Assembly: GCF_021391495.1 (NCBI RefSeq)
Contig: NZ_CP090063.1
Coordinates: 4,092,001-4,156,000 of the forward strand
DNA length: 64,000 bases
Reading direction: 5' to 3'
Origin: Amycolatopsis acidiphila
GTDB taxonomy: Bacteria; Actinomycetota; Actinomycetes; Mycobacteriales; Pseudonocardiaceae
Position 1 is the stretch's first letter, and the number at the start of each line of letters is the position of its first letter. This document shows, one piece after another, positions 1-64,000 of this stretch. The translations under genes and the position numbers were made by a program. Under the pieces are notes generated by a model that saw only the letters and a program-made list of their open reading frames with translations, did not search any database and was not told where the DNA came from.

Positions 1-8
1 TCGTCGCG

Positions 9-302
9 TCAGAGGACGCGGTGGAGTCGTTCGGTGAAGGCGCGGATGCGGGCGTCGTCGCGCCGGTAGTAGGTCCACTGCCCGCGTCGCGTGGCCAGCA
101 GGAAGCCCGCGCGCTGCAGGATGGCCAGGTGTGCCGAGACGGTGGAGGCGGAGCTGCCCGTCCGCTGCTGGATGAGTCCCACGCACACGCCGAGCTCGGC
201 CGTCTCGCCCGCCGCCGCGGGGAAGTTGGCGGCCGGGTCCTTGAGCCACTCGAGGATGCGCAGCCGCGTCTCGTTCGCCAGGGCCTTGCACTCGTCGAGC
301 AC
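9..302 (-). CDS. ArsR/SmtB-family winged-helix transcriptional repressor
   Basis: The product is about 97 aa and is essentially one ArsR-type winged helix. 'LANETRLRILEWL' is the N-terminal dimer/helix segment. 'GSSASTVSAHLAILQRAGFL' is the recognition helix-turn-helix, and 'TRRGQWTYYRRD' is the wing. The start is taken at the GTG at 302 because AAGGAAG lies 6 nt before it. A GTG at 308 directly abuts that Shine-Dalgarno and would add two residues. I see no ArsR-type metal-binding CxC motif in the recognition helix, so the inducer may be organic rather than a metal. A CTTCGG/CCGAAG inverted repeat directly upstream suggests autoregulation. The target gene is not evident inside the window. Confidence 0.85.
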   Translation of the reverse strand: MLDECKALANETRLRILEWLKDPAANFPAAAGETAELGVCVGLIQQRTGSSASTVSAHLAILQRAGFLLATRRGQWTYYRRDDARIRAFTERLHRVL

Positions 303-312
303 GCGCACCTTC

Positions 313-338
313 CTTCGGTATTTCGCTGATTTCCGAAG
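313..338. promoter_or_regulatory. Inverted repeat upstream of the arsR-type gene (candidate operator)
   Basis: CTTCGG and CCGAAG arms are separated by 14 bp in an AT-richer patch immediately before the ribosome binding site of the ArsR-type gene. The position fits an autorepressor operator. Operator function is inferred. Confidence 0.4.
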
Positions 339-420
339 TTAGTCCTCCCGCGGGCGCGGGGCACCATGATCCCGCTCACCGGGTGGGCTCGCTCGGGGAC
401 GGCGCCGCGACCGGCGGCGG

Positions 421-512
421 GCGACTCTTCCGGCGAGCGGCGGTGGCGGCCAGACGGGAACGGCGGTGCGACTCCTCCGGCGAGCGGCGGTGCCGGCCAG
501 ACGGGAACGCCG
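421..512. repeat. Two-copy 47-bp-period tandem repeat in a spacer
   Basis: A 45-bp unit beginning GCGACTC(T/C)TCCGGCGAGC occurs at 421-465 and again at 468-512 with three mismatches. It lies in the non-coding spacer between the ArsR gene and the end of the transporter gene. There are only two copies and no spacer diversity, so it is not CRISPR-like. Confidence 0.75.
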
Positions 513-563
513 AGGCGGCGAGTGCGCTGTGTCGCTCGGCGGCGGATCGCGGCCTGCGCGGCC

Positions 564-599
564 GGCCGCCGCCGGTGCTCGGCGGCACCGGCGGCGGCC
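564..599 (-). terminator. Strong hairpin just after the transporter stop codon
   Basis: A perfect 15-bp stem (564-578 pairs with 585-599, arm GGCCGCCGCCGGTGC) closes a 6-nt loop. It starts about 5 bp past the stop of the minus-strand transporter gene. It has no U-tract, as is common for actinomycete terminators. It probably ends the mdlC-transporter transcript. Confidence 0.6.
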
Positions 600-603
600 G
601 CGC

Positions 604-1830
604 TCAGCCCTGCAGCGCCGGTTCGTCCGCCGCCCGGGTCTCCGCCGTGCGGGCGCGCAGGAACAGCACGGCGACCAGGCCGAGGACCGCCACCGCCGCG
701 AAGAACCAGAAGCCCCACGGGTAGGCGACACCTGCGGTGACGAGCGCGCCGGTGATGAACGGGCCGACGATCGAACCGAGCCTGCCGACCGCGGAGGTCA
801 GCCCGAGCGCCGTGCCCCGCGCGCGGGCCGGGAAGGCCTGCGCGACGTAGCCGTAGATCAGCACCTGGGCGGAGAACACGAACACGCCGGTCAGCAGCAC
901 CAGCGCGTTGAGCAGCACGCTGCTGCCGATGTGCAGGCTCAGCACGGCGAGCAGGACGGCGCCGGCGCCGAACCACAGCCGCGCGATCGGCGGGATGCCA
1001 CGCCGGTCGGCGACGACCCCGCCGAGCACGAGCCCGATGATCGCCCCGACGTTGAGCACCAGCAGCAGCGCGACCGAGGTCGAGATCGGGTAGCCCGCGC
1101 TGCGCATCAGCTGTGGCAGCCAGGTGTTGAGCCCGTAGACCAGCAGCAGCCCCATGAACGAGCCCGCCCACACCGCGAGACTGATCCGCCGGTACTTCGG
1201 GCCGAGCAGGTAGCGCAGGCTGACCTTCTCCACCTCCGGCTGTTCCTTCGCCGCGAGGTAGGCGGCCGACTCCGGCAGCCGCCACCACATCAGCGGCACC
1301 ACGGCCAGCCCCACCGCGCCGCCGCCGTAGAACAGCACGTGCCAGTTCTCCCCCACCACGAGCGCGAGGATCGAGGTGAGCACCGCGCCGACGTGGTAGC
1401 CGGTCATGGTGAACGTGCTCGCGCTCGCCCGCCGCCGGGCGGGCAGGTTCTCCGACATCACCGTGAGCGCCACGGGCATGCAGGCGCCCAGGCCCAGCCC
1501 GGCGGCGAACCGGAGCACGCCGAACACCGCGACGTTCGGCGCCAGCGGGGTCAGCAGCGTGAACAGCGAGAACAGCAGCACCGAGCCGATGAGCATGCCG
1601 CGCCGGCCGAAGCGGTCGGTGAGCGGGCCGAGCCCGGCGGCGCCGACGGCGACGCCGACCAGCGACACGGTGGCCACAGCCGTGGCCCCGGCGGCGGTGA
1701 AGCCGAGGTGGTGGGTCTTCAGCAGCGTCGGGATGGTCGCGCCGAGTGCCACCAGGTCGTAGCCCTCGAGCAGGACCGTCAGCCAGCACAGCACGGCCGT
1801 GGTGACCGACCGGGTGGGAGACGTCGTCAT
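604..1830 (-). CDS. MFS transporter, aromatic acid:H+ symporter (AAHS) type
   Basis: This is a 408-aa integral membrane protein with the twelve-helix major facilitator pattern. After the first helix comes 'LLEGYDLVALGATIP', the AAHS signature with a membrane Asp. 'GPLTDRFGRRGMLIG' is the loop 2-3 MFS motif, and 'GGVVADRRGIPP' is its repeat in the second half. AAHS members such as PcaK and BenK import aromatic carboxylates with protons. The gene lies 27 bp downstream of benzoylformate decarboxylase on the same strand, so the substrate is probably an aryl-glyoxylate, mandelate or benzoate-like acid; this is inferred from context. A Shine-Dalgarno AAGGAGT precedes the ATG. A strong hairpin follows the stop. 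Confidence 0.88.
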   Translation of the reverse strand: MTTSPTRSVTTAVLCWLTVLLEGYDLVALGATIPTLLKTHHLGFTAAGATAVATVSLVGVAVGAAGLGPLTDRFGRRGMLIGSVLLFSLFTLLTPLAPNVAVFGVLRFAAGLGLGACMPVALTVMSENLPARRRASASTFTMTGYHVGAVLTSILALVVGENWHVLFYGGGAVGLAVVPLMWWRLPESAAYLAAKEQPEVEKVSLRYLLGPKYRRISLAVWAGSFMGLLLVYGLNTWLPQLMRSAGYPISTSVALLLVLNVGAIIGLVLGGVVADRRGIPPIARLWFGAGAVLLAVLSLHIGSSVLLNALVLLTGVFVFSAQVLIYGYVAQAFPARARGTALGLTSAVGRLGSIVGPFITGALVTAGVAYPWGFWFFAAVAVLGLVAVLFLRARTAETRAADEPALQG

Positions 1831-1857
1831 TGCCGTACTCCTTGGGATGGAAGGGTT

Positions 1858-3441
1858 TTACTCAGGACTGGTGGCCGCCGTGTCGACCTGGATCAGGCGC
1901 GGGCCCGCCGAGGCCGTCTTCAGCTGGGCACGCAGGTCCTCGGCGCCGGTGACCGTGGTGGCCGGGACCCCGTAGCCCTCGGCGATCGGCACGAAGTCCA
2001 GGCCCGGGATCTCGGTGCCCGGCACGTCGGGGGTGCCCAGCACCTGCCCGAACCAGCGCAGCGCGCCGTAGGTGCCGTTGCGCAGGATCACGAACGTCAC
2101 CGGCACCCGGTACTGCGCCGCGGTCCACAGCGCGGTGATGCCGTAGTTCGCCGAACCGTCGCCGATCACCGCGACGACCGGCCGGTCGGGCAGGCCCATC
2201 GCCATGCCGACCGCGGCCGGCATGCCGAACCCGAGGCCGCCGGCGGCGGGGAAGAAGTACGAGCCCGCGCGGCGCAGGTCCATCTGCCGCCACCAGGCGG
2301 CGTTGGTCGAGGTGGACTCCACGACGTAGCAGGTGTCCGCCGCCTGGGTCTCGCGCAGCGCGGCGAACACCTGCTCCGGGTGCAGCGCGCCGTCCGCGGT
2401 GGCCGGTTCGGGGTTGGCCAGGAACCGGGGGCCGTCGGCGGCGCCCGGCCGGGCCGGCAGGCGGGTGCGCAGCGCCTCGAGCACCGGGGCGGGGTCGGCG
2501 ACGAGCGCCTCCCCCATCGGCGCGCGGGCGGCGGCGCCTGCGTCGTCGGTGACCTGGATGAGCCGGGTGCCCGCCGGCAGGTAGGGGCCCGGCACGTGCT
2601 GGTGGTAGCGGAACACCGGCGCGCCCAGCACGAGCACGAGGTCGTGCCCGGTGAGCGCGGACGACACCGGCTCGATGCCCGCGGGCAGCACCCCGCGGAA
2701 GAGCCGGTGGCGGTTGGGGAACGGCAGCCGGTGCGGTGAGGGCGCCACCCAGACCGGCAGGTCCAGGTGCTCGGCGAGCGCGACCGCGCGGTCGAACAGC
2801 CCGGCCGTGTCGAGGTCGGCGCCGAGCACGAGGACGGGGTTGCGCGCGGTGCCGAGCGCGTCGGTGACGGCGGCCAGCTGCTGCTCGTCCGGCACGAGGC
2901 CCCGCTGCACGGAGCGGTCCAGCGTGACGGCGGCGTTCGCGTCGAGCTCGGCCGACCAGTCGTCGTAGGGCACCGAAAGGTAGGTCGGGCGCCGCTGGAG
3001 CCCGGCCTCGAACACCGCCTGCGCGAGCGAGCGCGGGACGTCGGCGGCGCAGCTCGGTTCCCCGGACCAGCCGACCAGCGGGCGCATCAGCGTGGTGGCG
3101 TCGACGTTGGCGAGCATGGCCTCCAGGCCGATGGCCGAGCGCACCTGCTGGCCCGCGGTGAGCACCAGCGGCGACCGGGAGGAGACGGCGTTGGTCAGCG
3201 CGCCCATCGCGTTGCCCGAGCCGGCGGCGGCGTGCAGGTTGACCAGCACCGGGCGGCCGGTTGCCTGGGCGTAGCCGTCGGCCATCCCGACCACGACGCC
3301 CTCGTGCAGGCCGAGCACGTACCGGAAGGAGCCGGGCAGCTCGGCGAGGAAGGGTAGCTCGTTCGAGCCGGGGTTGCCGAAGATCGTGGTCAGCCCCTGG
3401 CGTTCCAGGAACTCGTGGGCGATCCGGCGGGCGGTGGGCAT
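1858..3441 (-). CDS. mdlC: Benzoylformate decarboxylase (ThDP-dependent)
   Basis: The 527-aa product matches the usual length of benzoylformate decarboxylase (about 528 aa). This enzyme converts benzoylformate to benzaldehyde and CO2 in mandelate catabolism. The N-terminal 'FGNPGSNELPFL' carries the conserved active-site Ser, and 'LGLHEGVVVGMADGYAQ' carries a catalytic His and the ThDP-activating Glu. The C-terminal ThDP-binding segment starts 'GDGSANYGITALW' and continues 'NGTYGALRWF', very like the Pseudomonas enzyme. The start at 3441 is chosen because AAGGAGGA lies 8 nt upstream; an in-frame ATG at 3510 has no such support. It is divergent from a LysR regulator and cotranscribed with an AAHS transporter. 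Related ThDP enzymes with other 2-oxo-acid substrates cannot be fully excluded. Confidence 0.9.
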   Translation of the reverse strand: MPTARRIAHEFLERQGLTTIFGNPGSNELPFLAELPGSFRYVLGLHEGVVVGMADGYAQATGRPVLVNLHAAAGSGNAMGALTNAVSSRSPLVLTAGQQVRSAIGLEAMLANVDATTLMRPLVGWSGEPSCAADVPRSLAQAVFEAGLQRRPTYLSVPYDDWSAELDANAAVTLDRSVQRGLVPDEQQLAAVTDALGTARNPVLVLGADLDTAGLFDRAVALAEHLDLPVWVAPSPHRLPFPNRHRLFRGVLPAGIEPVSSALTGHDLVLVLGAPVFRYHQHVPGPYLPAGTRLIQVTDDAGAAARAPMGEALVADPAPVLEALRTRLPARPGAADGPRFLANPEPATADGALHPEQVFAALRETQAADTCYVVESTSTNAAWWRQMDLRRAGSYFFPAAGGLGFGMPAAVGMAMGLPDRPVVAVIGDGSANYGITALWTAAQYRVPVTFVILRNGTYGALRWFGQVLGTPDVPGTEIPGLDFVPIAEGYGVPATTVTGAEDLRAQLKTASAGPRLIQVDTAATSPE

Positions 3442-3543
3442 GCGCGGGTCCTCCTTGACGGCTGCGATGGACCAGAGCGTAGGCGGAATGTCCGACCGTG
3501 TTCCAATCAATGTTGCCCACGTGCGTCATAGAGAGGATCGATA
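3442..3543. promoter_or_regulatory. Divergent promoter region mdlC / lysR-type gene
   Basis: This 102-bp gap separates the divergent starts of mdlC and the LysR regulator. It contains an AT-rich patch at about 3501-3517 (TTCCAATCAATGTTGCC). That is the usual place for LysR-type sites that control both directions. No single T-N11-A box could be picked out with confidence. Confidence 0.4.
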
Positions 3544-4437
3544 ATGCCGGACTTCGACCTCAACCTCGTGCGGACGTTCGTGCTGCTGTACGAGACCCGC
3601 AGCGTGACCGCGACCGCGCAGACCCTGCACGTCACCCAGCCGACGGTGAGCTACGGGCTGCAGAAGCTGCGCCGGCGGTTCTCCGACGAGCTGTTCCGCC
3701 GCACCGGCAACGGGCTGGTGCCGACGACGACCGCGCAGACGTTGTACGAGCCGCTGCACAGCGCGCTCGCCGAGATCGAGGCGGCGGTCAGCGGTGCCCG
3801 CTCGTTCGACCCGGCGTCCGCGCGGGCCGCGTTCACGCTGTGCCTGTCCGACCTCGGCGAGGTGTCGCTCCTGCCGCGGTTGATGGCCGCCCTGCCGGGC
3901 CGGGCGCCCGGGGTGACGCTGACCGTCCGCCCGCTGGACGTGGTGAACGCCGCGGACCAGCTCGGCCGCGGCGAGATCGACGCGTTCATCGCCTCGCCGC
4001 TGCTCGTCGACCAGCGGGTGGCACGGGTCCCGCTGTTCTCCGAGGGCTACGTCGGCATGGTCGCCGCCGACCACCCGCGGCTGCGGGGCGACCGGGTGGG
4101 CTTTCCGGCGCTGGCCGCCGAGCGGCACATCGCGGTGTTCGGCCCGGCCGGGCACCACGGGCCGCGGCGTGCGCTGGAGGCGCACGGCCTCCTGGGCCGG
4201 GTGGCGCTCGAGGTGACGCGGTTCGCCACGCTGCCGTACCTGGTGCAGGACAGCGAGCTGATGGCGATGGTGCCGCGGCTGGTGGCCGAGGTCTTCGCGG
4301 CCGAGCACCGGGTGCGGCTGCTCGAGCTGCCGATGGACGTCGAGCCCGCGCAGGTGTCCATCTACACCCGGCACGCCCACGCCCGGACGCCGGCGCAGCA
4401 CTGGCTGGTGGAGTTCATGCGCGAGGTGCTTGGCTGA
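3544..4437 (+). CDS. LysR-family transcriptional regulator
   Basis: The 297-aa product has the standard LysR layout. The N-terminal winged HTH ('SVTATAQTLHVTQPTVSYGL' then 'KLRRRFSDELFRRTG') occupies roughly residues 1-65. It is followed by a periplasmic-binding-protein-like effector domain. The gene is divergent from mdlC across 102 bp, the classic LysR arrangement, so it probably activates the benzoylformate decarboxylase/transporter operon in response to an aromatic acid. The effector is inferred. The start ATG at 3544 is preceded by GAGAGGA. The gene ends 22 bp before the convergent NADH dehydrogenase stop. Confidence 0.9.
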   Translation: MPDFDLNLVRTFVLLYETRSVTATAQTLHVTQPTVSYGLQKLRRRFSDELFRRTGNGLVPTTTAQTLYEPLHSALAEIEAAVSGARSFDPASARAAFTLCLSDLGEVSLLPRLMAALPGRAPGVTLTVRPLDVVNAADQLGRGEIDAFIASPLLVDQRVARVPLFSEGYVGMVAADHPRLRGDRVGFPALAAERHIAVFGPAGHHGPRRALEAHGLLGRVALEVTRFATLPYLVQDSELMAMVPRLVAEVFAAEHRVRLLELPMDVEPAQVSIYTRHAHARTPAQHWLVEFMREVLG

Positions 4438-4459
4438 GAAACACCCCGGGGTATGCCTG

Positions 4460-5779
4460 CTACGCCGAGGCGCGGGTCCGGTCCTCGTGCTCGCTCCAGT
4501 CGATCTCGTACGCGTCGGGGCGGTCGACGACGATCTGCGGGCGCCGGTGGGTGCCGTAGTCCCAGAACCAGCTCGCCACCGCGCCGATCCGCTCGCGCAC
4601 CCCCGACAGCAGCGCGACGTGCACCGCCAGCCACGACAGGAACGCCAGCGGGCCCGCGATCTGCCGGCGCCTGGTGCCGAGCTCGGCCACCGACGCGCCG
4701 CGCCCGATCATCGCCATGATGCCCTTGTCCCGGTAGACGAACGGCGTCCGGGCACCACCACGCAGGTCGGCCAGGATGTTGCGCGCGGCCCACTTCCCCG
4801 ACTGCTGCGCGACCGACCCCAGCTGCGGCAGCCGCTGCCCCTTGCCGTCGGTGATGTTCGCCGAGTCACCGAGGGCGTAGACCCCCTCGTGGCCCGGCAC
4901 CGTCAGGTCGGGATCGACGTCGACCCGGCCGCCCTTGCCCTGCGGCACGCCCGAGTCGCTCAGCAGCCCGCGCGCCTTGAGGCCACCCGCCCAGACGACG
5001 GTCCGCGACCGGATGAAGGTGCCGTCCTCGAGCAGCACCCCGTCCTTGCGGACCTCGGTGACGCTGACGCCCAGCTTCAGCTCCACCCCGGCGTCGCGCA
5101 GCCGCTTCGCCGCGTACTTGCGGGACTTCTCGCTGAACGGCATCAGGATGTCGGGCAGCATGTCGACCAGGTACACCTTGCCCGCGCGGGCCAGGTCGGC
5201 GGAGAGGTAGTTCGGCACCACCTCGCGCATGCTCTCGGCCACCGCCCCCGCGGTCTCCACCCCGGTGGCCCCGGCGCCGACGATCACGACGTTCAGCGCG
5301 CCCTTCTCGATGTAGCGCCGGTCGCGGTCGGCGGCGTCGAGCGCGCCGAGGAAGCGCGAGCGCAACCGGGCGGCGTCGTCGAGCGAGTAGAGCGGGAAGG
5401 CGTACTGGTCGGCGCCCTTGATGCCGAAGAAGTTGACCTCGGCGCCGGTCGCGACGACCAGCACGCGACCGCCGAAGGTGAGGCCGTCGGCCGTGGTGAC
5501 CGTGCGCTGCTCCGGGTCGATCCGCACGATGTCGGCCGTGGTGACCTTGACGCTGCGGTCGTGGCGGAAGATCGCCCGCAGCGGCCGGGCCACGTCCCTG
5601 TTGGCGAGCTGCGCGGTGGCGACCTGGTAGATCAGCGGCTGGAACTGGTGGTAGTTGTTCCGGTCGATCAGCCGCACGTCCACGCCGCGCCCGGCCAGCT
5701 CCCTGGCCGCGCTCAGCCCGGCGAAGCCCGCCCCGACGATCACTACCTCGTGCGTCTGTGCCCGCACCCGGCCCACCAT
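4460..5779 (-). CDS. ndh: Type II NADH:quinone oxidoreductase (NDH-2)
   Basis: This 439-aa FAD enzyme oxidises NADH and reduces membrane quinone without pumping protons. The first Rossmann motif 'VVIVGAGFAGLSAARELAG' binds FAD. 'NNYHQFQPLIYQVATAQL' is the NDH-2 signature. The second dinucleotide fold 'VVIVGAGATGVETAG' binds NADH, and 'GVYALGDSA' is the second FAD contact. The C-terminal region 'FLSWLAVHVALLSG' is amphipathic and likely anchors the enzyme to the membrane. The chosen ATG gives the normal family start; the upstream 200 bp look non-coding. The 228-bp spacer 5780-6007 to the next gene holds a 12-bp palindrome at 5942-5953 and nothing else recognised. It could feed the same quinone pool as the hydrogenase and formate dehydrogenase. 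Confidence 0.9.
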   Translation of the reverse strand: MVGRVRAQTHEVVIVGAGFAGLSAARELAGRGVDVRLIDRNNYHQFQPLIYQVATAQLANRDVARPLRAIFRHDRSVKVTTADIVRIDPEQRTVTTADGLTFGGRVLVVATGAEVNFFGIKGADQYAFPLYSLDDAARLRSRFLGALDAADRDRRYIEKGALNVVIVGAGATGVETAGAVAESMREVVPNYLSADLARAGKVYLVDMLPDILMPFSEKSRKYAAKRLRDAGVELKLGVSVTEVRKDGVLLEDGTFIRSRTVVWAGGLKARGLLSDSGVPQGKGGRVDVDPDLTVPGHEGVYALGDSANITDGKGQRLPQLGSVAQQSGKWAARNILADLRGGARTPFVYRDKGIMAMIGRGASVAELGTRRRQIAGPLAFLSWLAVHVALLSGVRERIGAVASWFWDYGTHRRPQIVVDRPDAYEIDWSEHEDRTRASA

Positions 5780-6007
5780 CCTCGTTCCGGTCTCGTTCCG
5801 GCCCACGCCCGCGGAGCCGCCTACACGGCACCGGCTACCCGCCGCGCGCCGGGCTGACACCTGCCACGGGCGCTTGCCTCGGCCGGCGGGGCGACACGGG
5901 GGGTGGACTGTGCGACCACGAGTTCGACATCCTGGAACCGCGGGTGCGCACCCATGGCGCCACCGCGATCGTCGAAACGGCAGCGGACAGGCCGGAAAGG
6001 ACGAGTC

Positions 6008-6385
6008 ATGCCAGTACAGCTGAACCACACGATCGTCGAAGCCCGGGACAGGCAGGAGACGGCCTCGTTCCTCGCGGACGTCCTGGGCCTGGCCGAACCC
6101 GAGCCCTACGGCCCGTTCCTTGTGGTGAGCACCGACAACGGCGTCTCGCTGGACGTCGTCGAGACGGGCGGACCGGTGCACTCGCAGCACTACGCGTTCC
6201 TGGTCGGCGAGGACGAGTTCGACCGGATCTTCGGGCGGATCACCGAGCGCGGGCTCGAGTACTGGGCCGACCCGTTCGGGAAGGAACCCGGCCGCGTCAA
6301 CCACAACGACGGCGGCCGCGGGGTCTACTGGGCCGACCCGAACGGCCACCGGCTGGAGATCATCACCCGCCCGTACGGCGGCTGA
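6008..6385 (+). CDS. VOC-superfamily (glyoxalase/bleomycin-resistance fold) protein
   Basis: A 125-aa single-domain protein with the beta-alpha-beta-beta-beta VOC repeat. It starts 'LNHTIVEARDRQETASFLADVLGL' and ends 'GVYWADPNGHRLEIITRPYGG', where the 'DPNGH.LE' ending carries a typical metal-ligand Glu. The first His (residue 7) and this Glu fit metal binding, but the substrate cannot be named: the family includes glyoxalases, extradiol dioxygenases and drug-binding proteins. GGAAAGGA precedes the ATG. No operon partner is evident. Confidence 0.85.
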   Translation: MPVQLNHTIVEARDRQETASFLADVLGLAEPEPYGPFLVVSTDNGVSLDVVETGGPVHSQHYAFLVGEDEFDRIFGRITERGLEYWADPFGKEPGRVNHNDGGRGVYWADPNGHRLEIITRPYGG

Positions 6386-6415
6386 GCAGCAGGCCCGCGG
6401 ACCAGGCGGCCCGCT

Positions 6416-6612
6416 TCAGGGGCGCACCGGGTCGGCGAGCATGTCGCAGTACCACAGCGCGCGTCCGCGAACCGCGCCGTGGCGCACTGGACCCAGCCGT
6501 GCAGGACGTTCGGCGACACCTGGTCCTGCTCGGCCCGCAGCCCGCGCTCGTCGACGAACGACTCGCGCAGCGCTTCGCGCTCGTCCGCGCGGGACAACAG
6601 TTTCTGGGCCAC
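6416..6612 (-). pseudogene. Small hypothetical gene with apparent frameshift
   Basis: A GTG at 6612 has an excellent GGAGGAG Shine-Dalgarno at 6 nt and opens a frame reading 'MAQKLLSRADEREALRESFV' and on to 'GWVQCATARFADA'. Past about 6460 this frame becomes Cys/Thr/Arg-rich, antisense-like sequence running into the VOC gene. In the -1 frame the sequence continues sensibly as 'ALWYCDMLADPVRP' and stops at 6416. One base change would give a protein of about 66 aa. It could be a real frameshift, a sequencing error, or a 95-aa protein ending at 6325. No family was recognised. It fills most of the 6386-6702 interval between two convergent genes. Confidence 0.45.
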
Positions 6613-6702
6613 AGTCCACTCCTCCGGGAGCCAGCAGCAGGGTATTCGGGCGAGGTCTCCTTCACCGTGGAGCGGATCCCGGCCCCGCCGTGGCCCGGAC
6701 GG

Positions 6703-7569
6703 TTACGCCCCGACGCGGTCCAGTTCGGCGACCGCGTCCGCAGGCAGGGTCAGCTCCGCCGCTGCCACGTTCTCGTGCAGGTGGGCCACCGAGGACGTGC
6801 CGGGGATGAGGACGATGGCGGGCGAGCGCTGCAGCAGCCACGCCAGCGCGACCTGCTGCGGCGAGGCGCCGAGGCGGCCGGCGACGTTCGTCAGCGTCTC
6901 CGACTGCAACGGTGTGAAGCCGCCGAGCGGGAAGAACGGCGCGAACGCGATGTTCTCCGCCGCGCACCGGTCCACGAGGGCGTCGTCCTGGCGGTTGGCC
7001 AGGTTGTACAGGTTCTGCACGGTGACGACCGGCGCGATGGCCTGCGCCTCGGTGAGCTGGGCGTCGGACACCCCGCTGAGCCCCAGGTGCCGGATCAGCC
7101 CCTCCTTCTGCAGCTCGGCCAGCGCGGCGAACTGCTCGCCCAGCGGCGCGTCGTCGGGCGTCTCGTGCGCGCCGACCCGCAGGTTGACCACGTCGAGCAC
7201 GTCCACGTCCAGGTGCTCGAGGTTCTCCCGGACCTGCGCCTTGAGGTCCTCGGGCTCCAGCGACATGTCCCAGCTGCCCTGCGGCCCGCGCCGCGCGCCG
7301 ACCTTGGTGACGATGCGCAGGTCCGCCGGGTACGGGTGCAGCGCCTCCCTGATCAGCTCGTTGACCACCGTCGGGCCGTAGAAGTCACTCGTGTCGATGT
7401 GGGTGATGCCCAGCTCGACCACCTCGCGCAGCACGGCGATCGCCTGGTCGCGGTCCTTCGGCGGCCCGAACACGTTCGGCCCGGCCAGCTGCATGGCGCC
7501 GTAGCCCATCCGGGTGATCGTGAGGTCGTCCGCGAGCGGGTGGGTCCCGCCCGCGACTGTGTTGGCCAT
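6703..7569 (-). CDS. Aldo/keto reductase
   Basis: A 288-aa NADPH-dependent oxidoreductase with a (beta/alpha)8 barrel. 'THIDTSDFYGP' carries the catalytic Asp and Tyr, and 'IVTKVGARRG' the catalytic Lys. The usual catalytic His region is 'DVVNLRVGAH', which reads N-L-R where many members have H/R-based variants. 'GLSGVSDAQLTEA' and the C-terminal 'IPGTSSVAHLHENVAAAELTL' fit the cofactor 2'-phosphate loop of this superfamily. It is divergent from an XRE regulator across 136 bp, which suggests that regulator controls it. The physiological carbonyl substrate is unknown. Confidence 0.9.
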   Translation of the reverse strand: MANTVAGGTHPLADDLTITRMGYGAMQLAGPNVFGPPKDRDQAIAVLREVVELGITHIDTSDFYGPTVVNELIREALHPYPADLRIVTKVGARRGPQGSWDMSLEPEDLKAQVRENLEHLDVDVLDVVNLRVGAHETPDDAPLGEQFAALAELQKEGLIRHLGLSGVSDAQLTEAQAIAPVVTVQNLYNLANRQDDALVDRCAAENIAFAPFFPLGGFTPLQSETLTNVAGRLGASPQQVALAWLLQRSPAIVLIPGTSSVAHLHENVAAAELTLPADAVAELDRVGA

Positions 7570-7705
7570 GGTCTGCCTTTCGCTTGCTCTTCCAGTGGCT
7601 GCACCTCCCACTCTGCTCCGCCGCTCGCGGCGCTGGGGATGCCCCCGCGTTCCTGGTAGTCCGGGGGACACCCACCCGCGGGGAGACGGAACTACGGTGG
7701 ATCGC

Positions 7706-8566
7706 ATGGAGAGCACGAACGCGCTGGGCGAGTTCCTGCGCGCCCGGCGCGAGCTGGTCCGGCCGCAGGACGCCGGGATCAGCGCGGGCGGCGGGCTGCG
7801 GCGGGTGCCGGGCCTGCGCCGCGAGGAGGTGGCGACGCTGGCCGGCATCAGCGCCGACTACTACCTGCGGCTGGAGCAGGGCCGGGACCGCAACCCGTCG
7901 GTCCAGGTACTCGAGGCGCTCGCCACCGTCCTGCGGCTCGACGCCGACGCCACCGCCTACCTGCTCGCGCTCGCCGGTCCCGGGAGCCAGTCCCGGCGCC
8001 GGGCGCCGAACCGGGAGCGCGTGCCGCCGAGCATCCGCCAGCTCATCGACGGCTGGACGAGCAACCCGGCGTACGTGCAGAACAAGTTCTCCGAGGTGCT
8101 CGCGGTGAACTCGCTCGCCGCCGCGCTCTCGCCGAACTACTCCCCCGGTGTCAACGCGCTGCGGGCGGTGTTCCTGGACCCCCGCGAGAAGGAACTGCGC
8201 CGCGACTGGGACACGCTGACCGAGGAGGGCGTCGCGACGCTGCGCGCGAACGTCGGGCCGGACGTCGACGACCCACGGCTGGTCGAGCTGGTCGGCGAGC
8301 TGTCCGTCCGAAGTGAACGGTTCCGGCAGCTGTGGGCCCGGCACGACGTGCGGCCGCGGACCAGCCGCGTCAGCAGGCTCAGCCACCCTCAGGTCGGCGA
8401 CCTGGACCTGGCGGCCGACAAGCTGACCATCAACGGCACGGACGGGCTGATCCTGGTCGTCTTCCACGCCGAGCCGGGCAGCCGCAGCGCCGAGCTGCTG
8501 GAAATCCTGGGCAGCCTGACCGCACCGGAGGACGCGGCGAGGGCGCCCTCCGACCGTCCACAGTGA
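7706..8566 (+). CDS. XRE-family regulator with MmyB-like ligand-binding domain
   Basis: The 286-aa product has an N-terminal helix-turn-helix with 'VPGLRREEVATLAGISADYYLRLEQGRDRNPS' character, at about residues 25-75. Next comes a 180-aa C-terminal domain with 'LIDGWTSNPAYVQNKFSEVLAVNSLAAALSPNY', the MmyB-like/PAS-fold sensor common in actinomycetes. 'VRSERFRQLWARHDV' and 'HPQVGDLDLAADKL' are typical of the same family. The neighbouring divergent aldo/keto reductase is the likely target, a recurrent arrangement. The ATG at 7706 comes after ACGGTGG. The next gene's stop converges 7 bp after this one ends. Confidence 0.88.
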   Translation: MESTNALGEFLRARRELVRPQDAGISAGGGLRRVPGLRREEVATLAGISADYYLRLEQGRDRNPSVQVLEALATVLRLDADATAYLLALAGPGSQSRRRAPNRERVPPSIRQLIDGWTSNPAYVQNKFSEVLAVNSLAAALSPNYSPGVNALRAVFLDPREKELRRDWDTLTEEGVATLRANVGPDVDDPRLVELVGELSVRSERFRQLWARHDVRPRTSRVSRLSHPQVGDLDLAADKLTINGTDGLILVVFHAEPGSRSAELLEILGSLTAPEDAARAPSDRPQ

Positions 8567-8573
8567 ACAGTGC

Positions 8574-9683
8574 TCAACTCGCGGCGCGGGTGAGACCGGC
8601 CTGCCCGGCGCCGCGACTGAGCACCACCCCGTCGGTGTCCTGCACCGCTTTCGCCGAGCGCGCCGGGTCGAGGTCGGGGCTGCTCGCCGTGCGCAGGCGG
8701 ATCGGCGGGCCGAGATCGATCACGGTGGGCACGTACTCGGCGCGGTCCACCGTCCAGCCGGTGCCCGAACGCGTGAAGTGGAACCGCGCGATGACTCCTT
8801 CCTCCGTGCTGCCGCGCGGCTCCGAGTGCCGGGCGATCGAGTTGCCGAGACCGTAGGCGACCCATTTGCCGTCGATCTTCTCGAACGGCTGCACCACGTG
8901 CGCGTGATGGCCGATGATCAGGTCGATCGCCGGGTCGCCCAGCAGGCGCTGCGCGATCCGCCGCTGCTCGGCCGTCGGCAACGGCTGGTACTCCACACCC
9001 CAGTGCAGGCTCGCGATCACGATCTGTGCGCCCGCGGCGCGGGCCGCCCGGGCGGCGGCGAGGACGGCGTCCGCGTCGAGGGTGTTCGCGAGCCAGGGCG
9101 TGGCGCTCGGCACTTTCCGCCCGTTGAAGCCGAAGGTGAACGAGACGTGGCCGACCTTCACCCCGTGCACGTCGAGCACGAGCGGGGTCAGCGCCTCCTG
9201 TTTCGTCCTGGCCGAGCCGGTGTGCCGGATCCCGGCCGCGTCGAGGTCGTCGAGGGTGCGGTCCACGCCGCCGGCGCCCTGGTCCAGGGTGTGGTTCGAC
9301 GCGGTGGAGCAGTCGTCGTACCCGGTGGCGGCGATCGCCGTGGCGATCTCCGGTGGCGCGCTGAAGTCCGGGTAGCCCTCGAAGGGCCCGCCCGCCGGTG
9401 CCAGCGGGGTTTCCAGGTGGCAGACGGCGAGGTCCGCGCGGCTGATCGTGTCGCGGATCCCGGCGAGCATCGGGCGGTAGTCGCGCCGCCCGCCACCGTC
9501 CTCGGTGGCCTGCTCGGTCAGCTCCGGATGGATCAGCACGTCGCCGGTGGCCACGACGCTGAAACCGGGGTCGGCGGGCACGGCCGGGGCGGTGGTGCCG
9601 CCCGCTGTCCGCTCGACGCCGGCCGTGCAGGCGCCCAGCACCGGCACCACCGCCAGGGTCGCGATCAACCGGCGCACGCGCAT
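8574..9683 (-). CDS. CapA/PgsA-like metallophosphatase-fold lipoprotein
   Basis: This 369-aa exported protein has a lipoprotein signal, 'VVPVLGAC', with Cys as the lipidation site near residue 18. The body has the CapA/poly-gamma-glutamate synthesis protein pattern on a calcineurin-like phosphoesterase fold: 'ATGDVLIHPEL', 'AVCHLETPLAP', 'SNHTLDQG', 'IASLHWGVEY' and 'IGHHAHVVQPFE' supply metal-binding Asp, Glu, Asn and His residues. The family is linked to capsule polymer handling, but many actinomycete members occur alone and are uncharacterised, as here. An ATG at 9692 is also possible; 9683 is preferred because GGCAGG sits 9 nt before it. Confidence 0.82.
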   Translation of the reverse strand: MRVRRLIATLAVVPVLGACTAGVERTAGGTTAPAVPADPGFSVVATGDVLIHPELTEQATEDGGGRRDYRPMLAGIRDTISRADLAVCHLETPLAPAGGPFEGYPDFSAPPEIATAIAATGYDDCSTASNHTLDQGAGGVDRTLDDLDAAGIRHTGSARTKQEALTPLVLDVHGVKVGHVSFTFGFNGRKVPSATPWLANTLDADAVLAAARAARAAGAQIVIASLHWGVEYQPLPTAEQRRIAQRLLGDPAIDLIIGHHAHVVQPFEKIDGKWVAYGLGNSIARHSEPRGSTEEGVIARFHFTRSGTGWTVDRAEYVPTVIDLGPPIRLRTASSPDLDPARSAKAVQDTDGVVLSRGAGQAGLTRAAS

Positions 9684-9711
9684 GCGGCGCATCCTGCCAG
9701 TGCCCGCGGAC

Positions 9712-10812
9712 CTAGCCCGCGATAGCCCGGCCGACGGCCGCGCGCAGCCGCCTGCTCACCGCGACGAAACGCCGGAACTGCGGACCTGGCCGGGTGTCGC
9801 CACGCGCCGGGTTGCCCGCGTTCAGCCGCTCCCGCTGGGGAACCACCACGTACTTCGGGTCCTTTGTGGACTCCACACCGGCATGGAAGACACCGAACCG
9901 CTGCAGCGCGCTCGCGGTGAGCAACGCGAGACCGGACGCCACGGCCGCGGTGCGGCTGCGCCCGGCGAACAACGTGCCCACCGCACCGCCGACGTTCAGG
10001 TACTCCGCCGCGCGACGCAGCCGCTCCGGCTTGCCGGTCGTGTAGGCCTCGCCGACGAGACCGAGGCGCTGCGGCAGCAGCCGGGACGCGGCAACCTCCA
10101 GCCCCGCGCCCGCCAGGGCGAGCCGGCGGGCCGGGCCCGCCTGGGCGACCGACGCGAAGACCATGCCGAATCCGCCGCCGCTCGCGGCGGCCGAGCCGGT
10201 GAAGACGAACGGGAGGTACGCGTGCGCCTCGTGCCACGCGGGCACCGCCGTCTGGGACAGCAGGACCGCCGTGTACGACGCGAGACCCGGCGCGAAGGCC
10301 GCCGCGGACAGCCCGGCCGGGCGCGCCGCCCAGGTCACCAGCTTGCCCACCACGGTGCGCCGCAGCGCGCGGGGCATCAGCTCGGCGACGCCGCTCAGCC
10401 CGGCACCGGCCCCGTACGCCGTGAGGATCCAGGTGCCGACGCTCATCGGCGAGCTGGGCTTCGCGACCCGCAGCATGTGGTGGAACCGCTCGGGCCGGCC
10501 GAGGTCGCTGACGAGGAAGTAGGTGCTCGCGACGAGGCTGCCGAGCGCGCCCACCCGCCCCGCCGTACGCAGCGCCGGGCGGCCGGTCAGGTCCGCGCCC
10601 GCGGCGAGCATCGCCGACCCGGCGGACAGTCCGCCGGTGAACAGGTACGCGGCGATCTTCCACTCCCACACCGGGGGTTTGAGCACCGCGCGGCCGTAGT
10701 AGGAGCTGAACTCGGCCTTCGGCACCGCCGACTGCTCACGCGTGCCGCCGCCGCGGCCGAACATCTGCGCGTGGATGTCGGCGGCGCCCCGGTCGCTCGG
10801 CCGCTCCCTCAT
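9712..10812 (-). CDS. nrfD: NrfD/PsrC-type membrane subunit of formate dehydrogenase
   Basis: A 366-aa polytopic membrane protein starting with a hydrophilic N-terminus and then 'PPVWEWKIAAYLFTGGLSAG', the NrfD/PsrC signature with the quinone-site region. About eight hydrophobic segments follow. 'GRPERFHHMLRVAKPSSPMS' is the conserved loop after helix 3. These subunits bind quinone and lack haem, unlike the cytochrome b subunit FdnI of the E. coli enzyme. The start codon overlaps the stop of the Fe-S subunit gene by 4 bp (ATGA). It is the last gene of the selA-selB-formate dehydrogenase transcript. The family also serves other molybdopterin enzymes, so its assignment here rests on the operon. 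Confidence 0.88.
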   Translation of the reverse strand: MRERPSDRGAADIHAQMFGRGGGTREQSAVPKAEFSSYYGRAVLKPPVWEWKIAAYLFTGGLSAGSAMLAAGADLTGRPALRTAGRVGALGSLVASTYFLVSDLGRPERFHHMLRVAKPSSPMSVGTWILTAYGAGAGLSGVAELMPRALRRTVVGKLVTWAARPAGLSAAAFAPGLASYTAVLLSQTAVPAWHEAHAYLPFVFTGSAAASGGGFGMVFASVAQAGPARRLALAGAGLEVAASRLLPQRLGLVGEAYTTGKPERLRRAAEYLNVGGAVGTLFAGRSRTAAVASGLALLTASALQRFGVFHAGVESTKDPKYVVVPQRERLNAGNPARGDTRPGPQFRRFVAVSRRLRAAVGRAIAG

Positions 10813-11825
10813 CGCTTCCCCCGCCCCAGGAACGCCGACACCGCCGCGGCCACGAGCGCCGAGGCCGCCATCCCGGCGTACTTCCACATCGACGGCAGGT
10901 CCCGCGTCGGCACCACCGGGTCGGGCGGCAGCCCGTACACCTCCGGCTCGTCGAGCAGCAGGAAGAACGCGCCGTCGCCGCCCACCCCGTCGTCGGGGTC
11001 GTGCCCGTACAGCCGCGCCTCGGGCACGCCACGCTCGTGCAGCTCCTCGACGCGCCGGGCCGCGCGTTCGCGCAGCTCGTCCAGCTCGCCGAACTGGATG
11101 GAGTCGGTCGGGCACGCCTTGGCGCACGCGGGCTCCAGCCCGTCCTGCAGCCGGTCGTAGCACAGCGTGCACTTCCAGGCGCGCCCGTCGTCCTCGCGCC
11201 GGTCGATCACGCCGTACGGGCAGCCGGAAACGCAGTAGCCGCACCCGTTGCAGATGTCCTGCTGCACCACCACGGTGCCGAACTCGGTGCGGAACAGCGC
11301 GCCGGTCGGGCACACGTCGAGGCAGCCCGCGTGCGTGCAGTGCTTGCACACATCGGACGACATGAGCCAGCGGAAGTCCGTGCGGCTCTCGGCCCCGGTC
11401 GCGGCTCCGGGCGGTTCGAACGTGGGGATGCCCAGGTCCACCGCCGTGGTGCCCAGCTCGCCTCCCCCGCGCTCGGCCAGCTCGATCGCCGAGGCGACGG
11501 TGTCGGCCGAACGGCGGCTGCCCGACGGCCCGGTCGGCAGGCCGTGCAGGCCGGCGTCCTGCCCGCCCAGCGGCCGCGACTGCTCGACGAACGCGACGTG
11601 CCGCCACGAGTCCGCGCCCAGCATCCCGGTGTTGTCGAAGGACATGCCGAGCAGGTTGAACCCGTCCTCGGGTACCAGGTTCCACTCCTTGCACGCGACC
11701 TCGCAGGCCTTGCAGCCGATGCACACCGAGGTGTCGGTGAAGAACCCCACGCGTGGCGGGTGCTCCTCGTACCCCGCGTTGCCCGCCGGGTCGGCGAGTG
11801 GACCGTACAGGCTGTTGTCGGTCAT
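10809..11825 (-). CDS. fdnH: Formate dehydrogenase Fe-S (beta) subunit
   Basis: This 338-aa electron-transfer subunit has the four [4Fe-4S] ferredoxin pattern of FdnH-type proteins. Clusters appear at C35/C38/C41/C45 ('CIGCKACEVACKEW'), 'CKHCTHAGCLDVCP', 'CNGCGYCVSGCPYG' and 'CTLCYDRLQDGLEPACAKACP'. A C-terminal hydrophobic stretch ('MWKYAGMAASALVAAAVSAF') would anchor it to the membrane next to the NrfD subunit. Compared with E. coli FdnH it has an insertion of about 50 residues between the first and second cluster groups. It overlaps the alpha-subunit stop and the NrfD start by 4 bp each, so the three are translationally coupled. Confidence 0.93.
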   Translation of the reverse strand: MTDNSLYGPLADPAGNAGYEEHPPRVGFFTDTSVCIGCKACEVACKEWNLVPEDGFNLLGMSFDNTGMLGADSWRHVAFVEQSRPLGGQDAGLHGLPTGPSGSRRSADTVASAIELAERGGGELGTTAVDLGIPTFEPPGAATGAESRTDFRWLMSSDVCKHCTHAGCLDVCPTGALFRTEFGTVVVQQDICNGCGYCVSGCPYGVIDRREDDGRAWKCTLCYDRLQDGLEPACAKACPTDSIQFGELDELRERAARRVEELHERGVPEARLYGHDPDDGVGGDGAFFLLLDEPEVYGLPPDPVVPTRDLPSMWKYAGMAASALVAAAVSAFLGRGKR

Positions 11826-14800
11826 CCCTGATCCTCCGGCTCGGTGTGCGCGACCGGGTCCGCCCGGGTCGTGTCGATCCGGGTGCCCGTCTGCGGCGTG
11901 ACGCCGGCGCGCCGCCGGTACTCGGCGACGTACTCCAGCAGCGCGGGACCGCGCGGTCGGCGGCCCGGCTGGACGTCGCAGGTCGCGACCTTGCTCTCCT
12001 GGATGAACACGTTCGGATCCGCGACCACGCCGAGCAGGTCGTTCACCACGTCGCCGTCGACGAGACCGGTCTGGCCCCAGTGGTACGGCATCCAGACCTG
12101 GTGCACCACCCTGTCCTCGATGCGCAGCGGGGTCATCCGGTCGGTGACGAACACGCGCGCGTCGACCGCCGTGCGGCTGGTGACCACGTGCGCCCAGTCC
12201 AGGTGCGCCAGCCCGCGCTCGGTCGCGAGCTCGGGCGAGACCTCGACGAACAGGGCGGGCTGCAGCTCGGCCAGGTACGGCAGCTGGCGGCTCATCCCGC
12301 CCGCGGTGTGGTGCTCGGTCAGCCGTGCCGTGGTGAACACGAACGGGAACACCTCGCCGTGCGCCTCGGGTGGCGACGGGTTCGACGGGTTGTCCGCCCG
12401 CCCGTAGACGATCCGCACCGGGCTGGCCTGCTGCGCGTACAACTGGTTGCGCGCCGGGGACTCGTGCGGCTCGTAGTGCGTCGGCAGCGGCCCGTCGAGC
12501 ACGCCGTTCGGCGCGAACAGCCAGCCCTTGCCGTCGGCCTGCATGATGAACGGGTCGTCCCCGCGCAGCGCCTCGACGCCCACCGCGCCCTCGCGCGGCC
12601 GGTAGTCCGGCGGCTTGGTCTTCTCGAAGTCCGGCACGTCGTGCCCGGTCCACTCGCCCTTTTCCGGGTCCCACCAGATGAGCTTCTTGCGCTCGCTCCA
12701 CGGGCGGCCCTGCGGGTCGGCGGACGCGCGGTTGTAGAGCACCCGCCGGTTCATCGGCCAGGTCCAGCCCCACTCCGACTCGTAGGGCCCCTGCTCGTCG
12801 TGCGGCTTGCGGCGGGCGGCCTGGTTGACCCCGTCGGCATAGACGCCGCTGTAGATCCAGCAGCCGCAGGCGGTGCTGCCGTCGGACTTGAGCTCGGGAT
12901 AGCCGCTCACCTCGCGGCCGGTACCCACCTCGACGCCGCTCATGCGGCGCAGCACGTCCTCGCCCGAGGGCTCGTCGCCGTCCATCCGGTAGTCCCACGC
13001 CAGGTCCAGCAACGGCCTGTCCCGCTCGTCCGTCGAACCGGCGAGCTTCTCCCGGAGCCTGCGGCCCAGGTGGTAGGTGAACCACAGCTCGGAGCGCTGG
13101 TCGTCCTTGGGCTCGACCGCCTTCTCCCGCCACTGCAGCATCCGCTGCGTCTGGGTGAAGGTGCCGGCCTTCTCCACGTGCGACGCCGCGGGGAAGACGA
13201 ACACCTCGGTGCGGCAGGTCTCCGGGCTGATCTCGCCGGTCTCGATCTCGGGCGAGTCCTTCCAGAAGGTCGCGCTCTCGATCATCGCGAGGTCCCGCAC
13301 GACCAGCCAGTCCAGGTTCGCCATGCCGAGGCGCTGCAGCCGCCCGTGCGCGGAGCCGACCGCCGGGTTCTGGCCGAGCAGGAAGTAGCCGAACACCTTG
13401 CCGTCGACCATGTCCATGACCGTGCGGTAGGTGCCGTGGTCGCCGTTGATGCGGGGCAGGTAGTCGAAGCAGTAGTCGTTCTCCGCGGTCGCCTTCTCGC
13501 CCCAGTACTCCTTCAGCAGCGACACCATGTACGCGTCCGCGTTGTGCCAGAAGCCCTTCTGGTTCGTGCCGCGCACCTTGTCGATGTAGGAGGCCAGGTC
13601 CTCGTGCCGGGTGTCGGGCATCGGCAGGTATCCGGGCAGCAGGTTGAACAACGTCGGCACGTCGGTCGAGCCCTGGATGCTGGCGTGCCCGCGCAGCGCG
13701 AACACGCCGCCGCCGGGGCGGCCGATGTTGCCCAGCAGCAGCTGGATGATCGAGCCGGCGCGGATGTACTGCGCGCCGAGGGTGTGCTGGGTCCAGCCGA
13801 CGCTGTAGACCAGCGCGGCGGTGCGCTCGCGGCCGGAGTTCTCCGTCCAGGCCCGCGCGACGCGCAGGAACTGCTCCGCGGGCACGCCGCAGACCTTCTC
13901 CACCATCTCCGGGGTGTAGCGCGCGTAGTGCCGCTTGAGGATCTGGTAGACGCAGCGCGGATCCTGCAGCGTCGGGTCGGCGGCGATGTCCCCGGCCCCG
14001 CCCTCCAGCGGCGGCCCGCCGGAGCCGAGCTGGTCGGGCGCGGCCTGCGACTTGGCCCTGCTCCCGCCGCGGCCCATCGACTCCGTGGACTCGTAGTGCC
14101 AGCTCGCCGGGTCGTAGGAAGCGCTTTCGTGGTCGTAGCCGCTGAACAGCCCGTCGAGGTCCTCGGTGTCCTGGTAGCTCTCGTCCACCAGGAAGGACGC
14201 GTTGGTGTACGCGGTGACGTACTCCCGGAAGTCGAGCTCGTTGGCCAGGATGTAGTTGATGACGCCGCCGAGGAAGGCGATGTCGGTACCCGCGCGCAAC
14301 GGGACGTGCGTGTCCGCGACCGCGCTCGTGCGGGTGAACCGCGGGTCGACGTGGATCACCTCGGCGCCGTGCGACTTGGCCTCCATCACCCACTGGAACC
14401 CGACCGGATGGGCCTCGGCCATGTTCGAGCCCATGATGATGACGAAGTCGGAGTTGGCCAGGTCCTGCTGGTAGTCCGTCGCACCGCCGCGACCGAAGGA
14501 GGCTCCCAGACCGGGAACCGTGGCGGAGTGTCAAATACGGGCCTGGTTCTCGATCTGCACGGCGCCCAGCGCGGTGAACAGCTTCTTGATCAGGTAGTTC
14601 TCTTCGTTGTCGAGGGTGGCGCCGCCGAGGCTCGCGATCCCCATCGTCCGGCGCAGCCTGCGGCCGTGGCCGTCGGTCTCCTGCCAGCCCTTGGCGCGGG
14701 CCTCGATGACCCGGTCGGCGACCATGTCCATCGCCGTGTCGAGGTCGAGCTCCTGCCAGTCCTTGCCGTACGGCGCCCGGTAGCGGACCTTCCGCACCCG

Positions 14801-15100
14801 CTGCGGCCCGGTGACCAGCTGCTTGCTGGCGGACCCCTTGGGGCACAGGCGACCGCGGGAGATCGGGCTGTCCGGGTTGCCCTCGATCTGGATGACCTGC
14901 TCATCCCGGACATACACCTTCTGCGCGCAGCCGACCGCGCAAAAAGGACAGACGGAATGCGCCACCCGGTCGGCGGCGGCGGTACGCGGCATGAGCCCGG
15001 CGGAGAGCTTCGACTGCGCCGCCTTGCCGCGGCCCAGCGGGTCCGGGCCGGCGACCTGCCGATACACCGGCCACGACCGGATCCAGTCCCCGATGCCCAT
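11822..15100 (-). CDS. fdnG: Selenocysteine-containing formate dehydrogenase alpha subunit (UGA decoded as Sec)
   Basis: Read through the in-frame TGA at 14531-14533, this is a 1092-aa molybdopterin enzyme that oxidises formate to CO2. The N-terminal [4Fe-4S] ligands are C51, C54, C58 and C86 ('CPFCAVGC' and 'GRLCPKG'). The UGA is residue 190 in 'ENQARI-U-HSATVPGLG', aligning with the Sec of E. coli FdnG ('NQARV-U-HGPTVA'). After it come 'FVIIMGSNMAEAHPVGF' and the rest of the molybdopterin domains. There is no twin-arginine signal, unlike E. coli FdnG, so the protein should stay in the cytoplasm. AGGAAGGGG precedes the ATG. A standard gene caller will split this into two genes or call it broken. 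It lies 63 bp downstream of selB on the same strand. Confidence 0.95.
14501..14533 (-). promoter_or_regulatory. UGA codon plus bacterial SECIS hairpin in fdnG
   Basis: On the mRNA strand, UGA (14533-14531) is followed by 11 nt and then GGTTCCC-GGTCT-GGGAGCC (14519-14501). That is a 7-bp stem with one G-T pair and a 5-nt apical loop. The E. coli fdhF SECIS has the same 11-nt spacing, the same GGUU start of the stem and a GGUCU-containing loop whose G and U contact SelB. The element lies inside the coding region, as bacterial SECIS elements do. SelB binding is inferred from this match. Confidence 0.88.
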
Positions 15101-15163
15101 GCACGCCCCTTCCTCGACTCGGGTCGCGGCTACCCTGCCGTGCTCCTGATCAAACCCCGGTGT

Positions 15164-16870
15164 TCACGGTTTCGCAACGACCACCGTCCGCGTGCCGTCC
15201 GGAGCCCGCCGCGTCACCCGGCGGGCGTCGAGCTGTTCGAGCAACGGCACGGCGACCCGGCGGGTGGTGGACAGCGCACGGCGGGCCTCGCTGACGGTGA
15301 ACGGCTGCGGCACGGCGGCGAGCAGGGCCGCCGCCTGCTCGAACGCATCGGGCCCGAGCACGACGCCGTCGGCGATCCTGGTCAGCCTTCCGGCCCGGAC
15401 GGCGGCGGCGATCCCACGGGAGTCCAGGCCGACATCGGCCAGCTCGCCGGCTTCGGGCGCGCGGAACGGCTCCGCCGCCAGCCACTCCTCCACCGCCCGC
15501 ACGGCCTTGTCCACCCGGGCGGGCAGCCCGGCCCCGGGCCGCCGCACGAGGCCGTCGGCGACTTCGAGACCGGTGCCGGCCAGCGCCTCGGGGACGAGCT
15601 CGGCCGCGGGCAGCCCCAGCTCCTGGCGCAGGACCTCCAGTGGCATCCCGGCGGCGATGTCGTGTTCGGACGTCCATCGCCGCACCGAGGTCACGGCCTG
15701 CGCGCGCCGCTGTGCCCACCATGCGGGGTCGAGGACCCACTCGCCGATGCGCTCCCCGGTCGCGGGCAGGCCCATCGCCCGCAACTCGGTGGCACGCGCG
15801 AACTCCGGCGGCCGGACGCGGCCGCTCGCCAGCTCCTCCGCGCGCGCCCGCGCGGCGCCACGGCGCCGCAACTCCGGCGGCCGCACGTCCAGCACCTCGA
15901 CACCCGCGGCGATGCGGTGCTCGCCGGGATCGCGGAGCAGCCCGGTGTCGCCGATCCGCAACGGCAACGGGCGGGCGAGGCGCAGTCGTGCCGCGTTCGT
16001 CCCCAATGGACGGACGTGCACCGGGACGGCAGCGGATCCCAGGTGCAGCACCAGCTGCCGGTGCAGCTCGCCCGGTGACCGCAGGGCGACGTCGATCTCG
16101 GTGGTGGGCAGCCAGGCGCCGGGGGTGCACACCGGGTCGCCGCGGCCGATCTGCTGCCGGTCGGCGCCGCGCAGGTTCACCGCGACCCGCGCCACCGCGG
16201 TGACCTCGTGCTGCTCCTCCCCCAGCGACTGCAGCCCCCGCACGCTCACCCGCCGTCCGGCGTGCTCGAGCTCGTCGCCGACCCGCACCGTGCCGGCGGC
16301 GAGGGTGCCGGTGACGACCGTGCCCGCGCCGCGCACGGTGAACGACCGGTCGACCCACAACCGCACGTCCGCGCGCGGGTCCGGCGCGGGCAGCCGGTCG
16401 ACCATCGCGACCAGCCCGGCGCGCACGCTGTCGAGGTCGGCGCCCAGGATCACCGCGGGCTCGGCGAGCGAGGTGCCGGCGAACTGTTCGCGCGCCTGCT
16501 CGATCGCGCGCCCGGGGTCGGCGAGGTCGGCCTTGCTGATCACCAGCAGCGCCTCGCGGACGCCGAGGGCGTCGAGCGCGGCCAGGTGCTCGCCCGACTG
16601 CGGCATCCAGCCCTCGGTGGCGGCGACGACGAACAGCACGGCCGGCACCGGGCCGACGCCGGCGAGCATGTTCGCGACGAACCGCTCGTGCCCCGGCACG
16701 TCGACGAACGCGAGCCTGCGGCCGTCGAGCTCGGTCCAGGCGAACCCGAGGTCGATGGTGAGGCCACGCCGCTGCTCCTCGGCGAGGCGGTCCGGCCACA
16801 TCCCGGTGAGCCGGTGCACGAGCGTCGACTTGCCGTGGTCGACGTGCCCGGCCGTGGCTACGACGAACAT
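15164..16870 (-). CDS. selB: Selenocysteine-specific elongation factor SelB
   Basis: A 568-aa GTPase that brings Sec-tRNA(Sec) to UGA codons marked by a SECIS. The G domain shows the P-loop 'GHVDHGKST' at residues 8-16, then 'RRGLTIDLGFAW', 'DVPGHERFV' and 'ISKADLADPG'. EF-Tu-like beta-barrel domains follow. The C-terminal third contains winged-helix segments, ending '...VSEARRALSTTRRVAVPLLEQLDARRVTRR', used to bind the SECIS hairpin. The length is a little under the E. coli protein (614 aa). Its start overlaps the selA stop by 13 bp. It lies 63 bp before the selenoprotein gene it serves, so supply and use are on one transcript. Confidence 0.95.
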   Translation of the reverse strand: MFVVATAGHVDHGKSTLVHRLTGMWPDRLAEEQRRGLTIDLGFAWTELDGRRLAFVDVPGHERFVANMLAGVGPVPAVLFVVAATEGWMPQSGEHLAALDALGVREALLVISKADLADPGRAIEQAREQFAGTSLAEPAVILGADLDSVRAGLVAMVDRLPAPDPRADVRLWVDRSFTVRGAGTVVTGTLAAGTVRVGDELEHAGRRVSVRGLQSLGEEQHEVTAVARVAVNLRGADRQQIGRGDPVCTPGAWLPTTEIDVALRSPGELHRQLVLHLGSAAVPVHVRPLGTNAARLRLARPLPLRIGDTGLLRDPGEHRIAAGVEVLDVRPPELRRRGAARARAEELASGRVRPPEFARATELRAMGLPATGERIGEWVLDPAWWAQRRAQAVTSVRRWTSEHDIAAGMPLEVLRQELGLPAAELVPEALAGTGLEVADGLVRRPGAGLPARVDKAVRAVEEWLAAEPFRAPEAGELADVGLDSRGIAAAVRAGRLTRIADGVVLGPDAFEQAAALLAAVPQPFTVSEARRALSTTRRVAVPLLEQLDARRVTRRAPDGTRTVVVAKP

Positions 16871-18138
16871 GCCCGCACCGCCGCCACCAGCACGTCGTCG
16901 TCCGCCGCGTCGACCATCCGCAGGTCCAGCAGGCAGTGCCCCGCTTCGAGCCGCCCGACCACCGGCGGGACGCCCTCGCGCAACGGCCTCGCGTACGACT
17001 CGGGCAGCCGCACGCCCGCGCTGGGCAGCTCCACGCCGGGCGCGCCGCCGCCGCCGACGGCCGCGACGCAGTCGACGGCCTCGGCGCCGGGCAGTGCCGC
17101 CGCGATCCGTTCCGCGCGCGCCCGCAGGTCCGCCTGCTTCGCGGAAAGCGCTTCCACGACCGGCGGCGGCGGGCCGAGCACGGTGGCTTCGAGCGCGGCG
17201 AGGGTCAGCTTGTCCACCCGCAGCGCGCGGGCGGCGGGATGTCGCCGCAGCCGTTCGACCAGGCCGGCCTCGCCGAGCAGCAGCCCCGCCTGCGGGCCGC
17301 CGAGCAGCTTGTCGCCGCTGGCGGTGACGAGGTCCGCGCCCTGTTTCAGCGCCGTCGTCGCGTCCGGTTCGTCCGGCAGCACCGGATGCGGGGCGAGCAG
17401 GCCCGAGCCGATGTCGACCACCAGCGGCACGTCCAGCTCCGCCAGCTCGGCGATGCCCGCGGCGGAGGTGAAGCCGGTGACCTGGAAGTTCGACGGGTGC
17501 ACCTTGAGCACGAACCCGGTGTCCGGCCCGATCGCCCCGGCGTAGTCGCGCAGGCTCGTCCGGTTGGTGGTGCCGACCTCGCGGAGCCGGGAGCCGGCGG
17601 CGGCGAGCAGCTCGGGGATGCGGAACCCGTCGCCGATCTCGACCAGTTCCCCGCGGCTGAGCACGATCTCCTTGCCGGGGGCGAGGGTCAGCGCCGCGAG
17701 CAGCAGCGCGGCCGCGTTGTTGTTCACCACGTGCACGCCGCCCGCGGCCGGTACGGCCCGGGCGAGCGCGGCCAGCGCGCCGCGACCCCGGCGTGCGCGA
17801 CGTCCGGTCGCGAGGTCGAACTCGACGTCGGTGGCGCGGCCCGCGGTGACCACGGCGTCCAGCGCGGCCTGCGACAGCGGCGCCCGGCCGAGGTTGGTGT
17901 GCACGACGACGCCCGTGGCGTTGAGCACCGGCCGCAGGCTCGTGGCGGCCGCGGGCAGCGCGGCGACCGCGTGCTCGGCGACCTGTTCCGGCTCGATCTC
18001 CCCCGCCCGCGCGCGCTGCTGCGCCTCGGCGACGACGGCCTTCACCAGCGCGCGGCCGAGGGTGCGCTCGGCCGCGGCGAGGCGGGGGTGCGCGAGCACC
18101 ACGTCGGTCCGGGGGACGCGCCGCCGCGGGTCACCCAC
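16858..18138 (-). CDS. selA: L-seryl-tRNA(Sec) selenium transferase SelA
   Basis: A 426-aa PLP enzyme that converts Ser-tRNA(Sec) to Sec-tRNA(Sec) using selenophosphate. Landmarks are 'LNATGVVVHTNLGRAPLS', 'VNNNAAALLLAL'-type small-residue region, 'LVVDIGSGLL' and the PLP lysine in 'VTASGDKLLGGPQAG'. E. coli SelA is 463 aa, so the length is normal for the family. A GTG at 18138 is chosen because a start further upstream would run into the tRNA-Sec gene, whose 3' CCA lies 17 bp before. The gene begins right after selC on the same strand and overlaps selB by 13 bp. Confidence 0.94.
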   Translation of the reverse strand: MGDPRRRVPRTDVVLAHPRLAAAERTLGRALVKAVVAEAQQRARAGEIEPEQVAEHAVAALPAAATSLRPVLNATGVVVHTNLGRAPLSQAALDAVVTAGRATDVEFDLATGRRARRGRGALAALARAVPAAGGVHVVNNNAAALLLAALTLAPGKEIVLSRGELVEIGDGFRIPELLAAAGSRLREVGTTNRTSLRDYAGAIGPDTGFVLKVHPSNFQVTGFTSAAGIAELAELDVPLVVDIGSGLLAPHPVLPDEPDATTALKQGADLVTASGDKLLGGPQAGLLLGEAGLVERLRRHPAARALRVDKLTLAALEATVLGPPPPVVEALSAKQADLRARAERIAAALPGAEAVDCVAAVGGGGAPGVELPSAGVRLPESYARPLREGVPPVVGRLEAGHCLLDLRMVDAADDDVLVAAVRACSS

Positions 18139-18155
18139 GGCGGGGCTCCCGGTGG

Positions 18156-18250
18156 TGGCGGAGGCGGACGGGAATCGAACCCGCCAGCGACAGGACCTGC
18201 CGCTCAACGGTTTTGAAGACCGCGCCGGTCACCAGACCGGATACGCCTCC
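18156..18250 (-). tRNA. selC: tRNA-Sec (anticodon UCA), selC
   Basis: The acceptor stem GGAGGCG (5' end at 18250) pairs with the CGCCTCC-type 3' strand. The anticodon loop CTTCAAA with anticodon TCA sits on the stem GCGGT/ACCG-. It has the long extra arm of tRNA-Sec (GAGCGGCAGG...CCTGTCGCTG) and a T arm GCGGGTTCGATTCCCGT. The body is 92 nt, longer than ordinary tRNAs, and the 3' CCA is encoded (18158-18156). Its product carries Ser, then Sec, to the UGA of the formate dehydrogenase gene in the same operon. Confidence 0.95.
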
Positions 18251-18311
18251 CTGGACCATGGCGCCCATCATGGCAAGCTCCGGGCTGCGGCGCGAACCCG
18301 GCCGGGGCAGC

Positions 18312-19313
18312 ATGGACGCCATGGCCTACCGACTGACCCAGTACGCGCACGGCGGCGGGTGCGCGTGCAAGATCCCGCCGGGCGAGCTCGAGGACATCGT
18401 GCGCGGGCTGGTCAAGGCCGAGCCGCGCGACCCGGTGGGCGAGCTGCTCGTCGGCCTCGAGGACGGCGACGACGCGGCGGCGGTGCGCATCGAGCACGAC
18501 ACGGCCGTGATCGCGACCACGGACTTCTTCACCCCGGTCGTCGACGACCCCTACGACTGGGGCCGGATCGCCGCGGCCAACGCGCTGTCGGACGTGTACG
18601 CCATGGGCGGGCGCCCGGTGGTGGCGGTGAACCTGCTGGGCTGGCCCCGCGAGGTGCTGCCGTTCGAGCTGGCGGCCGAGACGCTGCGCGGCGGGCTCGA
18701 CGTGTGCGGTGCGGCCGGTTGCCACCTCGCCGGCGGGCACAGCGTGGACGACCCGGAGCCCAAGTACGGCCTGGCCGTCACCGGGATCGGGGATCCGGAC
18801 CGGTTGCTGCGCAACGATTCCGGCCGGGCGGGGGTGCCGCTGTCGCTGACCAAGCCGCTCGGCCTCGGCGTGCTCAACTCCCGGCACAAGGCCACCGGCG
18901 AGCGGTTCGCCGAGGCGATCGAGGTGATGACCACGCTCAACGCCGACGCCTCCCGGGCCGCGCTGGCGGCCGGTGTGCGGTGCGCGACCGACGTGACCGG
19001 GTTCGGCCTGCTCGGCCATCTGCACAAGCTGGCCCGCGCCAGCGGGGTCACGGCGATCGTCGACTCGGCAGCGGTGTCCTATGTGGACGGGGCACGGGAA
19101 GCCCTCGCCGCCGGGTACGTCAGCGGCGGCACGCGCCGAAACCTCGACTGGGTGGCGCCGCACGTGGACCTCTCGGCCGTGACCGAGCAGGAGGCCCTGC
19201 TGCTCGCCGACGCCCAGACCTCGGGCGGCCTCCTGGTCGCCGGCGAGATCCCGGGCGCCCCGGTCATCGGCGAGCTGGTGCCACGACAGGAGCACACCAT
19301 CGTGGTGCGCTGA
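18312..19313 (+). CDS. selD: Selenide, water dikinase SelD
   Basis: A 333-aa enzyme that makes selenophosphate from selenide and ATP, the selenium donor for SelA. The N-terminal 'LTQYAHGGGCACKIPPGEL' holds the active-site Cys and Lys. The Cys position is Cys here and not Sec, so selD needs no UGA decoding. The AIR-synthase-like ATP-binding body has 'ATTDFFTPVVDDPYDWGRIAAANALSDVYAMGGRP' character and 'ATDVTGFGLLGHL'. The ATG at 18312 is preceded by GGGG; a second ATG at 18321 is also possible. It is divergent from selC-selA-selB, and the gap between selC and selD is only 61 bp. Confidence 0.95.
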   Translation: MDAMAYRLTQYAHGGGCACKIPPGELEDIVRGLVKAEPRDPVGELLVGLEDGDDAAAVRIEHDTAVIATTDFFTPVVDDPYDWGRIAAANALSDVYAMGGRPVVAVNLLGWPREVLPFELAAETLRGGLDVCGAAGCHLAGGHSVDDPEPKYGLAVTGIGDPDRLLRNDSGRAGVPLSLTKPLGLGVLNSRHKATGERFAEAIEVMTTLNADASRAALAAGVRCATDVTGFGLLGHLHKLARASGVTAIVDSAAVSYVDGAREALAAGYVSGGTRRNLDWVAPHVDLSAVTEQEALLLADAQTSGGLLVAGEIPGAPVIGELVPRQEHTIVVR

Positions 19314-19326
19314 AGCGGCTTCCGGG

Positions 19327-20772
19327 TCAGCCCCGCTGCAGCTCGCCGCGGGTGACCCAGTTGCCGTGCAGCCCGTACGGCACCCGGATCGGCAGCTTCA
19401 CCGTCGCCACGGGCGGCGCGTCGATCCGCCCGGCGTCGAGGATCAGCAGGTCGCTGCGCATCTCGTCGTGCCGGCCCACGACCGCCAGCACGTAGCCCTC
19501 CGCGTGCCCGGCCTTCTCGTGTGCCGGGACGAAGAGGGGCTCGCCGACGGACGAGCAGTCGCCGACGTAGTGCGTCGTCGTTCGCCTGTGCTCGAGGTCG
19601 ACCGCGCCGACCCACCGGAAGCCCCGGCCCGGCCTCGGCTCCCCCGGCACCTCGTACATGCCCATGACGCCCCACGAGTACGGCAGCGTCTCGAACCGGT
19701 CGTCCATCCGCGGGAACTCGCCCGCGTGCGTGGTGAGCCGTTCCTGGGTGAAGCTGCCCCGTTCGCCCATCGTGTCGATCGTCCACCGCGACAGGTACCC
19801 CTTGGTCTTCCCGGGGTCGGCGGGTGCGCCCGACAGGTCGGGGAAGAACGGGAAGTAGTTCGACTCCGACACCGGGGTGTCGATGTGGATGTGCCTGCCG
19901 TCGTCGTAGGCCCCGAGGATGTGGCTGGCGAACCGGGTGCCGCCCCGGTACCAGCGCAGGTCCTCGACCCGGCCCTTGCGCGGCAGCACGCCGAGGTGGA
20001 CGTCCCTGCCCGGGTCCCACGCGTAGTGCGACAGGCCCGCGCGGATCCGGCCCAGGTCGCTGACCAGCGGGATGATCGGGAACACCACGAAGTTCTGGGT
20101 CACCGCGAAGTCGTGCACCATGCTCGAGTACGGGGCCTGGAACCAGGTCTCGTGCACGAGGTTCCCGTCGCGGTCCGCCTCGTAGAAGGCGATGTCGGGG
20201 GTGCACTCGCCCTTCGCGGCGAACCCGAAGAACACCATCTCGCCGGTCCTGGGATCGAACTTCGGATGCGCGGTGGAGGTCTGCGAGGTCAGCGCCCCGT
20301 CGAAGGTGTGCACCCCGACGGTGTCCAGCGTATCGGGGTCGATCTGGATCGGCGGGCTGTCCTCCTTCGACGCGAGCAGCTTCCCGCCGTGCCAGAACAC
20401 GTTGGTGTTGGCCAGCGTCCGGTTCATCCCGGCGACCGATGGGTCGTCCGTGAACGGGTTGCGGTACGCGCCGAACAACGACCGCCGGGCCTTCCGCTCG
20501 GCCTCGAACCTCGGCGTCCGCACGTAACGGCTCTTGAAGTCGACGTGACCGCGCTCGAAGCGGAACGACATCACCATGCCGTCGGCGTTGAACGGGATGT
20601 CGCCCGCCACCATCGGCGGCCACTGCCGGTCGCACACCACCCGGTAGTAGGTGCCGTCGAGCTGCCCGGGCACCTCGCCCTGAGCGACCTCGAGATCGTA
20701 GATGTCGGCCTCGACGCGGACCGGGGCGCTGAACCCCGCGAACATCGGGTCCTGGGGAAAACGCGTGGTCAT
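19327..20772 (-). CDS. Carotenoid oxygenase-family (non-haem iron) dioxygenase
   Basis: A 481-aa protein of the RPE65/CCD seven-bladed propeller family, in which four His residues bind Fe(II) to cleave alkene bonds in apocarotenoids or stilbenes. Likely His ligands are in 'TSTAHPKFDPRTG', 'SSMVHDFAVTQNF', a central 'HIHIDTP' and the C-terminal 'YGLHGNWV'. 'FNADGMVMSFRFE' is the conserved early segment ('D/NGDGM'). Its start overlaps the stop of a SnoaL-like gene by 4 bp, with an IclR regulator just upstream. That fits a small catabolic operon, perhaps for a lignin-type stilbene. The substrate is not determined by sequence. Confidence 0.88.
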   Translation of the reverse strand: MTTRFPQDPMFAGFSAPVRVEADIYDLEVAQGEVPGQLDGTYYRVVCDRQWPPMVAGDIPFNADGMVMSFRFERGHVDFKSRYVRTPRFEAERKARRSLFGAYRNPFTDDPSVAGMNRTLANTNVFWHGGKLLASKEDSPPIQIDPDTLDTVGVHTFDGALTSQTSTAHPKFDPRTGEMVFFGFAAKGECTPDIAFYEADRDGNLVHETWFQAPYSSMVHDFAVTQNFVVFPIIPLVSDLGRIRAGLSHYAWDPGRDVHLGVLPRKGRVEDLRWYRGGTRFASHILGAYDDGRHIHIDTPVSESNYFPFFPDLSGAPADPGKTKGYLSRWTIDTMGERGSFTQERLTTHAGEFPRMDDRFETLPYSWGVMGMYEVPGEPRPGRGFRWVGAVDLEHRRTTTHYVGDCSSVGEPLFVPAHEKAGHAEGYVLAVVGRHDEMRSDLLILDAGRIDAPPVATVKLPIRVPYGLHGNWVTRGELQRG

Positions 20773-21494
20773 CGCACTGCCTCGCCTGCGGGGTCACGGC
20801 CGGTCACCGGATGCGGGTAGTGGAACGGCACGACGTCCGTGGCCGGGAAGAACGCGAATCCTTCGATGAGCTCGTCCGGACCGAGCGGGTCCTCGGGGTA
20901 GGTCGTCTCGGGAATCATGTGCGTCATCGGCGCGGTGTGCGCCCAGCCGGACTCGTACTCGGCGTGCCAGAACGGGAAGTAGCCCAGGCGCTTGATCTTC
21001 CACACACCGTTCTCGAGCACGTAGGCGTTTTCGTAGAGACCGCCCTCCCACCACTGCTGGAAGGAAAGCCGCGACACCTGCTCCGGGGCGGACTCGTGCG
21101 CGCCGGCCTGCATGAGGCATCGGAACCGCGCCCGCGCCGAGGTGCCGTCCGGCGAGACGGTCACGACGTCCTGCAGCATGACGTGCTCCAGCAGGAACCC
21201 ACGGACAGGCCCGTTGTGCCCACCGGTGAACCGCGCCCGGAACCGCTGGAGATAGAGCCGCTCGACCCCGGCCCGGCCGCGGTAGACGCCACCCGCGAAC
21301 GCGACTTCGCCGTCTGCGCCGAACAGGTCGACGACCTCGTCGTAGAGGCACTTGTCCAGGTAGTAGCCGTACTTGTGGTGCAGGGCGCGGATCTCGGCTG
21401 CCGCCTCGAGGGACCGGACCCGCTCCGCCAGCTCCACCACCGTCCGTTGCAGCCGCGCCACCCCGGCGGTGCTGACCTCCTCGGTGCTCGACAC
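20769..21494 (-). CDS. SnoaL/NTF2-fold protein, possible dehydratase or isomerase
   Basis: The 241-aa protein has a short N-terminal helix ('VVELAERVRSLEAAAEIRAL') followed by a SnoaL-like cone fold: 'LHHKYGYYLDKCLYDEVVDLFGADGEVAFAGGVYRG' and 'GHNGPVRGFLLEHVMLQDVVTVSPDGTSARAR'. The C-terminal 90 residues, rich in aromatic residues and Pro, are longer than in most SnoaL proteins. The GTG at 21494 has AAGGAG 8 nt upstream. It is coupled by ATGA to the carotenoid oxygenase gene, so it probably acts on the same compound. No precise reaction can be assigned. Confidence 0.75.
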   Translation of the reverse strand: MSSTEEVSTAGVARLQRTVVELAERVRSLEAAAEIRALHHKYGYYLDKCLYDEVVDLFGADGEVAFAGGVYRGRAGVERLYLQRFRARFTGGHNGPVRGFLLEHVMLQDVVTVSPDGTSARARFRCLMQAGAHESAPEQVSRLSFQQWWEGGLYENAYVLENGVWKIKRLGYFPFWHAEYESGWAHTAPMTHMIPETTYPEDPLGPDELIEGFAFFPATDVVPFHYPHPVTGRDPAGEAVR

Positions 21495-21583
21495 GCCGAT
21501 CTCCTTCGATTCGGTGTCACCCTTGCGATGACAGGACAGCGTGCGGGGGCACCGGGAGACAAGCGAGAGGGACCGGGGTTCCG

Positions 21584-22372
21584 CTATGCGGAAGACGGGA
21601 CGCCGGCGGTCCGCGAGCCGCCTTCCCGGCTGCCGCGCAGCAACGTCTGGATCACGTTCGCGGCATGCAGCAGGGGTTCGACGAAGGGCTCGATCTCGGC
21701 CCGGGTGCCGACGTGGCTCGCCGCCGCGGCGAGCGTGACCGCCGCGGCGGGTTCCCCGCTGCCGAGCAGGACCGGGGCGCCGATACCGGTCACCGCGCGG
21801 TCGCTCTCGCCGATGTTCGCCGCCCAGCCGCGCAGCCGGATCCGGGTCAGCTCGCGGACCAGGCAGTCCCAGTCGACGACGGAACGCGCTGTCAGCCCTT
21901 CGAGGCGGTGGCCGGGATAGCGGCGGCCGAGGTCGTCCGGGGAACAGAACGCGAGCATCGCCTTGCCGCCGGAGGTGCAGTGCGCGGGCAGGACGCGGCC
22001 GAGCCGGGTGCCGGCCCGCTGGGGCCCGAAACCCTCGAGTGACTGCACGAACCGGGCAGCGCGCCCTTCGAGCACCAGCATGCTCGTGGTCAGCCCGGTC
22101 CGCTCCCGGAGCTCGGCGAGCTGCCCTCCGGCCGCGTCCCGCAGGGTGACGGCCGAGGTGATGCTCAGCGTGATCTCATGCATCGCCTTGGCCGGCAGGT
22201 ACGGGCCGCCGCCGTGCTCCTGCCGCGCGAACCCGGCCGCGACGCAGTTGGTCAGCACGCGGTGCGCGGTCGAGGGCGCGACCGCCAGCTCGCGGGCGAG
22301 CTCGGTGACCGTGAGGGTGCCACGCGAAGCCAGCAGCCGTACGGCGTGCAACGCCATCCGCGCCGAGTTCAT
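21584..22372 (-). CDS. IclR-family transcriptional regulator
   Basis: A 262-aa regulator. The N-terminal winged helix is 'LHAVRLLASRGTLTVTELARELAVAPSTAHRVLTNCV'. The C-terminal IclR effector domain has 'GRVLPAHCTSGGKAMLAF' and 'RGWAANIGESDRAVTGIGAPVL', both typical. The ATG at 22372 follows GGAGGAGAGG and is preferred over an upstream ATG at 22432. The gene lies 89 bp upstream of the SnoaL/carotenoid oxygenase pair on the same strand and probably controls them. Many IclR proteins govern aromatic catabolism, which would suit a stilbene-type substrate; that is inference. Confidence 0.88.
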   Translation of the reverse strand: MNSARMALHAVRLLASRGTLTVTELARELAVAPSTAHRVLTNCVAAGFARQEHGGGPYLPAKAMHEITLSITSAVTLRDAAGGQLAELRERTGLTTSMLVLEGRAARFVQSLEGFGPQRAGTRLGRVLPAHCTSGGKAMLAFCSPDDLGRRYPGHRLEGLTARSVVDWDCLVRELTRIRLRGWAANIGESDRAVTGIGAPVLLGSGEPAAAVTLAAAASHVGTRAEIEPFVEPLLHAANVIQTLLRGSREGGSRTAGVPSSA

Positions 22373-22477
22373 CGCGGGCCCCTCTCCTCCGGTGCCAGGA
22401 GAAGGGTTGCCCACCGGATACCGCCGGCGCAAGCACGGGCCGGCTCGCGGACGCCGCCATACCGTGAATCAGCAGGC

Positions 22478-22508
22478 GCCGGGGACGCGTCCTCGACACG
22501 TCCCCGGC
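22478..22508 (-). terminator. Hairpin after katA
   Basis: A 10-bp perfect stem GCCGGGGACG/CGTCCCCGGC (22478-22487 with 22499-22508) with an 11-nt loop lies 17 bp past the katA stop and before the IclR gene. It has no U-tract. It probably ends the fur-katA transcript. Confidence 0.5.
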
Positions 22509-22524
22509 GGAAAAGGCGTGCGGG

Positions 22525-24048
22525 TCAGGCCTTGTCCTGCATGCTGCTGCGGGCCGGGTTGGCCTGCTGCCCGGCCTTCGGGTCCTTCTCGTTCTTCTTG
22601 GCCTGGACGCCTTCCTGGATCCGGTCGCCCACGCCCTTGTCGATGTTGTGCCAGTACTCGAACGCGCGCTGCAGCACCGGCTCGGACACCCCGTTGAGCA
22701 GGTGCCCCACCACGTTGTCGACCAGCCGGTCGCGGGCGGCGTCGTCCAGCACCTCGCGGACCATCGTGCCCGGCTGGCCCCAGTCGTCGTCCTCGGCGTG
22801 CGAGACGTAGGCGGTGCGCACGATGTTCCCGTCGGTGTGCCAGGTGGGCGAGGTGCCGTAGCGCTCGGTGTCCGCGGCCGGGCCGCCCTTCGAGTTCGGC
22901 GCGTACACCGGGTCCGTCCTCTTCTGGTACGCCATCGCGCCGTCCTTGGAGTAGGTGTGCACGGGCACGACCGGCGCGTTGACGGGCAGTTGCTGGTAGT
23001 TCGCGCCGATGCGGTAGCGGTGCGCGTCGGCGTAGGAGAACAGCCGGGCCAGCAGCATCCGGTCGGGGCTCGGCCCGATCCCGGGCACCAGGTTGTTCGG
23101 CTGGAACGCGGCCTGCTCGATCTCGGCGTGGTTGTCGGTCGGGTTGCGGTCCAGCGTCATCCGCCCGACCTCGGTCAGCGGGTAGTCGCCGTGCGGCCAC
23201 ACCTTGGTCAGGTCGAACGGGTTGAACCGGTAGTTCGCCGCGTCCTCGTACGGCATGATCTGCACGTACAGCGTCCAGCTCGGGAAGTCCCCGGCCGCGA
23301 TGTGCTCGAACAGGTCACGCGTGTGGTAGTCGGTGTCCGCCGCGGCCATCTGGTCGGCCTCGTGCTGGGTGAAGTACTCGATGCCCTGGTCGGTCTTGAA
23401 GTGGTACTTCACCCAGAACTCCTCGCCCTGGGCGTTGATCCACATGTAGGTGTGCGAGGTGTAGCCGTTCATGTGGCGCCAGGTGCGCGGGATGCCGCGG
23501 TCGCCCATCAGCCAGGTGACCTGGTGCGCCGACTCCGGCGACAGCGTCCAGAAGTCCCACTGCATGTCGTGGTCGCGCAGGTTGTTGTCGGCGCGCCGCT
23601 TCTGCGACCGGATGAAGTGCTGGAACTTCATCGGGTCCTTGACGAAGAAGACCGGCGTGTTGTTGCCGACCATGTCGTAGTTGCCCTCGGAGGTGTAGAA
23701 CTTCAGCGCGAACCCGCGCGGGTCGCGCCAGGTGTCGGGGCTGCCGCGCTCCCCTGCCACGGTGGAGAACCGGGCCACCAGCTCGGTCTTCGCGCCCGGC
23801 TGGAACACCGCGGCCTTGGTGTACCTGCTGACGTCGGCGGTCACCTCGAACCGCCCGAACGCGCCGCTGCCCTTCGCGTGCGGCTGGCGCTCCGGGATGC
23901 GCTCCCGGTTGAACTGGGCCATCTGCTCGATCAGGTAAGCGTCCTGCAGCAGGATGGGCCCGCCGGGGCCCACGGTGAGCGAATGCTCGTCGCTCTCCGC
24001 CGGGATACCGGCGTCAGTGGTGGTGAACGGCCGTGCCGTCTCGGTCAT
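22525..24048 (-). CDS. katA: Monofunctional haem catalase
   Basis: A 507-aa small-subunit clade catalase that dismutates H2O2. '[19 protein letters not shown]' carries the catalytic His. '[25 protein letters not shown]' carries the active-site Asn region. '[23 protein letters not shown]' carries the proximal haem Tyr in the 'RLFSYADTHRYR'-type motif. Length and motifs are complete. AAGGAAGG precedes the ATG. It starts 2 bp after the stop of a Fur-family gene, matching the catR-catA arrangement of Streptomyces, where the Fur-type repressor senses peroxide. Confidence 0.95.
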
Positions 24049-24050
24049 GA

Positions 24051-24512
24051 CTACCTTCCTTTTCTCTTCTCCGCGCACGCGGGGCACCAGCCCCAGAACA
24101 CGATCTCCGCCTCGTCGACCTCGAACCCCCGGTCCTCGCCGGGCGTGAGGCACGGCGCAGCACCCACCACGCAGTCCACGTCCTCGGTGCGCCCGCAGCC
24201 GCGGCAGACCAGGTGGTGATGGTTGTCCGCGACCCGGCGCTCGAAGCGGGCCGGATGGCCGGCGGGCTGGATGGAGCGCACCAGCCCGGCGTCCACGCAG
24301 GCCCGCAGCACGTCGTAGACGGCCTGGTGGGAGACCGAACCCAGCTCGTCGTGCACCCCGGCGCGCACCGCCTCGGCGGTCGCGTGCGGGTGGCTTGCCA
24401 GCCAGGTGAGCACCGCCCGGCGAGGGGCGGTGATCCGCAGCCCGGCGGAGCGCAGCGAGGCCGCCGCGTCGGTCGTGCTGTCGCGCTGGCCCGAAGGGCC
24501 TGGGGTCGGCAT
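24051..24512 (-). CDS. Fur-family peroxide/iron-responsive repressor (CatR/PerR-like)
   Basis: A 153-aa Fur-fold regulator. The N-terminal winged helix is '[30 protein letters not shown]' and '[22 protein letters not shown]'. The metal sites are '[19 protein letters not shown]' and a C-terminal 'WCPAC', so two CxxC pairs form a structural Zn site as in PerR and CatR. It is cotranscribed with katA (2-bp gap), which points to peroxide-responsive control of the catalase. A TGGAA/TTCCA repeat lies directly upstream. Whether iron or peroxide is the signal cannot be read from sequence. Confidence 0.88.
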
Positions 24513-24531
24513 CCTGCCCGCCTACCCGTTC

Positions 24532-24544
24532 TGGAATGGTTCCA
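24532..24544. promoter_or_regulatory. Candidate operator of the fur-katA operon
   Basis: TGGAA-TGG-TTCCA is a 13-bp palindrome in an AT-rich patch (24530-24556) 20 bp before the Fur-type start. An autoregulated Fur/CatR repressor would be expected to bind here. Confidence 0.5.
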
Positions 24545-24599
24545 AACAATATTCAGGTCAGCGCGATCCCGGCGCGAGCCCGCGGAGACCCGCGCCAGG

Positions 24600-24789
24600 T
24601 CACGCAGCAGGTGGCTCACCGGTCCGGCCCCCCGGGACCGGCTGCTCGTGTTCCTGGACGTACTGCTCGGGGTCGATGTCGCTGACCTCGAGCCCGCGAG
24701 TGCGCCCGCCGGACCGCGGCGTGCACGCCGTCGCGGATCGCCGGAACCCGGTCGTGGTCGTCGAGGACCAGCTTCGTGATGTCAGGCAT
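24600..24789 (-). pseudogene. Internally deleted hemerythrin-domain (HHE) protein remnant
   Basis: From ATG 24789 the frame reads 'MPDITKLVLDDHDRVPAIRD' and 'GVHAAVRRAH', which resembles the start of actinomycete HHE hemerythrin-like proteins plus an internal piece. A different frame then reads 'GLEVSDIDPEQYVQEHEQPV' to a stop at 24600, the usual kind of C-terminus for that family. The middle, with most of the expected His ligands, is missing. Intact homologues are around 150-200 aa, from memory. I read this as a decayed gene with two or more deletions, lying between the fur-katA operon and hypF. The family call rests on short segments. Confidence 0.5.
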
Positions 24790-24879
24790 GGCCCACCCGC
24801 GGTCGCACGATCGCGGCGTACTCGCGGGCCGGGGAGACGGAAACTCGACTGGGCCGCCGCCGGGGCGCAGACTCGACGT

Positions 24880-27126
24880 GTGAGCGAGCGTGTCCGCTTG
24901 GCCGTGCGCGTCGACGGGGTCGTGCAGGGGGTCGGCTTCCGGCCCTTCGTGCACGCGCTCGCCGACCGGTTCGGCCTCGCCGGGCACGTGGGCAACGATG
25001 CCGCCGGGGTGTTCGCCGAGGTCGAGGGCGCGCGGCAGGCCGTGGCGGACTTCCTCACGGCGGTGCGGGAGCAGGCGCCCCGGCTCGCGGTCGTCGAACG
25101 GGTCACCGCGGCCGAGATCGCCGGACTGGGCGAGACGGGTTTCCGGATCGTGCCGAGCCCGGCGGGCGGCGGCGCGCGGACGCTCGTCTCCGCCGACAGC
25201 GCCACCTGCGACGACTGCCTGCGCGAGCTGCACGACCCGGCGGACCGGCGCTACCGCTACCCGTTCGTCAACTGCACGAACTGCGGGCCGCGGTTCACCA
25301 TCGTGCGCTCGGTGCCCTACGACCGGCCGGCCACGACGATGGCGCCCTTCCCGATGTGCGCGGACTGCGCGCGCGAGTACCACGACCCCGGCGACCGGCG
25401 GTTCCACGCGCAGCCGGTGTGCTGTCCCGCCTGCGGGCCCGCCCTGCGGCTGCTCGGCGGACCGGCGGGCGACCCGATCGAGTCCACTGTGGACCTGCTC
25501 CGCACCGGGCACGTGCTGGCGATCAAGGGGCTCGGCGGCTACCACCTCGCGGTCGACGCGTGCGACGACGCGGCCGCCCGCCTCCTGCGCTCGCGCAAGC
25601 ACCGCGAGGACAAGCCGTTCGCGGTGATGGTGCCCGGCCTGGCCGCCGCCCGGGAACTGTGCGAGGTGGACGACCTCGCGATCCGGCTGCTCACCGACCG
25701 GCGACGGCCGATCGTGCTGCTGCCCCGCCGGCAAGGCAGCGGCGTCGCCGGGGCGGTCGCCCCCGGCAACCGGCAGCTGGGCGTCATGCTGCCGTACACG
25801 CCGCTGCACCACCTGCTGCTGGAGCGCCTCGCCGGCCCGATCGTGCTGACCAGCGGCAACATCTCCGACGAGCCCATCGGGTACCGGGACGACGAGGTGC
25901 GCGAACGGCTCGGGCCGATCGCGGACGCGTTCCTGGTGCACGACAGGGCGATCCACATCCGCACCGACGACTCCGTGGTCCGGCCCTTCCGCGGCCGGGC
26001 GCAGCTGATGCGGCGCTCGCGCGGCTACGTGCCCGAGCCGGTGACCGCTGCCTTCCCGCGGCACGTGCTGGCCTGCGGGGCCCAGCTGAAGAACACCTTC
26101 TGCCTGGCGAAGGACCGGCGCGCGTTCCTCTCGCACCACATCGGCGACCTCGAGAACTACGAGACCCTGCGGTCGTTCACCGAGGGCATCGAGCATTTCC
26201 GGCGCCTGTTCGACGTGCACCCCGAGGTGATCGCGCACGACCTGCACCCGGAGTACCTGTCCACGAAGTACGCCCTGGAGCAGGACGACGCCGAGCTGGT
26301 CGGGGTGCAGCACCACCACGCGCACATCGCCGCCTGCCTGGCCGACAACGGGGTGGCCGGCCCCGTGCTCGGCGTGGCGTTCGACGGGCTGGGCTACGGG
26401 CCGGACGGCACGATCTGGGGCGGTGAGCTGCTGCTCGCCGACCTGGCCGGGTTCACGCGCGTGGGGCATCTCGCCCCGGTGCCGATGCCGGGCGGGACGG
26501 CGGCGATCAAGCAGCCGTGGCGGATGGCGGCCGCCTACCTCGACACAGCCTACGGCGCGGGCGTCCCCGGCCTGGACGTGGTGCGGCGCAACGAGTCCCG
26601 CTGGCCGGACGTGGTCGCGCTCGGGCACCGGGCGATCAACGCGCCGCTGACTTCCAGCGCGGGCAGGCTGTTCGACGCGGTCGCCGCGATACTCGGGACC
26701 CGCGACGCGATCAACTACGAGGGCCAGGCGGCGGTCGAGCTCGAACAGCTCGCCGACCCGGGTGAGCGCGGGGCCTACCGGAGCACGATCACGCCCGGTG
26801 AGCCACTGGTCGTCGTGGGCGCCGACCTCGTCGTGTCCGCCGTGGACGAGCTGCGGGCCGGCGTGCCGGTGCCGCTGATCGCCGCCCGGTTCCACAACGG
26901 CGTGGCGGCGGCGATCGCCCACGCGTGCGTGACGTTGCGGGAGCGGACCGGGGTGGGCACCGTCGCCCTGTCGGGCGGGGTGTTCCAGAACCTGCTGTTG
27001 CTGGCGCGCACCGCCGAGGCGCTGGAGCGGGCCGGGTTCGCCGTGCTGACCCACTCCCGCGTCCCCGCCAATGACGGCGGCGTCAGCCTCGGGCAGGCTG
27101 TCGTGGCCGCCGCGCAGGCCGGCTGA
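24880..27126 (+). CDS. hypF: Hydrogenase maturation carbamoyltransferase HypF
   Basis: At 748 aa this is a full-length HypF, which makes the carbamoyl group that becomes the CN- ligands of the [NiFe] centre and passes it to HypE. Domains in order are acylphosphatase ('VDGVVQGVGFRPFVHAL', about residues 5-90), two zinc-finger repeats ('CDDCLRELHDP...CTNCGPRF' and 'CADCAREYHDP...CCPACGP', about 105-190), a YrdC-like domain ('IKGLGGYHLAVDA') and a Kae1-like carbamoyltransferase domain ('GVQHHHAHIAACLADN' and 'ALSGGVFQN'). The GTG start at 24880 gives the normal N-terminus. It is on the plus strand and converges on the rest of the hyp genes, so it needs its own promoter in 24790-24879. Confidence 0.95.
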   Translation: MSERVRLAVRVDGVVQGVGFRPFVHALADRFGLAGHVGNDAAGVFAEVEGARQAVADFLTAVREQAPRLAVVERVTAAEIAGLGETGFRIVPSPAGGGARTLVSADSATCDDCLRELHDPADRRYRYPFVNCTNCGPRFTIVRSVPYDRPATTMAPFPMCADCAREYHDPGDRRFHAQPVCCPACGPALRLLGGPAGDPIESTVDLLRTGHVLAIKGLGGYHLAVDACDDAAARLLRSRKHREDKPFAVMVPGLAAARELCEVDDLAIRLLTDRRRPIVLLPRRQGSGVAGAVAPGNRQLGVMLPYTPLHHLLLERLAGPIVLTSGNISDEPIGYRDDEVRERLGPIADAFLVHDRAIHIRTDDSVVRPFRGRAQLMRRSRGYVPEPVTAAFPRHVLACGAQLKNTFCLAKDRRAFLSHHIGDLENYETLRSFTEGIEHFRRLFDVHPEVIAHDLHPEYLSTKYALEQDDAELVGVQHHHAHIAACLADNGVAGPVLGVAFDGLGYGPDGTIWGGELLLADLAGFTRVGHLAPVPMPGGTAAIKQPWRMAAAYLDTAYGAGVPGLDVVRRNESRWPDVVALGHRAINAPLTSSAGRLFDAVAAILGTRDAINYEGQAAVELEQLADPGERGAYRSTITPGEPLVVVGADLVVSAVDELRAGVPVPLIAARFHNGVAAAIAHACVTLRERTGVGTVALSGGVFQNLLLLARTAEALERAGFAVLTHSRVPANDGGVSLGQAVVAAAQAG

Positions 27127-27133
27127 CGACGTC

Positions 27134-27499
27134 TCAGCCGCCCTGGTCGCCGGTGGGCAGGTTCGGGCTGCCCTCGGTCGCCGTGCCCTCCTTGCCGACG
27201 CCGGTGTCCTCGTCGTCGGTGCGGCCGTACGGGCGCTGCGCCGGGCCCTTCCGGCCTTCCGTCCCACTCGAGTCGGCCTGCTCCTCGGGCCGGGCCGTGT
27301 CGCTTTCCCCGGCGCCGTAGGGGGAACCGGGCTCGATGTCGGTCGAGCCGACGCCCTCGCGCTCGGCGTCGGACACCTCCCGGCCGCTCCCCCGCTCGCC
27401 CGACGGGGACTCCATCGCCTTCCGGCGCCCTTCCTGGGCCTCTTCACCGCCCCCGCCGACGTCCGGCGCCCAGCCGTGGTGGTCCTTCTGCTCGTTCAT
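27134..27499 (-). CDS. Disordered acidic protein at the end of the hydrogenase operon
   Basis: This 121-aa protein is very rich in Gly, Glu, Ser, Asp and Pro and has no hydrophobic core, Cys or predicted domain. It reads like an intrinsically disordered stress-type protein ('GSPYGAGESDTARPEEQ'). The ATG at 27499 overlaps the hypB stop by 4 bp and has GGAGAGA upstream, so it is translated with the hydrogenase operon. It ends 7 bp from the convergent hypF stop. No function is assigned; it could be an accessory factor or a neighbour by chance. Confidence 0.7.
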   Translation of the reverse strand: MNEQKDHHGWAPDVGGGGEEAQEGRRKAMESPSGERGSGREVSDAEREGVGSTDIEPGSPYGAGESDTARPEEQADSSGTEGRKGPAQRPYGRTDDEDTGVGKEGTATEGSPNLPTGDQGG

Positions 27500-28224
27500 C
27501 GTCTCTCTCCGCTCGCGATGGAAGTCCGCAGCCAGCCGTACCAGTCCTGCAGGCCGGTCCCGCGCGTCGCCGACACCCGCAGCACGTCGGCCGCCGGGTT
27601 GATCCGGCGCACGTCGCGCAGGAACACCTCCGGGTCGAAGTCCAGGTACGGCAGCAGGTCGACCTTGTTCAGCAGGACGAGGTCGGCGGCGGCGAACATG
27701 TGCGGGTACTTCAGGGGTTTGTCCTGCCCCTCGGTGACGGACAGGACGACCGCACGCCGGTCCTCGCCGAGGTCGAACAGCGCCGGGCACACCAGGTTGC
27801 CGACGTTCTCGACGAACAGCACCGTGCCCGGCGCGGGCCCGAGCGTGCCCAGCGCGCGCTCCAGCATGGTCGCGTCCAGGTGACAGCCCGCGCCTGTGTT
27901 GATCTGCACGACCGGCACCCCGGTGGCCTTGATGCGCTCGGCGTCGAGCAGTGTCTCCTGGTCGCCCTCCACCACCGCGACCGGCAGCCCGGACTCGCGG
28001 GCGGTCCGCTCCAGCAGCGTCGTCTTGCCCGCGCCCGGCGAGCTCATCACGTTGACCGCCACGACCTCGTGCCGCCGCAGCCAGTCCCGGTTGCGCTCGG
28101 CGAGGCGGTCGTTCTTCGCCAGCACGTCCTGTTCGAGCGACACCGTGATGCCGTGCCCGTGCCCGTGGCCCGGTTCCGTGATCCGGACCCCGGCGTCGTC
28201 GGAGCAGCCACACGTCGCGCACAT
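27496..28224 (-). CDS. hypB: Hydrogenase nickel-insertion GTPase HypB
   Basis: A 242-aa GTPase that, with HypA, delivers nickel to the hydrogenase large subunit. The N-terminus 'MCATCGCSDDAG' has the high-affinity nickel CxxCGC motif. A short His stretch 'GHGHGHGI' comes next, much shorter than the long His-rich stores of some HypB proteins. The P-loop is 'SSPGAGKTTLLE'; 'VQINTGAGCHLD' and 'ENVGNLVCPALFDLG' carry the metal-binding Cys/His and switch residues. 'LLNKVDLLPY' gives guanine specificity. It abuts hypA with no gap and overlaps the next gene by 4 bp. Confidence 0.95.
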   Translation of the reverse strand: MCATCGCSDDAGVRITEPGHGHGHGITVSLEQDVLAKNDRLAERNRDWLRRHEVVAVNVMSSPGAGKTTLLERTARESGLPVAVVEGDQETLLDAERIKATGVPVVQINTGAGCHLDATMLERALGTLGPAPGTVLFVENVGNLVCPALFDLGEDRRAVVLSVTEGQDKPLKYPHMFAAADLVLLNKVDLLPYLDFDPEVFLRDVRRINPAADVLRVSATRGTGLQDWYGWLRTSIASGERR

Positions 28225-28554
28225 CTACGCCACCTCCACCGATCTGATCCGCAGCTGCCGTCCCGCGGTGATCTCCACGTTCGCGCTCCCGCACGGGCAC
28301 AGCGGGATCAGGTCCGGCAGCGCGAACTCCCCGTCGCAGTCGCGGCAGCGCGCCTGCCCGCCCGGCTCCAGGATGTCGAGCCGCGCGCCTTCGAGCGTCG
28401 TTCCGGCGCAGACCACCTCGAAGCAGAACCGCACCGAGTCCGGCACCACCCCGGACAGCTTCCCGATCTCCAGGCACACGGCCGCGACCTCCGCGTCGCC
28501 CATCCGCTCGACGATCGCGTCGACGACGCTCTGCGTGACCGACAGCTCGTGCAC
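28225..28554 (-). CDS. hypA: Hydrogenase nickel metallochaperone HypA
   Basis: A 109-aa protein with the invariant N-terminal Met-His-Glu-Leu ('MHELSVTQSVVDAIV') whose His2 binds nickel. The zinc domain has 'CRDCDGEF' and 'PLCPCGSANVEI', two CxxC-type pairs. The start codon is GTG at 28554, which gives the canonical M-H-E. It sits between hypE (2-bp gap) and hypB (0-bp gap) and acts with HypB in nickel delivery. Confidence 0.94.
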   Translation of the reverse strand: MHELSVTQSVVDAIVERMGDAEVAAVCLEIGKLSGVVPDSVRFCFEVVCAGTTLEGARLDILEPGGQARCRDCDGEFALPDLIPLCPCGSANVEITAGRQLRIRSVEVA

Positions 28555-28556
28555 GG

Positions 28557-29627
28557 CTAACAGATCCTGGGCAACGGGTCGCCGACGAGCAGGTCGACGA
28601 TCCTGGTGCCGCCGAACGTGGTGTTGAGCAGCACGATGCCCGGCGGGTCCGCCGCGACCCGCCCGATGACCGCGGCCTGCTCGCCCAGCGGGTGCGCCCG
28701 CATCGCCGCCAGCGCCTCGTCGGCCGCCGCGCCGTCCACGACGACCACCACCCGGCCTTCGCACGCCACGTACAGCGGGTCGATGCCCAGCAGCTCCGAG
28801 GCGCCGCGGACCTCTTCGGCCACCGGCACCGCCCGTTCGTCGACGACCACGGCCACCTCGGCCGCCCGCGCCACCTCGTTGAGGATCGTCGCCACCCCGC
28901 CGCGCGTGGCGTCCCGCAGCGCGCGTACCCCGGGCACCCTGGCCAGCAGCCCGGCCACCAGCTCGTGCACCGGTGCGGTGTCGGACTCCAGGTCCGCGTC
29001 GATGTCCAGCTCGCCGCGGGCGAGCATGATCGTGATCCCGTGCTCGCCGATCGGACCGGACACCAGCACGGCGTCCCCCGGCCGCACGGTCGAGACCCCG
29101 AGGCCGGGATACTCGATCACGCCGACCCCGGCGGTGTTGACGTAGCAGCCGTCGGCCTTGCCGCGCTGGACCACCTTGGTGTCACCGGTGACGATCTGCA
29201 CCCCCGCTCGCTCGGCGGCGGCGCGCATCGACTCGACGATGCGCGTGAGGTCCGCGATCGGGAACCCTTCCTCCAGGATGAAGCCCGCCGTGAGGTACAG
29301 CGGCCGCGCGCCCGAGACGGCGAGGTCGTTCACCGTCCCGTTCACCGCGAGGTCGCCGATGTCGCCGCCGGGGAAGAACAGCGGCGACACCACGAACGAG
29401 TCGGTGGTCAGCGCCAGGCGGGTGCCGTCGATCAGGAGGGCGGCGGCGTCCTCCAGCGGTTCGAGCAACGGGTTGCGGAAGGCGTCGAGGAAGATCGCCT
29501 CGATCAGGGTGTGCGTGGCCTTGCCGCCGGACCCGTGCGAGAGCGTGATCCGTTCCTCGCGCACCCTCGGCCGCCTCCGCCGCGCCCGGTCGATGCGGTC
29601 GAGCACCTGCTCTTCACGCGTGTTCAT
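28557..29627 (-). CDS. hypE: Hydrogenase maturation protein HypE
   Basis: A 356-aa protein of the PurM/AIR synthase fold that dehydrates a carbamoylated C-terminal Cys to a thiocyanate, the source of CN- on iron. 'ITLSHGSGGKATHTLIEAIF' is the ATP-site start. The protein ends 'DLLVGDPLPRIC', with the invariant C-terminal PRIC cysteine modified by HypF. Compared with the usual length of about 335 aa it has a longer Arg-rich N-terminus. It overlaps the hypD stop by 14 bp. Confidence 0.95.
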   Translation of the reverse strand: MNTREEQVLDRIDRARRRRPRVREERITLSHGSGGKATHTLIEAIFLDAFRNPLLEPLEDAAALLIDGTRLALTTDSFVVSPLFFPGGDIGDLAVNGTVNDLAVSGARPLYLTAGFILEEGFPIADLTRIVESMRAAAERAGVQIVTGDTKVVQRGKADGCYVNTAGVGVIEYPGLGVSTVRPGDAVLVSGPIGEHGITIMLARGELDIDADLESDTAPVHELVAGLLARVPGVRALRDATRGGVATILNEVARAAEVAVVVDERAVPVAEEVRGASELLGIDPLYVACEGRVVVVVDGAAADEALAAMRAHPLGEQAAVIGRVAADPPGIVLLNTTFGGTRIVDLLVGDPLPRIC

Positions 29628-30750
29628 GCTGACTCGCCTCCCGGACCCGGCTGCGGGTGAACCGGCCGAAGTTGTAGTACGCCGCGCACGCGCCCTCCGG
29701 GGAGACCATGCACGTGCCGATCGGGGTCTCCGGCGTGCAGGCGGTGCCGAAGACCTTGCACTCCCACGGTTTCAGCACGCCCTTGAGCACCTCGCCGCAC
29801 TGGCAGGCCTTCGGGTCGGCGACCCGCACCCCCGGCACGGAGAAGATCCGTTCCGCGTCGAAGGCTGCGTAGGCCTCCCGCATCCGCGTGGCGGAGTGGG
29901 AGATGAAGCCCAGCCCCCGCCACTCGAAGTACGGCCGCAGCTCCATCACCTCGGCGATGGCCTTCAGCGCCACGAGGTTGCCGTCCCAGGGCACCACGCG
30001 GGTGTACTGGTTCTCCACCTGCGAGCGGCCCTGCGACAGCTGCAGCATCAGCAGGTAGACCGACTGCAGGATGTCCAGCGGCTCGAACCCGGCGACCACG
30101 ACGGGCTTGCCGTAGTCGCGGGCGATGAACTCGTACGGGCGGCAGCCGATGACCGTCGAGACGTGCCCGGGACCGATGAACCCGTCCAGGCGCAGGTCCG
30201 GGGAGTCCAGGATGGCCTTGATGGCCGGGATGATCGTGACGTGGTTGCAGAAGACCGAGAAGTTTTCGATGCCCTCGGCCGCCGCGCGCAGCACGGTCAT
30301 CGCCGTCGAGGGCGCGGTGGTCTCGAAGCCGATCGCCATGAACACCACGTGCTGGTCCGGGTTCTGCCGCGCGATCTTCAGCGAGTCCAGCGGCGAGTAG
30401 ACCATCCGGATGTTGGTGCCCTCGGCGTTGGAGTCGAAGAAGTTCCCGCCGCTGCCCGGCACCCGCATCATGTCGCCGAACGACGTCATCAGCACGCCCG
30501 GTTGCCGTGCGATGTGGATCGCGTCGTCCACCCGGCCCATCGGGATCACGCAGACCGGGCAGCCCGGCCCGTGCACGAGCGTGATGCTCTCGGGCAGGTA
30601 GTCCTCCAGGCCGTGCTTGTAGATGGTGTGGGTGTGCCCGCCGCAGACCTCCATGAACTTGTACTGCCGGCCCGGCTCGCACAGGCTCGTGATCTTCGCG
30701 GACAGCGCGCGGGCCTTGTCCGCGTCGCGGAACTCGTCGACGAATCGCAT
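29614..30750 (-). CDS. hypD: Hydrogenase maturation scaffold HypD
   Basis: A 378-aa Fe-S protein that, with HypC, assembles the Fe(CN)2CO group. Conserved Cys motifs are 'MEVCGGHTHTIYKHG', 'HGPGCPVCVIP' and the C-terminal [4Fe-4S] region 'PKACQCGEVLKG...WECKVFG...CTPETPIGTC'. 'AIGFETTAPSTA' is another family signature. Length and motifs are complete. It lies 15 bp downstream of hypC and overlaps hypE by 14 bp. Confidence 0.95.
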   Translation of the reverse strand: MRFVDEFRDADKARALSAKITSLCEPGRQYKFMEVCGGHTHTIYKHGLEDYLPESITLVHGPGCPVCVIPMGRVDDAIHIARQPGVLMTSFGDMMRVPGSGGNFFDSNAEGTNIRMVYSPLDSLKIARQNPDQHVVFMAIGFETTAPSTAMTVLRAAAEGIENFSVFCNHVTIIPAIKAILDSPDLRLDGFIGPGHVSTVIGCRPYEFIARDYGKPVVVAGFEPLDILQSVYLLMLQLSQGRSQVENQYTRVVPWDGNLVALKAIAEVMELRPYFEWRGLGFISHSATRMREAYAAFDAERIFSVPGVRVADPKACQCGEVLKGVLKPWECKVFGTACTPETPIGTCMVSPEGACAAYYNFGRFTRSRVREASQHEHA

Positions 30751-30765
30751 CTCGGGCCCCCGCTC

Positions 30766-31038
30766 CTAGTCGATCCGGGAGTCGCGCAGTGCGGCCAGCT
30801 CGTCCTCGTAGGCCCTGCCGATGCTCTCCAGGAACTCCATCGCCGCCCTCGCCTCCTCTTCGTCTATTTTGGACAGTGCGAACCCGACGTGGATGAGGAT
30901 CCAGTCGCCGGGCACCGGCGGGTCGTCCGAGAGCAGGCCGATGTTGATCGTCCGCTTGACCCCGCTGACCGCGACCTTCGCCAGGTCCGGCCGCTCTTCG
31001 CTGATCTCGATGATCTCTCCGGGGATGCCGAGGCACAT
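30766..31038 (-). CDS. hypC: Hydrogenase maturation chaperone HypC
   Basis: A 90-aa chaperone with the invariant N-terminal 'MCLGIPGEIIEI', whose Cys2 carries the Fe(CN)2CO intermediate between HypD and the large subunit. The beta-barrel continues 'KRTINIGLLSDDPPVPGDWILIHVGFALSKI', ending in the family's helical tail. It is followed by hypD after 15 bp. A second, divergent HypC-like protein is encoded between the two SIS genes upstream in the operon. Confidence 0.95.
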   Translation of the reverse strand: MCLGIPGEIIEISEERPDLAKVAVSGVKRTINIGLLSDDPPVPGDWILIHVGFALSKIDEEEARAAMEFLESIGRAYEDELAALRDSRID

Positions 31039-31045
31039 GGCGGCC

Positions 31046-31153
31046 TCACATCCTGCTGATGCGCGCGTAGCGGCGCACGTCGGGCCCGACCGTCCGGACG
31101 AGCAGCACCACCAACCCGATCAGGCTCACGACCAGCAGCCCACGTATCACCAT
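31046..31153 (-). CDS. 35-aa single-span membrane peptide in the hydrogenase operon
   Basis: The peptide starts 'MVIRGLLVVSLIGLVVLLVR', one hydrophobic helix, and ends with a basic tail 'RRYARISRM'. It overlaps the protease stop by 7 bp, has GGGAGG before the ATG, and ends 7 bp before hypC. From memory it resembles the DUF6893 family of tiny actinobacterial proteins. It could tether a maturation factor or the cytosolic hydrogenase to the membrane, but nothing in the sequence proves that. It is too short for most gene callers. Confidence 0.75.
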   Translation of the reverse strand: MVIRGLLVVSLIGLVVLLVRTVGPDVRRYARISRM

Positions 31154-31641
31154 TTCGCACCTCCCGGTTCGACCGTCGCGGCGGCGGGGCCGCACGCGAG
31201 TTCCATGACCAGCTCCACGGCTGCAGGCACCGCGGCGGCGACCCGCGGGCTGAGCCCGATCCCTTCCCCGACGTCCGCCGGCTCGCAGCCGACGACCAGC
31301 ACCCGCCGGGTGTCGCCGCCGAGGGTGCGCAGCAGCCGCAGCACGACGTCCGGTTGCATCCCGTGCGCGTCCAGGGGCCCGGCGGGCTCGTCCCCGCCGT
31401 CCCCCGGCTCGATGACGTACACCGTCCCCGGCTCGCCGCCACGCGGGGCGGCGTCGACGAGGATCGTGGTGTCGTAGCCGTCCAGCAGCTCGTAGGCCAG
31501 GTGCAGCCCGCTGATCCCGTAGTCGGCCACCTGCACCTGCGGCGGCAGCCCGGCGGTGGCCAGCCGCCTGGCGACCTCGACGCCGAACCCGTCGTCGCCG
31601 AGGAAGATGTTGCCGATCCCGGCCACCAGCACGCGCTTCAC
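31147..31641 (-). CDS. Hydrogenase maturation endopeptidase (HyaD/HycI family)
   Basis: A 164-aa protease that removes the C-terminal tail of the large subunit once nickel is in place. 'GIGNIFLGDDGFGVEVA' contains the Glu/Asp-type nickel-sensing residues (Asp here), 'DYGISGLHLAYELLDGYD' the second, and 'VDAAPRGGEPGTVYV' the third conserved region. 'DAHGMQPDVVLRLL' carries the conserved His. Its substrate is expected to be the large subunit in this operon, cut after the His of 'CLPCGVH'. The GTG start overlaps the preceding stop by 4 bp. Confidence 0.93.
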   Translation of the reverse strand: MKRVLVAGIGNIFLGDDGFGVEVARRLATAGLPPQVQVADYGISGLHLAYELLDGYDTTILVDAAPRGGEPGTVYVIEPGDGGDEPAGPLDAHGMQPDVVLRLLRTLGGDTRRVLVVGCEPADVGEGIGLSPRVAAAVPAAVELVMELACGPAAATVEPGGAKW

Positions 31642-32981
31642 GGCTGCTCCCCCAGTGGCTCGACCTCGTCCGGCGAGAAGTAGCGGTAGCGGCCGTGTGC
31701 CTGCTGCAGCTCGGCGGCCGGGTCCTCGTCCAGGGTGACCGCCAGGTGCCGGTGACCGTCCACATCGGACAGCACGGCGCGCACGGTCGCGGTGCGGCCG
31801 TCGAGGAACATGTCCTGCGCGTCGCTGCGCCGCAGCCCGGTCCGCAGCCGCACCCGGCTGCCCGCGGCCACGGCCTCGCCGGCGATCGTCACCGAGTCGG
31901 TCTCCGGCGAGACCGACGCGTCCGCGCCCGGGTCCCACCACGGCACGTCCGGTCGCGCCGGTTCCGGCTCGCCGGTGACCGAGCGCAGGTAGCGGATCGT
32001 GCCGTGCAGCCGGTCGAGCAGCTCGGGCGGCATGTCGTCGGCCCGGTCGACCACGGCGCGGGCACGTGGGTCGGTCGCCCGGGCCTGACGCTTCTCCTCC
32101 TCGGTCAGCGCCATCGTGCGCAGGGTGAGGATCTCGTCGATCTCGGTGCCGTCGAACAGCTCCCCCGGGCTCTCCGGGGCGATCGCGGGATAGTCGTAGA
32201 GGATGATCGGCGACGCGAGCACCGCCTCGTCCTGCCCCGGCTCGCCGATCAGCACCGGCCACAGGCGCTCGTTGCGGCAGGCCTCGGCCGCGGGCTTCGC
32301 CCACTCGGGCGGGTCCACCAGGGACAGGAACCGCCCGGACTCCACGGCGAGCACCACGTGGGCCGCGAGCAGGGCGCGCCGCAGGGCCGTTTCGCGGGTG
32401 GGCTCCGGCTCGGCCCATTCGGTGGTGTTGACGACCTCGACGGCCAGGCGCAGCCCGCCGTACGGCCCGGTCAGCGGCTCGGCGCGCACGCGCAGGTCCC
32501 CGGTGAGCGGCCAGCTGCGCCGCATGACCGTGCCGGCCTCGCCGAGGGACTCCGCGACCTCGCGGCCGTCGATCGCGAACGGGACGACGTTCTGCTGCGC
32601 GATCAGCTCCTCGACGCCCAGCACGGCGTCGACCTCCTGCTCGACGGCCTCGTCCCAGGTCGTGTGCTCGGTGTCGCCGACGGTCAGGCGCGGCACCTCC
32701 CGGTACCGCCCGTCCGGCAGGCGCTCGTGCACCGAGCGCCGCTGGACCTGCAGGAACCGCAGCCTCAGGTGCAGCACGGCGCGGCCGCGGGGTTCGAGCA
32801 GGCATTCGGTCCGGCAGCCGGCGTGCTCGCCTGCCTCGGGCGAGGCGAACGCCGGGGGCATCAGCACGCCGAACTGCCAGCGCACCCGGTTCTTCGCCGA
32901 CGACGCGCGGTACGGGTAGAGCAGGTACCCCTCGTAGAGGACCGCGTCCCCGATGGCCTTCGCCTGGTCGAACACGGTCAT
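31638..32981 (-). CDS. Uncharacterised hydrogenase-operon protein (447 aa)
   Basis: A 447-aa soluble protein with no membrane segment or signal peptide. The N-terminal part starts 'DAVLYEGYLLYPYRASSAKN' and 'RWQFGVLMPPAFASPE'. The middle has 'LRLAVEVVNTTEWAEPEPTR' and 'IGEPGQDEAVLASPIILYDY', and the C-terminus 'VRLRTGLRRSDAQDMFLDGRTATV...VTLDEDPAAELQQAHGRYRYF'. I know this type from actinobacterial hydrogenase operons, but it has no defined function. The tight overlaps on both sides (4 bp each) imply a role in making or running the enzyme. Confidence 0.8.
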   Translation of the reverse strand: MTVFDQAKAIGDAVLYEGYLLYPYRASSAKNRVRWQFGVLMPPAFASPEAGEHAGCRTECLLEPRGRAVLHLRLRFLQVQRRSVHERLPDGRYREVPRLTVGDTEHTTWDEAVEQEVDAVLGVEELIAQQNVVPFAIDGREVAESLGEAGTVMRRSWPLTGDLRVRAEPLTGPYGGLRLAVEVVNTTEWAEPEPTRETALRRALLAAHVVLAVESGRFLSLVDPPEWAKPAAEACRNERLWPVLIGEPGQDEAVLASPIILYDYPAIAPESPGELFDGTEIDEILTLRTMALTEEEKRQARATDPRARAVVDRADDMPPELLDRLHGTIRYLRSVTGEPEPARPDVPWWDPGADASVSPETDSVTIAGEAVAAGSRVRLRTGLRRSDAQDMFLDGRTATVRAVLSDVDGHRHLAVTLDEDPAAELQQAHGRYRYFSPDEVEPLGEQP

Positions 32982-33613
32982 GACTCGGCCTCCCCGGCCA
33001 GCAGGGTGTCCATCGCCGCGTCCCAGGTCGGGATGGCGTGGCGCGCCTTGTACCGCAGCAGCGCGTCCACCGTCTCCCGGTGCAGCCGGATCCAGGAGGA
33101 CGCCGGGAAGTACCGGTCCATCAGCTCGCCCCACACCCGCACCGGCATCCGGTAGGAGGCCTCGGCGTGCCAGGGCACCTGCTCGATCCAGAACCCGCGC
33201 TCGCCCTTGCCGAACACGGTGCCGGAGAACAGCAGGGCCATCGGCACCACGCCGTCGCGCAGGGCGTGGAAGTACTTGCCCGCGGCCACTTCGAGGTCGT
33301 AGCTGCACGGCACCTCCAGCTCGACCTCGCAGGCGCCGGTGAAGCTCGGCACCATCACCGACACGCTCGCGAACTGGAAGGGCTTGAGCGTCTGGCCCCA
33401 CCGGGACGGGTCGCCGAAGAGGCTCTCCAGCAGCTCGGACTCGCCGGGCTCGTAGCGGCGGCGCTGCGGTTCGATCCGGATCTGGCAGCGCAGCGCGATC
33501 GCGTGGATCTCGGTGCGGCTGATGTCGGCCACGTGCAGCCGGAACTGCAGCGTGGGCCCGGCGGCGAACCGCATCGGGCGCACGTCGCTGCAGTCGAAGC
33601 TCAGCTCAACCAC
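32978..33613 (-). CDS. Uncharacterised hydrogenase-operon protein (211 aa, DUF6084-like)
   Basis: A 211-aa protein beginning 'VELSFDCSDVRPMRFAAGPT' with many beta-strand segments ('LQFRLHVADISRTEIHAIAL', 'VELEVPCSYDLEVAAGKYFH'). 'WIEQVPWHAEASYRMPVRVW' and the ending 'LRYKARHAIPTWDAAMDTLL' are distinctive. From memory it matches the DUF6084 family that accompanies actinobacterial hydrogenases. The start is a GTG at 33613 overlapping the upstream stop by 8 bp. No catalytic motif is seen. A chaperone or partner-binding role is only a guess. Confidence 0.8.
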   Translation of the reverse strand: MVELSFDCSDVRPMRFAAGPTLQFRLHVADISRTEIHAIALRCQIRIEPQRRRYEPGESELLESLFGDPSRWGQTLKPFQFASVSVMVPSFTGACEVELEVPCSYDLEVAAGKYFHALRDGVVPMALLFSGTVFGKGERGFWIEQVPWHAEASYRMPVRVWGELMDRYFPASSWIRLHRETVDALLRYKARHAIPTWDAAMDTLLAGEAES

Positions 33614-34202
33614 CGTCGGCCACGACCGTCCGGCTGCGGCGGCGAAGCTCCGCGAAGAACCCGTCGATCGCCTCCCACGCCTCGGTGCCGCCGTCGAAGC
33701 CGCGCCAGTGCAGCTTCACCAGCCCGACCAGCTCGTAGCAGACGTCGATCGGCACCAGGAAGGCCTCGTCGCCGTTGACGAGCAGCGCCTCGACGTCGGG
33801 CTCCAGCGTGCCGAACTCCGCCCGCAGCTGCTCCCACTCGTCGAGCGACAGCAGCGACTCGGTGGCACCCGCCGGGCTCGGGTAGAACGCGACCGGGCGG
33901 TTCTGGCGTGAGTTGACGAAGAAGAACGCCATCCGCACCGGGATGCCCGCGGACTCCCGCAGCCGCCGGCCCGCCGGTGAGTCCGGCGCGTGCAGGTACC
34001 GCTCCGGCACCGCCCGGTGCCGCCCCGCGCCGGGCCGGGTGAACAGCAGGTAGCAGCCGCGGCAGGTGCACATGATCGCCCGCGAGTCCAGGTCGATCAC
34101 GTGCGAGTGCCGTTCGGACAGCGGTTCGGCGCACATCTCGCACTGCTCGCCCGGCGCCGGGCGGGGCGCCGGGCGCAGGAACCGCCGCAGTGGCGCGGTC
34201 AT
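33606..34202 (-). CDS. Cys-rich hydrogenase-operon protein (198 aa, DUF5947-like)
   Basis: A 198-aa protein with two N-terminal Cys pairs, 'EQCEMCAEPLSERHSHV' and 'RAIMCTCRGCYLLF', that could bind zinc or an Fe-S/haem group. 'AFFFVNSRQNRPVAFYPSPA' and 'IDVCYELVGLVKLHWRGFDG' follow. From memory it fits the DUF5947 family found beside actinobacterial hydrogenases. The ATG at 34202 overlaps the NifU-like stop by 4 bp and is preferred over 34226. The Cys motifs make it a candidate electron-transfer or cluster-assembly partner; this is inference. Confidence 0.8.
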   Translation of the reverse strand: MTAPLRRFLRPAPRPAPGEQCEMCAEPLSERHSHVIDLDSRAIMCTCRGCYLLFTRPGAGRHRAVPERYLHAPDSPAGRRLRESAGIPVRMAFFFVNSRQNRPVAFYPSPAGATESLLSLDEWEQLRAEFGTLEPDVEALLVNGDEAFLVPIDVCYELVGLVKLHWRGFDGGTEAWEAIDGFFAELRRRSRTVVADGG

Positions 34203-34723
34203 CGCCCGCCGCCCGGTACCGGGCATTCGACGGCTTCCAGCGGCAGCAGCGGCCGCCCGCCGGGACCGGCGTCGGGCACCATGCCCTGCACATCGATCGC
34301 GGCGATCTCCGGCGCCGCCGTCAGGATCTCCCGTTCGATCGCCTGCTGCACCGTCACCGCCGAGGACGGGCAGCCGTCACAGGTGCCTTTCAGCCGCAGC
34401 CGCGCGACGCCGTCCTCGCCGATGCCGAGCAGCTCGACGTCACCGGCATGGGTGCCCAGGTACGGCCGCACCCGCTCGAGCGCGGCCGTCACCCGTTCCA
34501 TTGTGGACAGTGGATGCAGGTCGTGCAGGATCAGCAGCCCGCGCACGAGCTCGTCGTCGGCCAGCCGCGCGACCACGGCGTCGCCGGCCAGCTCGAGGAC
34601 CCGGGAGAGCCCGGCGCCGTAGAGCTCCATCAGCGCGTGCACCAGCTCCTCCGCGGCCTCGCGGCCCTCGACCTCGTCGAGCAGCTGCTCGATCCGCTCC
34701 CCGACCGCCTGCACCGGGTCCAC
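34199..34723 (-). CDS. NifU C-terminal-domain-like protein
   Basis: The 174-aa protein has an N-terminal helical half ('AVGERIEQLLDEVEGREAAE...') and a C-terminal NifU/Nfu domain with 'LKGTCDGCPSSAVTVQQAIE', where the CxxC binds a transient [4Fe-4S] cluster. Nfu proteins hand clusters to apo-enzymes, here plausibly the small subunit. The GTG at 34723 lies 3 bp after the large subunit stop. No full NifU scaffold domain or NifS is nearby, so it is a delivery factor rather than a nitrogen-fixation gene. Confidence 0.88.
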   Translation of the reverse strand: MDPVQAVGERIEQLLDEVEGREAAEELVHALMELYGAGLSRVLELAGDAVVARLADDELVRGLLILHDLHPLSTMERVTAALERVRPYLGTHAGDVELLGIGEDGVARLRLKGTCDGCPSSAVTVQQAIEREILTAAPEIAAIDVQGMVPDAGPGGRPLLPLEAVECPVPGGGR

Positions 34724-34726
34724 GGC

Positions 34727-36517
34727 TCACATCCCGGCGTTGAACGCATGCGGGGTGTGCACCTTCTCCAGCACCTTCCCGTTGCCGGTGTACATGTGCA
34801 CCCCGCACGGCAGGCACGGGTCGAAGCTGCGCACGGCCCGCATGATGTCGATGCCCTTGAAGTTGTCCTGGTTGTTCTCCTCGAAGATCGGCGTGTTCTG
34901 CACCGCGTCCTCGTACGGGCCCGGGGTGCCGTAGCTGTCGCGGACGCTGCCGTTCCACGGTGTCGGCGGGTACGGGTGGTAGTTCGCGATCTTCCCGCCC
35001 TTGATGACCATGTGGTGCGACAGCACGCCGCGGACCGCCTCGGTGAACCCGCAGCTGACGCCCTCGTCGGGCACGGTGAACGGCTCCCACGTCTTGGTGT
35101 GGCCCGCGCGCACCTCCGCCAGCGCCTTGTCGCAGAAGTGCAGTGCCATCGCCGCGGCGTAGGCCTGGAAGTAGGTCCTGGCCCGGTTGCGCTCGAGCGC
35201 GTTGCTCCACTGTGGAATCTTCCACTCGAAGCTCGCCTCGGGCCTGGTCGCCGTGCGCGGCAGGTTGATCTGCACGCTGTGCCCGGTGGCCTTGACGTAG
35301 CCGGTGTCCACCAGCCCCGCCAGCGCGGTGGTCCACAGCCGCGCGATCGGGCCGCCGCCGGTGTCCAGCGGCAGGTGGTCCTTGCCGTCGAACCAGCGCG
35401 GCGACATCGTCCACGAGTACTGCTTGTCGAAGTCCCGCTTGGCGGGCTTGGGGATCGTGTGCTGGTTCCACGGGTGCCGCTGGTCGACCGGGTTGCCCAG
35501 CGGGTCCCTGGTGACGAACACGTCCTCGCCGTCCCAGTCCTCGTAGTAGGAGCTGCCCAGCAGGATCCGGATGCCGAGGTTGATGTCGACCAGGCTGGTG
35601 GTGACGAGCTTGCCGTCCACGACCACGCCCGGGGTGACGAACATCTTCCGGCCCCAGTCGGCCATGTTCTCGTAGCTGAAGTCGCAGTAGTCAGGGTCGT
35701 TGAGGCTGCCCCAGCAGCCGAGCAGGATGCGGCGCCTGCCGACCTCCTCGTAGCCGGGCAGGGCCTCGTAGAAGAAGTCGAACAGGTCGTCGTGCATCGG
35801 CACGACCCGCTTCATGAACTCCACGTAGCGCATCAGCCGGGTCAGGTAGTCGGTGAACAGCTGGATGGTGGCGACCGTGCCGACCCCGCCCGGGTACAGC
35901 GTGGACGGATGCACGTGCCTGCCCTCCATGAGGCAGAACATCTCCCGGGTGGAGCGGCTGACCTGCAGCGCCTCCCGGTAGAACTCCCCCTCCAGCGGGT
36001 TGAGCGAGCGCATGATGTCACCGATGGTGCGGTAGCCGTGCTCGCCGGCGTGCGGCGCCTCGGTGCGGTTGGCCTGCTCCAGCACCCCGGGGTTGGTCTC
36101 GGCGACCATCTTCTCGCAGTAGTCCACCCCGACCAGGTTCTCCTGGAAGATGTTGTGGTCGAACATGTACTCGGCGGACTCGCCGAGGTTGATGATCCAC
36201 TCGGCAAGGTGCGGCGGACGCACGCCGTAGGCCATGTTCTGGTTGTAGACCGAGCAGGTCGCGTGGTTGTCCCCGCAGATCCCGCAGATCCGGCTGGTGA
36301 TGAAGTGCGCGTCGCGCGGGTCCTTGCCCTTCATGAAGATGCTGTAGCCGCGGAAGACCGACGACGTGCTGTGGCACTCCACGACGCGCTTGGCGGACCA
36401 GTCGATCTTGGTGTAGATGCCGAGGCTGCCGACGATGCGGGTGATCGGGTCCCAGGCCATCTCCACCAGCTGGCTGTCCTTCGTGGTGGGAGTGCTCCGG
36501 CGTGCGGTGGTAGCCAT
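34727..36517 (-). CDS. hhyL: [NiFe]-hydrogenase large subunit, actinobacterial type (group 1h)
   Basis: A 596-aa catalytic subunit that oxidises H2. The N-terminal nickel motif is 'SRICGICGDNHATC' (C78, C81) and the C-terminal one is 'DPCLPCGVH' (C568, C571, H574). The 22 residues after H574 ('MYTGNGKVLEKVHT...') are the tail expected to be removed by the operon's endopeptidase. The sequence resembles the oxygen-insensitive high-affinity Hhy enzymes of Streptomyces, Mycobacterium and Ralstonia. It lies 21 bp after the small subunit gene and 3 bp before the NifU-like gene. The group assignment is from motif character and operon content. Confidence 0.95.
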   Translation of the reverse strand: MATTARRSTPTTKDSQLVEMAWDPITRIVGSLGIYTKIDWSAKRVVECHSTSSVFRGYSIFMKGKDPRDAHFITSRICGICGDNHATCSVYNQNMAYGVRPPHLAEWIINLGESAEYMFDHNIFQENLVGVDYCEKMVAETNPGVLEQANRTEAPHAGEHGYRTIGDIMRSLNPLEGEFYREALQVSRSTREMFCLMEGRHVHPSTLYPGGVGTVATIQLFTDYLTRLMRYVEFMKRVVPMHDDLFDFFYEALPGYEEVGRRRILLGCWGSLNDPDYCDFSYENMADWGRKMFVTPGVVVDGKLVTTSLVDINLGIRILLGSSYYEDWDGEDVFVTRDPLGNPVDQRHPWNQHTIPKPAKRDFDKQYSWTMSPRWFDGKDHLPLDTGGGPIARLWTTALAGLVDTGYVKATGHSVQINLPRTATRPEASFEWKIPQWSNALERNRARTYFQAYAAAMALHFCDKALAEVRAGHTKTWEPFTVPDEGVSCGFTEAVRGVLSHHMVIKGGKIANYHPYPPTPWNGSVRDSYGTPGPYEDAVQNTPIFEENNQDNFKGIDIMRAVRSFDPCLPCGVHMYTGNGKVLEKVHTPHAFNAGM

Positions 36518-36538
36518 GTTCGGGCCTTTCGTCGTCGG

Positions 36539-37576
36539 TCACCACGGAGCGCGGTAGCCGGTGTGCAGTTGTTTGCCCTTGGTGCGCCACTTCGGCTCGG
36601 TGTCGGCCTTGCGCTCGGTGATCGAGCGCAGCCTGCGGATCACCGAGCCGTAGGCGCCGCTGGCCATCGACGAGATGTGCGCGCCCGGCGGCTCGTCCAT
36701 GAACGGCATGAACCGGTCGGGGAAGCCGGGCATCGTGCAGCCGATGCAGATCCCGCCCACGTTGGGGCAGCCGCCGATGCCGTTGATCCACCCGCGCTTG
36801 GGCACGTTGCACTTGACCACCGGGCCCCAGCAGCCGATCTTGACCAGGCACTTGGGCGAGCCGTACTCGGTGGTGAACTGGCCCTGCTCGTAGTACCCGG
36901 CGCGGTCGCAGCCCTCGTGCACGGTCTGCCCGAACAGCCACGTGGGGCGCAGGTGCTCGTCGAGCGGGATCATCGGCGCCTGGCCCGCCGCCTGGTAGAG
37001 CAGGTACAGCAGGGTCTCGGAGAAGTTGTCCGGATGCGTCGGGCAGCCGGGGATGCAGACGATCGGGATGCCCGCGGCCGACTTCCAGTCCCAGCCGAGG
37101 TAGTCGGGCACGCCCATCGCACCGGTGGGGTTGCCCTCCATGGCGTGGATGCCACCGTAGGTCGCGCAGGTACCCGCGGCGACCACCGCCAGCGCCTTGG
37201 GGGCGAGGCGGTCGAGCCACTCGCTGGTCGTCATCGGCTGGCCCGTCTCCGGGTTGTTGCCGAAGCCGCACCAGTACCCCTCCTGCTTGATCGCCTCGTT
37301 GGGGATGGAGCCCTCGATCACCAGCACGAACGGTTCCAGCTCGCCGCGATCGGCCTTGTAGAACCATTCGATGAACGTGTCGGCGCCCTTGTCGGGCCCG
37401 CACTCGAAGTCGATCAGCGGCCAGTGCACCGCGATCTTGGGCAGGCCGGGCAGCGCGCCGAGCACGATCTCCTCGATGCTGGGCTGGGTCGCGGCGGTCA
37501 GCGCCACCGAGTCCCCGTCGCAGGACAGTCCCGCGTTGATCCAGAGCAGGTGAATGGGTTTCTCTTCGTCGCTCAT
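36539..37576 (-). CDS. hhyS: [NiFe]-hydrogenase small subunit, actinobacterial type (group 1h)
   Basis: A 345-aa Fe-S subunit that carries electrons from the NiFe site. It has no twin-arginine signal and no C-terminal anchor, so the enzyme should be on the cytoplasmic side. The proximal cluster motif reads 'AGLSCDGDSVA', with C19 and Asp22 where most small subunits have CxxC. This 3Cys-1Asp ligation is the hallmark of the Ralstonia actinobacterial-type enzyme. Other ligands lie in 'AAGTCATYGG', 'CIPGCPTHPDNF', 'HEGCDRAGYY', 'CLVKIGCWGPVVKCN' and 'CPNVGGICIGCTMPGFP'. It overlaps the SIS-gene stop by 4 bp. Confidence 0.95.
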   Translation of the reverse strand: MSDEEKPIHLLWINAGLSCDGDSVALTAATQPSIEEIVLGALPGLPKIAVHWPLIDFECGPDKGADTFIEWFYKADRGELEPFVLVIEGSIPNEAIKQEGYWCGFGNNPETGQPMTTSEWLDRLAPKALAVVAAGTCATYGGIHAMEGNPTGAMGVPDYLGWDWKSAAGIPIVCIPGCPTHPDNFSETLLYLLYQAAGQAPMIPLDEHLRPTWLFGQTVHEGCDRAGYYEQGQFTTEYGSPKCLVKIGCWGPVVKCNVPKRGWINGIGGCPNVGGICIGCTMPGFPDRFMPFMDEPPGAHISSMASGAYGSVIRRLRSITERKADTEPKWRTKGKQLHTGYRAPW

Positions 37577-38250
37577 GGGCGATCACCCTCGGGTTCGTCG
37601 GCCGGCGCGGCGAGAGTGAGCTCCCACAGCGCGTGGTACAGGGTCGTCTGCGCTTCCTGGATCCGGTGCACCGACGGCGAGGGCACCACGAACAGGTAGT
37701 CGATCGACTCCAGTTCGGCCATCTTCCCGCCGTCGTACCCCGCGATCCCGATCGTGACCATGCCCCGGCGTGCCGCCTCGTCGAAGGCGCGGAGCAGGTT
37801 CGCCGAGTTGCCGCTGGTGGACAACCCGACCGCGATGTCACCGGCCCGGCCGAACGCGCCGAGCTGGCGGGCGAACACCACGTCGAAGCCGACGTCGTTG
37901 GACAACGCGGTCAGCACCGCGATGTCGTTGGTCAGCCCGAACGCCGGCAGCGCGGTGGCTTCCCCGGGCGGCCCGACGAACAGGCCCGCCAGATCCTGCG
38001 CGTCGGTGGAGCTGCCGCCGTTGCCGAAGGCGAACAGCCGCCCGCCACCGGCGAAGGCGCGCGCCATCCGGCCTGCGCACTCCTGGATCCGGGCGGCATC
38101 GGCCTCGAGTACCCGTGCCCGCAACGCGATGATCTCGCCAACTTTGTCCATTGTAGACTGTCTGACCTGGGCGAGGACGGCGTCCAGGTCGCCTGCCCCG
38201 GCATAGAGGAACGGATACAGCGTCTCCAATGACGCCGGCTCCCCCGGCAT
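37573..38250 (-). CDS. SIS-domain (phosphoheptose isomerase-like) protein, second copy
   Basis: A 225-aa protein with a GmhA-type sugar isomerase fold. 'GGRLFAFGNGGSSTDAQDLA' is the phosphate-binding loop, and 'GDIAVGLSTSGNSANLLRAF' and 'GIAGYDGGKMAEL' complete the site. An N-terminal helix of about 45 residues ('VRQSTMDKVGEIIALRARVL') precedes it. The ATG at 38250 has AGGGAA at 9 nt; a GTG at 38259 is possible. It overlaps hhyS by 4 bp. GmhA normally makes heptose for lipopolysaccharide, which Gram-positive cells lack, so a different substrate or a maturation role is likely. Confidence 0.85.
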   Translation of the reverse strand: MPGEPASLETLYPFLYAGAGDLDAVLAQVRQSTMDKVGEIIALRARVLEADAARIQECAGRMARAFAGGGRLFAFGNGGSSTDAQDLAGLFVGPPGEATALPAFGLTNDIAVLTALSNDVGFDVVFARQLGAFGRAGDIAVGLSTSGNSANLLRAFDEAARRGMVTIGIAGYDGGKMAELESIDYLFVVPSPSVHRIQEAQTTLYHALWELTLAAPADEPEGDRP

Positions 38251-38263
38251 GGCGTTCACTTCC

Positions 38264-38509
38264 CTATGGCTGTGAACTTTCCCCGACTACGGCGATGGCC
38301 TCCCTGGCGTGCACCAGGATCGTGTCGCCCACGGCCGCGGACACGAGTGCGACACTGACTTCTTCCCGGCTCTCCCCGGTGTCCACGACTGCCAGCCCTT
38401 GGTCGAGCAGCTGTACCACCGTGACCTCGACCGCGGCGTCCGAACAGGTGATGCAGACGCCGTCGTGACACCCGGGGCCGGATGCTCTGTCGGCTTCACG
38501 GTCGCTCAT
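38264..38509 (-). CDS. Divergent HypC/HupF-like protein
   Basis: An 81-aa protein that resembles HypC's small beta-barrel but with a longer N-terminus: 'GCHDGVCITCSDAAVEVTVV', then 'EEVSVALVSAAVGDTILVHA' and 'EAIAVV'. The N-terminal Met-Cys of true HypC is replaced by internal CxxxxCxxC cysteines. It overlaps the first SIS gene by 4 bp and lies 13 bp before the second. It may chaperone the hydrogenase apoprotein or a late assembly step; a normal hypC is also present downstream. Confidence 0.75.
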   Translation of the reverse strand: MSDREADRASGPGCHDGVCITCSDAAVEVTVVQLLDQGLAVVDTGESREEVSVALVSAAVGDTILVHAREAIAVVGESSQP

Positions 38510-39126
38510 GCGACCACCCCCGGATCGAGCACGCCCGGCTGCTCGAAGAAGACGTGGACGAGCTCCCACAGCACGTGGTAGGTCGTGACGTGCACTTCCT
38601 TCACCACCTGCGGGTCGGCCGAGCGGGCGAGCAGCACGTGGTCCACTCCCGCCGCGCGGGCGATCCGGCCGCCGTCGCCGCCCGTGAGCGCGATCGTCAG
38701 CATCCCGAGCCCGTGTGCGACGGCCAGCCCGCGCAGCACGTTCTCGCACTCGCCGTCGGTGGAGATGCCGAGGGCGATGTCGGCGGGCTCGGCGAGGACG
38801 CGGATCTGGTGTGCGAAGACCTCGGCGAGGCCGTCCCGGTTGGCGACGCCGGTCAGCGTCGCGATGTCCGCGGTGAGGGAGATGGCGGGCAGGGCCCGCT
38901 TCCCGACGATCACCGGATGGACGAACTCGACGGCGACGTGCTGGGCATCGGTGCTGGTCCCGCCGTTGCCGAACACGACGAGCTTCCCGCCGCGGTGGAA
39001 CCGGGCGGCCATGTCGTGACAGGCCAGTGCGACTTCCCCGGACTGCCCGGCCAGGTCGCGCACCGGTGCTTCGCGGCGGGTGAAGAGTTCACGAACCGCG
39101 GACGTGGAGCCGGAAACCTCCGGCAT
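38506..39126 (-). CDS. SIS-domain (phosphoheptose isomerase-like) protein, first copy and first gene of the operon
   Basis: A 206-aa GmhA-like protein. 'GGKLVVFGNGGTSTDAQHVA' is the phosphate loop, then 'ADIALGISTDGECENVLRGL' and 'ALTGGDGGRIARAA'. The Ser-Thr-Ser-Gly of the second copy is Ser-Thr-Asp-Gly here, so the active site may differ. The initiation region GGGGAAGTGACAGCC-ATG is nearly the same as that of the second SIS gene, suggesting tandem duplication. The promoter of the hydrogenase operon must lie in 39127-39298. Confidence 0.85.
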   Translation of the reverse strand: MPEVSGSTSAVRELFTRREAPVRDLAGQSGEVALACHDMAARFHRGGKLVVFGNGGTSTDAQHVAVEFVHPVIVGKRALPAISLTADIATLTGVANRDGLAEVFAHQIRVLAEPADIALGISTDGECENVLRGLAVAHGLGMLTIALTGGDGGRIARAAGVDHVLLARSADPQVVKEVHVTTYHVLWELVHVFFEQPGVLDPGVVA

Positions 39127-39149
39127 GGCTGTCACTTCCCCGCGTCTGG

Positions 39150-39163
39150 TTGGATCAGTCCAA
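39150..39163. promoter_or_regulatory. 14-bp palindrome upstream of the hydrogenase operon
   Basis: TTGGA-TCAG-TCCAA lies 24 bp before the first SIS gene start. The symmetry and position fit a repressor or activator site near the core promoter or RBS. No regulator can be named. Confidence 0.4.
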
Positions 39164-39172
39164 AGTAGGACC

Positions 39173-39188
39173 TGTGACCTGTATCACG
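39173..39188. promoter_or_regulatory. CRP/FNR-family binding site upstream of the hydrogenase operon
   Basis: TGTGA-CCTGTA-TCACG matches the TGTGA-N6-TCACA consensus of CRP-type regulators at nine of ten arm positions. It is centred about 54 bp before the start codon of the operon's first gene. The site suggests control by a Crp-type regulator of energy or carbon status; binding is inferred from the match. Confidence 0.55.
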
Positions 39189-39248
39189 CAAGGGTCAGCA
39201 GCCGGCAGGCTTGCGCGTCCCTCGATTGGCGCACTACCCAGCGGCGCC

Positions 39249-39264
39249 GTATAGGCCGTTATAC
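39249..39264. promoter_or_regulatory. GTATA-N6-TATAC palindrome upstream of the hydrogenase operon
   Basis: A 5-bp inverted repeat with a 6-bp spacer in an AT-rich patch about 130 bp before the first SIS gene and 35 bp past the LLM gene stop. It could be an upstream activator site or hold a -10-like element. The function is unknown. Confidence 0.35.
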
Positions 39265-39298
39265 AAGGATCGGTCGTCTACTGTGGACGGGCGGTTCG

Positions 39299-40087
39299 TC
39301 AGCGCAGCGCCGTGGCGAGCCCGGCCCACCATTCCCGGGGCAGCCCGTCCAGCTGGATCACGAGCTGGTCGGCGCCGGCGGCGCGGTACTCGCGCAACCG
39401 CCCGACGACGGTGTCGAAGTCGCCCCAGACCGTGACGCCGTCCACGAGGCGGTCGGCCAGGCCGGCGATCTCGCCGGCGGTGAAGCCCATCCGCCGGAAG
39501 TTGGCGGCATAGCCCGGTATTCCGGCAAGGAATCGCAATGATCCACCACGCACGGCCTCGCGGGCCGGCACGGGATCGGCCTCCGCGACCACGCTCAGCA
39601 GGACGGCCAGCCGGGTGTCCGGCCCGACGAGCTCCCGGGCGGAGGCGACGTAGTCCGGGGTGACGAGGAACGGGTACGCGGCGAAGGCGCGGTCACGGGC
39701 CAGCTGGAGCATCTTCGGCCCGAGCGCGGACAGGATCCGAGCGGAGGCGGGCACGACGGGGTCCAGCTCGTCGAGGTACGCGCGCAGGGTCGCCAGCGGC
39801 TTCGCGCCGTGCGCGCCGCCGAGGCCGGGCACGAATCGGCCGGGGTGGGTCTCGGCCAGGGTCGCGTACGTCCGGGCGACCTCGGCCGCCGGCACCTGGT
39901 CGACCGACAGGATGCCGGTCGCCACCGTGATCCCGCTCGTGGCGCGGACGACGTCCGCCACCCGCGCGAGGTTGTTCTCCTGCCCGCCGGGCAGCCAGAG
40001 CGTGTCGTAGCCGAGCTCTTCCAGCTCGGCCGCGGTCGCCACGTCGCCGGAACCGGTCGCGGCGCCGATCGGGCCGAGGTTCGTCAT
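39299..40087 (-). CDS. LLM-class (luciferase-like) F420-dependent oxidoreductase
   Basis: A 262-aa member of the luciferase-like TIM-barrel family. It starts 'LGPIGAATGSGDVATAAELE' and 'ELGYDTLWLPGG', followed by 'LAETHPGRFVPGLGGAHGAK' and 'VTVWGDFDTVVGRLREYRAAGADQLVIQ'. The short length and pattern resemble the F420-dependent subgroup common in actinomycetes, but FMN use is not excluded. It is divergent from a cupin gene and is the gene just upstream of the hydrogenase operon on the same strand, separated by 172 bp of regulatory-looking DNA. The substrate is unknown. Confidence 0.85.
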   Translation of the reverse strand: MTNLGPIGAATGSGDVATAAELEELGYDTLWLPGGQENNLARVADVVRATSGITVATGILSVDQVPAAEVARTYATLAETHPGRFVPGLGGAHGAKPLATLRAYLDELDPVVPASARILSALGPKMLQLARDRAFAAYPFLVTPDYVASARELVGPDTRLAVLLSVVAEADPVPAREAVRGGSLRFLAGIPGYAANFRRMGFTAGEIAGLADRLVDGVTVWGDFDTVVGRLREYRAAGADQLVIQLDGLPREWWAGLATALR

Positions 40088-40188
40088 GTGCTTGCCAACC
40101 GCCCGGCCGCCGGTTCTGTTCCGCCGGGCCGCGCCCGCACCGCGGTAAGGTCGGCGGGCTGACGACCGCGCGACGGCCAGGAGGTGCC

Positions 40189-40665
40189 ATGACCGGCGAG
40201 GAGATCGTGCTCGGGTCCCTGCCCAAGGGGATCACGCTCGCGAGCGAGGGCATGCGGAAGAAGGTGTGGAACGTCCTCGGGCACACCTACTCGATGAAGG
40301 CGGCGAGCGAGTCGAGCTTCGCGTTCGAGACCTACGACCCGCCCGGCACCGGCGTCCCGCCGCACGTGCACCCCACGCAGGACGAGCACATCTACATCCT
40401 CGAAGGCGTGTTCACCCTCTACCTCGACGGCGAGTGGGAGACCGCGGGCCCGGGCGACACCGTGCGGATGCCGCGCGGGCTGCCCCACGCCTACTACAAC
40501 CGTGGCGAAGCGCCCACGCGCGGGCTGTTCTGGGTCAGCCCCGCCGGGCGCCTCGCGGAGCTGTTCGACAAGCTGCACGACCTCACCGACCCCGACGAGG
40601 TCGTGCGGGTGTCCGCGGAGTGCGACGTCCGGTTCCTGCCGCCGGGCACGGTCGAAGGAGCCTGA
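40189..40665 (+). CDS. Cupin-domain protein
   Basis: The 158-aa protein has one cupin barrel. The first motif is 'GVPPHVHPTQDEHIYILEGVFTLYLDGE' with two His and a Glu as metal ligands, and the second is 'VRMPRGLPHAYYNRGEAPTRG' with the last His. Such small cupins are often dioxygenases, isomerases or sensors, and this one cannot be narrowed further. GGAGG lies 5 nt before the ATG. It converges on a monooxygenase gene with 4 bp between the stops. Confidence 0.85.
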   Translation: MTGEEIVLGSLPKGITLASEGMRKKVWNVLGHTYSMKAASESSFAFETYDPPGTGVPPHVHPTQDEHIYILEGVFTLYLDGEWETAGPGDTVRMPRGLPHAYYNRGEAPTRGLFWVSPAGRLAELFDKLHDLTDPDEVVRVSAECDVRFLPPGTVEGA

Positions 40666-40669
40666 CGGC

Positions 40670-41908
40670 TCACCGGTTGACCTGGTCCCGCGACGCCCCG
40701 GCGGCCTTCGCGTAGCCCGCGACGGCCGCCTCGAGCGCCTCGGGGTCGAGCACGTCCTCGATCCGCGAAAACCCTTCCGGGGCACGGCGTTCGACCTCGT
40801 CGATGACGCTCTCCGGGCCGCCGGCCCGGTTGCGCACCACGACCTCGGCGGTGGCGGCGAGGCGGTCCTTCTCGTACGCCCGCAGCGCCTCGGCGGGGTC
40901 GGCGTGGCCGGCCAGGTGGCCGCTCAGGCTTGTCGCGTCGAGGATCGCCTGACCGGCGCCGTTGGAGCCCATCGGATACATCGGGTGCGCCGCGTCGCCC
41001 AGCAGCGTCACCCGGCCCTGGGTCCAGTACGGCAGCGGGTCGCGGTCGCACATCGGGAACTCGAAGCACTCCGCCGTCGCGGCGATGAGCGCGGCGAGGT
41101 CCACGAACGGGCTCCGGAAGCGGGCCACCAGCTCGGTCAGCCCCGCCGGGTCGACGCGACGCGACCAGTCCTGGCGCTGCGGCGGCGGGTCCCCGGGCCG
41201 GCCCGTGCGCGTGCAGATCGCCCAGTTCGTCAGGCGCGTACCGGGCTCGCTCCCCCGGGCGATCGGGTAGACCACGAACTTCGCCGCCGTCCCGCCGGCG
41301 ATGACCATCTGGTCCCCGCCGCCGAACGCCGGCCACTCCCGGGCGCCCCGCCACATCAGCACGCCGTTCCACCGCGGCGGGCCCTCGTCCGGGAAGAACG
41401 TGCTCCGCACGACCGAATGGATACCGTCCGCGGCGATCAGCGCGTCACCCCGGACCTCGGCGCGCACCTCGTCGCCGCGCCCGGCGAAGCGCGCCAGCAC
41501 GCCGTCCGCATCCTGCTCGAAGCCGACGAGCCGGTGCCCCGCCCGGACCGCGTCCGGGCCGAGGCGTTCCCGCACCGCGGCCAGCAGCATGCCCTGCAGC
41601 CGGCCCCGGTGCAGGCTGACCTGCGGCAGCGTGAACCCCGCGGTCAGCCCGCAGGGCCTGCGCATGATCTCGTGCCCGAGCCGGTGCGTGTACACCAGCT
41701 CGCGAGTCCTGATGCCGATGTCGACGAGGCGGTCCAGCAATCCCAGCTCGGTCAGCTCGCGCACCGCGTGCGGCAGTGCGTTGATCCCCACGCCCAGTTC
41801 GCGGATGGGGTCGCTCTGCTCATGGACCTCGCAGTCGATCCCCTCGTGCCGCAGCCGAAGCGCCGTGACCAGTCCGCCGATCCCCGCTCCTACGATGATG
41901 ATCCGCAT
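40670..41908 (-). CDS. FAD-dependent aromatic hydroxylase (UbiH/salicylate hydroxylase type)
   Basis: A 412-aa flavoprotein monooxygenase. The FAD motif is 'IIIVGAGIGGLVTALRLRHEG' at the N-terminus. 'GDALIAADGIHSVVRSTFF' is the DG motif, and 'RVTLLGDAAHPMYPMGSNGAGQAILD' is the GD motif plus the flavin-contact region. These are class A hydroxylases that use NAD(P)H and O2 to hydroxylate aromatic rings. The ATG at 41908 follows GGGAGGG. The DsbA-like gene is 67 bp upstream on the same strand. The substrate is unassigned. Confidence 0.9.
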   Translation of the reverse strand: MRIIIVGAGIGGLVTALRLRHEGIDCEVHEQSDPIRELGVGINALPHAVRELTELGLLDRLVDIGIRTRELVYTHRLGHEIMRRPCGLTAGFTLPQVSLHRGRLQGMLLAAVRERLGPDAVRAGHRLVGFEQDADGVLARFAGRGDEVRAEVRGDALIAADGIHSVVRSTFFPDEGPPRWNGVLMWRGAREWPAFGGGDQMVIAGGTAAKFVVYPIARGSEPGTRLTNWAICTRTGRPGDPPPQRQDWSRRVDPAGLTELVARFRSPFVDLAALIAATAECFEFPMCDRDPLPYWTQGRVTLLGDAAHPMYPMGSNGAGQAILDATSLSGHLAGHADPAEALRAYEKDRLAATAEVVVRNRAGGPESVIDEVERRAPEGFSRIEDVLDPEALEAAVAGYAKAAGASRDQVNR

Positions 41909-41975
41909 AGCACCCTCCCGTGCGGTCCCCAGACCGCCCAGGATGGCCGGTTTGCACGGTTCGCGCCACCGCCTT

Positions 41976-42665
41976 TCAGCTGACGCCCGCCGCCGCTCGG
42001 CGGACAAGCTGCGCGAAGACCGCCGGATCGTCGTGCTCGACCACGGGGAACCCGGCGCCCGGCTCGCCCTCCCAGCGCAGTTCGAGGCCAGGGCTGTGCG
42101 CGTCGGAGCCGTCGGCGAAGAAGAAGTGCGGGCTGCCCTGCACGTCGTCGCGGTGCTCGCGGTAGTCGCGCATCATCGGGGCCCGGGCTCGCCCGTCGTC
42201 GAGCGCTTCGCGCAGCGCGTCCGCGTCGACGTGCGGGCACTCCCGGGCCACGGCGACGATCTCGTGGTGCATCGAGATGCACCGGCTGTCCCGGAACAAG
42301 GCCTGCCGCAGCGCGAGGTCCAGCTCCTCGGCGGCGGCCGCGGACTGCTCCTTCGCCGCGTGCACGGCCTCGTTCGCGGGTGCGCTCGTGACGGGCCAGT
42401 CCGCCGGGTCGCCCTGCCACGGCCGCCAGCCCAGCCGCGGCTCGAGCGCCCCGGCCACCGGGATCTCGGACTCGAGGAAGCGCTTCGGCAACGGGGACGA
42501 GTTGACGTCCTCGAGCAGGAAGCACCGGTGGTCCAGGCGCACCTGCCCGGTCAGGCCCAGCTCGTCGCGGGCGCGGAGCAACCGCGCGATCGCAACGGTC
42601 GACCACGGGCAGGCGACGTCGGTGTAGGCGACGACGGTTCCCCGGCGCACCTCGGGTCGGGACAT
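41976..42665 (-). CDS. DsbA/FrnE-type thioredoxin-fold protein
   Basis: A 229-aa protein of the DsbA-like fold. The active-site region reads 'VVAYTDVACPWSTVAIARLL', a C-x-x-S motif (CPWS) rather than CxxC, as in some glutathione-type or 2-hydroxychromene carboxylate isomerases and FrnE relatives. 'DVQGSPHFFFADGSD' has the usual cis-Pro. There is no signal peptide, so it is cytoplasmic. It is 6 bp downstream of the CBS-domain gene on the same strand. It may act as a disulfide or conjugate-handling oxidoreductase. Confidence 0.8.
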   Translation of the reverse strand: MSRPEVRRGTVVAYTDVACPWSTVAIARLLRARDELGLTGQVRLDHRCFLLEDVNSSPLPKRFLESEIPVAGALEPRLGWRPWQGDPADWPVTSAPANEAVHAAKEQSAAAAEELDLALRQALFRDSRCISMHHEIVAVARECPHVDADALREALDDGRARAPMMRDYREHRDDVQGSPHFFFADGSDAHSPGLELRWEGEPGAGFPVVEHDDPAVFAQLVRRAAAGVS

Positions 42666-42671
42666 CGCCGG

Positions 42672-43085
42672 CTACCGGGAAAGCGCTTCCAGCAGATCGC
42701 CGACCTTCGGGTCGTCGAGCGCGCGCGCCACGTCCGCCTGCGCCACGATGCCCACCAGGTCGTGGCCGTCGATCACCGGCAGCCGGCGCACCTGGTGCTG
42801 CGCCATGGTGCGGAAGATCTCGTCCGCCTCGTCGTCCGCGCCGATCGTCACCACCTCGCCCTGTGCCAGGTCGCCGGCCCGGATCGCACGCGGGTCCTTG
42901 CCCTCGGCGAGCACCCGCACGACGATGTCGCGGTCGGTCAGCATGCCCTTGAGCCGGTCGTCCTCCCCGCAGATCGGCAGGGCCCCGACGTTCAGCTCCG
43001 CCATCAGCCGCGCGGCGTCGAGCACCGTGTCGCTGGTGCGCACGCACTTCGGGTCGCGGGTCATGATCTCTCGTGCCTTGGTCAT
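42672..43085 (-). CDS. Two-CBS-domain protein
   Basis: The 137-aa protein consists of a CBS (Bateman) pair. 'AREIMTRDPKCVRTSDTVLD' and 'LKGMLTDRDIVVRVLAEG' form the first, and 'AQGEVVTIGADDEADEIFRT' with 'RRLPVIDGHDLVGIVAQADVARAL' the second. Such free-standing pairs bind adenine nucleotides and are common, often hypoxia- or stress-linked, in actinobacteria (compare Hrp1 of Mycobacterium). It is 68 bp from the flavin reductase gene and next to the DsbA-like gene. The partner enzyme is unknown. Confidence 0.9.
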   Translation of the reverse strand: MTKAREIMTRDPKCVRTSDTVLDAARLMAELNVGALPICGEDDRLKGMLTDRDIVVRVLAEGKDPRAIRAGDLAQGEVVTIGADDEADEIFRTMAQHQVRRLPVIDGHDLVGIVAQADVARALDDPKVGDLLEALSR

Positions 43086-43153
43086 CGCTGCCTCACTTCC
43101 TACGCGTCCTCCACCGGTCCGCGTACCCGGTGGGAGGCCGGCCAAACGGCAGG

Positions 43154-43657
43154 TCAGGCCTCGTTGCCCGGATCGAGGTCGCGCACGTCCCGGAAGGTCA
43201 GCCGCGGCACCGCTTCGCGGGCCGCCCTGGCGGCGGACGGCCGCAGCAGGAGCCCGACGTGGTCGCCGGTGTCGTGGCGCTGGAGGATCTCCCCCACGAA
43301 CACGCCCGGGCAGTCCTCGAGCAGCGGCACCCCGTCCGGGCCCGGCCGCCAGGCGCACTCGGCGAACTTGTCCCGCTCGAACCCGGTGCACGAGCCGAAC
43401 AACCGGGCCAGCTCGAACTCGTTGCGGGACAACAGGTGCACCCCGAGCGAGCCGCTGCGCTCGGCGACGGTGAAGGTGTGGTTGTTCTTCGAGAGCCACA
43501 CCATGAACCGCGGCGGCGAGATGCTGCACTGCGCGGCGAAGCCGACCAGGCAGCCGGCGCGGGTCTCCCCGGCCGCGGCGGTCACGATGAACATCGAGTA
43601 GTCGAGCATGCCGACCAGACGGTGGAACTGCTCGCCGGTGTGATCCGCTTCGGGCAT
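43154..43657 (-). CDS. Flavin reductase-like (FMN-binding split barrel) protein
   Basis: A 167-aa protein with the flavin reductase split barrel: 'YSMFIVTAAAGETRAGCLVGFAAQCSISPPRFMVWLSKNN' is the FMN-binding region, and 'GVHLLSRNEFELARLFG' is the 'L-x-x-x-Q/N-x-x-L-A-x-x-F-G' motif. Such proteins supply reduced flavin to monooxygenases or bind FMN themselves. It has no obvious two-component partner adjacent. The EEP hydrolase gene lies 86 bp upstream, with an imperfect hairpin between. Confidence 0.85.
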   Translation of the reverse strand: MPEADHTGEQFHRLVGMLDYSMFIVTAAAGETRAGCLVGFAAQCSISPPRFMVWLSKNNHTFTVAERSGSLGVHLLSRNEFELARLFGSCTGFERDKFAECAWRPGPDGVPLLEDCPGVFVGEILQRHDTGDHVGLLLRPSAARAAREAVPRLTFRDVRDLDPGNEA

Positions 43658-43687
43658 GCCCGGAAGCTACCCCTCCCCCGGGTGGCC

Positions 43688-43720
43688 GTGTCAGCACGGC
43701 CCGCGAACAGCCCGTGACAC
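43688..43720 (-). terminator. Imperfect hairpin downstream of the EEP-family gene
   Basis: GTGTCA (43688-43693) and TGACAC (43715-43720) pair with partial CACGG/CCGTG extension in the loop region. It lies 23 bp past the EEP-family stop. The stem is imperfect and there is no U-tract, so the call is weak. Confidence 0.3.
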
Positions 43721-43743
43721 CCGCGCGCTGCGCCCCAAAACGC

Positions 43744-44568
43744 TCAGCGCACCACCACGTCCGCCACGACCGGGCGGTGGTCCGAGGCGAGCGTCTCCGC
43801 CGTGCAGGTGGCCAGGACCCGGACCCCGGGCGAGACGGTCACCAGGTCGATCCGGCTGACCGGGGCGGCCGCCGGATAGCTGGCGGGGCCGCCCGGCGCG
43901 GCGTCCCGCAACGCGGTCCACAGTGGACCCAGTTCCGGCGCGCCCGCCTCCGCGTTGAAGTCGCCGACGAGGATCTTCGGCCCGCGGTCCTGGCCGAGCA
44001 CGCCGAGCATGTCCTCCACCTGGCGGGCGCGTACCGCCGGGTCCGGCCGGTAGTCCAGGTGGGTGCAGTAGAAGTGCACGAACGTGCCGCGGACGTTCAC
44101 CACGACCTCGGCGAAGCCCGGCGCGAGGGCGGGCACCGGGTCGGTGGTCTGCGTGGAGAGCCGGGTGATCTCGTGGTTCTCCTTGTCCACCACGGGGAAC
44201 CGGCTCAGGACGGCGACCCCGAACTGCTGCCGCGGTGCCCCCGCCGTCGGCGGGTCGAGGTCGTAGATGGGCGCGAAGAACACCCGCATGCCCAGCTTCG
44301 CGGCCAGGTCCCGTGCCTCGTCGGCGAAGTCGCTGCGTTCGCCCCAGTGCACGTCGACCTCTTCCAGCCCGATCACGTCGGCGCCGAGCGCGCGGATCGC
44401 CCCCGCGGTCCGGTCGAGGTCGTACCCGCCGTCCTCGCCCGCTCCGGCGTGGATGTTGTACGTCGCGACCGTCAGGTGGGCGGGCGCGGCGTCGGCGGGT
44501 GCCACGGCGAGCGCGGTCAGGGTCAGGGCGCAGAGCAGGCAGCCGGCGAGGCGGGCGGAGTTCTTCAC
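43744..44568 (-). CDS. Secreted endonuclease/exonuclease/phosphatase-family hydrolase
   Basis: A 274-aa protein with an N-terminal signal peptide ('LLCALTLTALAVAPADAAPA', cleavage after Ala) and an EEP fold. 'LTVATYNIHAGAGEDGGYDL' carries the first metal Asn, 'VIGLEEVDVHWG' the Glu, 'YCTHLDY' a His, 'ILVGDFNAEA' the D-x-N, and 'LASDHRPVVADV' the C-terminal Asp-His. The GTG at 44568 is chosen to give a complete signal peptide. It may act on DNA, sphingomyelin or inositol phosphates; sequence does not separate these. Confidence 0.87.
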   Translation of the reverse strand: MKNSARLAGCLLCALTLTALAVAPADAAPAHLTVATYNIHAGAGEDGGYDLDRTAGAIRALGADVIGLEEVDVHWGERSDFADEARDLAAKLGMRVFFAPIYDLDPPTAGAPRQQFGVAVLSRFPVVDKENHEITRLSTQTTDPVPALAPGFAEVVVNVRGTFVHFYCTHLDYRPDPAVRARQVEDMLGVLGQDRGPKILVGDFNAEAGAPELGPLWTALRDAAPGGPASYPAAAPVSRIDLVTVSPGVRVLATCTAETLASDHRPVVADVVVR

Positions 44569-44618
44569 GGTGCACAACGTACGGGCGGACCCCCGGCACC
44601 CGCCGGACTTCCGGTGAA

Positions 44619-45542
44619 CTACCTCCCGATGTCGAGCGCCGTCGCCATCGCCGCGGTCCCGAGGTCGAACGCGCGGCGCAGCAGGGCCGGGTCGACGGCG
44701 AGCCGCGAGACCTCCGGCGCGCCGGGCGGGACGAGGACCTGGGCGAGCGGGCCCCCTCCGGCCAGCCGCTCGTCGTCGGCGCGCCGGCGCTCCGGGCGAG
44801 TGCGCCAGGCGCCGAGGGTGGCGGGCGCGGTACGGCGCAGGAACGCCCGCACGGCGAGGTCCTCGACCCGCGCCGGTGACTGCGCGCGCTCGTCGGCCCG
44901 CCGGGTGCGCAGCACGAGCACGTGGGTGCAGCCGTGGCGCAGCGCCGTGTGGAACGGGATCGCCTCGGTGAGGCCGCCGTCGAGCAGGCGGCGGCCGCCG
45001 AGCGAGACCAGCGGTCCCGCGAGCAGGGGCAGCCCGGCCGAGCCACGCAGGGCGAGCTTGAGCGACTCGGCGTCGCTCAGGTGGGGCGCCAGGTCCGCGG
45101 CCTTCCCGGTGTCGGCGTCGGTGGCGACCGGGTGCAGGCGGACCGGGTCGGCGAGCACGCCGGCGAAGTCCAGCCCCGCCCACTGCTGGTAGACCTCGTT
45201 CATCAGGAACTCCAGGTCCACCACCGGTTTCCGGCGCAGCGCCGCGCGCGGCCGGATGACGTTGGGCAGCACCTCGGGATGCCACCAGAACGACGAGCCG
45301 TGCTCGGCCTTGCCGGAGAGCAGCCACGCCCCGGTGATCGCCCCCATCGACGAGCCGTAGACGTCGTCGAACACCTGGACCAGCCCGCGCCGCTCCAGCT
45401 CGACGGCCATCCCGCTCGAATAGGTCCCCCGGCTGCCGCCGCCCTCGATCGCCAGCGCCAGCCGGTACGGGTCGCTCCGTGCCCCCGGAACGCTGCCCTC
45501 CCCGGCCCGCGCGCGCACCAGCTCAAGCACCGAAACGCTCAC
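44619..45542 (-). CDS. Patatin-like phospholipase
   Basis: A 307-aa hydrolase with the Ser-Asp dyad of patatins. 'LAIEGGGSRGTYSSGMA' is the oxyanion-hole motif (G-G-G-x-R/K-G), 'VYGSSMGAITGAW' the G-x-S-x-G nucleophile, and 'GRRLLDGGLTEAIPF' the D-G-G with the catalytic Asp. It has no signal peptide. It is close to the bacterial patatin/RssA-like group, likely a lipid acyl hydrolase. The start is GTG at 45542. It is divergent from the PLP decarboxylase gene and 50 bp upstream of the EEP gene. Confidence 0.9.
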   Translation of the reverse strand: MSVSVLELVRARAGEGSVPGARSDPYRLALAIEGGGSRGTYSSGMAVELERRGLVQVFDDVYGSSMGAITGAWLLSGKAEHGSSFWWHPEVLPNVIRPRAALRRKPVVDLEFLMNEVYQQWAGLDFAGVLADPVRLHPVATDADTGKAADLAPHLSDAESLKLALRGSAGLPLLAGPLVSLGGRRLLDGGLTEAIPFHTALRHGCTHVLVLRTRRADERAQSPARVEDLAVRAFLRRTAPATLGAWRTRPERRRADDERLAGGGPLAQVLVPPGAPEVSRLAVDPALLRRAFDLGTAAMATALDIGR

Positions 45543-45636
45543 CTACCCGACAGTAGCCGGTGATCTTCCGGGCTTTTCACGTTCTCGCGGACCAATCGGG
45601 CGATTCGGTCGGCGTGGCCCCGGCTACAGTCGCGGC

Positions 45637-47034
45637 ATGGAGCTTCGGGAGCTGCTCATCGCCGCCGCGGCCCACGCCGCCGACTTCCGGGAGCAGGCCG
45701 CCGAGGCCCGCGTCTTCCCCGAGACGGGTCCGGAAGCCGTCCGGGACGCGCTCGGCACACTGCCCGAGGGCCCGGCACCGGCCGCGGAGGTGGTCGATGA
45801 GCTGGTGAAGGCGGCCGAACCCGCGCTCGTGGCGAACACGGGCCCGCGGTACTTCGGCTTCGTCACCGGTGGCGCGCTCGACGCGGCCACGGCGGCGGAC
45901 GTGCTGACCACGGGCTGGGACCAGAACGGCTTCAACGCGATCAGCTCCCCCGCCGCCGCGGCCGTCGAGGACGTCGCCGCGAGCTGGCTCAAGGAGCTGC
46001 TCGGGCTGCCGGCCACCGCGTCGTCCGGGTTCGTCACCGGCGGCCAGGCAGCCAACACCGTCTGCCTCGCCGCCGCCCGGCACCACGTGCTCGCGCGGGC
46101 GGGCTGGGACGTCGAACGCGACGGGCTGCCCGGCGCGCCGCGGATCCGGGTCGTGGTCAACGCCGACCGGCACGCGACCATCGACCGTTCGCTGCGGCTG
46201 CTGGGCCTGGGCACCGGCGCCGTCGTGCCCGTGCGCACCGACCCGCAGGGCCGGACCGACGTCGGCGAGCTCGCCCGCGTGCTGTCCGATGTGGACGGTC
46301 CGAGCATCGTGTGCCTGCAGGCGGGCGACGTCAACACCGGCTCGTTCGACGACTTCCCCGCCGCCGTCGAGGCCGCGCACCGCCGTGGCGCGTGGGTGCA
46401 CGTCGACGGCGCGGTCGGGCTGTGGGCGGCGGCGAGCCCGACGTTGCGCCCGATCACCGCCGGGGTCGAGGCCGCCGACTCGTGGTCCACCGACGGCCAC
46501 AAATGGCTCAACGTGCCCTACGACAGCGGCTACGCCTTCTGCGCGCACCCGGAGGCACACGCCGCCGCGACGGCCTACACCGCGGCGTACCTGACCGGCC
46601 AGGACGGCTTCCGCGCCCCCAGCGCGTTCGCGCTGGAGTCTTCCCGGCGTGCCCGCGGCTTCGCGACCTGGGCGGCGCTGCGCCAGCTCGGCCGCGGCGG
46701 GCTGGCCGAGCTGGTGGACCGGTGCTGCGCGCTCGCCCGGCGGTTCGCCGGCCTGCTGGCGGACGCGGGCGTCGAGATCGGCAACGAGGTGGTGCTCAAC
46801 CAGGTGCTGGCCGCGTTCGGCGACGACGAGCGGACCCGACGGGTGCTCGCCGCCGTGCAGCGCTCGGGCGTCTGCTGGATGGGCGGCACGCGCTGGCACG
46901 GCCGGGAGTACATGCGGATCTCGGTGTCGAGCTGGCGCACCACCGCCGGCGACGTCGACCGCGCGGCCGGGGCCGTGCTCAGCGCGTTCCGGCGGGAACG
47001 GGGCGCAGCCTTTCCAGCTGCCGGTCCTCCATGA
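45637..47034 (+). CDS. PLP-dependent group II amino-acid decarboxylase
   Basis: A 465-aa PLP enzyme related to aromatic amino acid and glutamate decarboxylases. 'GPRYFGFVTGGALDAATAAD' is an early substrate-site region, 'GFVTGGQAANTVCLAAARHH' binds the PLP phosphate, and 'WVHVDGAVGLWAAAS' holds the Asp that contacts the pyridine N. The Schiff-base Lys is in 'WSTDGHKWLNVPYD'. Which amino acid it uses is not readable. A TACAGT box lies 6 nt before the ATG, so the mRNA may be leaderless. Its 3' end overlaps the truncated gene on the other strand by 56 bp. Confidence 0.9.
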   Translation: MELRELLIAAAAHAADFREQAAEARVFPETGPEAVRDALGTLPEGPAPAAEVVDELVKAAEPALVANTGPRYFGFVTGGALDAATAADVLTTGWDQNGFNAISSPAAAAVEDVAASWLKELLGLPATASSGFVTGGQAANTVCLAAARHHVLARAGWDVERDGLPGAPRIRVVVNADRHATIDRSLRLLGLGTGAVVPVRTDPQGRTDVGELARVLSDVDGPSIVCLQAGDVNTGSFDDFPAAVEAAHRRGAWVHVDGAVGLWAAASPTLRPITAGVEAADSWSTDGHKWLNVPYDSGYAFCAHPEAHAAATAYTAAYLTGQDGFRAPSAFALESSRRARGFATWAALRQLGRGGLAELVDRCCALARRFAGLLADAGVEIGNEVVLNQVLAAFGDDERTRRVLAAVQRSGVCWMGGTRWHGREYMRISVSSWRTTAGDVDRAAGAVLSAFRRERGAAFPAAGPP

Positions 47035-47703
47035 TCCGGAGCCACTCCCGCGGCGGGGTCTCCTGCCAGTCGAACACGAACGGGGTGCGGCGGCGGCCGT
47101 CCACATCGGTCAGCTCCGGCAGGCGCCGGTGGCCCGCGAACGACAGCACCGGCGCCCACAGGTCGCCTTCGGGGAGCACGGTGTAGCTCAGCGCCGTCCC
47201 CGGCGTGGTCGTCCCGCACAGGGTCAGCCGGCAGGTCAGCGGGATGCTGCCGTGTGTCGCGGGATGGCTCGCCTCGCCCACCAGCCAGCGGCCCAGCACG
47301 ATCTGCTCGCCCGGCCCGAGCGGCCGGTGCTCCCGCGACCAGGCGAGCGCGGCCCGCGCGACCGGGTCCCCTGGCACCGGCAGCGGCCCCTCGGTCAGCC
47401 GCGGCAGCACCATGAGGCCCTCGATGCCGCCGTCGCGGCGGCGCAGCACCGTGAAGGCCTCCGGCTGGACCCGCCACCAGCGCTCGGCCAGCCGCGCGGC
47501 CCCCGTACCGACCTGCTGCGCCATCAACTCGAGCACGGCGTGCTCGTCCGCGGGAGCGGCCGGTTCCGCGCGGGCGGTCAGGATCGCCTCCCACGGGTAG
47601 AACTCGCCCAGCATCCCGTCGCGGCTGAGGTAGAGGAAGTCGAACGCGTTGCGGTGCTCGTCGCCGTCCGCCCGCTCCAGCAGCCGTTGCGCGACTGTCG
47701 CTG
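46979..47703 (-). pseudogene. 5'-truncated gene, C-terminal portion of an unidentified protein
   Basis: The frame reads as real protein from about 47703 to the stop at 46979 (about 240 aa): 'AQRLLERADGDEHRNAFDFL', 'RDGMLGEFYPWEAILTARAE', 'GIEGLMVLPRL' and 'TPFVFDWQETPPREWLRIME'. There is no start codon or RBS at its beginning. Further upstream the frame becomes antisense to a LuxR-type fragment. The protein is not recognised; the 'VLRRRDGGIEGLMVLPRL' part has an acetyltransferase-like feel only. It and the LuxR fragment face each other head-to-head at about 47.70 kb, as if one deletion removed both 5' ends. Confidence 0.5.
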
Positions 47704-47893
47704 ACGGGGCTCTCCGAACGCGAGACCAGCGTGCTGCGGTTGCTCGCCGACGGTCTCGACACCGCCGACGTCGCCGCCCGGATGCGCTACTCCGAGCGGA
47801 CGGTGAAGAACATCCTGCAACCTCACCGCCAGGCTCGGCCTGCGCAACCGCACGCACGCGGTCTACTACGCCCTGCGCCACGGGCTCATCTGA
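47698..47893 (+). pseudogene. LuxR-type HTH fragment, truncated and frameshifted
   Basis: The sequence encodes 'LTGLSERETSVLRLLADGLD', 'TADVAARMRYSERTVKNIL', then after a shift of frame near 47816-47821 'LTARLGLRNRTHAVYYALRH' and a stop at 47893. Together this is a complete GerE/LuxR DNA-binding domain. No upstream regulatory domain or start exists; the preceding DNA is the start of the truncated minus-strand gene. It must be the 3' end of a regulator whose 5' part was lost. Confidence 0.65.
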
Positions 47894-47896
47894 ACC

Positions 47897-48583
47897 TCAG
47901 CTGATCGGCGCCCGGCCCAGCGGCGGGAACGGCCGCTTCGCGCCCATCGCGGTCAGGCCGACGTTGACGAAGGCGCAGAACCCGAGGAACGCGAACGCCA
48001 GGATGACGTAGCCCGCCACGGTCAGCAGGTCGGTGTTGCCGGTGTGCACGGCGGCCGCGGACAGCGCGAGCGCGACCACGACGAGCGCGACCACCGCCGG
48101 GTACACCGCGGGCAGGCGCAGGCACGGGACCAGCAGGAACAGGAACAGGCAGCCCCAGGCGATGAAGAACAGCTCCTGGGCCCCGCCGGCCTGGTCCGGG
48201 CCCACCCCGTACCAGTTGTGGGTCAGCCCGACCAGCAGCGCGCCGAGGCTGAGCCAGAACCCGGAGAACGTACCGGTGATGCCGGCGACCATGGTCTGCG
48301 CGAGCAGGGCGGCCCAGATGGTCACCACCGCCAGGTACAGCCCGGTGCCGAACACGACGATCGGGACTATGGCGCCCAGCGCGGTCGCCGGCACGACCCC
48401 GATCAGGGCCATGCCCAGTGCCAGCGAGCCGACCGCGAAGATGGGCAGCCCGATGATGAGCGGGTCACCACCCGCGCCGACCAGCACCCCGGCGGGTGCG
48501 GCGGGTGCCTCGCGCTCGACCATCTCTCGGACCTCGTGGTGTGTGGGAGTAGCCGGAACCTCGTTGCTCTGCAGTTGCGACAT
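47897..48583 (-). CDS. GPR1/FUN34/YaaH-family (acetate/succinate) transporter
   Basis: A 228-aa membrane protein with six predicted spans. 'VGAGGDPLIIGLPIFAVGSL' corresponds to the N-P-x-P-L-G-L-type motif at the start of helix 1 in SatP/YaaH proteins, here D-P-L-I-I-G-L. 'GTFSGFWLSLGALLV', 'AQELFFIAWGCLFLFLLVPC' and 'VNVGLTAMGAKRPFPPLGRA' follow the family layout. The N-terminal 35 residues are hydrophilic. Members import acetate or succinate. The ATG at 48583 is chosen as the start of the hydrophilic leader. The gene stops 3 bp after the LuxR fragment ends on the opposite strand. Confidence 0.85.
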   Translation of the reverse strand: MSQLQSNEVPATPTHHEVREMVEREAPAAPAGVLVGAGGDPLIIGLPIFAVGSLALGMALIGVVPATALGAIVPIVVFGTGLYLAVVTIWAALLAQTMVAGITGTFSGFWLSLGALLVGLTHNWYGVGPDQAGGAQELFFIAWGCLFLFLLVPCLRLPAVYPAVVALVVVALALSAAAVHTGNTDLLTVAGYVILAFAFLGFCAFVNVGLTAMGAKRPFPPLGRAPIS

Positions 48584-48681
48584 GGCGATCCACCTGTGCT
48601 CGAAGTGGGCTGTCCTATCGGGACGATTACAGGCCCGCCCGGCCCGGCCGCGGGTCTCAATCTGAGACACGTCGTTCCCGG

Positions 48682-48708
48682 TGTCGATCCGGGCGGGTGC
48701 CGTTCGTG
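48682..48708 (+). promoter_or_regulatory. Candidate ECF42-type promoter upstream of the DGPF gene
   Basis: TGTCGA at 48682-48687 followed 17 bp later by CGTG matches, from memory, the TGTCGA -35 motif reported for ECF42 sigma factors. It lies 61 bp before the DGPF gene start. Autoregulation by the sigma factor encoded downstream is inferred. Confidence 0.45.
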
Positions 48709-48747
48709 TAGGCAGTGACAAGCGGAAACCGGCACGAGGAGCACCCG

Positions 48748-49104
48748 ATGACGAAGTACCTGATCAGCGTGTACCAGCCCGCCGGCGCCGAGCGCCCCGC
48801 CCCGGCGGTGCTCGAGGGCATCATGGCGAGCGTCCAGGCCTGGCGCGATGAGCTGCGGGAAGCCGGCTCCTGGGTCTTCAGCGGCGGCCTGCACGAACCC
48901 GCCACCGCCACCATGCTGCGCCCGCGGGACGGCGAGGTGCTGGTCACCGACGGGCCGTTCGCGGAGGGCAAGGAGTACATCGGCGGGCTGACCATCATCG
49001 ACGTGCCCGACCTCGACGCCGCGCTGGAATGGGGTCGCAGGGGCGCGCTCGCGACGACCCTGCCGGTCGAGGTGCGGCCGTTCGTGGACGAACCGGCTCG
49101 GTGA
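48748..49104 (+). CDS. DGPF/YCII-related protein
   Basis: The 118-aa protein belongs to the YCII-like dimeric alpha/beta-barrel fold. It contains the DGPF motif in '[24 protein letters not shown]' that names the family, and '[18 protein letters not shown]'. GAGGAGC precedes the ATG. Its stop overlaps the sigma-factor GTG by 4 bp. DGPF proteins are the standard genetic partners, and likely regulatory targets, of ECF42 sigma factors. The biochemical activity is unknown. Confidence 0.9.
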
Positions 49105-50318
49105 ACCCCGACATCGAACGGGTCTTCCGCGCGGAGTACGGGCGCGCGGTCGCCGTCCTGGTCCGCGTCTTCGGCGACATCGACCTCGCCGAGGAGGCGG
49201 TCCAGGACGCGTTCGCCGCCGCGGTGGCGCACTGGCCGGAGGCCGGGCTCCCGCCGAGCCCGGCGGGCTGGCTGATCACGACCGCCCGCAACCGGACCAT
49301 CGACCGGCTGCGGCGGGAGGCCTCGCGCGAGGACCGGCACGCCCAGGCGGTGCTGCTGCACGCCGCCGGCGCGGAGGAGGAGGAGGAGGAGGGACCGGTG
49401 CGCGACGAACGCCTTCGGCTGATCTTCACCTGCTGTCACCCGGCGCTCGCGCCCGCCGCCCGGGTCGCGCTCACGCTGCGGCTGCTCGGTGGGCTGAGCA
49501 CCGCCGAGATCGCGCGGGCGTTCCTCGTGCCGGAGAGCACGATGGCCCAGCGGCTGGTGCGCGCCAAGGCCAAGATCCGGGACGCGCGGATCCCCTACCG
49601 GGTGCCGGGCGACGCCGACCTGCCCGGCCGGCTGCGTGGCGTGCTGGCGGTCCTCTACCTGATCTTCACCGAGGGCCACACCGCCAGCTCCGGGGACCGG
49701 CTCGTGCGCGAGGACCTGTGCGCGGAGGCGATCCGGCTGGGCCGCCTGCTCGCCGGGCTGATGCCCGACGAACCCGAGACGCTGGGCCTGCTCGCGCTGA
49801 TGCTGCTGACGCACGCGCGCAGCCCGGCCCGGACGGGCGCCGAGGGCGAGCTGGTCCCGCTCGCCGAGCAGGACCGCGAACGCTGGGACCGCGACCTGAT
49901 CGCCGAAGGCCAGGGGCTGGTGCGGCAGTGCCTGCGGCGCGGGCAGCCGGGGCCCTACCAGATCCAGGCCGCGATCAACGCCGTGCACAGCGACGCCCGC
50001 ACCGCGGCGGACACCGACTGGCGGCAGATCGTGCGGTTGTACGACCGGCTGCTCGCCGTCGGCCCGACACCGGTCGTCGCGCTGAACCGGGCGGTCGCGG
50101 TCGGCGAGGCCGAGGGCCCGGCCGCCGCGCTGCGCCTGGTCGAGGAGCTGGACCTGTCGAAGTACCACCTGTTCCACGCGATCCGCGCGGACCTGCTCCG
50201 GCGGCTCGGCCGGACGGCGGAGGCCGCCGAGGCGTACGAGGCGGCCATCGCCCGCACGGACAATGCGGCGGAACGGCAGTTCCTGCGGCGTCAGGCGTGC
50301 CGGGGCACGACCGAGTAG
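49101..50318 (+). CDS. ECF42-type RNA polymerase sigma factor with C-terminal extension
   Basis: A 405-aa sigma factor. Region 2 is '[34 protein letters not shown]' and '[17 protein letters not shown]', about residues 5-75. Region 4 is '[36 protein letters not shown]', about 125-165. A 240-aa helical, TPR-like C-terminal domain ('[33 protein letters not shown]') is diagnostic of the ECF42 group. An acidic E-rich stretch ('[11 protein letters not shown]') links the regions. No anti-sigma gene is present, consistent with this group. It is coupled to the DGPF gene by GTGA, and its 3' end overlaps a convergent cyclase gene by 28 bp. Confidence 0.92.
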
Positions 50319-51046
50319 ACGTCGAGGTCCTTGGGCGTGCCCTTCGCGCGGAACCTGCGCCGCCGCCGCACGACGTAGCGCTCACTGTCCACTTTGGCCA
50401 GTGCCGGACCGGACACCAGCACCTCGCCGCCGGCGGCCGCCGCGGCGACCCGGGCGGCCACGTTCACGTCGACGCCCAGGTAGTCCCGTCCCACCCGGCG
50501 CGGGCGGCCGGTGTGCAGGCCGGTGCGCAGCTGGGGCCGGTAGCCGTCGAGGGTGATCGCGCTGACCGCCGTGCACGCCTCGGCCGCCGCCTCGATCGCG
50601 GCACCCGTCTCGGCGAACACCGCCATCACGCCGTCGCCCAGGGACTTGACCACCTTGCCGCCACGCCGCCCGACCACGGCGGTGGTCACGTCGCCGACCT
50701 CGCGCAGCAACCGCAGCACCGCGTCGTCGCCCGCCTCGAGCGCCCAGCCGGAGAAGCCGACCAGGTCGGTGAACAGGATGGTGACCTCGCCGCCGGCGAC
50801 GCCGGGGCGCGACAGCGCCTGCCACACCTGCACCGCGGCGAGCCCCAGCTCGCGGGCCGCGCTCGGCTGGTCGCCACCGGCCTGCGCGATCAGCCGCGCG
50901 ACCCGGTCCGAGGGGCGGTCCGCGCTGGGCAGCGCGACCTGCTCCGCGCCGGGGGTCAGCCGGCGCAACGCCCGTGCCGCGCGCACCGCGGCCCCGTGCC
51001 GGTCCGCGTCGCGCAGCCACCGCCGCACCTTCGGCTCGTCACTCAC
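50291..51046 (-). CDS. Class III adenylate/guanylate cyclase-domain protein
   Basis: The 251-aa protein has a helical N-terminal part of about 85 residues and a class III cyclase domain: '[20 protein letters not shown]' with a metal Asp, '[14 protein letters not shown]' with the second metal Asp, and '[20 protein letters not shown]' with the Asn-Arg of the transition-state loop. Key catalytic residues look present, so it should be active, making cAMP or cGMP. No sensor domain is recognised in the N-terminus. The start is GTG at 51046. A cAMP-type signal could link to the CRP-like site before the hydrogenase operon, but that is speculation. Confidence 0.88.
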
Positions 51047-51056
51047 CCGGCAAACC

Positions 51057-52202
51057 CTACTGGCGCGTAGGCCGCGGCAGGAACCGCGTCACGGCCAGCT
51101 GCGCGACCACCGCGGCGGTCAGCGGCCAGACGGTCGCGAGCGGCCCGGGGTGCAGGAACCCGACCAGTGCGGGCACGAGGAGCCCGGGCGCCAGCACCGC
51201 CACCGTCCAGCGCGCGCCGCGGCCGGCCGCCGCCCCGGCGAGTGCGCCGAGCACGCACAGCGCGGCGACCGTGCCGCACAGCAGCCACCGGGTGCCGGTG
51301 CTGACGTGCTCGTGCCCGACCAGGTCGCCCAGCCCGCTCGCCAGCGCGGCGAGGATGCCGGCCGTCAGGCAGTGCGCCGGCAGCATGAGCCGGGGGCGCA
51401 GCGCGTTCGCGCGGAGGAAGGGGATCCCGCCGAACCCGCCCTGCAGCGCGACCGCCCACAACGCGGCGAGCAGCCCCAGTGCGCCGAAGACCACCCGGTA
51501 GACCGCGCCCGTCCAGTGCTCGGCCGAGGTCATCCCCTCCGTCACGACCAGGACGCCCTCGCCGAGCACGATGATCATGAACAGGCCCAGCCGCTCGCCG
51601 AAGTGCGCGGCGTCCAGGTGCACCGGCTCCGACGACTGCGGCACCGGGCGCCGCCGCTGCTCGCCCCGCCGCCCGCCGAGCCCGGCCGCCATCCGCTCGC
51701 CGGTGACCGTGAAGGTGATCAGCAGGTCCACCGCGAGCCCGAGCGCCCACAGCCCATAGCGCCACGGCGCGTCCGCCCACAGCGACACGACCCACGGGAC
51801 GACGCCCAGCCCGATCTGCGCCACCGGCCAGTCGACGACGATCCGGACCGAGGTGCGGTTCTGCCACACCCGGTCGGACAGCGCCCGCGCCGCGATGTAG
51901 GCGATGGCGAACGCCTTCGCCCGGTCCGCCTCCAGGTGACCGACGGCGGCCGCCATGATCGCCAGCGCGAGCATCGCGCCCAGCACCGGCGCCGTCCGCG
52001 CGGCACCGCGGGTCACGTTGCCGTAGACGGTGAAGCACATCCAGACCGTCCAGAACGCCAGGAAGCACACCACGTACAGCCCGACGTCACCGAGCGACGT
52101 GCTTTCGTGCACCAGATGCGCCAGTTGCGCGACACCCGCGACGGCCACCAGGTCGAAGAACAGCTCCAGCCAGGACGCGTGCCGCTCGGTCTCCTCCGCC
52201 AC
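51057..52202 (-). CDS. LtrA-family membrane protein
   Basis: A 381-aa protein with about ten hydrophobic segments. The N-terminus 'ETERHASWLELFFDLVAVAGVAQLAHLV' is the signature of the 'low temperature requirement A' family, and 'FGERLGLFMIIVLGEGVLVV' is its second conserved motif (E-R-x-G-L-F-x-I-I-x-L-G-E). The function is not established. The GTG at 52202 is preferred over 52238 because a GATACT -10-like box sits 6 nt upstream, implying a leaderless mRNA. It is divergent from the GntR gene and ends 10 bp before the cyclase start. Confidence 0.85.
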   Translation of the reverse strand: MAEETERHASWLELFFDLVAVAGVAQLAHLVHESTSLGDVGLYVVCFLAFWTVWMCFTVYGNVTRGAARTAPVLGAMLALAIMAAAVGHLEADRAKAFAIAYIAARALSDRVWQNRTSVRIVVDWPVAQIGLGVVPWVVSLWADAPWRYGLWALGLAVDLLITFTVTGERMAAGLGGRRGEQRRRPVPQSSEPVHLDAAHFGERLGLFMIIVLGEGVLVVTEGMTSAEHWTGAVYRVVFGALGLLAALWAVALQGGFGGIPFLRANALRPRLMLPAHCLTAGILAALASGLGDLVGHEHVSTGTRWLLCGTVAALCVLGALAGAAAGRGARWTVAVLAPGLLVPALVGFLHPGPLATVWPLTAAVVAQLAVTRFLPRPTRQ

Positions 52203-52251
52203 ACGGTCAGTATCGGGCTGGCTGAGCCACTCATCCACTAGGCTGGGCGGC

Positions 52252-52956
52252 GTGTCCGATCCGCTCCGCCCGGTCGCCCGGCCCCGCCTGTACGAACAGG
52301 TGGTGACGCAGCTGCGTGCGTACGCCGACGCGGCGGGCCTGAAGTCCGGCGACCGGCTGCCCTCGGAACGGGACCTCGCCGACCGGCTGCGCGTCAGCCG
52401 CGCCTCGCTCAAACAGGCCATCGTCGTGCTGGAAGTACAGGGGCTGGTGGAGATCCGGCACGGCGGCGGCACCTACCTGCGCACCGACAGCCTGTACCCC
52501 GAGCCGGTGGAGAGGCTCGTCGAGCGACGCCGGCGGCTGCCGGACGTGCTCGACGCCCGCGAGGCGATGGAGACCAAGCTCGCCGAGCTCGCCGCCGTCC
52601 GGCGGAGCGAAGCCGACCTCGCGGAACTCGACGCCGCGCTCTCGGTGATGCGCGCCGAGATCGGGCGGGGGGCGTACGGCGAGGACGGGGACCGCCGCTT
52701 CCACGCCGCGGTGACAGCCGCCGCGCACAGCGAGCTGCTGGCCGACTTCATGGCCAAGATCGCCGACCAGATCGCCGAGACCCGGCACGAGTCGCTGCAC
52801 CAGCCCGACCGGCCGCCGCAGTCGCTGGCCCAGCACACCCGGATCGCCGAGGCGATCCGGGCCCAGGACGCGCCGGCCGCGGCCGAGGCGATGCGGGCAC
52901 ATCTGGACACCGTCCGGCGCGTGCGGCTGCTGAGCTGGGACCCGGACGAGACATGA
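52252..52956 (+). CDS. GntR/FadR-family transcriptional regulator
   Basis: A 234-aa regulator with an N-terminal winged helix ('KSGDRLPSERDLADRLRVSRASLKQAIVVLEVQGLVEIRHGGGTYL') and an FCD-type helical effector domain ('VLDAREAMETKLAELAAVRR', 'HAAVTAAAHSELLADFMAKI', 'QHTRIAEAIRAQDAPAAAEAMRAHLDTV') whose Asp/His residues often bind metal and a carboxylate ligand. The GTG at 52252 is preceded by TAGGCT about 7 nt upstream, suggesting a leaderless transcript. It overlaps the acetamidase gene by 4 bp and likely regulates it. Confidence 0.9.
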   Translation: MSDPLRPVARPRLYEQVVTQLRAYADAAGLKSGDRLPSERDLADRLRVSRASLKQAIVVLEVQGLVEIRHGGGTYLRTDSLYPEPVERLVERRRRLPDVLDAREAMETKLAELAAVRRSEADLAELDAALSVMRAEIGRGAYGEDGDRRFHAAVTAAAHSELLADFMAKIADQIAETRHESLHQPDRPPQSLAQHTRIAEAIRAQDAPAAAEAMRAHLDTVRRVRLLSWDPDET

Positions 52957-53921
52957 CCGGCGGCGCCGCACGCGGCGAGCGTGATCCCCGGAGCGCCGCG
53001 GACGGCACCAGGCATCGACTCGATCCCTCCCCCGCCACCACCGTCGCGGTGTTCAGCCGCGACACCCCGGCGGTGCTCACGGTCGACTCCGGCGACACGG
53101 TCGTCGTGACTTCGCTCGACTCACACGGCAGCCTCGAACGGCACCGGGTGCCGGGCGACCGGCCGCCGAAGATGTTCGAGAACCGCCGGGGCCATTGCCT
53201 CACCGGTCCCATCGAGGTGCGGGGCGCGGAGCCGGGCACGGTCCTCGCCGTGCGGCTGACGTCGATCCGGCCCGGTGACTGGGGCTGGACCGTCGCGGCC
53301 TCGAAGGACAACTGGCTGTCGCGGCGACTCGGGGTGGCCGAGGGGCCGCCGGCGTGGCTGCTGTGGGAGCTGGACGGCGAGACGGGCACGAACAACCTCG
53401 GGCACACGGTGTCGCTGGCACCTTTCCTCGGGGTGATCGGCCTGCCGCCCGCGGAGCCGGGCGAGCATTCGACGATCCCGCCGCGCACCGCGGGCGGCGG
53501 CAACATCGACTGCCGCGAACTGGTGGCCGGGTCGACGCTGTACCTGCCGGTGACGGTGCCCGGCGCGCACCTCCTGCTCGGCGACGGCCACGCCGCCCAG
53601 GGCGACGGCGAGGTCAGCGGGACCGCGATCGAATGCCCGATGACGACGGAGGTGGTGCTGGAGGTGCTGCCTTCGGCGCCGGTCCCGGGGATCCACGCGC
53701 AGACCCCGCGCGGGCGCGTCACGTTCGGCTTCTCGGCGGACCTGAACGAGGCCATGGGCGACGCGCTGGACGGCATGGTCACCTGGCTGCAGGCCCTGCA
53801 CGACCTCGACCGGCCGACCGCGCTGGCCCTCGCGAGCGCCGCGGTGGACCTTCGCATCACCCAGATAGCGAACGAGACCTGGGGCGTGCACGCGGTGCTC
53901 CCGCACGGCGCCATCCGCTGA
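52953..53921 (+). CDS. Acetamidase/formamidase-family amidohydrolase
   Basis: A 322-aa hydrolase of the FmdA/AmdA family, which releases ammonia from short amides and gives formate or acetate. 'AVLTVDSGDTVVVTSLDSHG', 'GHCLTGPIEVRGAEPGTVLAV', 'AGGGNIDCRELVAGSTLYLP' and 'GAHLLLGDGHAAQGDGEVSG' are the family's metal-site motifs in order. It is coupled to a GntR regulator by ATGA. If formamide is the substrate its product, formate, would feed the formate dehydrogenase 40 kb away in the window; that link is inferred. The 183-bp gap after it (53922-54104) contains only a promoter for the next gene. Confidence 0.9.
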   Translation: MTGGAARGERDPRSAADGTRHRLDPSPATTVAVFSRDTPAVLTVDSGDTVVVTSLDSHGSLERHRVPGDRPPKMFENRRGHCLTGPIEVRGAEPGTVLAVRLTSIRPGDWGWTVAASKDNWLSRRLGVAEGPPAWLLWELDGETGTNNLGHTVSLAPFLGVIGLPPAEPGEHSTIPPRTAGGGNIDCRELVAGSTLYLPVTVPGAHLLLGDGHAAQGDGEVSGTAIECPMTTEVVLEVLPSAPVPGIHAQTPRGRVTFGFSADLNEAMGDALDGMVTWLQALHDLDRPTALALASAAVDLRITQIANETWGVHAVLPHGAIR

Positions 53922-54070
53922 GCCGGCCGGCTACCGCGTATCGGACAGTCATCCATCGTGTATCAGCGTGGCGGGCAGGGCATGGAGCGAACCCACCCCG
54001 GCGGGTTACGGCGACGCGTTCGAGCAGGACAGCAGGGTGCGGCGGCCATCCGCCGCCGCTCGATCCCACA

Positions 54071-54099
54071 CTGTTGCCTTAGCCGCCTGCTGCTATAAG
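54071..54099 (+). promoter_or_regulatory. Promoter with TATAAG -10 box, probable leaderless mRNA
   Basis: CTGTTG (54071-54076), 17 bp, then TATAAG (54094-54099), and the GTG start codon 5 nt later. The spacing fits a sigma-70-type promoter whose transcript starts at the initiation codon. Confidence 0.55.
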
Positions 54100-54104
54100 A
54101 AGTC

Positions 54105-54887
54105 GTGCGGGTTGCTCGGTGGGGATGTGTGGTGGTCGTGCTCGCCGTGCTCGCGGGCGGGGTGACGTGGCTCGTGCTCGCGCTGCGCAAACCGCCCGCG
54201 CCGGCCTGCGGGACGCCCGACTACAGCCTCTCTCCGCAGCAGGCCCAGAACGCGGCGACCATCGCGGGCGTCGGCGTGCGGCTGGGGATGCCCGACCACG
54301 CGGTGACCGTCGCGCTGGCGACCGCGTTGCAGGAGTCGAAGCTGCGGAACCTGACCGGCGGCGACCGGGACTCGGCGGGGCTGTTCCAGCAGCGCCCGAG
54401 CCAGGGCTGGGGGACCTACGAGCAGGTCACCGACCCGGTGCACGCGGCGAACGCCTTCTACCAGCGGCTGCGGGCGCAGCCGGACTGGACGCAGCTGACG
54501 GTCACGCAGGCCGCCCAGCTGGTGCAGCGCTCGGGCGCGCCCGACGCGTACGCCCAGTGGGAGCCGGAGGCCCGCGCGCTCGCGGGGGCGCTGACGGGCG
54601 AGACGGCGGCCACGTTCACCTGCCACGACCTGGCGCTCGACACGACCGGGGCCGCCGGCCTGGTGACGGTGGCGAACGCGGAACTGGGCACGGCGGTCCT
54701 GACCGGCCCGCACGACCCGGCGCGCGGCTGGGCGCTGGCCACCTGGCTGGTCGCGAACGCGACGCGGTTCGGGGTGGACAAGGTGACCTTCGACGGCCGG
54801 ACGTGGACGTCCGCCGGCGGGTCCTGGGAAAGCACCGGCCCCGCCGACGGGCGTCTGTCACTGCACCAGGCGAGCCCGCCCGGGTGA
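54105..54887 (+). CDS. Membrane-anchored lysozyme-like (transglycosylase-fold) protein
   Basis: The 260-aa protein has an N-terminal membrane anchor ('CVVVVLAVLAGGVTWLVLAL') and an extracellular domain. 'ALATALQESKLRNLTGGDRD' with 'SAGLFQQRPSQGWGTYEQVT' is the lysozyme/SLT-like core with a likely catalytic Glu. 'DPVHAANAFYQRLRAQPDW' completes the motif seen in actinomycete cell-wall proteins. The C-terminal 80 residues ('GLVTVANAELGTAVLTGPHD') resemble an NlpC-free accessory region of unknown role. It is convergent with a penicillin-binding protein gene, so both may act on peptidoglycan. Confidence 0.75.
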   Translation: MRVARWGCVVVVLAVLAGGVTWLVLALRKPPAPACGTPDYSLSPQQAQNAATIAGVGVRLGMPDHAVTVALATALQESKLRNLTGGDRDSAGLFQQRPSQGWGTYEQVTDPVHAANAFYQRLRAQPDWTQLTVTQAAQLVQRSGAPDAYAQWEPEARALAGALTGETAATFTCHDLALDTTGAAGLVTVANAELGTAVLTGPHDPARGWALATWLVANATRFGVDKVTFDGRTWTSAGGSWESTGPADGRLSLHQASPPG

Positions 54888-54953
54888 CCATCCCGCCGCA
54901 CACCCGGTCGCTCGCGCCCGGCGTTTCCGGCACCGCAACGGAACCCGGGACTC

Positions 54954-57176
54954 CTACCCCCGCACCGGTCTGTGCCGGGACACCGACGTCGGGGTGTCCT
55001 CCGTCGTACAGCCGTTCTCGTCGCAGCTCGGCGGGATGAACGTGTCCCCCGGGCGGCTCGACGGCGGCTCGCTCGTGCTCGTCGTGTCGGTCGGGCTGTC
55101 CGACGTCGGCGTGGGGGTGTCGCTCGTCGGGGGTGGCTCGGTCGTGGTCGGGGTGGTCAGGTCCGGTGCCGCCGGGAATCCCTGCGCGGGCTTCCCCTTG
55201 AGGTAGTCGTCCATGTATGCCTGCCAGATGTAGCCCGGCTCCTCGCGGCCGTAGACGTCGTAGCCGCGGTTCTTGCCCTTGCCGTTGTGGTAGTTGCCGT
55301 AGATCGCGGCAGGTTGTTTCTTGTTCCCGAACCACACCGCGGTCACCACCTGCGGGGTGTAGCCGACCATCCAGGCCTCGGAGTTGTGCCCGGTGTCGCC
55401 GAACTGGGCCGTACCGGTCTTGGCCGCGTTCGGGCGCGCACCGGAGAGCCCGTCACCGGAGGACGACGCGACCGAGGTCATGGACTGGGTGACGGTCGCG
55501 GCGATCGCCGAGTTCGTGGCCGGGTCGTCGGAGAACGCCGGCTTCGGTGTGGTGGTGAACCCGTAGATCGGGTTGCCGTTGTCGTCGGTCACCCGCGCGA
55601 CCATGTGCAGCGGCACGTACTGCCCGTTCGCCGCGAACGTCGCATATCCCTGCGCCTGGTCGATCGGGCGCACCGCGTACTGCCCGATCGAGATGCCCAG
55701 CTCCGTGGTCCCGTTGCCCGTGCCGTCGGCGTCGTCGTTCTGCAGCGAGTCATACCTCGCGCCCAGCGACGTCGTGATCTGCTTCGGGATCCCCGCGTCC
55801 CACGCCGCCTGCCGCACGTTCGACACCCCCACGTCGGCACCCATCCGGTAGAACACCGTGTTCACCGACTGGGTCATCGCGTCCTTCACGGTGATCTGCG
55901 GGGCGCCCTCACCGTCGGAGTTGTGCACCAGCTGCCCGGCGATGGTCTGGTTGTCGCTGCCGTCGTAGACGGTGTTCAGCCCGATCTTGTCCGGCTGGGT
56001 CCGCACCCCCGCCGCCAGCACGTAGGGCTTGAACGACGAGCCCGGCTGCTGCGGCGTGGTCGCCAGGTCATAGGAGGTGGAGCCGTCCCCACCGTAGTAG
56101 GCCAGGATCTCCCCGGTCTGCGGGTTCGCCGAGACCAGCGCGCTGCCCTCGTCCGGATACTCCTTGTCCGCGGCCATCACCTTCGCCACCGACTGCTCCG
56201 CCGCCTGCTGCGCGTCCGGTGTGATGGTCAGGTAGACCTTCGCGCCCCGCGCGGTCAGCGACTGCTCGGAGTACCCGGCCTGGGCCAGCTCCGCGAACGC
56301 CTGCGACACGATGTACTGCCGATCGGCCAGGCTCGACCCGCCGTTCTTCGCCGTGCTCGCCACCGGCACCGGGAACTGCGCCGAGGCGAACTCCGCCTGC
56401 GACAGCCAGTGGTTCGCCAGCATCCGGCCCATCACATAGGTGTAGCGGCGCTGCTGGTAGGCGGGGTTGTCCGCCTGCGCCGGCAACTGCACCAGACCCG
56501 CCAGCAACGCCGCCTGCTCGTTGCTCAGCTGCGACACGTCCTCGTTGTAGTACGCCCGCGACGCCGCCTGCACCCCGTACGCGCCACGTCCGAAGTAGAC
56601 GGTGTTCAGATAGGCGGTCAGAATGTCCTCTTTGGAATACGTGCGGGTCATCTTGTACGACTCGACCATCTCCACGAACTTCCGCGAGAACGTCGGATCG
56701 TCATTGCCCGTCGCCTTCTTGACGTACTCCTGCCCGATGGTGGAACCACCACCGGTACCACCCGTCACCCGGTTCCACACCGTGCGCAGGATCGCCTTGA
56801 TGTCGAAACCCGAGTTCGTCATGAACGTCTCGTCCTCGGCCGCGATCTGCGCGTTCTTCATCGACTGCGGGATCTGCTCCCACGTCACCACCGTGTGACT
56901 CTCCGCCGTGGACTTCGTGTACAACGTCGAACCATCGGCGTAATACAACGTCACCGGCTGGTTCAAACTCGCCGCCAACGCGTTCGGATCCGGCACAGCC
57001 ACCATGAAATACCCGATCACGAACGCCGCGACCGGCACGAACATACCCAAACCCAGCACGACGTAAAGAGTGCGGCGCACCCGGCGCCAGACGGTCTGCC
57101 GCCGGCGCAGCCGGTCGCGCGCCTCCTGCCACCCCGGCCTGCGGGGCGGAACCCCGCGATAGCCACCGTCGTCCAC
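54954..57176 (-). CDS. Class A penicillin-binding protein (transglycosylase/transpeptidase)
   Basis: A 740-aa bifunctional peptidoglycan synthase. After a basic cytoplasmic tail and one membrane span ('YVVLGLGMFVPVAAFVIGYF') comes the GT51 domain with 'QIAAEDETFMTNSGFD' (catalytic Glu), 'TGGGSTIGQEYVKKAT' and 'LNTVYFGRGAYGVQAAS'. The transpeptidase domain has 'PGSSFKPYVLAAG' (S-x-x-K), 'TQSVNTVFY' (S-x-N) and 'AAKTGTAQFGDTGHN' (K-T-G). The tail is Thr/Pro/Ser-rich. GGAGGT lies 7 nt before GTG 57176, preferred over TTG 57179. It ends 66 bp from the lysozyme-like gene. Confidence 0.93.
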   Translation of the reverse strand: MDDGGYRGVPPRRPGWQEARDRLRRRQTVWRRVRRTLYVVLGLGMFVPVAAFVIGYFMVAVPDPNALAASLNQPVTLYYADGSTLYTKSTAESHTVVTWEQIPQSMKNAQIAAEDETFMTNSGFDIKAILRTVWNRVTGGTGGGSTIGQEYVKKATGNDDPTFSRKFVEMVESYKMTRTYSKEDILTAYLNTVYFGRGAYGVQAASRAYYNEDVSQLSNEQAALLAGLVQLPAQADNPAYQQRRYTYVMGRMLANHWLSQAEFASAQFPVPVASTAKNGGSSLADRQYIVSQAFAELAQAGYSEQSLTARGAKVYLTITPDAQQAAEQSVAKVMAADKEYPDEGSALVSANPQTGEILAYYGGDGSTSYDLATTPQQPGSSFKPYVLAAGVRTQPDKIGLNTVYDGSDNQTIAGQLVHNSDGEGAPQITVKDAMTQSVNTVFYRMGADVGVSNVRQAAWDAGIPKQITTSLGARYDSLQNDDADGTGNGTTELGISIGQYAVRPIDQAQGYATFAANGQYVPLHMVARVTDDNGNPIYGFTTTPKPAFSDDPATNSAIAATVTQSMTSVASSSGDGLSGARPNAAKTGTAQFGDTGHNSEAWMVGYTPQVVTAVWFGNKKQPAAIYGNYHNGKGKNRGYDVYGREEPGYIWQAYMDDYLKGKPAQGFPAAPDLTTPTTTEPPPTSDTPTPTSDSPTDTTSTSEPPSSRPGDTFIPPSCDENGCTTEDTPTSVSRHRPVRG

Positions 57177-57292
57177 CAAGTCGACCTCCGCACTGTCACA
57201 CGCGGCTGCCGGCGGGTTGGTTCGGCTGCACGCTGAATTCCGCCCGTCACTCTAGTGGACGGCGGGCGGAACCCAGTGTGCCAAGGGCCGTG

Positions 57293-58513
57293 TCAGTTCT
57301 TCGCGAGGACTCCGTGCGGGTCGAGCACGTACTTGCGGGCCGCACCGCTGTCGAACTCGCGGTAGCCGCGCGGCGCCTCGGTGAGCGGGATCGGCGTGGC
57401 GTTGACGGCCTTCGCGATCTGCACCTTGTCGTGCAGGATGGCCATCATCAGCTGCCGGTGGTAGCGCATCACCGGGCACTGCCCGGTGGCGAAGGAGTGC
57501 GACTTCGCCCAGCCGAGGCCGATCCGGATCGACAGCGAGCCCTCGCGAGCCGCCTCGTCCGCCGCGCCCGGGTCGCCCGTGACGTACAGGCCGGGGATGC
57601 CCAGCGCGCCGCCGGCACGCGTGACATCCATCAGCGAATTGAGCACGGTGGCCGGTTTTTCCGTTTCCGCGTCCCGGCCGTGCCCGCGGGCCTCGAACCC
57701 GACGGCGTCCACGCCGGAGTCGACCTCGGGCACGCCGAGGATCTCGGCGATCTGGTCCTTCGGGTCGCCCTTCGACACGTCGACGGTCTCGCAGCCGAAC
57801 GAACGGGCCTGGGCCAGCCGGTCGGGGTTGAGGTCGGCGACGATGACCACCGCCGCGCCCAGCAGCTGCGCCGATGCCGCCGCGGCGAGCCCGACGGGTC
57901 CCGCGCCCGCGATGTACACCGTCGAGCCCACCGTGACCCCGGCGGTGACACAGCCGTGGAACCCGGTCGGGAAGATGTCCGAGAGCATGGCCAGGTCGAG
58001 GATCTTGGCCATCGCCTGGTCGCGGTCGGGGAACTTCAGCACGTTCCAGTCGGCGTAGGGCACCAGCACGTACTCCGCCTGCCCGCCGACCCAGCCGCCC
58101 ATGTCCACGTACCCGTAGGCCGAGCCCGGCCGGTCGGGGTTGACGTTCAGGCAGACCCCGGTCTTGCCCTCCTTGCAGTTGCGGCAGCGGCCGCAGGCGA
58201 TGTTGAACGGCACCGACACCAGGTCGCCCTCGTGCACGAACTCCACGTCACGCCCGGTCTCGACCACCTCGCCGGTGATCTCGTGCCCCAGCACCAGCCC
58301 TTCCGGGGCGGTCGTGCGCCCGCGGACCATGTGCTGGTCGCTGCCGCAGATGTTGGTCGCCACGTTCTTCAGGATCACGCCGTGGTGGACTTCGCGTCCG
58401 ACGTTCGCCTTGTTGACCCCGGGGCCGTCGCGCAGGACGAAGGTCGGATAGTCGATGTCCTGGACCTCGACGGTGCCCTTGCCGACGTATGCAACGGCCT
58501 TGTTGCCCGTCAT
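57293..58513 (-). CDS. fdhA: Glutathione-independent formaldehyde dehydrogenase (zinc ADH family)
   Basis: A 406-aa MDR enzyme that oxidises formaldehyde to formate with NAD. 'TNICGSDQHMVRGRTTAPEGLVLGHEITGEVV' contains the catalytic zinc Cys and His-Glu, and 'CGRCRNCKEGKTGVCLNVN' the structural zinc Cys set. 'VYIAGAGPVGLAAAASAQLLGAAVVIVADLN' is the NAD-binding fold with an Asp for NAD. The pattern 'VDMGGWVGGQAEYVLVPYAD' is that of the Pseudomonas glutathione-independent enzyme. Mycothiol-dependent relatives are less similar. GAGGTG precedes the ATG. Its product could feed the formate dehydrogenase. Confidence 0.9.
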   Translation of the reverse strand: MTGNKAVAYVGKGTVEVQDIDYPTFVLRDGPGVNKANVGREVHHGVILKNVATNICGSDQHMVRGRTTAPEGLVLGHEITGEVVETGRDVEFVHEGDLVSVPFNIACGRCRNCKEGKTGVCLNVNPDRPGSAYGYVDMGGWVGGQAEYVLVPYADWNVLKFPDRDQAMAKILDLAMLSDIFPTGFHGCVTAGVTVGSTVYIAGAGPVGLAAAASAQLLGAAVVIVADLNPDRLAQARSFGCETVDVSKGDPKDQIAEILGVPEVDSGVDAVGFEARGHGRDAETEKPATVLNSLMDVTRAGGALGIPGLYVTGDPGAADEAAREGSLSIRIGLGWAKSHSFATGQCPVMRYHRQLMMAILHDKVQIAKAVNATPIPLTEAPRGYREFDSGAARKYVLDPHGVLAKN

Positions 58514-58622
58514 CGTGCACCTCGTTTCGTCGTCGAACCGTCCTGCCAGCCTAGACACCGGCGCGGCGCGGCCCTACCGCCGAACGCGGTACCCTGTTCG
58601 GTCCACTGTGGACGAAACGGAA

Positions 58623-58654
58623 GTGGGACCCACCGCCGACCCGGTGGGTCCCAC
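58623..58654. terminator. Strong hairpin between fdhA and the GH18 gene
   Basis: A perfect 13-bp stem, GTGGGACCCACCG with CGGTGGGTCCCAC, and a 6-nt loop lie 49 bp past the GH18 stop and 110 bp before the fdhA start. It has no long U-tract. It likely terminates the GH30-GH18 transcript. The rest of 58514-58702 shows no gene. Confidence 0.65.
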
Positions 58655-58702
58655 GTTCGGGAGCGCTCCTCCTACCCTTCGTGCCTGGAAGTCCTCATGG
58701 GT

Positions 58703-60058
58703 TCACCCGGCGTACTTCGCGAACACCTTCGTGTAGTCCCAGTTCGACTGGGAGACGCCGGAGCACGAGTCGGCCGCGCCGGACGTGCACGGGCGGTCGC
58801 GGTTGACCGACCAGAACGTCAGCCGCGCGAGGTGGTGGGCGTTCGCGTAACCGAGGATGGTGTTGAAGTCGGCCACCGTGATCGTCTCGGAGTTCGGCGG
58901 GTCGGTGAGCCCGTTCATCGACGAGATCCCGCTGTGCCGGTACGCGGTGTCGTCGCTGTAGCCGTAGGCGCTCTTCAGGGCGTTCTTGAGCCCCTCGGCC
59001 GCCTGCGTGGTCAGGTTGCCCATGTTCTGCCCGGCGCCGCCGAAGTCGAACGGCATGATCGTCCACGCGTCGGCGGTGAGCCCGGACGAGGCGGCCCGGT
59101 TGATCAGGCTCGTGTCGGGACCGGACTGCCCGGTGCCGATCGTGACGTAGATCTTGATCGACGGGTTGTTCGCGCGGATCGTCTTCAGCGCGTCGACGGT
59201 GCGCTGCTGCACGGTCGGGTTCGAGTAGGCGTCGGCCTCGATGTCGATGTCGATCGCCTTGAACCCGAAGGTGTTGATGACGCTCTGGTACGCCCCGGCG
59301 AGCGCGCCCGCGCTGGTGCAGGACTGCTCGAGCTTGTTGCCGCTGTACCCGCCGAAGGACGGGACCACGTCGCCGCCACCGGAGCGGATGGTGTTGATCG
59401 CGGACTGGTCCGCGCCCCCGGTCAGCGCCCGGGAGCCGTCCCACTGCGGGTTGCACGTCCCGTTCGAGAGCACGAACGCCATGGTGAACCACTTGACCCC
59501 GGTCGCGGACATGACCTCGGCCGGGTTCGGCGGGCTGCCCCAGCCCTCGTAGAGGTACGGCGCGACGGCCATCGGGGCCGCGTCCGGGTTCGTGGTGCCG
59601 CCGCCGGCCGGCGCGGACCACTGCTGGTTGGCCGCGCCGGTGCAGCTCCAGATCTGCAGCTGGTTGCCGTTGGCGGTGCTCCAGCCGGTGTCGTCGAGGC
59701 ACTTGCCGGACCCGGTGTTCACGAGCTGCTTCGAGGACGTGTAGGCCCAGCTCTGCGCACCGGTGCCGTTGCAGTCGTACAGCTGGACCCTGGTGCCGTC
59801 GGCGGTGCCGGCCGACGCGACGTCGAGGCACTTGCCGAGGGCGCGGACGGTGCCGTCAGCGCCGGTGGTCCACTGCTGGGCGCTGCTGCCGTTGCAGTCG
59901 TAGAGCTGCACGGCCGTGCCGTTGGCGCTGCTCGCGGAAGCCACATCGAGGCATTTGCCGCCGTAGCCGGTGATCTGGCCGGTCGCCGCTTGGGCGGCGA
60001 AGGGGGACAGCACGGTCAGCGCGAGCGCGCCGGCCGTGGCGAGGATTCTCATGCGCAT
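58703..60058 (-). CDS. Secreted GH18-type chitinase-like enzyme with N-terminal CBM13 lectin
   Basis: A 451-aa exported protein. The signal peptide is 'ILATAGALALTVLSPFAAQA'. A ricin-B/CBM13 beta-trefoil at about residues 28-150 has three 'GKCLD...LYDCNG...QQW' repeats. The catalytic domain (from about 160) has 'GFKAIDIDIEADAY', matching the D-x-D-x-E catalytic motif of GH18 chitinases, and 'SGGGDVVPSFGGYSGN' upstream as the substrate-site strand. It likely cuts chitin or a related glycan outside the cell. It follows the GH30 gene by 14 bp with GGAG 7 nt before the first ATG; a second ATG at 60052 is possible. Confidence 0.88.
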   Translation of the reverse strand: MRMRILATAGALALTVLSPFAAQAATGQITGYGGKCLDVASASSANGTAVQLYDCNGSSAQQWTTGADGTVRALGKCLDVASAGTADGTRVQLYDCNGTGAQSWAYTSSKQLVNTGSGKCLDDTGWSTANGNQLQIWSCTGAANQQWSAPAGGGTTNPDAAPMAVAPYLYEGWGSPPNPAEVMSATGVKWFTMAFVLSNGTCNPQWDGSRALTGGADQSAINTIRSGGGDVVPSFGGYSGNKLEQSCTSAGALAGAYQSVINTFGFKAIDIDIEADAYSNPTVQQRTVDALKTIRANNPSIKIYVTIGTGQSGPDTSLINRAASSGLTADAWTIMPFDFGGAGQNMGNLTTQAAEGLKNALKSAYGYSDDTAYRHSGISSMNGLTDPPNSETITVADFNTILGYANAHHLARLTFWSVNRDRPCTSGAADSCSGVSQSNWDYTKVFAKYAG

Positions 60059-60072
60059 CGGTCAACTCCGTT

Positions 60073-61926
60073 TCAGGCGGGGACGGTCCACTTCTGGTTG
60101 CCGGTGCCGGTGCAGGTCCACAGCTGCAGCCGGGTTCCGTTGGCGGAGCTCTGCCCGGTCGCGTCCAGGCACTTGTTCGCGGCCGGGTTCAGCACGTCCC
60201 GGGCGGCGGTGACGGCCCACTGCTGGTTCGCCGTGCCACCGCAGTCCCACAGCTGCAGCTGCGCGCCGTCGGCGGTGGAGTGGTTCGTCACGTCGAGGCA
60301 CTTGCCGAGCGCCCGCAGGGTGCCGTCGGCGGCGCGGGTCCACTGCTGGGCGACGGTGCCGTTGCAGTCGTAGAGCTGGACCGCGGCACCGTTGGCGCTG
60401 CTGCCGCCCGCGACGTCCACGCACTTGCCGCCGATCCCGGTGAACGGACCGGTGGCGCCGGTCCCGCCCTGGGTGCCGGACCAGGTGAAGGTCGCCGAGG
60501 TGTTGGCGGGCAGGTCGTAGCCGAAGGACCGGCCACCCCAGTTGACGCGCACGTTCTGCGTGGCGCCCGTGGTGTTGAAGGCGATCAGCGCCTTGGAGCC
60601 GTCCGGGTTGCTCCAGGCCACGTTGCGCACCGCGGCGTTGTCGTTCGAGTCGATCCGGACCGCGCCGGGCTTGACGAACTTCGTCAGGTGGCCCATGTCG
60701 TAGTACTCGACGGTGTAGTCGACCTGGCCGCTGCGGGAGTCTCCGTTGTGGACCGTCACGAGCCCGGTGCAGGTGCCGCAGCCACCGTCGTGCGGGCCCA
60801 TGTCCTGGTCCACCGCGAGGCTCCACTTGACCACGCTGCGGCCCCAGTTGCGGGTGTAGTCGACGATGTTCGCCATGTCCTCGGCCTGCTGGTCGCTCAC
60901 CCAGGTGCCGCCGGAGTGCTCGGTGTCGTAGGCGTTCAGGGACGGGTACTGGTTGTGCACGGTGGTCTGCTGCGTGACGTCGCCGCCGTAGCCGTGCCAG
61001 GCCATCCCGCCGAAGTTGGGGTCGTCGCGGATGCTCGCGTCGTCGACGGTGGGCTGCGCGTACCCCGCGTACTGGTCCCAGTTCCAGTCCAGCGCCAGCA
61101 CCTTGGTGTCCAGGCCGGCCGCGTGCAGCGCGGGCAGGAGGTCGGTCTTGGTGAAGTACTGCAGCCCTGAGCCGTTCCAGCTCATCGACGGGTACCCCGC
61201 GCAGCAGGTCGGCTCGTTCTGCGCGGTCACGTAGTCGACGTGCAGCCCCTGGGCGGCGTAGGCCTGCAGGTACTTCACGAAGTACTGGGCGTAGGCCGGG
61301 TAGTACCGGGCCTGCAACCAGCCCTGGACGAGGCTGTCGTCGTCCTTCATCCAGCCCGGGGCCGACCAGGGGGTGCCCATGATCTTCAGCGCCGGGTTGA
61401 GCTGCTTGGCCTGCTTGGTCAGTGGCACGACGTCGACGAGGTCGTGCGAGATGGAGAAGTCCGCCAGGTTCGGGTCGCTCTGCCCGGCGGGCATGTCGTC
61501 GTAGGAGTAGCCGTAGCGCGCCAGGTCCGAGGAGCCCATCGGGTTGCGCAGGAAGCCGAGCCCGATACCGGTGTCCGGATCGAAGAGCTTGCGCATCGTG
61601 TCGTCGCGCGTCGCCTGCGAGAGCGCGCCGCTGGAGTTCATCAGCCAGGCAGCGGTGTCGGTGAACGACGCTCCGCCACCCTCGAAAGTCTGGTATCTCG
61701 TGTTCTCGTCGACGGAGATCGTCTGACCGCCGCTGCCGGTGCCGGCCGTGAACGCGACCGGCGACTGCTGCTGCAGTCCCCTGGTCACGTTGACGCCGCG
61801 GGAGTCGTTCGTGGTGGTCAGCCAGACATTGACGGTTTCCCCGGCCGCCTGGGCCGGGATCGTGACGAGGAGCCCGGCCAGCAGGGCCAGGAGCGCGAGG
61901 AGAGGGGCCGACCGGCGGGGGGACAT
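60073..61926 (-). CDS. Secreted GH30-family glycoside hydrolase with C-terminal CBM13 lectin
   Basis: A 617-aa exported enzyme. The signal peptide is 'APLLALLALLAGLLVTIPAQ'. The GH30 barrel begins 'TRYQTFEGGGASFTDTAAWL' and has the acid/base 'VTAQNEPTCC' and the nucleophile 'NAYDTEHSGGTW', typical of glucosylceramidase/endo-beta-1,6-glycanase members. A beta-sandwich follows. The last 125 residues are a CBM13 trefoil ('GGKCVDVAGGSSANGAAVQL', two further repeats). Plausible substrates are fungal beta-1,6-glucan or plant galactan. The start at 61926 gives a compact signal peptide; 61977 is an alternative. It is cotranscribed with the GH18 gene. Confidence 0.88.
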   Translation of the reverse strand: MSPRRSAPLLALLALLAGLLVTIPAQAAGETVNVWLTTTNDSRGVNVTRGLQQQSPVAFTAGTGSGGQTISVDENTRYQTFEGGGASFTDTAAWLMNSSGALSQATRDDTMRKLFDPDTGIGLGFLRNPMGSSDLARYGYSYDDMPAGQSDPNLADFSISHDLVDVVPLTKQAKQLNPALKIMGTPWSAPGWMKDDDSLVQGWLQARYYPAYAQYFVKYLQAYAAQGLHVDYVTAQNEPTCCAGYPSMSWNGSGLQYFTKTDLLPALHAAGLDTKVLALDWNWDQYAGYAQPTVDDASIRDDPNFGGMAWHGYGGDVTQQTTVHNQYPSLNAYDTEHSGGTWVSDQQAEDMANIVDYTRNWGRSVVKWSLAVDQDMGPHDGGCGTCTGLVTVHNGDSRSGQVDYTVEYYDMGHLTKFVKPGAVRIDSNDNAAVRNVAWSNPDGSKALIAFNTTGATQNVRVNWGGRSFGYDLPANTSATFTWSGTQGGTGATGPFTGIGGKCVDVAGGSSANGAAVQLYDCNGTVAQQWTRAADGTLRALGKCLDVTNHSTADGAQLQLWDCGGTANQQWAVTAARDVLNPAANKCLDATGQSSANGTRLQLWTCTGTGNQKWTVPA

Positions 61927-62140
61927 CGGCGTGACCACCAGTACTTGGTTTGTTGGAGGTGACAACGAAGTATGCATGGTCTGGACCAACCTCACAAGGG
62001 GCCGGTTGGTCCGAACCCCACCGGCGCGCCGGAACGCCAGGAACGAACACCGCAAAAAAAATCTTGGCAGGTCGTGTCGATCCGGCCGGGGTCCGGTTCG
62101 ACGTCCGGGTAAAGACCGAGAACCCGGAAGGACAGGACCG

Positions 62141-62602
62141 ATGACCACGACCTCGACCACCCCCGTCACCCGCAAGCCCGCCACCACCAGCAAGTCCGCC
62201 AAGCGCACCGAGTACGCGCTGAGCGCCCTGCGGCTGGTCTCGGGGTTCCTCTTCGCCTGCCACGGCGCCCAGGGTCTCGGCGCCCTTGGCGGCGTCGACA
62301 GCCACGGCACCGCCGTGCCGTTCGGGCTGTGGCCGGCCTGGTGGGCCACCATCATCGAGCTGGTGGCCGGAGTGCTGGTGTGCCTCGGCATCGGCACCAG
62401 GCCCGCGGCGGTGCTGTGCTCGGGCGTCATGGCGTACGCCTACTTCACCGTGCACCAGCCGCTGGGCCTGCTGCCGCTGCAGAACATGGGCGAGCCCGCG
62501 GCCCTCTACGCGTGGATCTTCCTGCTGATCGCGGTCGCCGGGCCGGGCAGGCTCGCCCTGGGACGCCTGCTCAGCTCGGGAACATCCCGCTCGTCACGTT
62601 GA
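62141..62602 (+). CDS. DoxX-family membrane protein
   Basis: A 153-aa membrane protein with four spans: 'ALSALRLVSGFLFACHGAQG' is the DoxX-family first helix, then 'WWATIIELVAGVLVCLGIG', 'AAVLCSGVMAYAYFTVHQP' and 'AALYAWIFLLIAVAGPG'. DoxX proteins are quinone-side or redox-linked membrane proteins of mostly unknown function. A 25-residue Thr/Ser/Lys-rich N-terminus precedes. GGAAGGA lies before the ATG. Its 3' end overlaps the convergent SDR gene by 32 bp. The 214-bp gap upstream (61927-62140) shows only this RBS region. Confidence 0.88.
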   Translation: MTTTSTTPVTRKPATTSKSAKRTEYALSALRLVSGFLFACHGAQGLGALGGVDSHGTAVPFGLWPAWWATIIELVAGVLVCLGIGTRPAAVLCSGVMAYAYFTVHQPLGLLPLQNMGEPAALYAWIFLLIAVAGPGRLALGRLLSSGTSRSSR

Positions 62603-63359
62603 CGAAGGTGCCGGTGATCGCCCCGGCGAGGTCGGAGGCCAGGAACGCGGCGGTGGCCGCGACCTCCGCCAGCCGCGGCGAACGGCGCGTCATCCGCATG
62701 CCGTCCAGGTGCTGCAGCAGTCCCCCGAACGCGGCCTCGTCCATGACGGGGCCGCCGCTGTGCGCGGCGATCTTCTCCGGGGAGAGCGTCTCCGGCAGCC
62801 CGGCGGTCCAGATGCCCAGCACCCGGACGCCCTGCGGGCCCAGCTCCGCGGCGAGGTTGCGGACGAGCATGTCGGTGGCGGCGTCGGCGGGGCCGGTGCC
62901 GCCCATCATCGGGCTGCCGTAGGCGGACCCGCTGTCCAGCGCGAGGATCACGCCGGAGCCCTGCTTGGCCATGTGCCGGGCCGCGGCGCGTGCGGTGATG
63001 AAGTTGGCCGTCAGCCGGGTCAGCACCGGGCGGGTGAAGTCGGCGGTGGTCATGTCGGCGAGCGGGATGCCCTGCAGGTCGCCGCCCGAGACGAGGTTGA
63101 ACGACACGTCGATACCGCCGGCACTCTCGGCGACCGAACGAGCGTGCTCGTCGACGGCGTGCTCGTCCAGTGCGTCGAGCACCGCGACCTCGGCCTGCCC
63201 GCCCGCGGCGGTGATGTCCGCGGCCACGGCGTCGAGCGGCTGTCTGGTCCGGCCGGCGAGGAAGACCCGGGCACCTTGCTCGGTGAAGGTGGTGGCGACG
63301 GCGCTCCCGATCGAGCCCCCGGCACCGTAGATGATGGCGTTCTTGCTGTTCAGTGTCAT
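62571..63359 (-). CDS. Short-chain dehydrogenase/reductase
   Basis: A 262-aa Rossmann-fold protein. 'NAIIYGAGGSIGSAVATTFT' is the Gly-rich NAD(P) motif and 'RVFLAGRTRQPLDAVAADI' has the NADP-preferring Arg. 'SFNLVSGG' stands in for the N-N-A-G motif, and a Ser-Tyr pair 'LALDSGSAYGSPMMGG' occupies the active site, with no clear Y-x-x-x-K: the usual Lys after Tyr is replaced. It may be a divergent or inactive member. The start is ATG at 63359, 23 bp from the divergent AAA/LuxR-type gene start. Confidence 0.85.
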   Translation of the reverse strand: MTLNSKNAIIYGAGGSIGSAVATTFTEQGARVFLAGRTRQPLDAVAADITAAGGQAEVAVLDALDEHAVDEHARSVAESAGGIDVSFNLVSGGDLQGIPLADMTTADFTRPVLTRLTANFITARAAARHMAKQGSGVILALDSGSAYGSPMMGGTGPADAATDMLVRNLAAELGPQGVRVLGIWTAGLPETLSPEKIAAHSGGPVMDEAAFGGLLQHLDGMRMTRRSPRLAEVAATAAFLASDLAGAITGTFVNVTSGMFPS

Positions 63360-63382
63360 GGCCGGAACTCTATGGGCGCGCC

Positions 63383-64000
63383 ATGGCCATGCTGAGGGGG
63401 CGGGACGCGGAGCAGGGTGCGATCGGCGCGCTGCTGGCACGCGCCCGCGACGGCGCGAGCGGCGCCCTGATCCTGCGGGGCGAGCCGGGCATCGGCAAGA
63501 CCGCGCTGCTGGCGGAGGCGGTACGCGGCGCCGGCGGGATGCGGGTGCTGCGAGGCGCGGGGGTCGAGTCCGAGACGGAGCTGCCGTTCGCCGGCCTGCA
63601 CCTGCTGCTGGGCCCGGGGCTGTCCCGGCTCGGCGCGCTGCCGCCGCCGCAGCGTGCGGCACTGTCCTGCGCGTTCGGGCTCGGCGGAGCCGGCGGTGGC
63701 GACCGGTTCATGATCGGCGCGGGTGTGCTGTCGCTGCTGGCCGAGGTCGCCGAGGAAGCCCGCTGCTGTGCGTCGTCGACGACGCGCACTGGCTCGACCG
63801 CGCGTCCGCCGAGGCGCTGTTGTTCGCCGCGCGGCGGCTGGACCGCGAAGACGTCGCGATCCTGTTCGTGGTGCGGGACTACGCGGACGCACTCACCGGG
63901 TCCGGCCTGCCCGAGCTGCACCTGTCCGAGCTGCACCTGTCCGAGCTGCACCTGTCCGGGCTCGACGAGGACAGCGCGGCCGCACTGCTCGGCGAAGACC
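63383..64000 (+). pseudogene. AAA-ATPase (LuxR/MalT-type) regulator, frameshifted and cut by the window end
   Basis: The gene starts with 'MLRGRDAEQGAIGALLARAR' and the Walker A 'LILRGEPGIGKTALLAEAVR', as in large LAL-type LuxR regulators with an N-terminal AAA domain. After 'SLLAEVAEE' at about 63757 the frame shifts: the expected Walker B reads 'LLCVVDDAHWLDRASAEALL' in the -1 frame, and the original frame turns to nonsense. One missing base would explain it. A run of 15-bp repeats follows. Only the N-terminal third is in the window, so it is unclear whether the full gene is intact otherwise. It is divergent from the SDR gene. Confidence 0.65.
63913..63957 (+). repeat. Three-copy 15-bp in-frame tandem repeat
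   Basis: GAGCTGCACCTGTCC is repeated exactly three times, encoding Glu-Leu-His-Leu-Ser units in the corrected AAA/LuxR frame. The perfect identity suggests recent slippage expansion. Confidence 0.85.

Follow-up and report, generated by a model that had tools for sequence, protein, structure and literature searches.

The in-frame UGA at codon 190 of fdnG, the gene for the formate dehydrogenase (FDH) alpha subunit in Amycolatopsis acidiphila, is nearly certain, as judged from sequence comparison, to be a selenocysteine (Sec) codon equipped with a bacterial SECIS. Comparison with relatives defines the actinobacterial fdnG SECIS with the backing of covariation, its loss in one clade of Cys-containing homologues serving as a natural control, and exposes a constraint on the codon immediately 5' of the stop. 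The Sec site itself is ordinary. Actinobacterial Sec formate dehydrogenases have already been published. The available text of PMC4048454 mentions a Sec-UGA FDH in Amycolatopsis mediterranei, and that of PMC7176365 describes, for Actinomycetospora chiangmaiensis, a Sec FDH with a SECIS predicted by bSECISearch, selenium-dependent formate removal, and sel genes clustered with FDH1. In Corynebacterium aurimucosum, a Sec FDH is likewise clustered with sel genes, according to the accessible part of PMC2830990. As far as their available text goes, these three reports do not compare the hairpin, or the preceding codon, across loci. In the same body of text, selenium-dependent formate oxidation is reported for a relative only (PMC7176365). 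The site is no peculiarity of its host: Sec FdnG was present in 88 of the 394 class genomes sampled (host counted), in other classes of the phylum, and in the published cases.

The window, that is, the whole 64,000-nucleotide stretch of DNA analyzed, carries fdnG on its minus strand (Table 1). The only stops in the fdnG frame are the in-frame TGA at codon 190 and the terminal codon 1093. The read-through product scored 1936.5 bits against the NCBIfam model NF041513 (formate_DH_Act; cut-off 1400), and by this curated cut-off the window's FdnG is assigned to that family of actinobacterial formate dehydrogenases. We found 112 FdnG loci in 109 of the 394 genomes of the class searched, the host among them. 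The codon aligned to 190 was TGA in 88 of these loci, TAG in one, and a Cys codon in 23 (21 TGC and 2 TGT), and there was homology on both sides of the in-frame TGA. The proposal of the first-pass annotation that this TGA breaks a minus-strand FDH frame exactly at the Sec position of FdnG was thus borne out. Most matches in relatives covered almost the full length of the protein and contained a single stop, rather than ending at residue 189.

Table 1. Features of the fdnG-sel region, in window coordinates
Feature	Positions	Strand	Basis
fdnI-like membrane subunit, 366 aa	9712..10812	-	open frame and position
fdnH, iron-sulphur (beta) subunit	10809..11825	-	FDH-beta profile TIGR01582
fdnG, formate dehydrogenase alpha subunit, 1092 residues with predicted Sec-190	11822..15100	-	NF041513 and read-through
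Predicted SECIS hairpin GGUUCCC-GGUCU-GGGAGCC, loop 14508-14512, 11 nt after UGA	14501..14519	-	folding and covariation in 89 Sec loci
UGA predicted to encode Sec, codon 190 of fdnG	14531..14533	-	in-frame TGA and aligned codon in 112 loci
ATT, codon 189, directly 5' of UGA; proposed 5' part of recoding signal	14534..14536	-	codon bias in Sec loci
selB, Sec-specific elongation factor, 568 aa	15164..16870	-	TIGR00475, 250.5 bits (cut-off 242.25); PF09107
selA, Sec synthase	16858..18207	-	TIGR00474, 423.7 bits (cut-off 267.9)
selC, tRNA-Sec, anticodon UCA	18160..18250	-	RF01852, 83.2 bits; ARAGORN
selD, selenophosphate synthetase, divergent	18213..19313	+	TIGR00476, 387.8 bits (cut-off 125)

The genes around fdnG are consistent with Sec decoding. 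The tRNA-Sec gene, selA and selB lie upstream of fdnG on the same strand and selD is divergent, so that selA, selB, selC and selD, which together make up the Sec-decoding trait, all fall within the window. The tRNA-Sec gene was the sole match above the RF01852 family cut-off in the host genome (8.18 Mb, one contig). The C-terminus of the window's SelB matched the SelB winged helix PF09107, and in a multiple alignment its end shared with E. coli SelB a segment of the form R-R/K ... L-E-x-L/F-D ... T-R-R; the winged-helix assignment draws on these two comparisons, the phmmer match to E. coli SelB being significant over residues 3-337 only. The open frame of selA begins within the tRNA-Sec gene, and we infer that its true start lies downstream of 18160. 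Similarly, the listed frame of selD starts within the tRNA gene of the opposite strand; more probable starts are the ATGs at 18312 and 18321. On the other side of fdnG, the ATG of fdnH overlaps the fdnG stop; fdnH (scored on 10809-11837) reached 192.3 bits against TIGR01582, below the cut-off of 334.7. The next gene is called fdnI-like from its sequence, read by eye, and its position, and a membrane-subunit gene comes after fdnG-fdnH in most relatives.

Across the class, a tRNA-Sec scoring at least 60 bits was present in 84 of the 88 genomes with Sec FdnG, as against 2 of the 21 with Cys FdnG only; the 60-bit line is our own choice, as Rfam's is 47 and matches of about 47-55 bits occur widely. 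Within the 8 kb fetched around each locus (some contigs end early), a sel gene was found at 76 of 89 Sec loci and at none of the 23 Cys loci. The four Sec-FdnG genomes in which no tRNA-Sec of at least 60 bits was found were G022, G058, G222 and G370; a SelB-level match was also not found in G222 and G370, whose completeness is rated at 100% and 63%, respectively. Mechanical listing of open reading frames cuts fdnG at codon 189/190, as would be expected of a pseudogene or of a sequencing error at the TGA, with an enzyme stopping at residue 189. We give this explanation almost no credence because the TGA is conserved at the same codon across loci, the window's included; moreover, the remaining 902 codons of the frame are open, and tRNA-Sec accompanies nearly all Sec FdnG genes, in the counts just given. 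A promoter reading, in which ATT-TGA-CA would supply a TTGACA element, was set aside, as 28 of the 89 Sec loci have ATA at this point and lack TTGACA.

We then considered the hairpin. The first-pass annotation had described the 30 nt after the UGA as containing a 7-bp stem with a GGUCU loop, 11 nt past the stop, and folding reproduced this structure: 11 nt, then a stem of 7 bp and a loop of 5 nt, at -11.5 kcal/mol for those 30 nt. For the 64-nt stretch proposed as a check, the fold was no better than that of dinucleotide shuffles (z 0.17, 110 of 200 as good). In longer stretches, the predicted probability of the native stem was 0.05 (-30/+60) and 0.27 (-45/+90), because other GC-rich folds compete. 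The hairpin therefore rises above chance through its conservation, the fold alone being nothing special. According to the available text of PMC13188914, the bacterial SECIS consensus comprises an apical loop of 3-9 nt, an upper stem of 4-16 bp, a G in the first two loop positions, 16-37 nt from UGA to loop and a free energy of at most -7.5 kcal/mol, without requirement for a bulge. The window's hairpin has a loop of 5 nt, a stem of 7 bp (6 conserved), a GGUCU loop whose second-position G is present in 89 of 89 Sec loci, 18 nt between UGA and loop, and the 30-nt energy given above. These features support its designation as a predicted bacterial SECIS which, by analogy with its family, would bind SelB and direct Sec insertion.

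Covariation was analyzed in 71 distinct rows from the 89 Sec loci (88 TGA and one TAG). Standard pairs occupied 94.8% of pair cells and 37 cells were altered on both sides, neither value being reached in any of 500 shuffles; both-side changes occurred in three pairs (equalled in 4 of 500 shuffles), and eight further pair types were seen (equalled in 37 of 500). Sliding the stem partner lowered pairing to 32-66%. Pair 18-30 took five standard types (CG, UA, UG, GU and GC), and pair 16-32 changed from G-C to A-U in a single locus, L103, with amino-acid changes. The three pairs under the loop (19-29, 20-28 and 21-27) were C-G in 89 of 89 loci, and thus invariant in the class set. Column 17, a U, faced A in 51 loci, G in 34 and U in 4. 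The loop was GGUCU in 72 loci, AGUCU in 11 and AGUUU in 6, with G23 and U24 present in all 89. Because the outermost pair (14519/14501) was only weakly kept (70%), the conserved stem has 6 bp rather than 7. These results define the class hairpin as three C-G pairs below the loop, a covarying pair 18-30, U17 facing A or G (rarely U), and then a G-C pair. The alignment with other actinobacterial fdnG genes called for in the first-pass annotation thus revealed a stem that is kept and covaries in the Sec loci, rather than the lack of a conserved stem in relatives that would have spoken against it.

All six inner pairs were standard in 83 of the 89 Sec loci, compared with none of the 23 Cys loci. 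RNAalifold, unaided, drew the same six inner pairs on the Sec set and no pairs on the Cys set (23 loci), in which pairing was 62.1% versus 61.0% in shuffles. In a tree built without the SECIS region, the Cys loci formed one clade within the Sec loci (support 0.997); accordingly, the contrast represents a single Sec-to-Cys event followed by drift. Several stem and loop bases fall in conserved codons, and L-G is conserved in Sec and Cys proteins alike, as it would be if the stem were a by-product of the conserved amino acids V-P-G-L-G instead of a selected RNA element. This is very unlikely, given that the Cys homologues retain G-L-G and yet none of the 23 retains the six inner pairs. At +7, the Cys loci use all four Gly codons, whereas the Sec loci have only GGU (72) or AGU (17). 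At +6, Pro is encoded by CCC in 89 of 89 class Sec loci, in contrast to Ala (14), Val (7) or Ser (2) in the Cys loci, while among Sec loci from beyond the class, 21 of 56 are without this Pro. The covariation of pair 18-30, and the swap of pair 16-32 in L103 with amino-acid changes, also point to a selected RNA element.

The hairpin extends to other classes of the phylum, where 43 of 56 Sec loci have the six inner pairs complete and in an unchanged register. In eight of these 43, read by eye, the loop-closing pair 21-27, which never varies within the class, was altered on both sides, to G-C rather than C-G. The hairpin was not in the same register, the only one examined, in 13 of the 56 loci, one of which fits a bulged form. 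The 56 loci consist of 16 that were returned and 40 picked by hand, out of 112 such genomes with a match; 10 loci from the same class, already counted, were excluded.

The first-pass annotation had also called the SECIS E. coli-like, which is right for its spacing and its GGUCU loop, both equal to those of fdhF, but not for its stem, which lacks the bulged U of E. coli. In fdhF, the UGA is followed by 11 nt and then GGUUGCAGGUCUGCACC, with GGUCU at the same distance as in the window. The E. coli fdhF, fdnG and fdoG genes and the window share a UGA-C context, 18 nt between UGA and loop, and G23 and U24 in place; the E. coli loop is GGUCU in fdhF and AGUCU in fdnG and fdoG. Each predicted E. coli stem has one unopposed U, at column 17 in fdnG and fdoG and at column 18 in fdhF (seen in both 39- and 45-nt folds), whereas all 89 class loci have a base opposite column 17. 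Since column 17 is opposed, the 3' arm in the window's class is one base longer than that of E. coli fdnG. In E. coli, the bulged U of the SECIS matters, and loop G23 and U24 are important. Older work in E. coli reportedly dealt with UGA context and an 'extended SECIS'. Because the bacterial consensus asks for no bulge, the unbulged hairpin is a variant inside the known class. Among 11 plasmid-borne homologues read (8 TGA and 3 Cys), column 17 was unopposed in four proteobacterial TGA loci (L274-L277), and the hairpin was unbulged in those of Indioceanicola (L272), Thermomicrobium (L270) and actinobacteria (L279 and L280). Indioceanicola is alphaproteobacterial, yet has the actinobacterial-type motif.

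The codon directly preceding the UGA is the only non-AUC codon among the 35 Ile codons of the window's fdnG. In the 89 class Sec loci, codon 189 was AUU in 58, AUA in 28 and GUU in 3, and never AUC, although AUC accounts for 3225 of the 3362 Ile codons (96%) in the remainder of those genes. In 80 Sec loci from named genomes, which were the best of at least 595 matches and are not independent of the 89 (at least one contig, L228 and G373:C28, is apparently in both), codon 189 was AUU in 76 and AUA in 4, with AUC at 2732 of 2794 Ile codons elsewhere. The named records that came first among the matches listed were from Mycobacterium, Streptomyces, Amycolatopsis and Prauserella. Across 1,034 columns of the 89 loci (93% GC3), the third base was A or T in at least 99% of loci only at codons 189, 190 and 197, the last being the SECIS-loop codon; the next most A/T-ending column reached 52%. 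Among the 80 named loci the same three codons again ranked highest, with codons 203 (88%) and 188 (68%) coming next. The UAG-decoding locus has AUA at codon 189, so the rule is independent of UGA in that one case.

From this bias we tentatively suggest, as quite possible, that the Actinomycetota Sec signal may have a 5' half, in which the P-site codon would have to be AUU, AUA or GUU. In the class, codon 189 is as conserved as the SECIS loop, and this conservation is gone in the Cys clade. Alternatively, the A/U-ending codon could have been inherited by chance, or codon choice could be relaxed in a single lineage; the sequences are related, and eight proteobacterial Sec FDH genes, three of them from E. 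coli, have GUC before the UGA, unlike the AUU, AUA or GUU of the window's class (a Thermomicrobium Sec FDH has AUA). In the 56 loci from other classes, codon 189 was AUA in 39, GUU in 7, AUC in 6, UUG in 2, AUG in 1 and AUU in 1; an A/U-ending codon was thus found in 47 and C or G in 9, and the bias is weaker in these genes, which also employ AUA more frequently at their remaining Ile codons (179 of 1695). We nevertheless regard chance or relaxation as doubtful. By parsimony on the FdnG tree, the third base of codon 189 switched between U and A 21 times with no C or G among the 89 loci, and 12 disjoint clades with support of at least 0.9 each contain both AUU and AUA. At ten other conserved Ile columns, AUC makes up 90-100% of codons, and the Cys clade has GUC (12) or GUG (11) at this codon.

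The base before the UGA might also be kept as U or A so that the stop stays out of a helix, rather than for P-site decoding. With C at this base, the U and G of the UGA were predicted to be paired (U unpaired at 0.27, 0.28 and 0.05 in three lengths), whereas with U or A the U of the UGA was free (0.76-1.00) in the same predictions, all made on the window sequence only. We consider this unlikely, as the same C raises the SECIS stem probability in the two longer stretches, G at that base gives mixed predictions, and ribosomes generally open the region before reading the UGA. For the proposed 5' half, no rule for the codon before a bacterial Sec UGA is stated in the available text of the open-licence literature searched (including PMC5373646, PMC4513850, PMC8659212, PMC8704476 and PMC3834832).

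Taken together, these findings make it highly probable that UGA 190 is recoded as Sec through SelB and the SECIS. The reading frame, conservation, covariation, gene set, Cys contrast and codon bias were seen here, and the chemistry, SelB binding and Sec insertion are carried over from known families. SelA and SelD would make Sec-tRNA-Sec (UCA), which SelB would carry while its C-terminal winged-helix domain binds the hairpin 11 nt downstream, at loop G23-U24, and in this way the tRNA would be positioned at the UGA before release factor 2. The resulting protein would be a full-length, selenium-dependent FDH alpha subunit with Sec at the molybdenum/tungsten-pterin center. As a hypothesis only, the preceding AUU, AUA or GUU would be a 5' part of the signal that occupies the P site while SelB and release factor compete, and would shift that contest. 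A U- or A-ending P-site codon might slow or weaken termination, or favor SelB, and so complement the compact unbulged SECIS. Decoding relies on G-U wobble for AUU and GUU and on a lysidine tRNA for AUA; one reading is therefore a weak or unusual P-site pair, and base identity and local RNA structure are others. RF2 competes for the UGA. Sec recoding in E. coli amounts to 30-40% in vivo, according to the available text of PMC4513850. If functional, the codon constraint would bear on the long-standing question of how SelB prevails over the release factor when a stop codon is read, and it would matter when Sec-insertion systems are designed for high-GC hosts.

A covariance model, R1, detected no other element in the host genome, where the next matches had E values of 4 and 9. 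Over the 394 class genomes, R1 had matches in 95; these were the Sec fdnG loci, seven Cys fdnG loci with low scores (34.6-43.5 bits) and one contig-end fdnG fragment (G006), and since all are fdnG, no new selenoprotein family emerged. For the other FDH family, TIGR01591, no Sec form with an inner stop was present among the matches listed (80 of 101 genomes with tRNA-Sec of at least 60 bits), and this family therefore offers no independent test of the preceding-codon rule. The genome with the TAG locus, G390, has a hairpin of the same form and a tRNA of the tRNA-Sec family with anticodon CUA. A tRNA-Sec with anticodon CUA is known in Geodermatophilaceae, according to the available text of PMC5330540; G390 resembles that system in combining a TAG codon with a CUA tRNA, whereas the window's own combination is UGA with UCA.

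Besides fdnG, its selenocysteine (Sec) formate dehydrogenase gene, the host carries another formate dehydrogenase-like gene (G000:C1:2506079-2508100) that scored 916.9 bits against TIGR01591, above the cut-off, and contains no inner stop; therefore, formate oxidation in this organism need not rest on selenium alone. An FdnG match at E 1e-100 was absent from 15 of the 101 genomes bearing tRNA-Sec at 60 bits or more, and these 15 actinobacteria may thus use Sec in other proteins.

The Sec codon itself varies within the host's own order, to which genome G390 belongs. In this genome (L075 and L181), the Sec position reads TAG rather than TGA, and a tRNA of the tRNA-Sec family has the anticodon CUA; ARAGORN labels it as tRNA-Pyl. 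The SECIS hairpin varies at another level: its loop-closing pair, fixed as C-G in the host's class, was read by eye as G-C in eight loci from other classes of the same phylum (L331, L332, L336, L342, L350, L357, L371, and L372).

In genome G222, rated 100% complete, a Sec fdnG with an intact hairpin was present on contig C43 (locus L145). tRNA-Sec was not found in this genome, and its best SelB match reached only the level of EF-Tu. Because contig C43 stops just past fdnI, the membrane-subunit gene, both an assembly gap and genuine loss of the Sec machinery are possible.

Further formate dehydrogenase sequences were observed at a contig end and on a plasmid. A second fdnG fragment in G006 (L269, contig C96) is truncated directly 3' of its SECIS hairpin, and the frame that follows looks like a transposase, as named by eye. 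A plasmid of the alphaproteobacterium Indioceanicola profundi (L281) carries a Sec formate dehydrogenase of actinobacterial type with an unbulged hairpin, and selA, selB, selD, tRNA-Sec, and the dehydrogenase all lie inside about 10 kb.

In the window, tRNA-Sec overlaps the longest selD frame. Were selD to begin near 18312, there would be room for a short promoter region between these two divergent genes.

Features in the window
Feature	Position	Strand	Assignment
tRNA-Sec (selC)	18160-18250	-	
Longest selD frame	begins at 18213	+	
Long frame	24406-27126	+	putative hydrogenase maturation protein HypF, by eye
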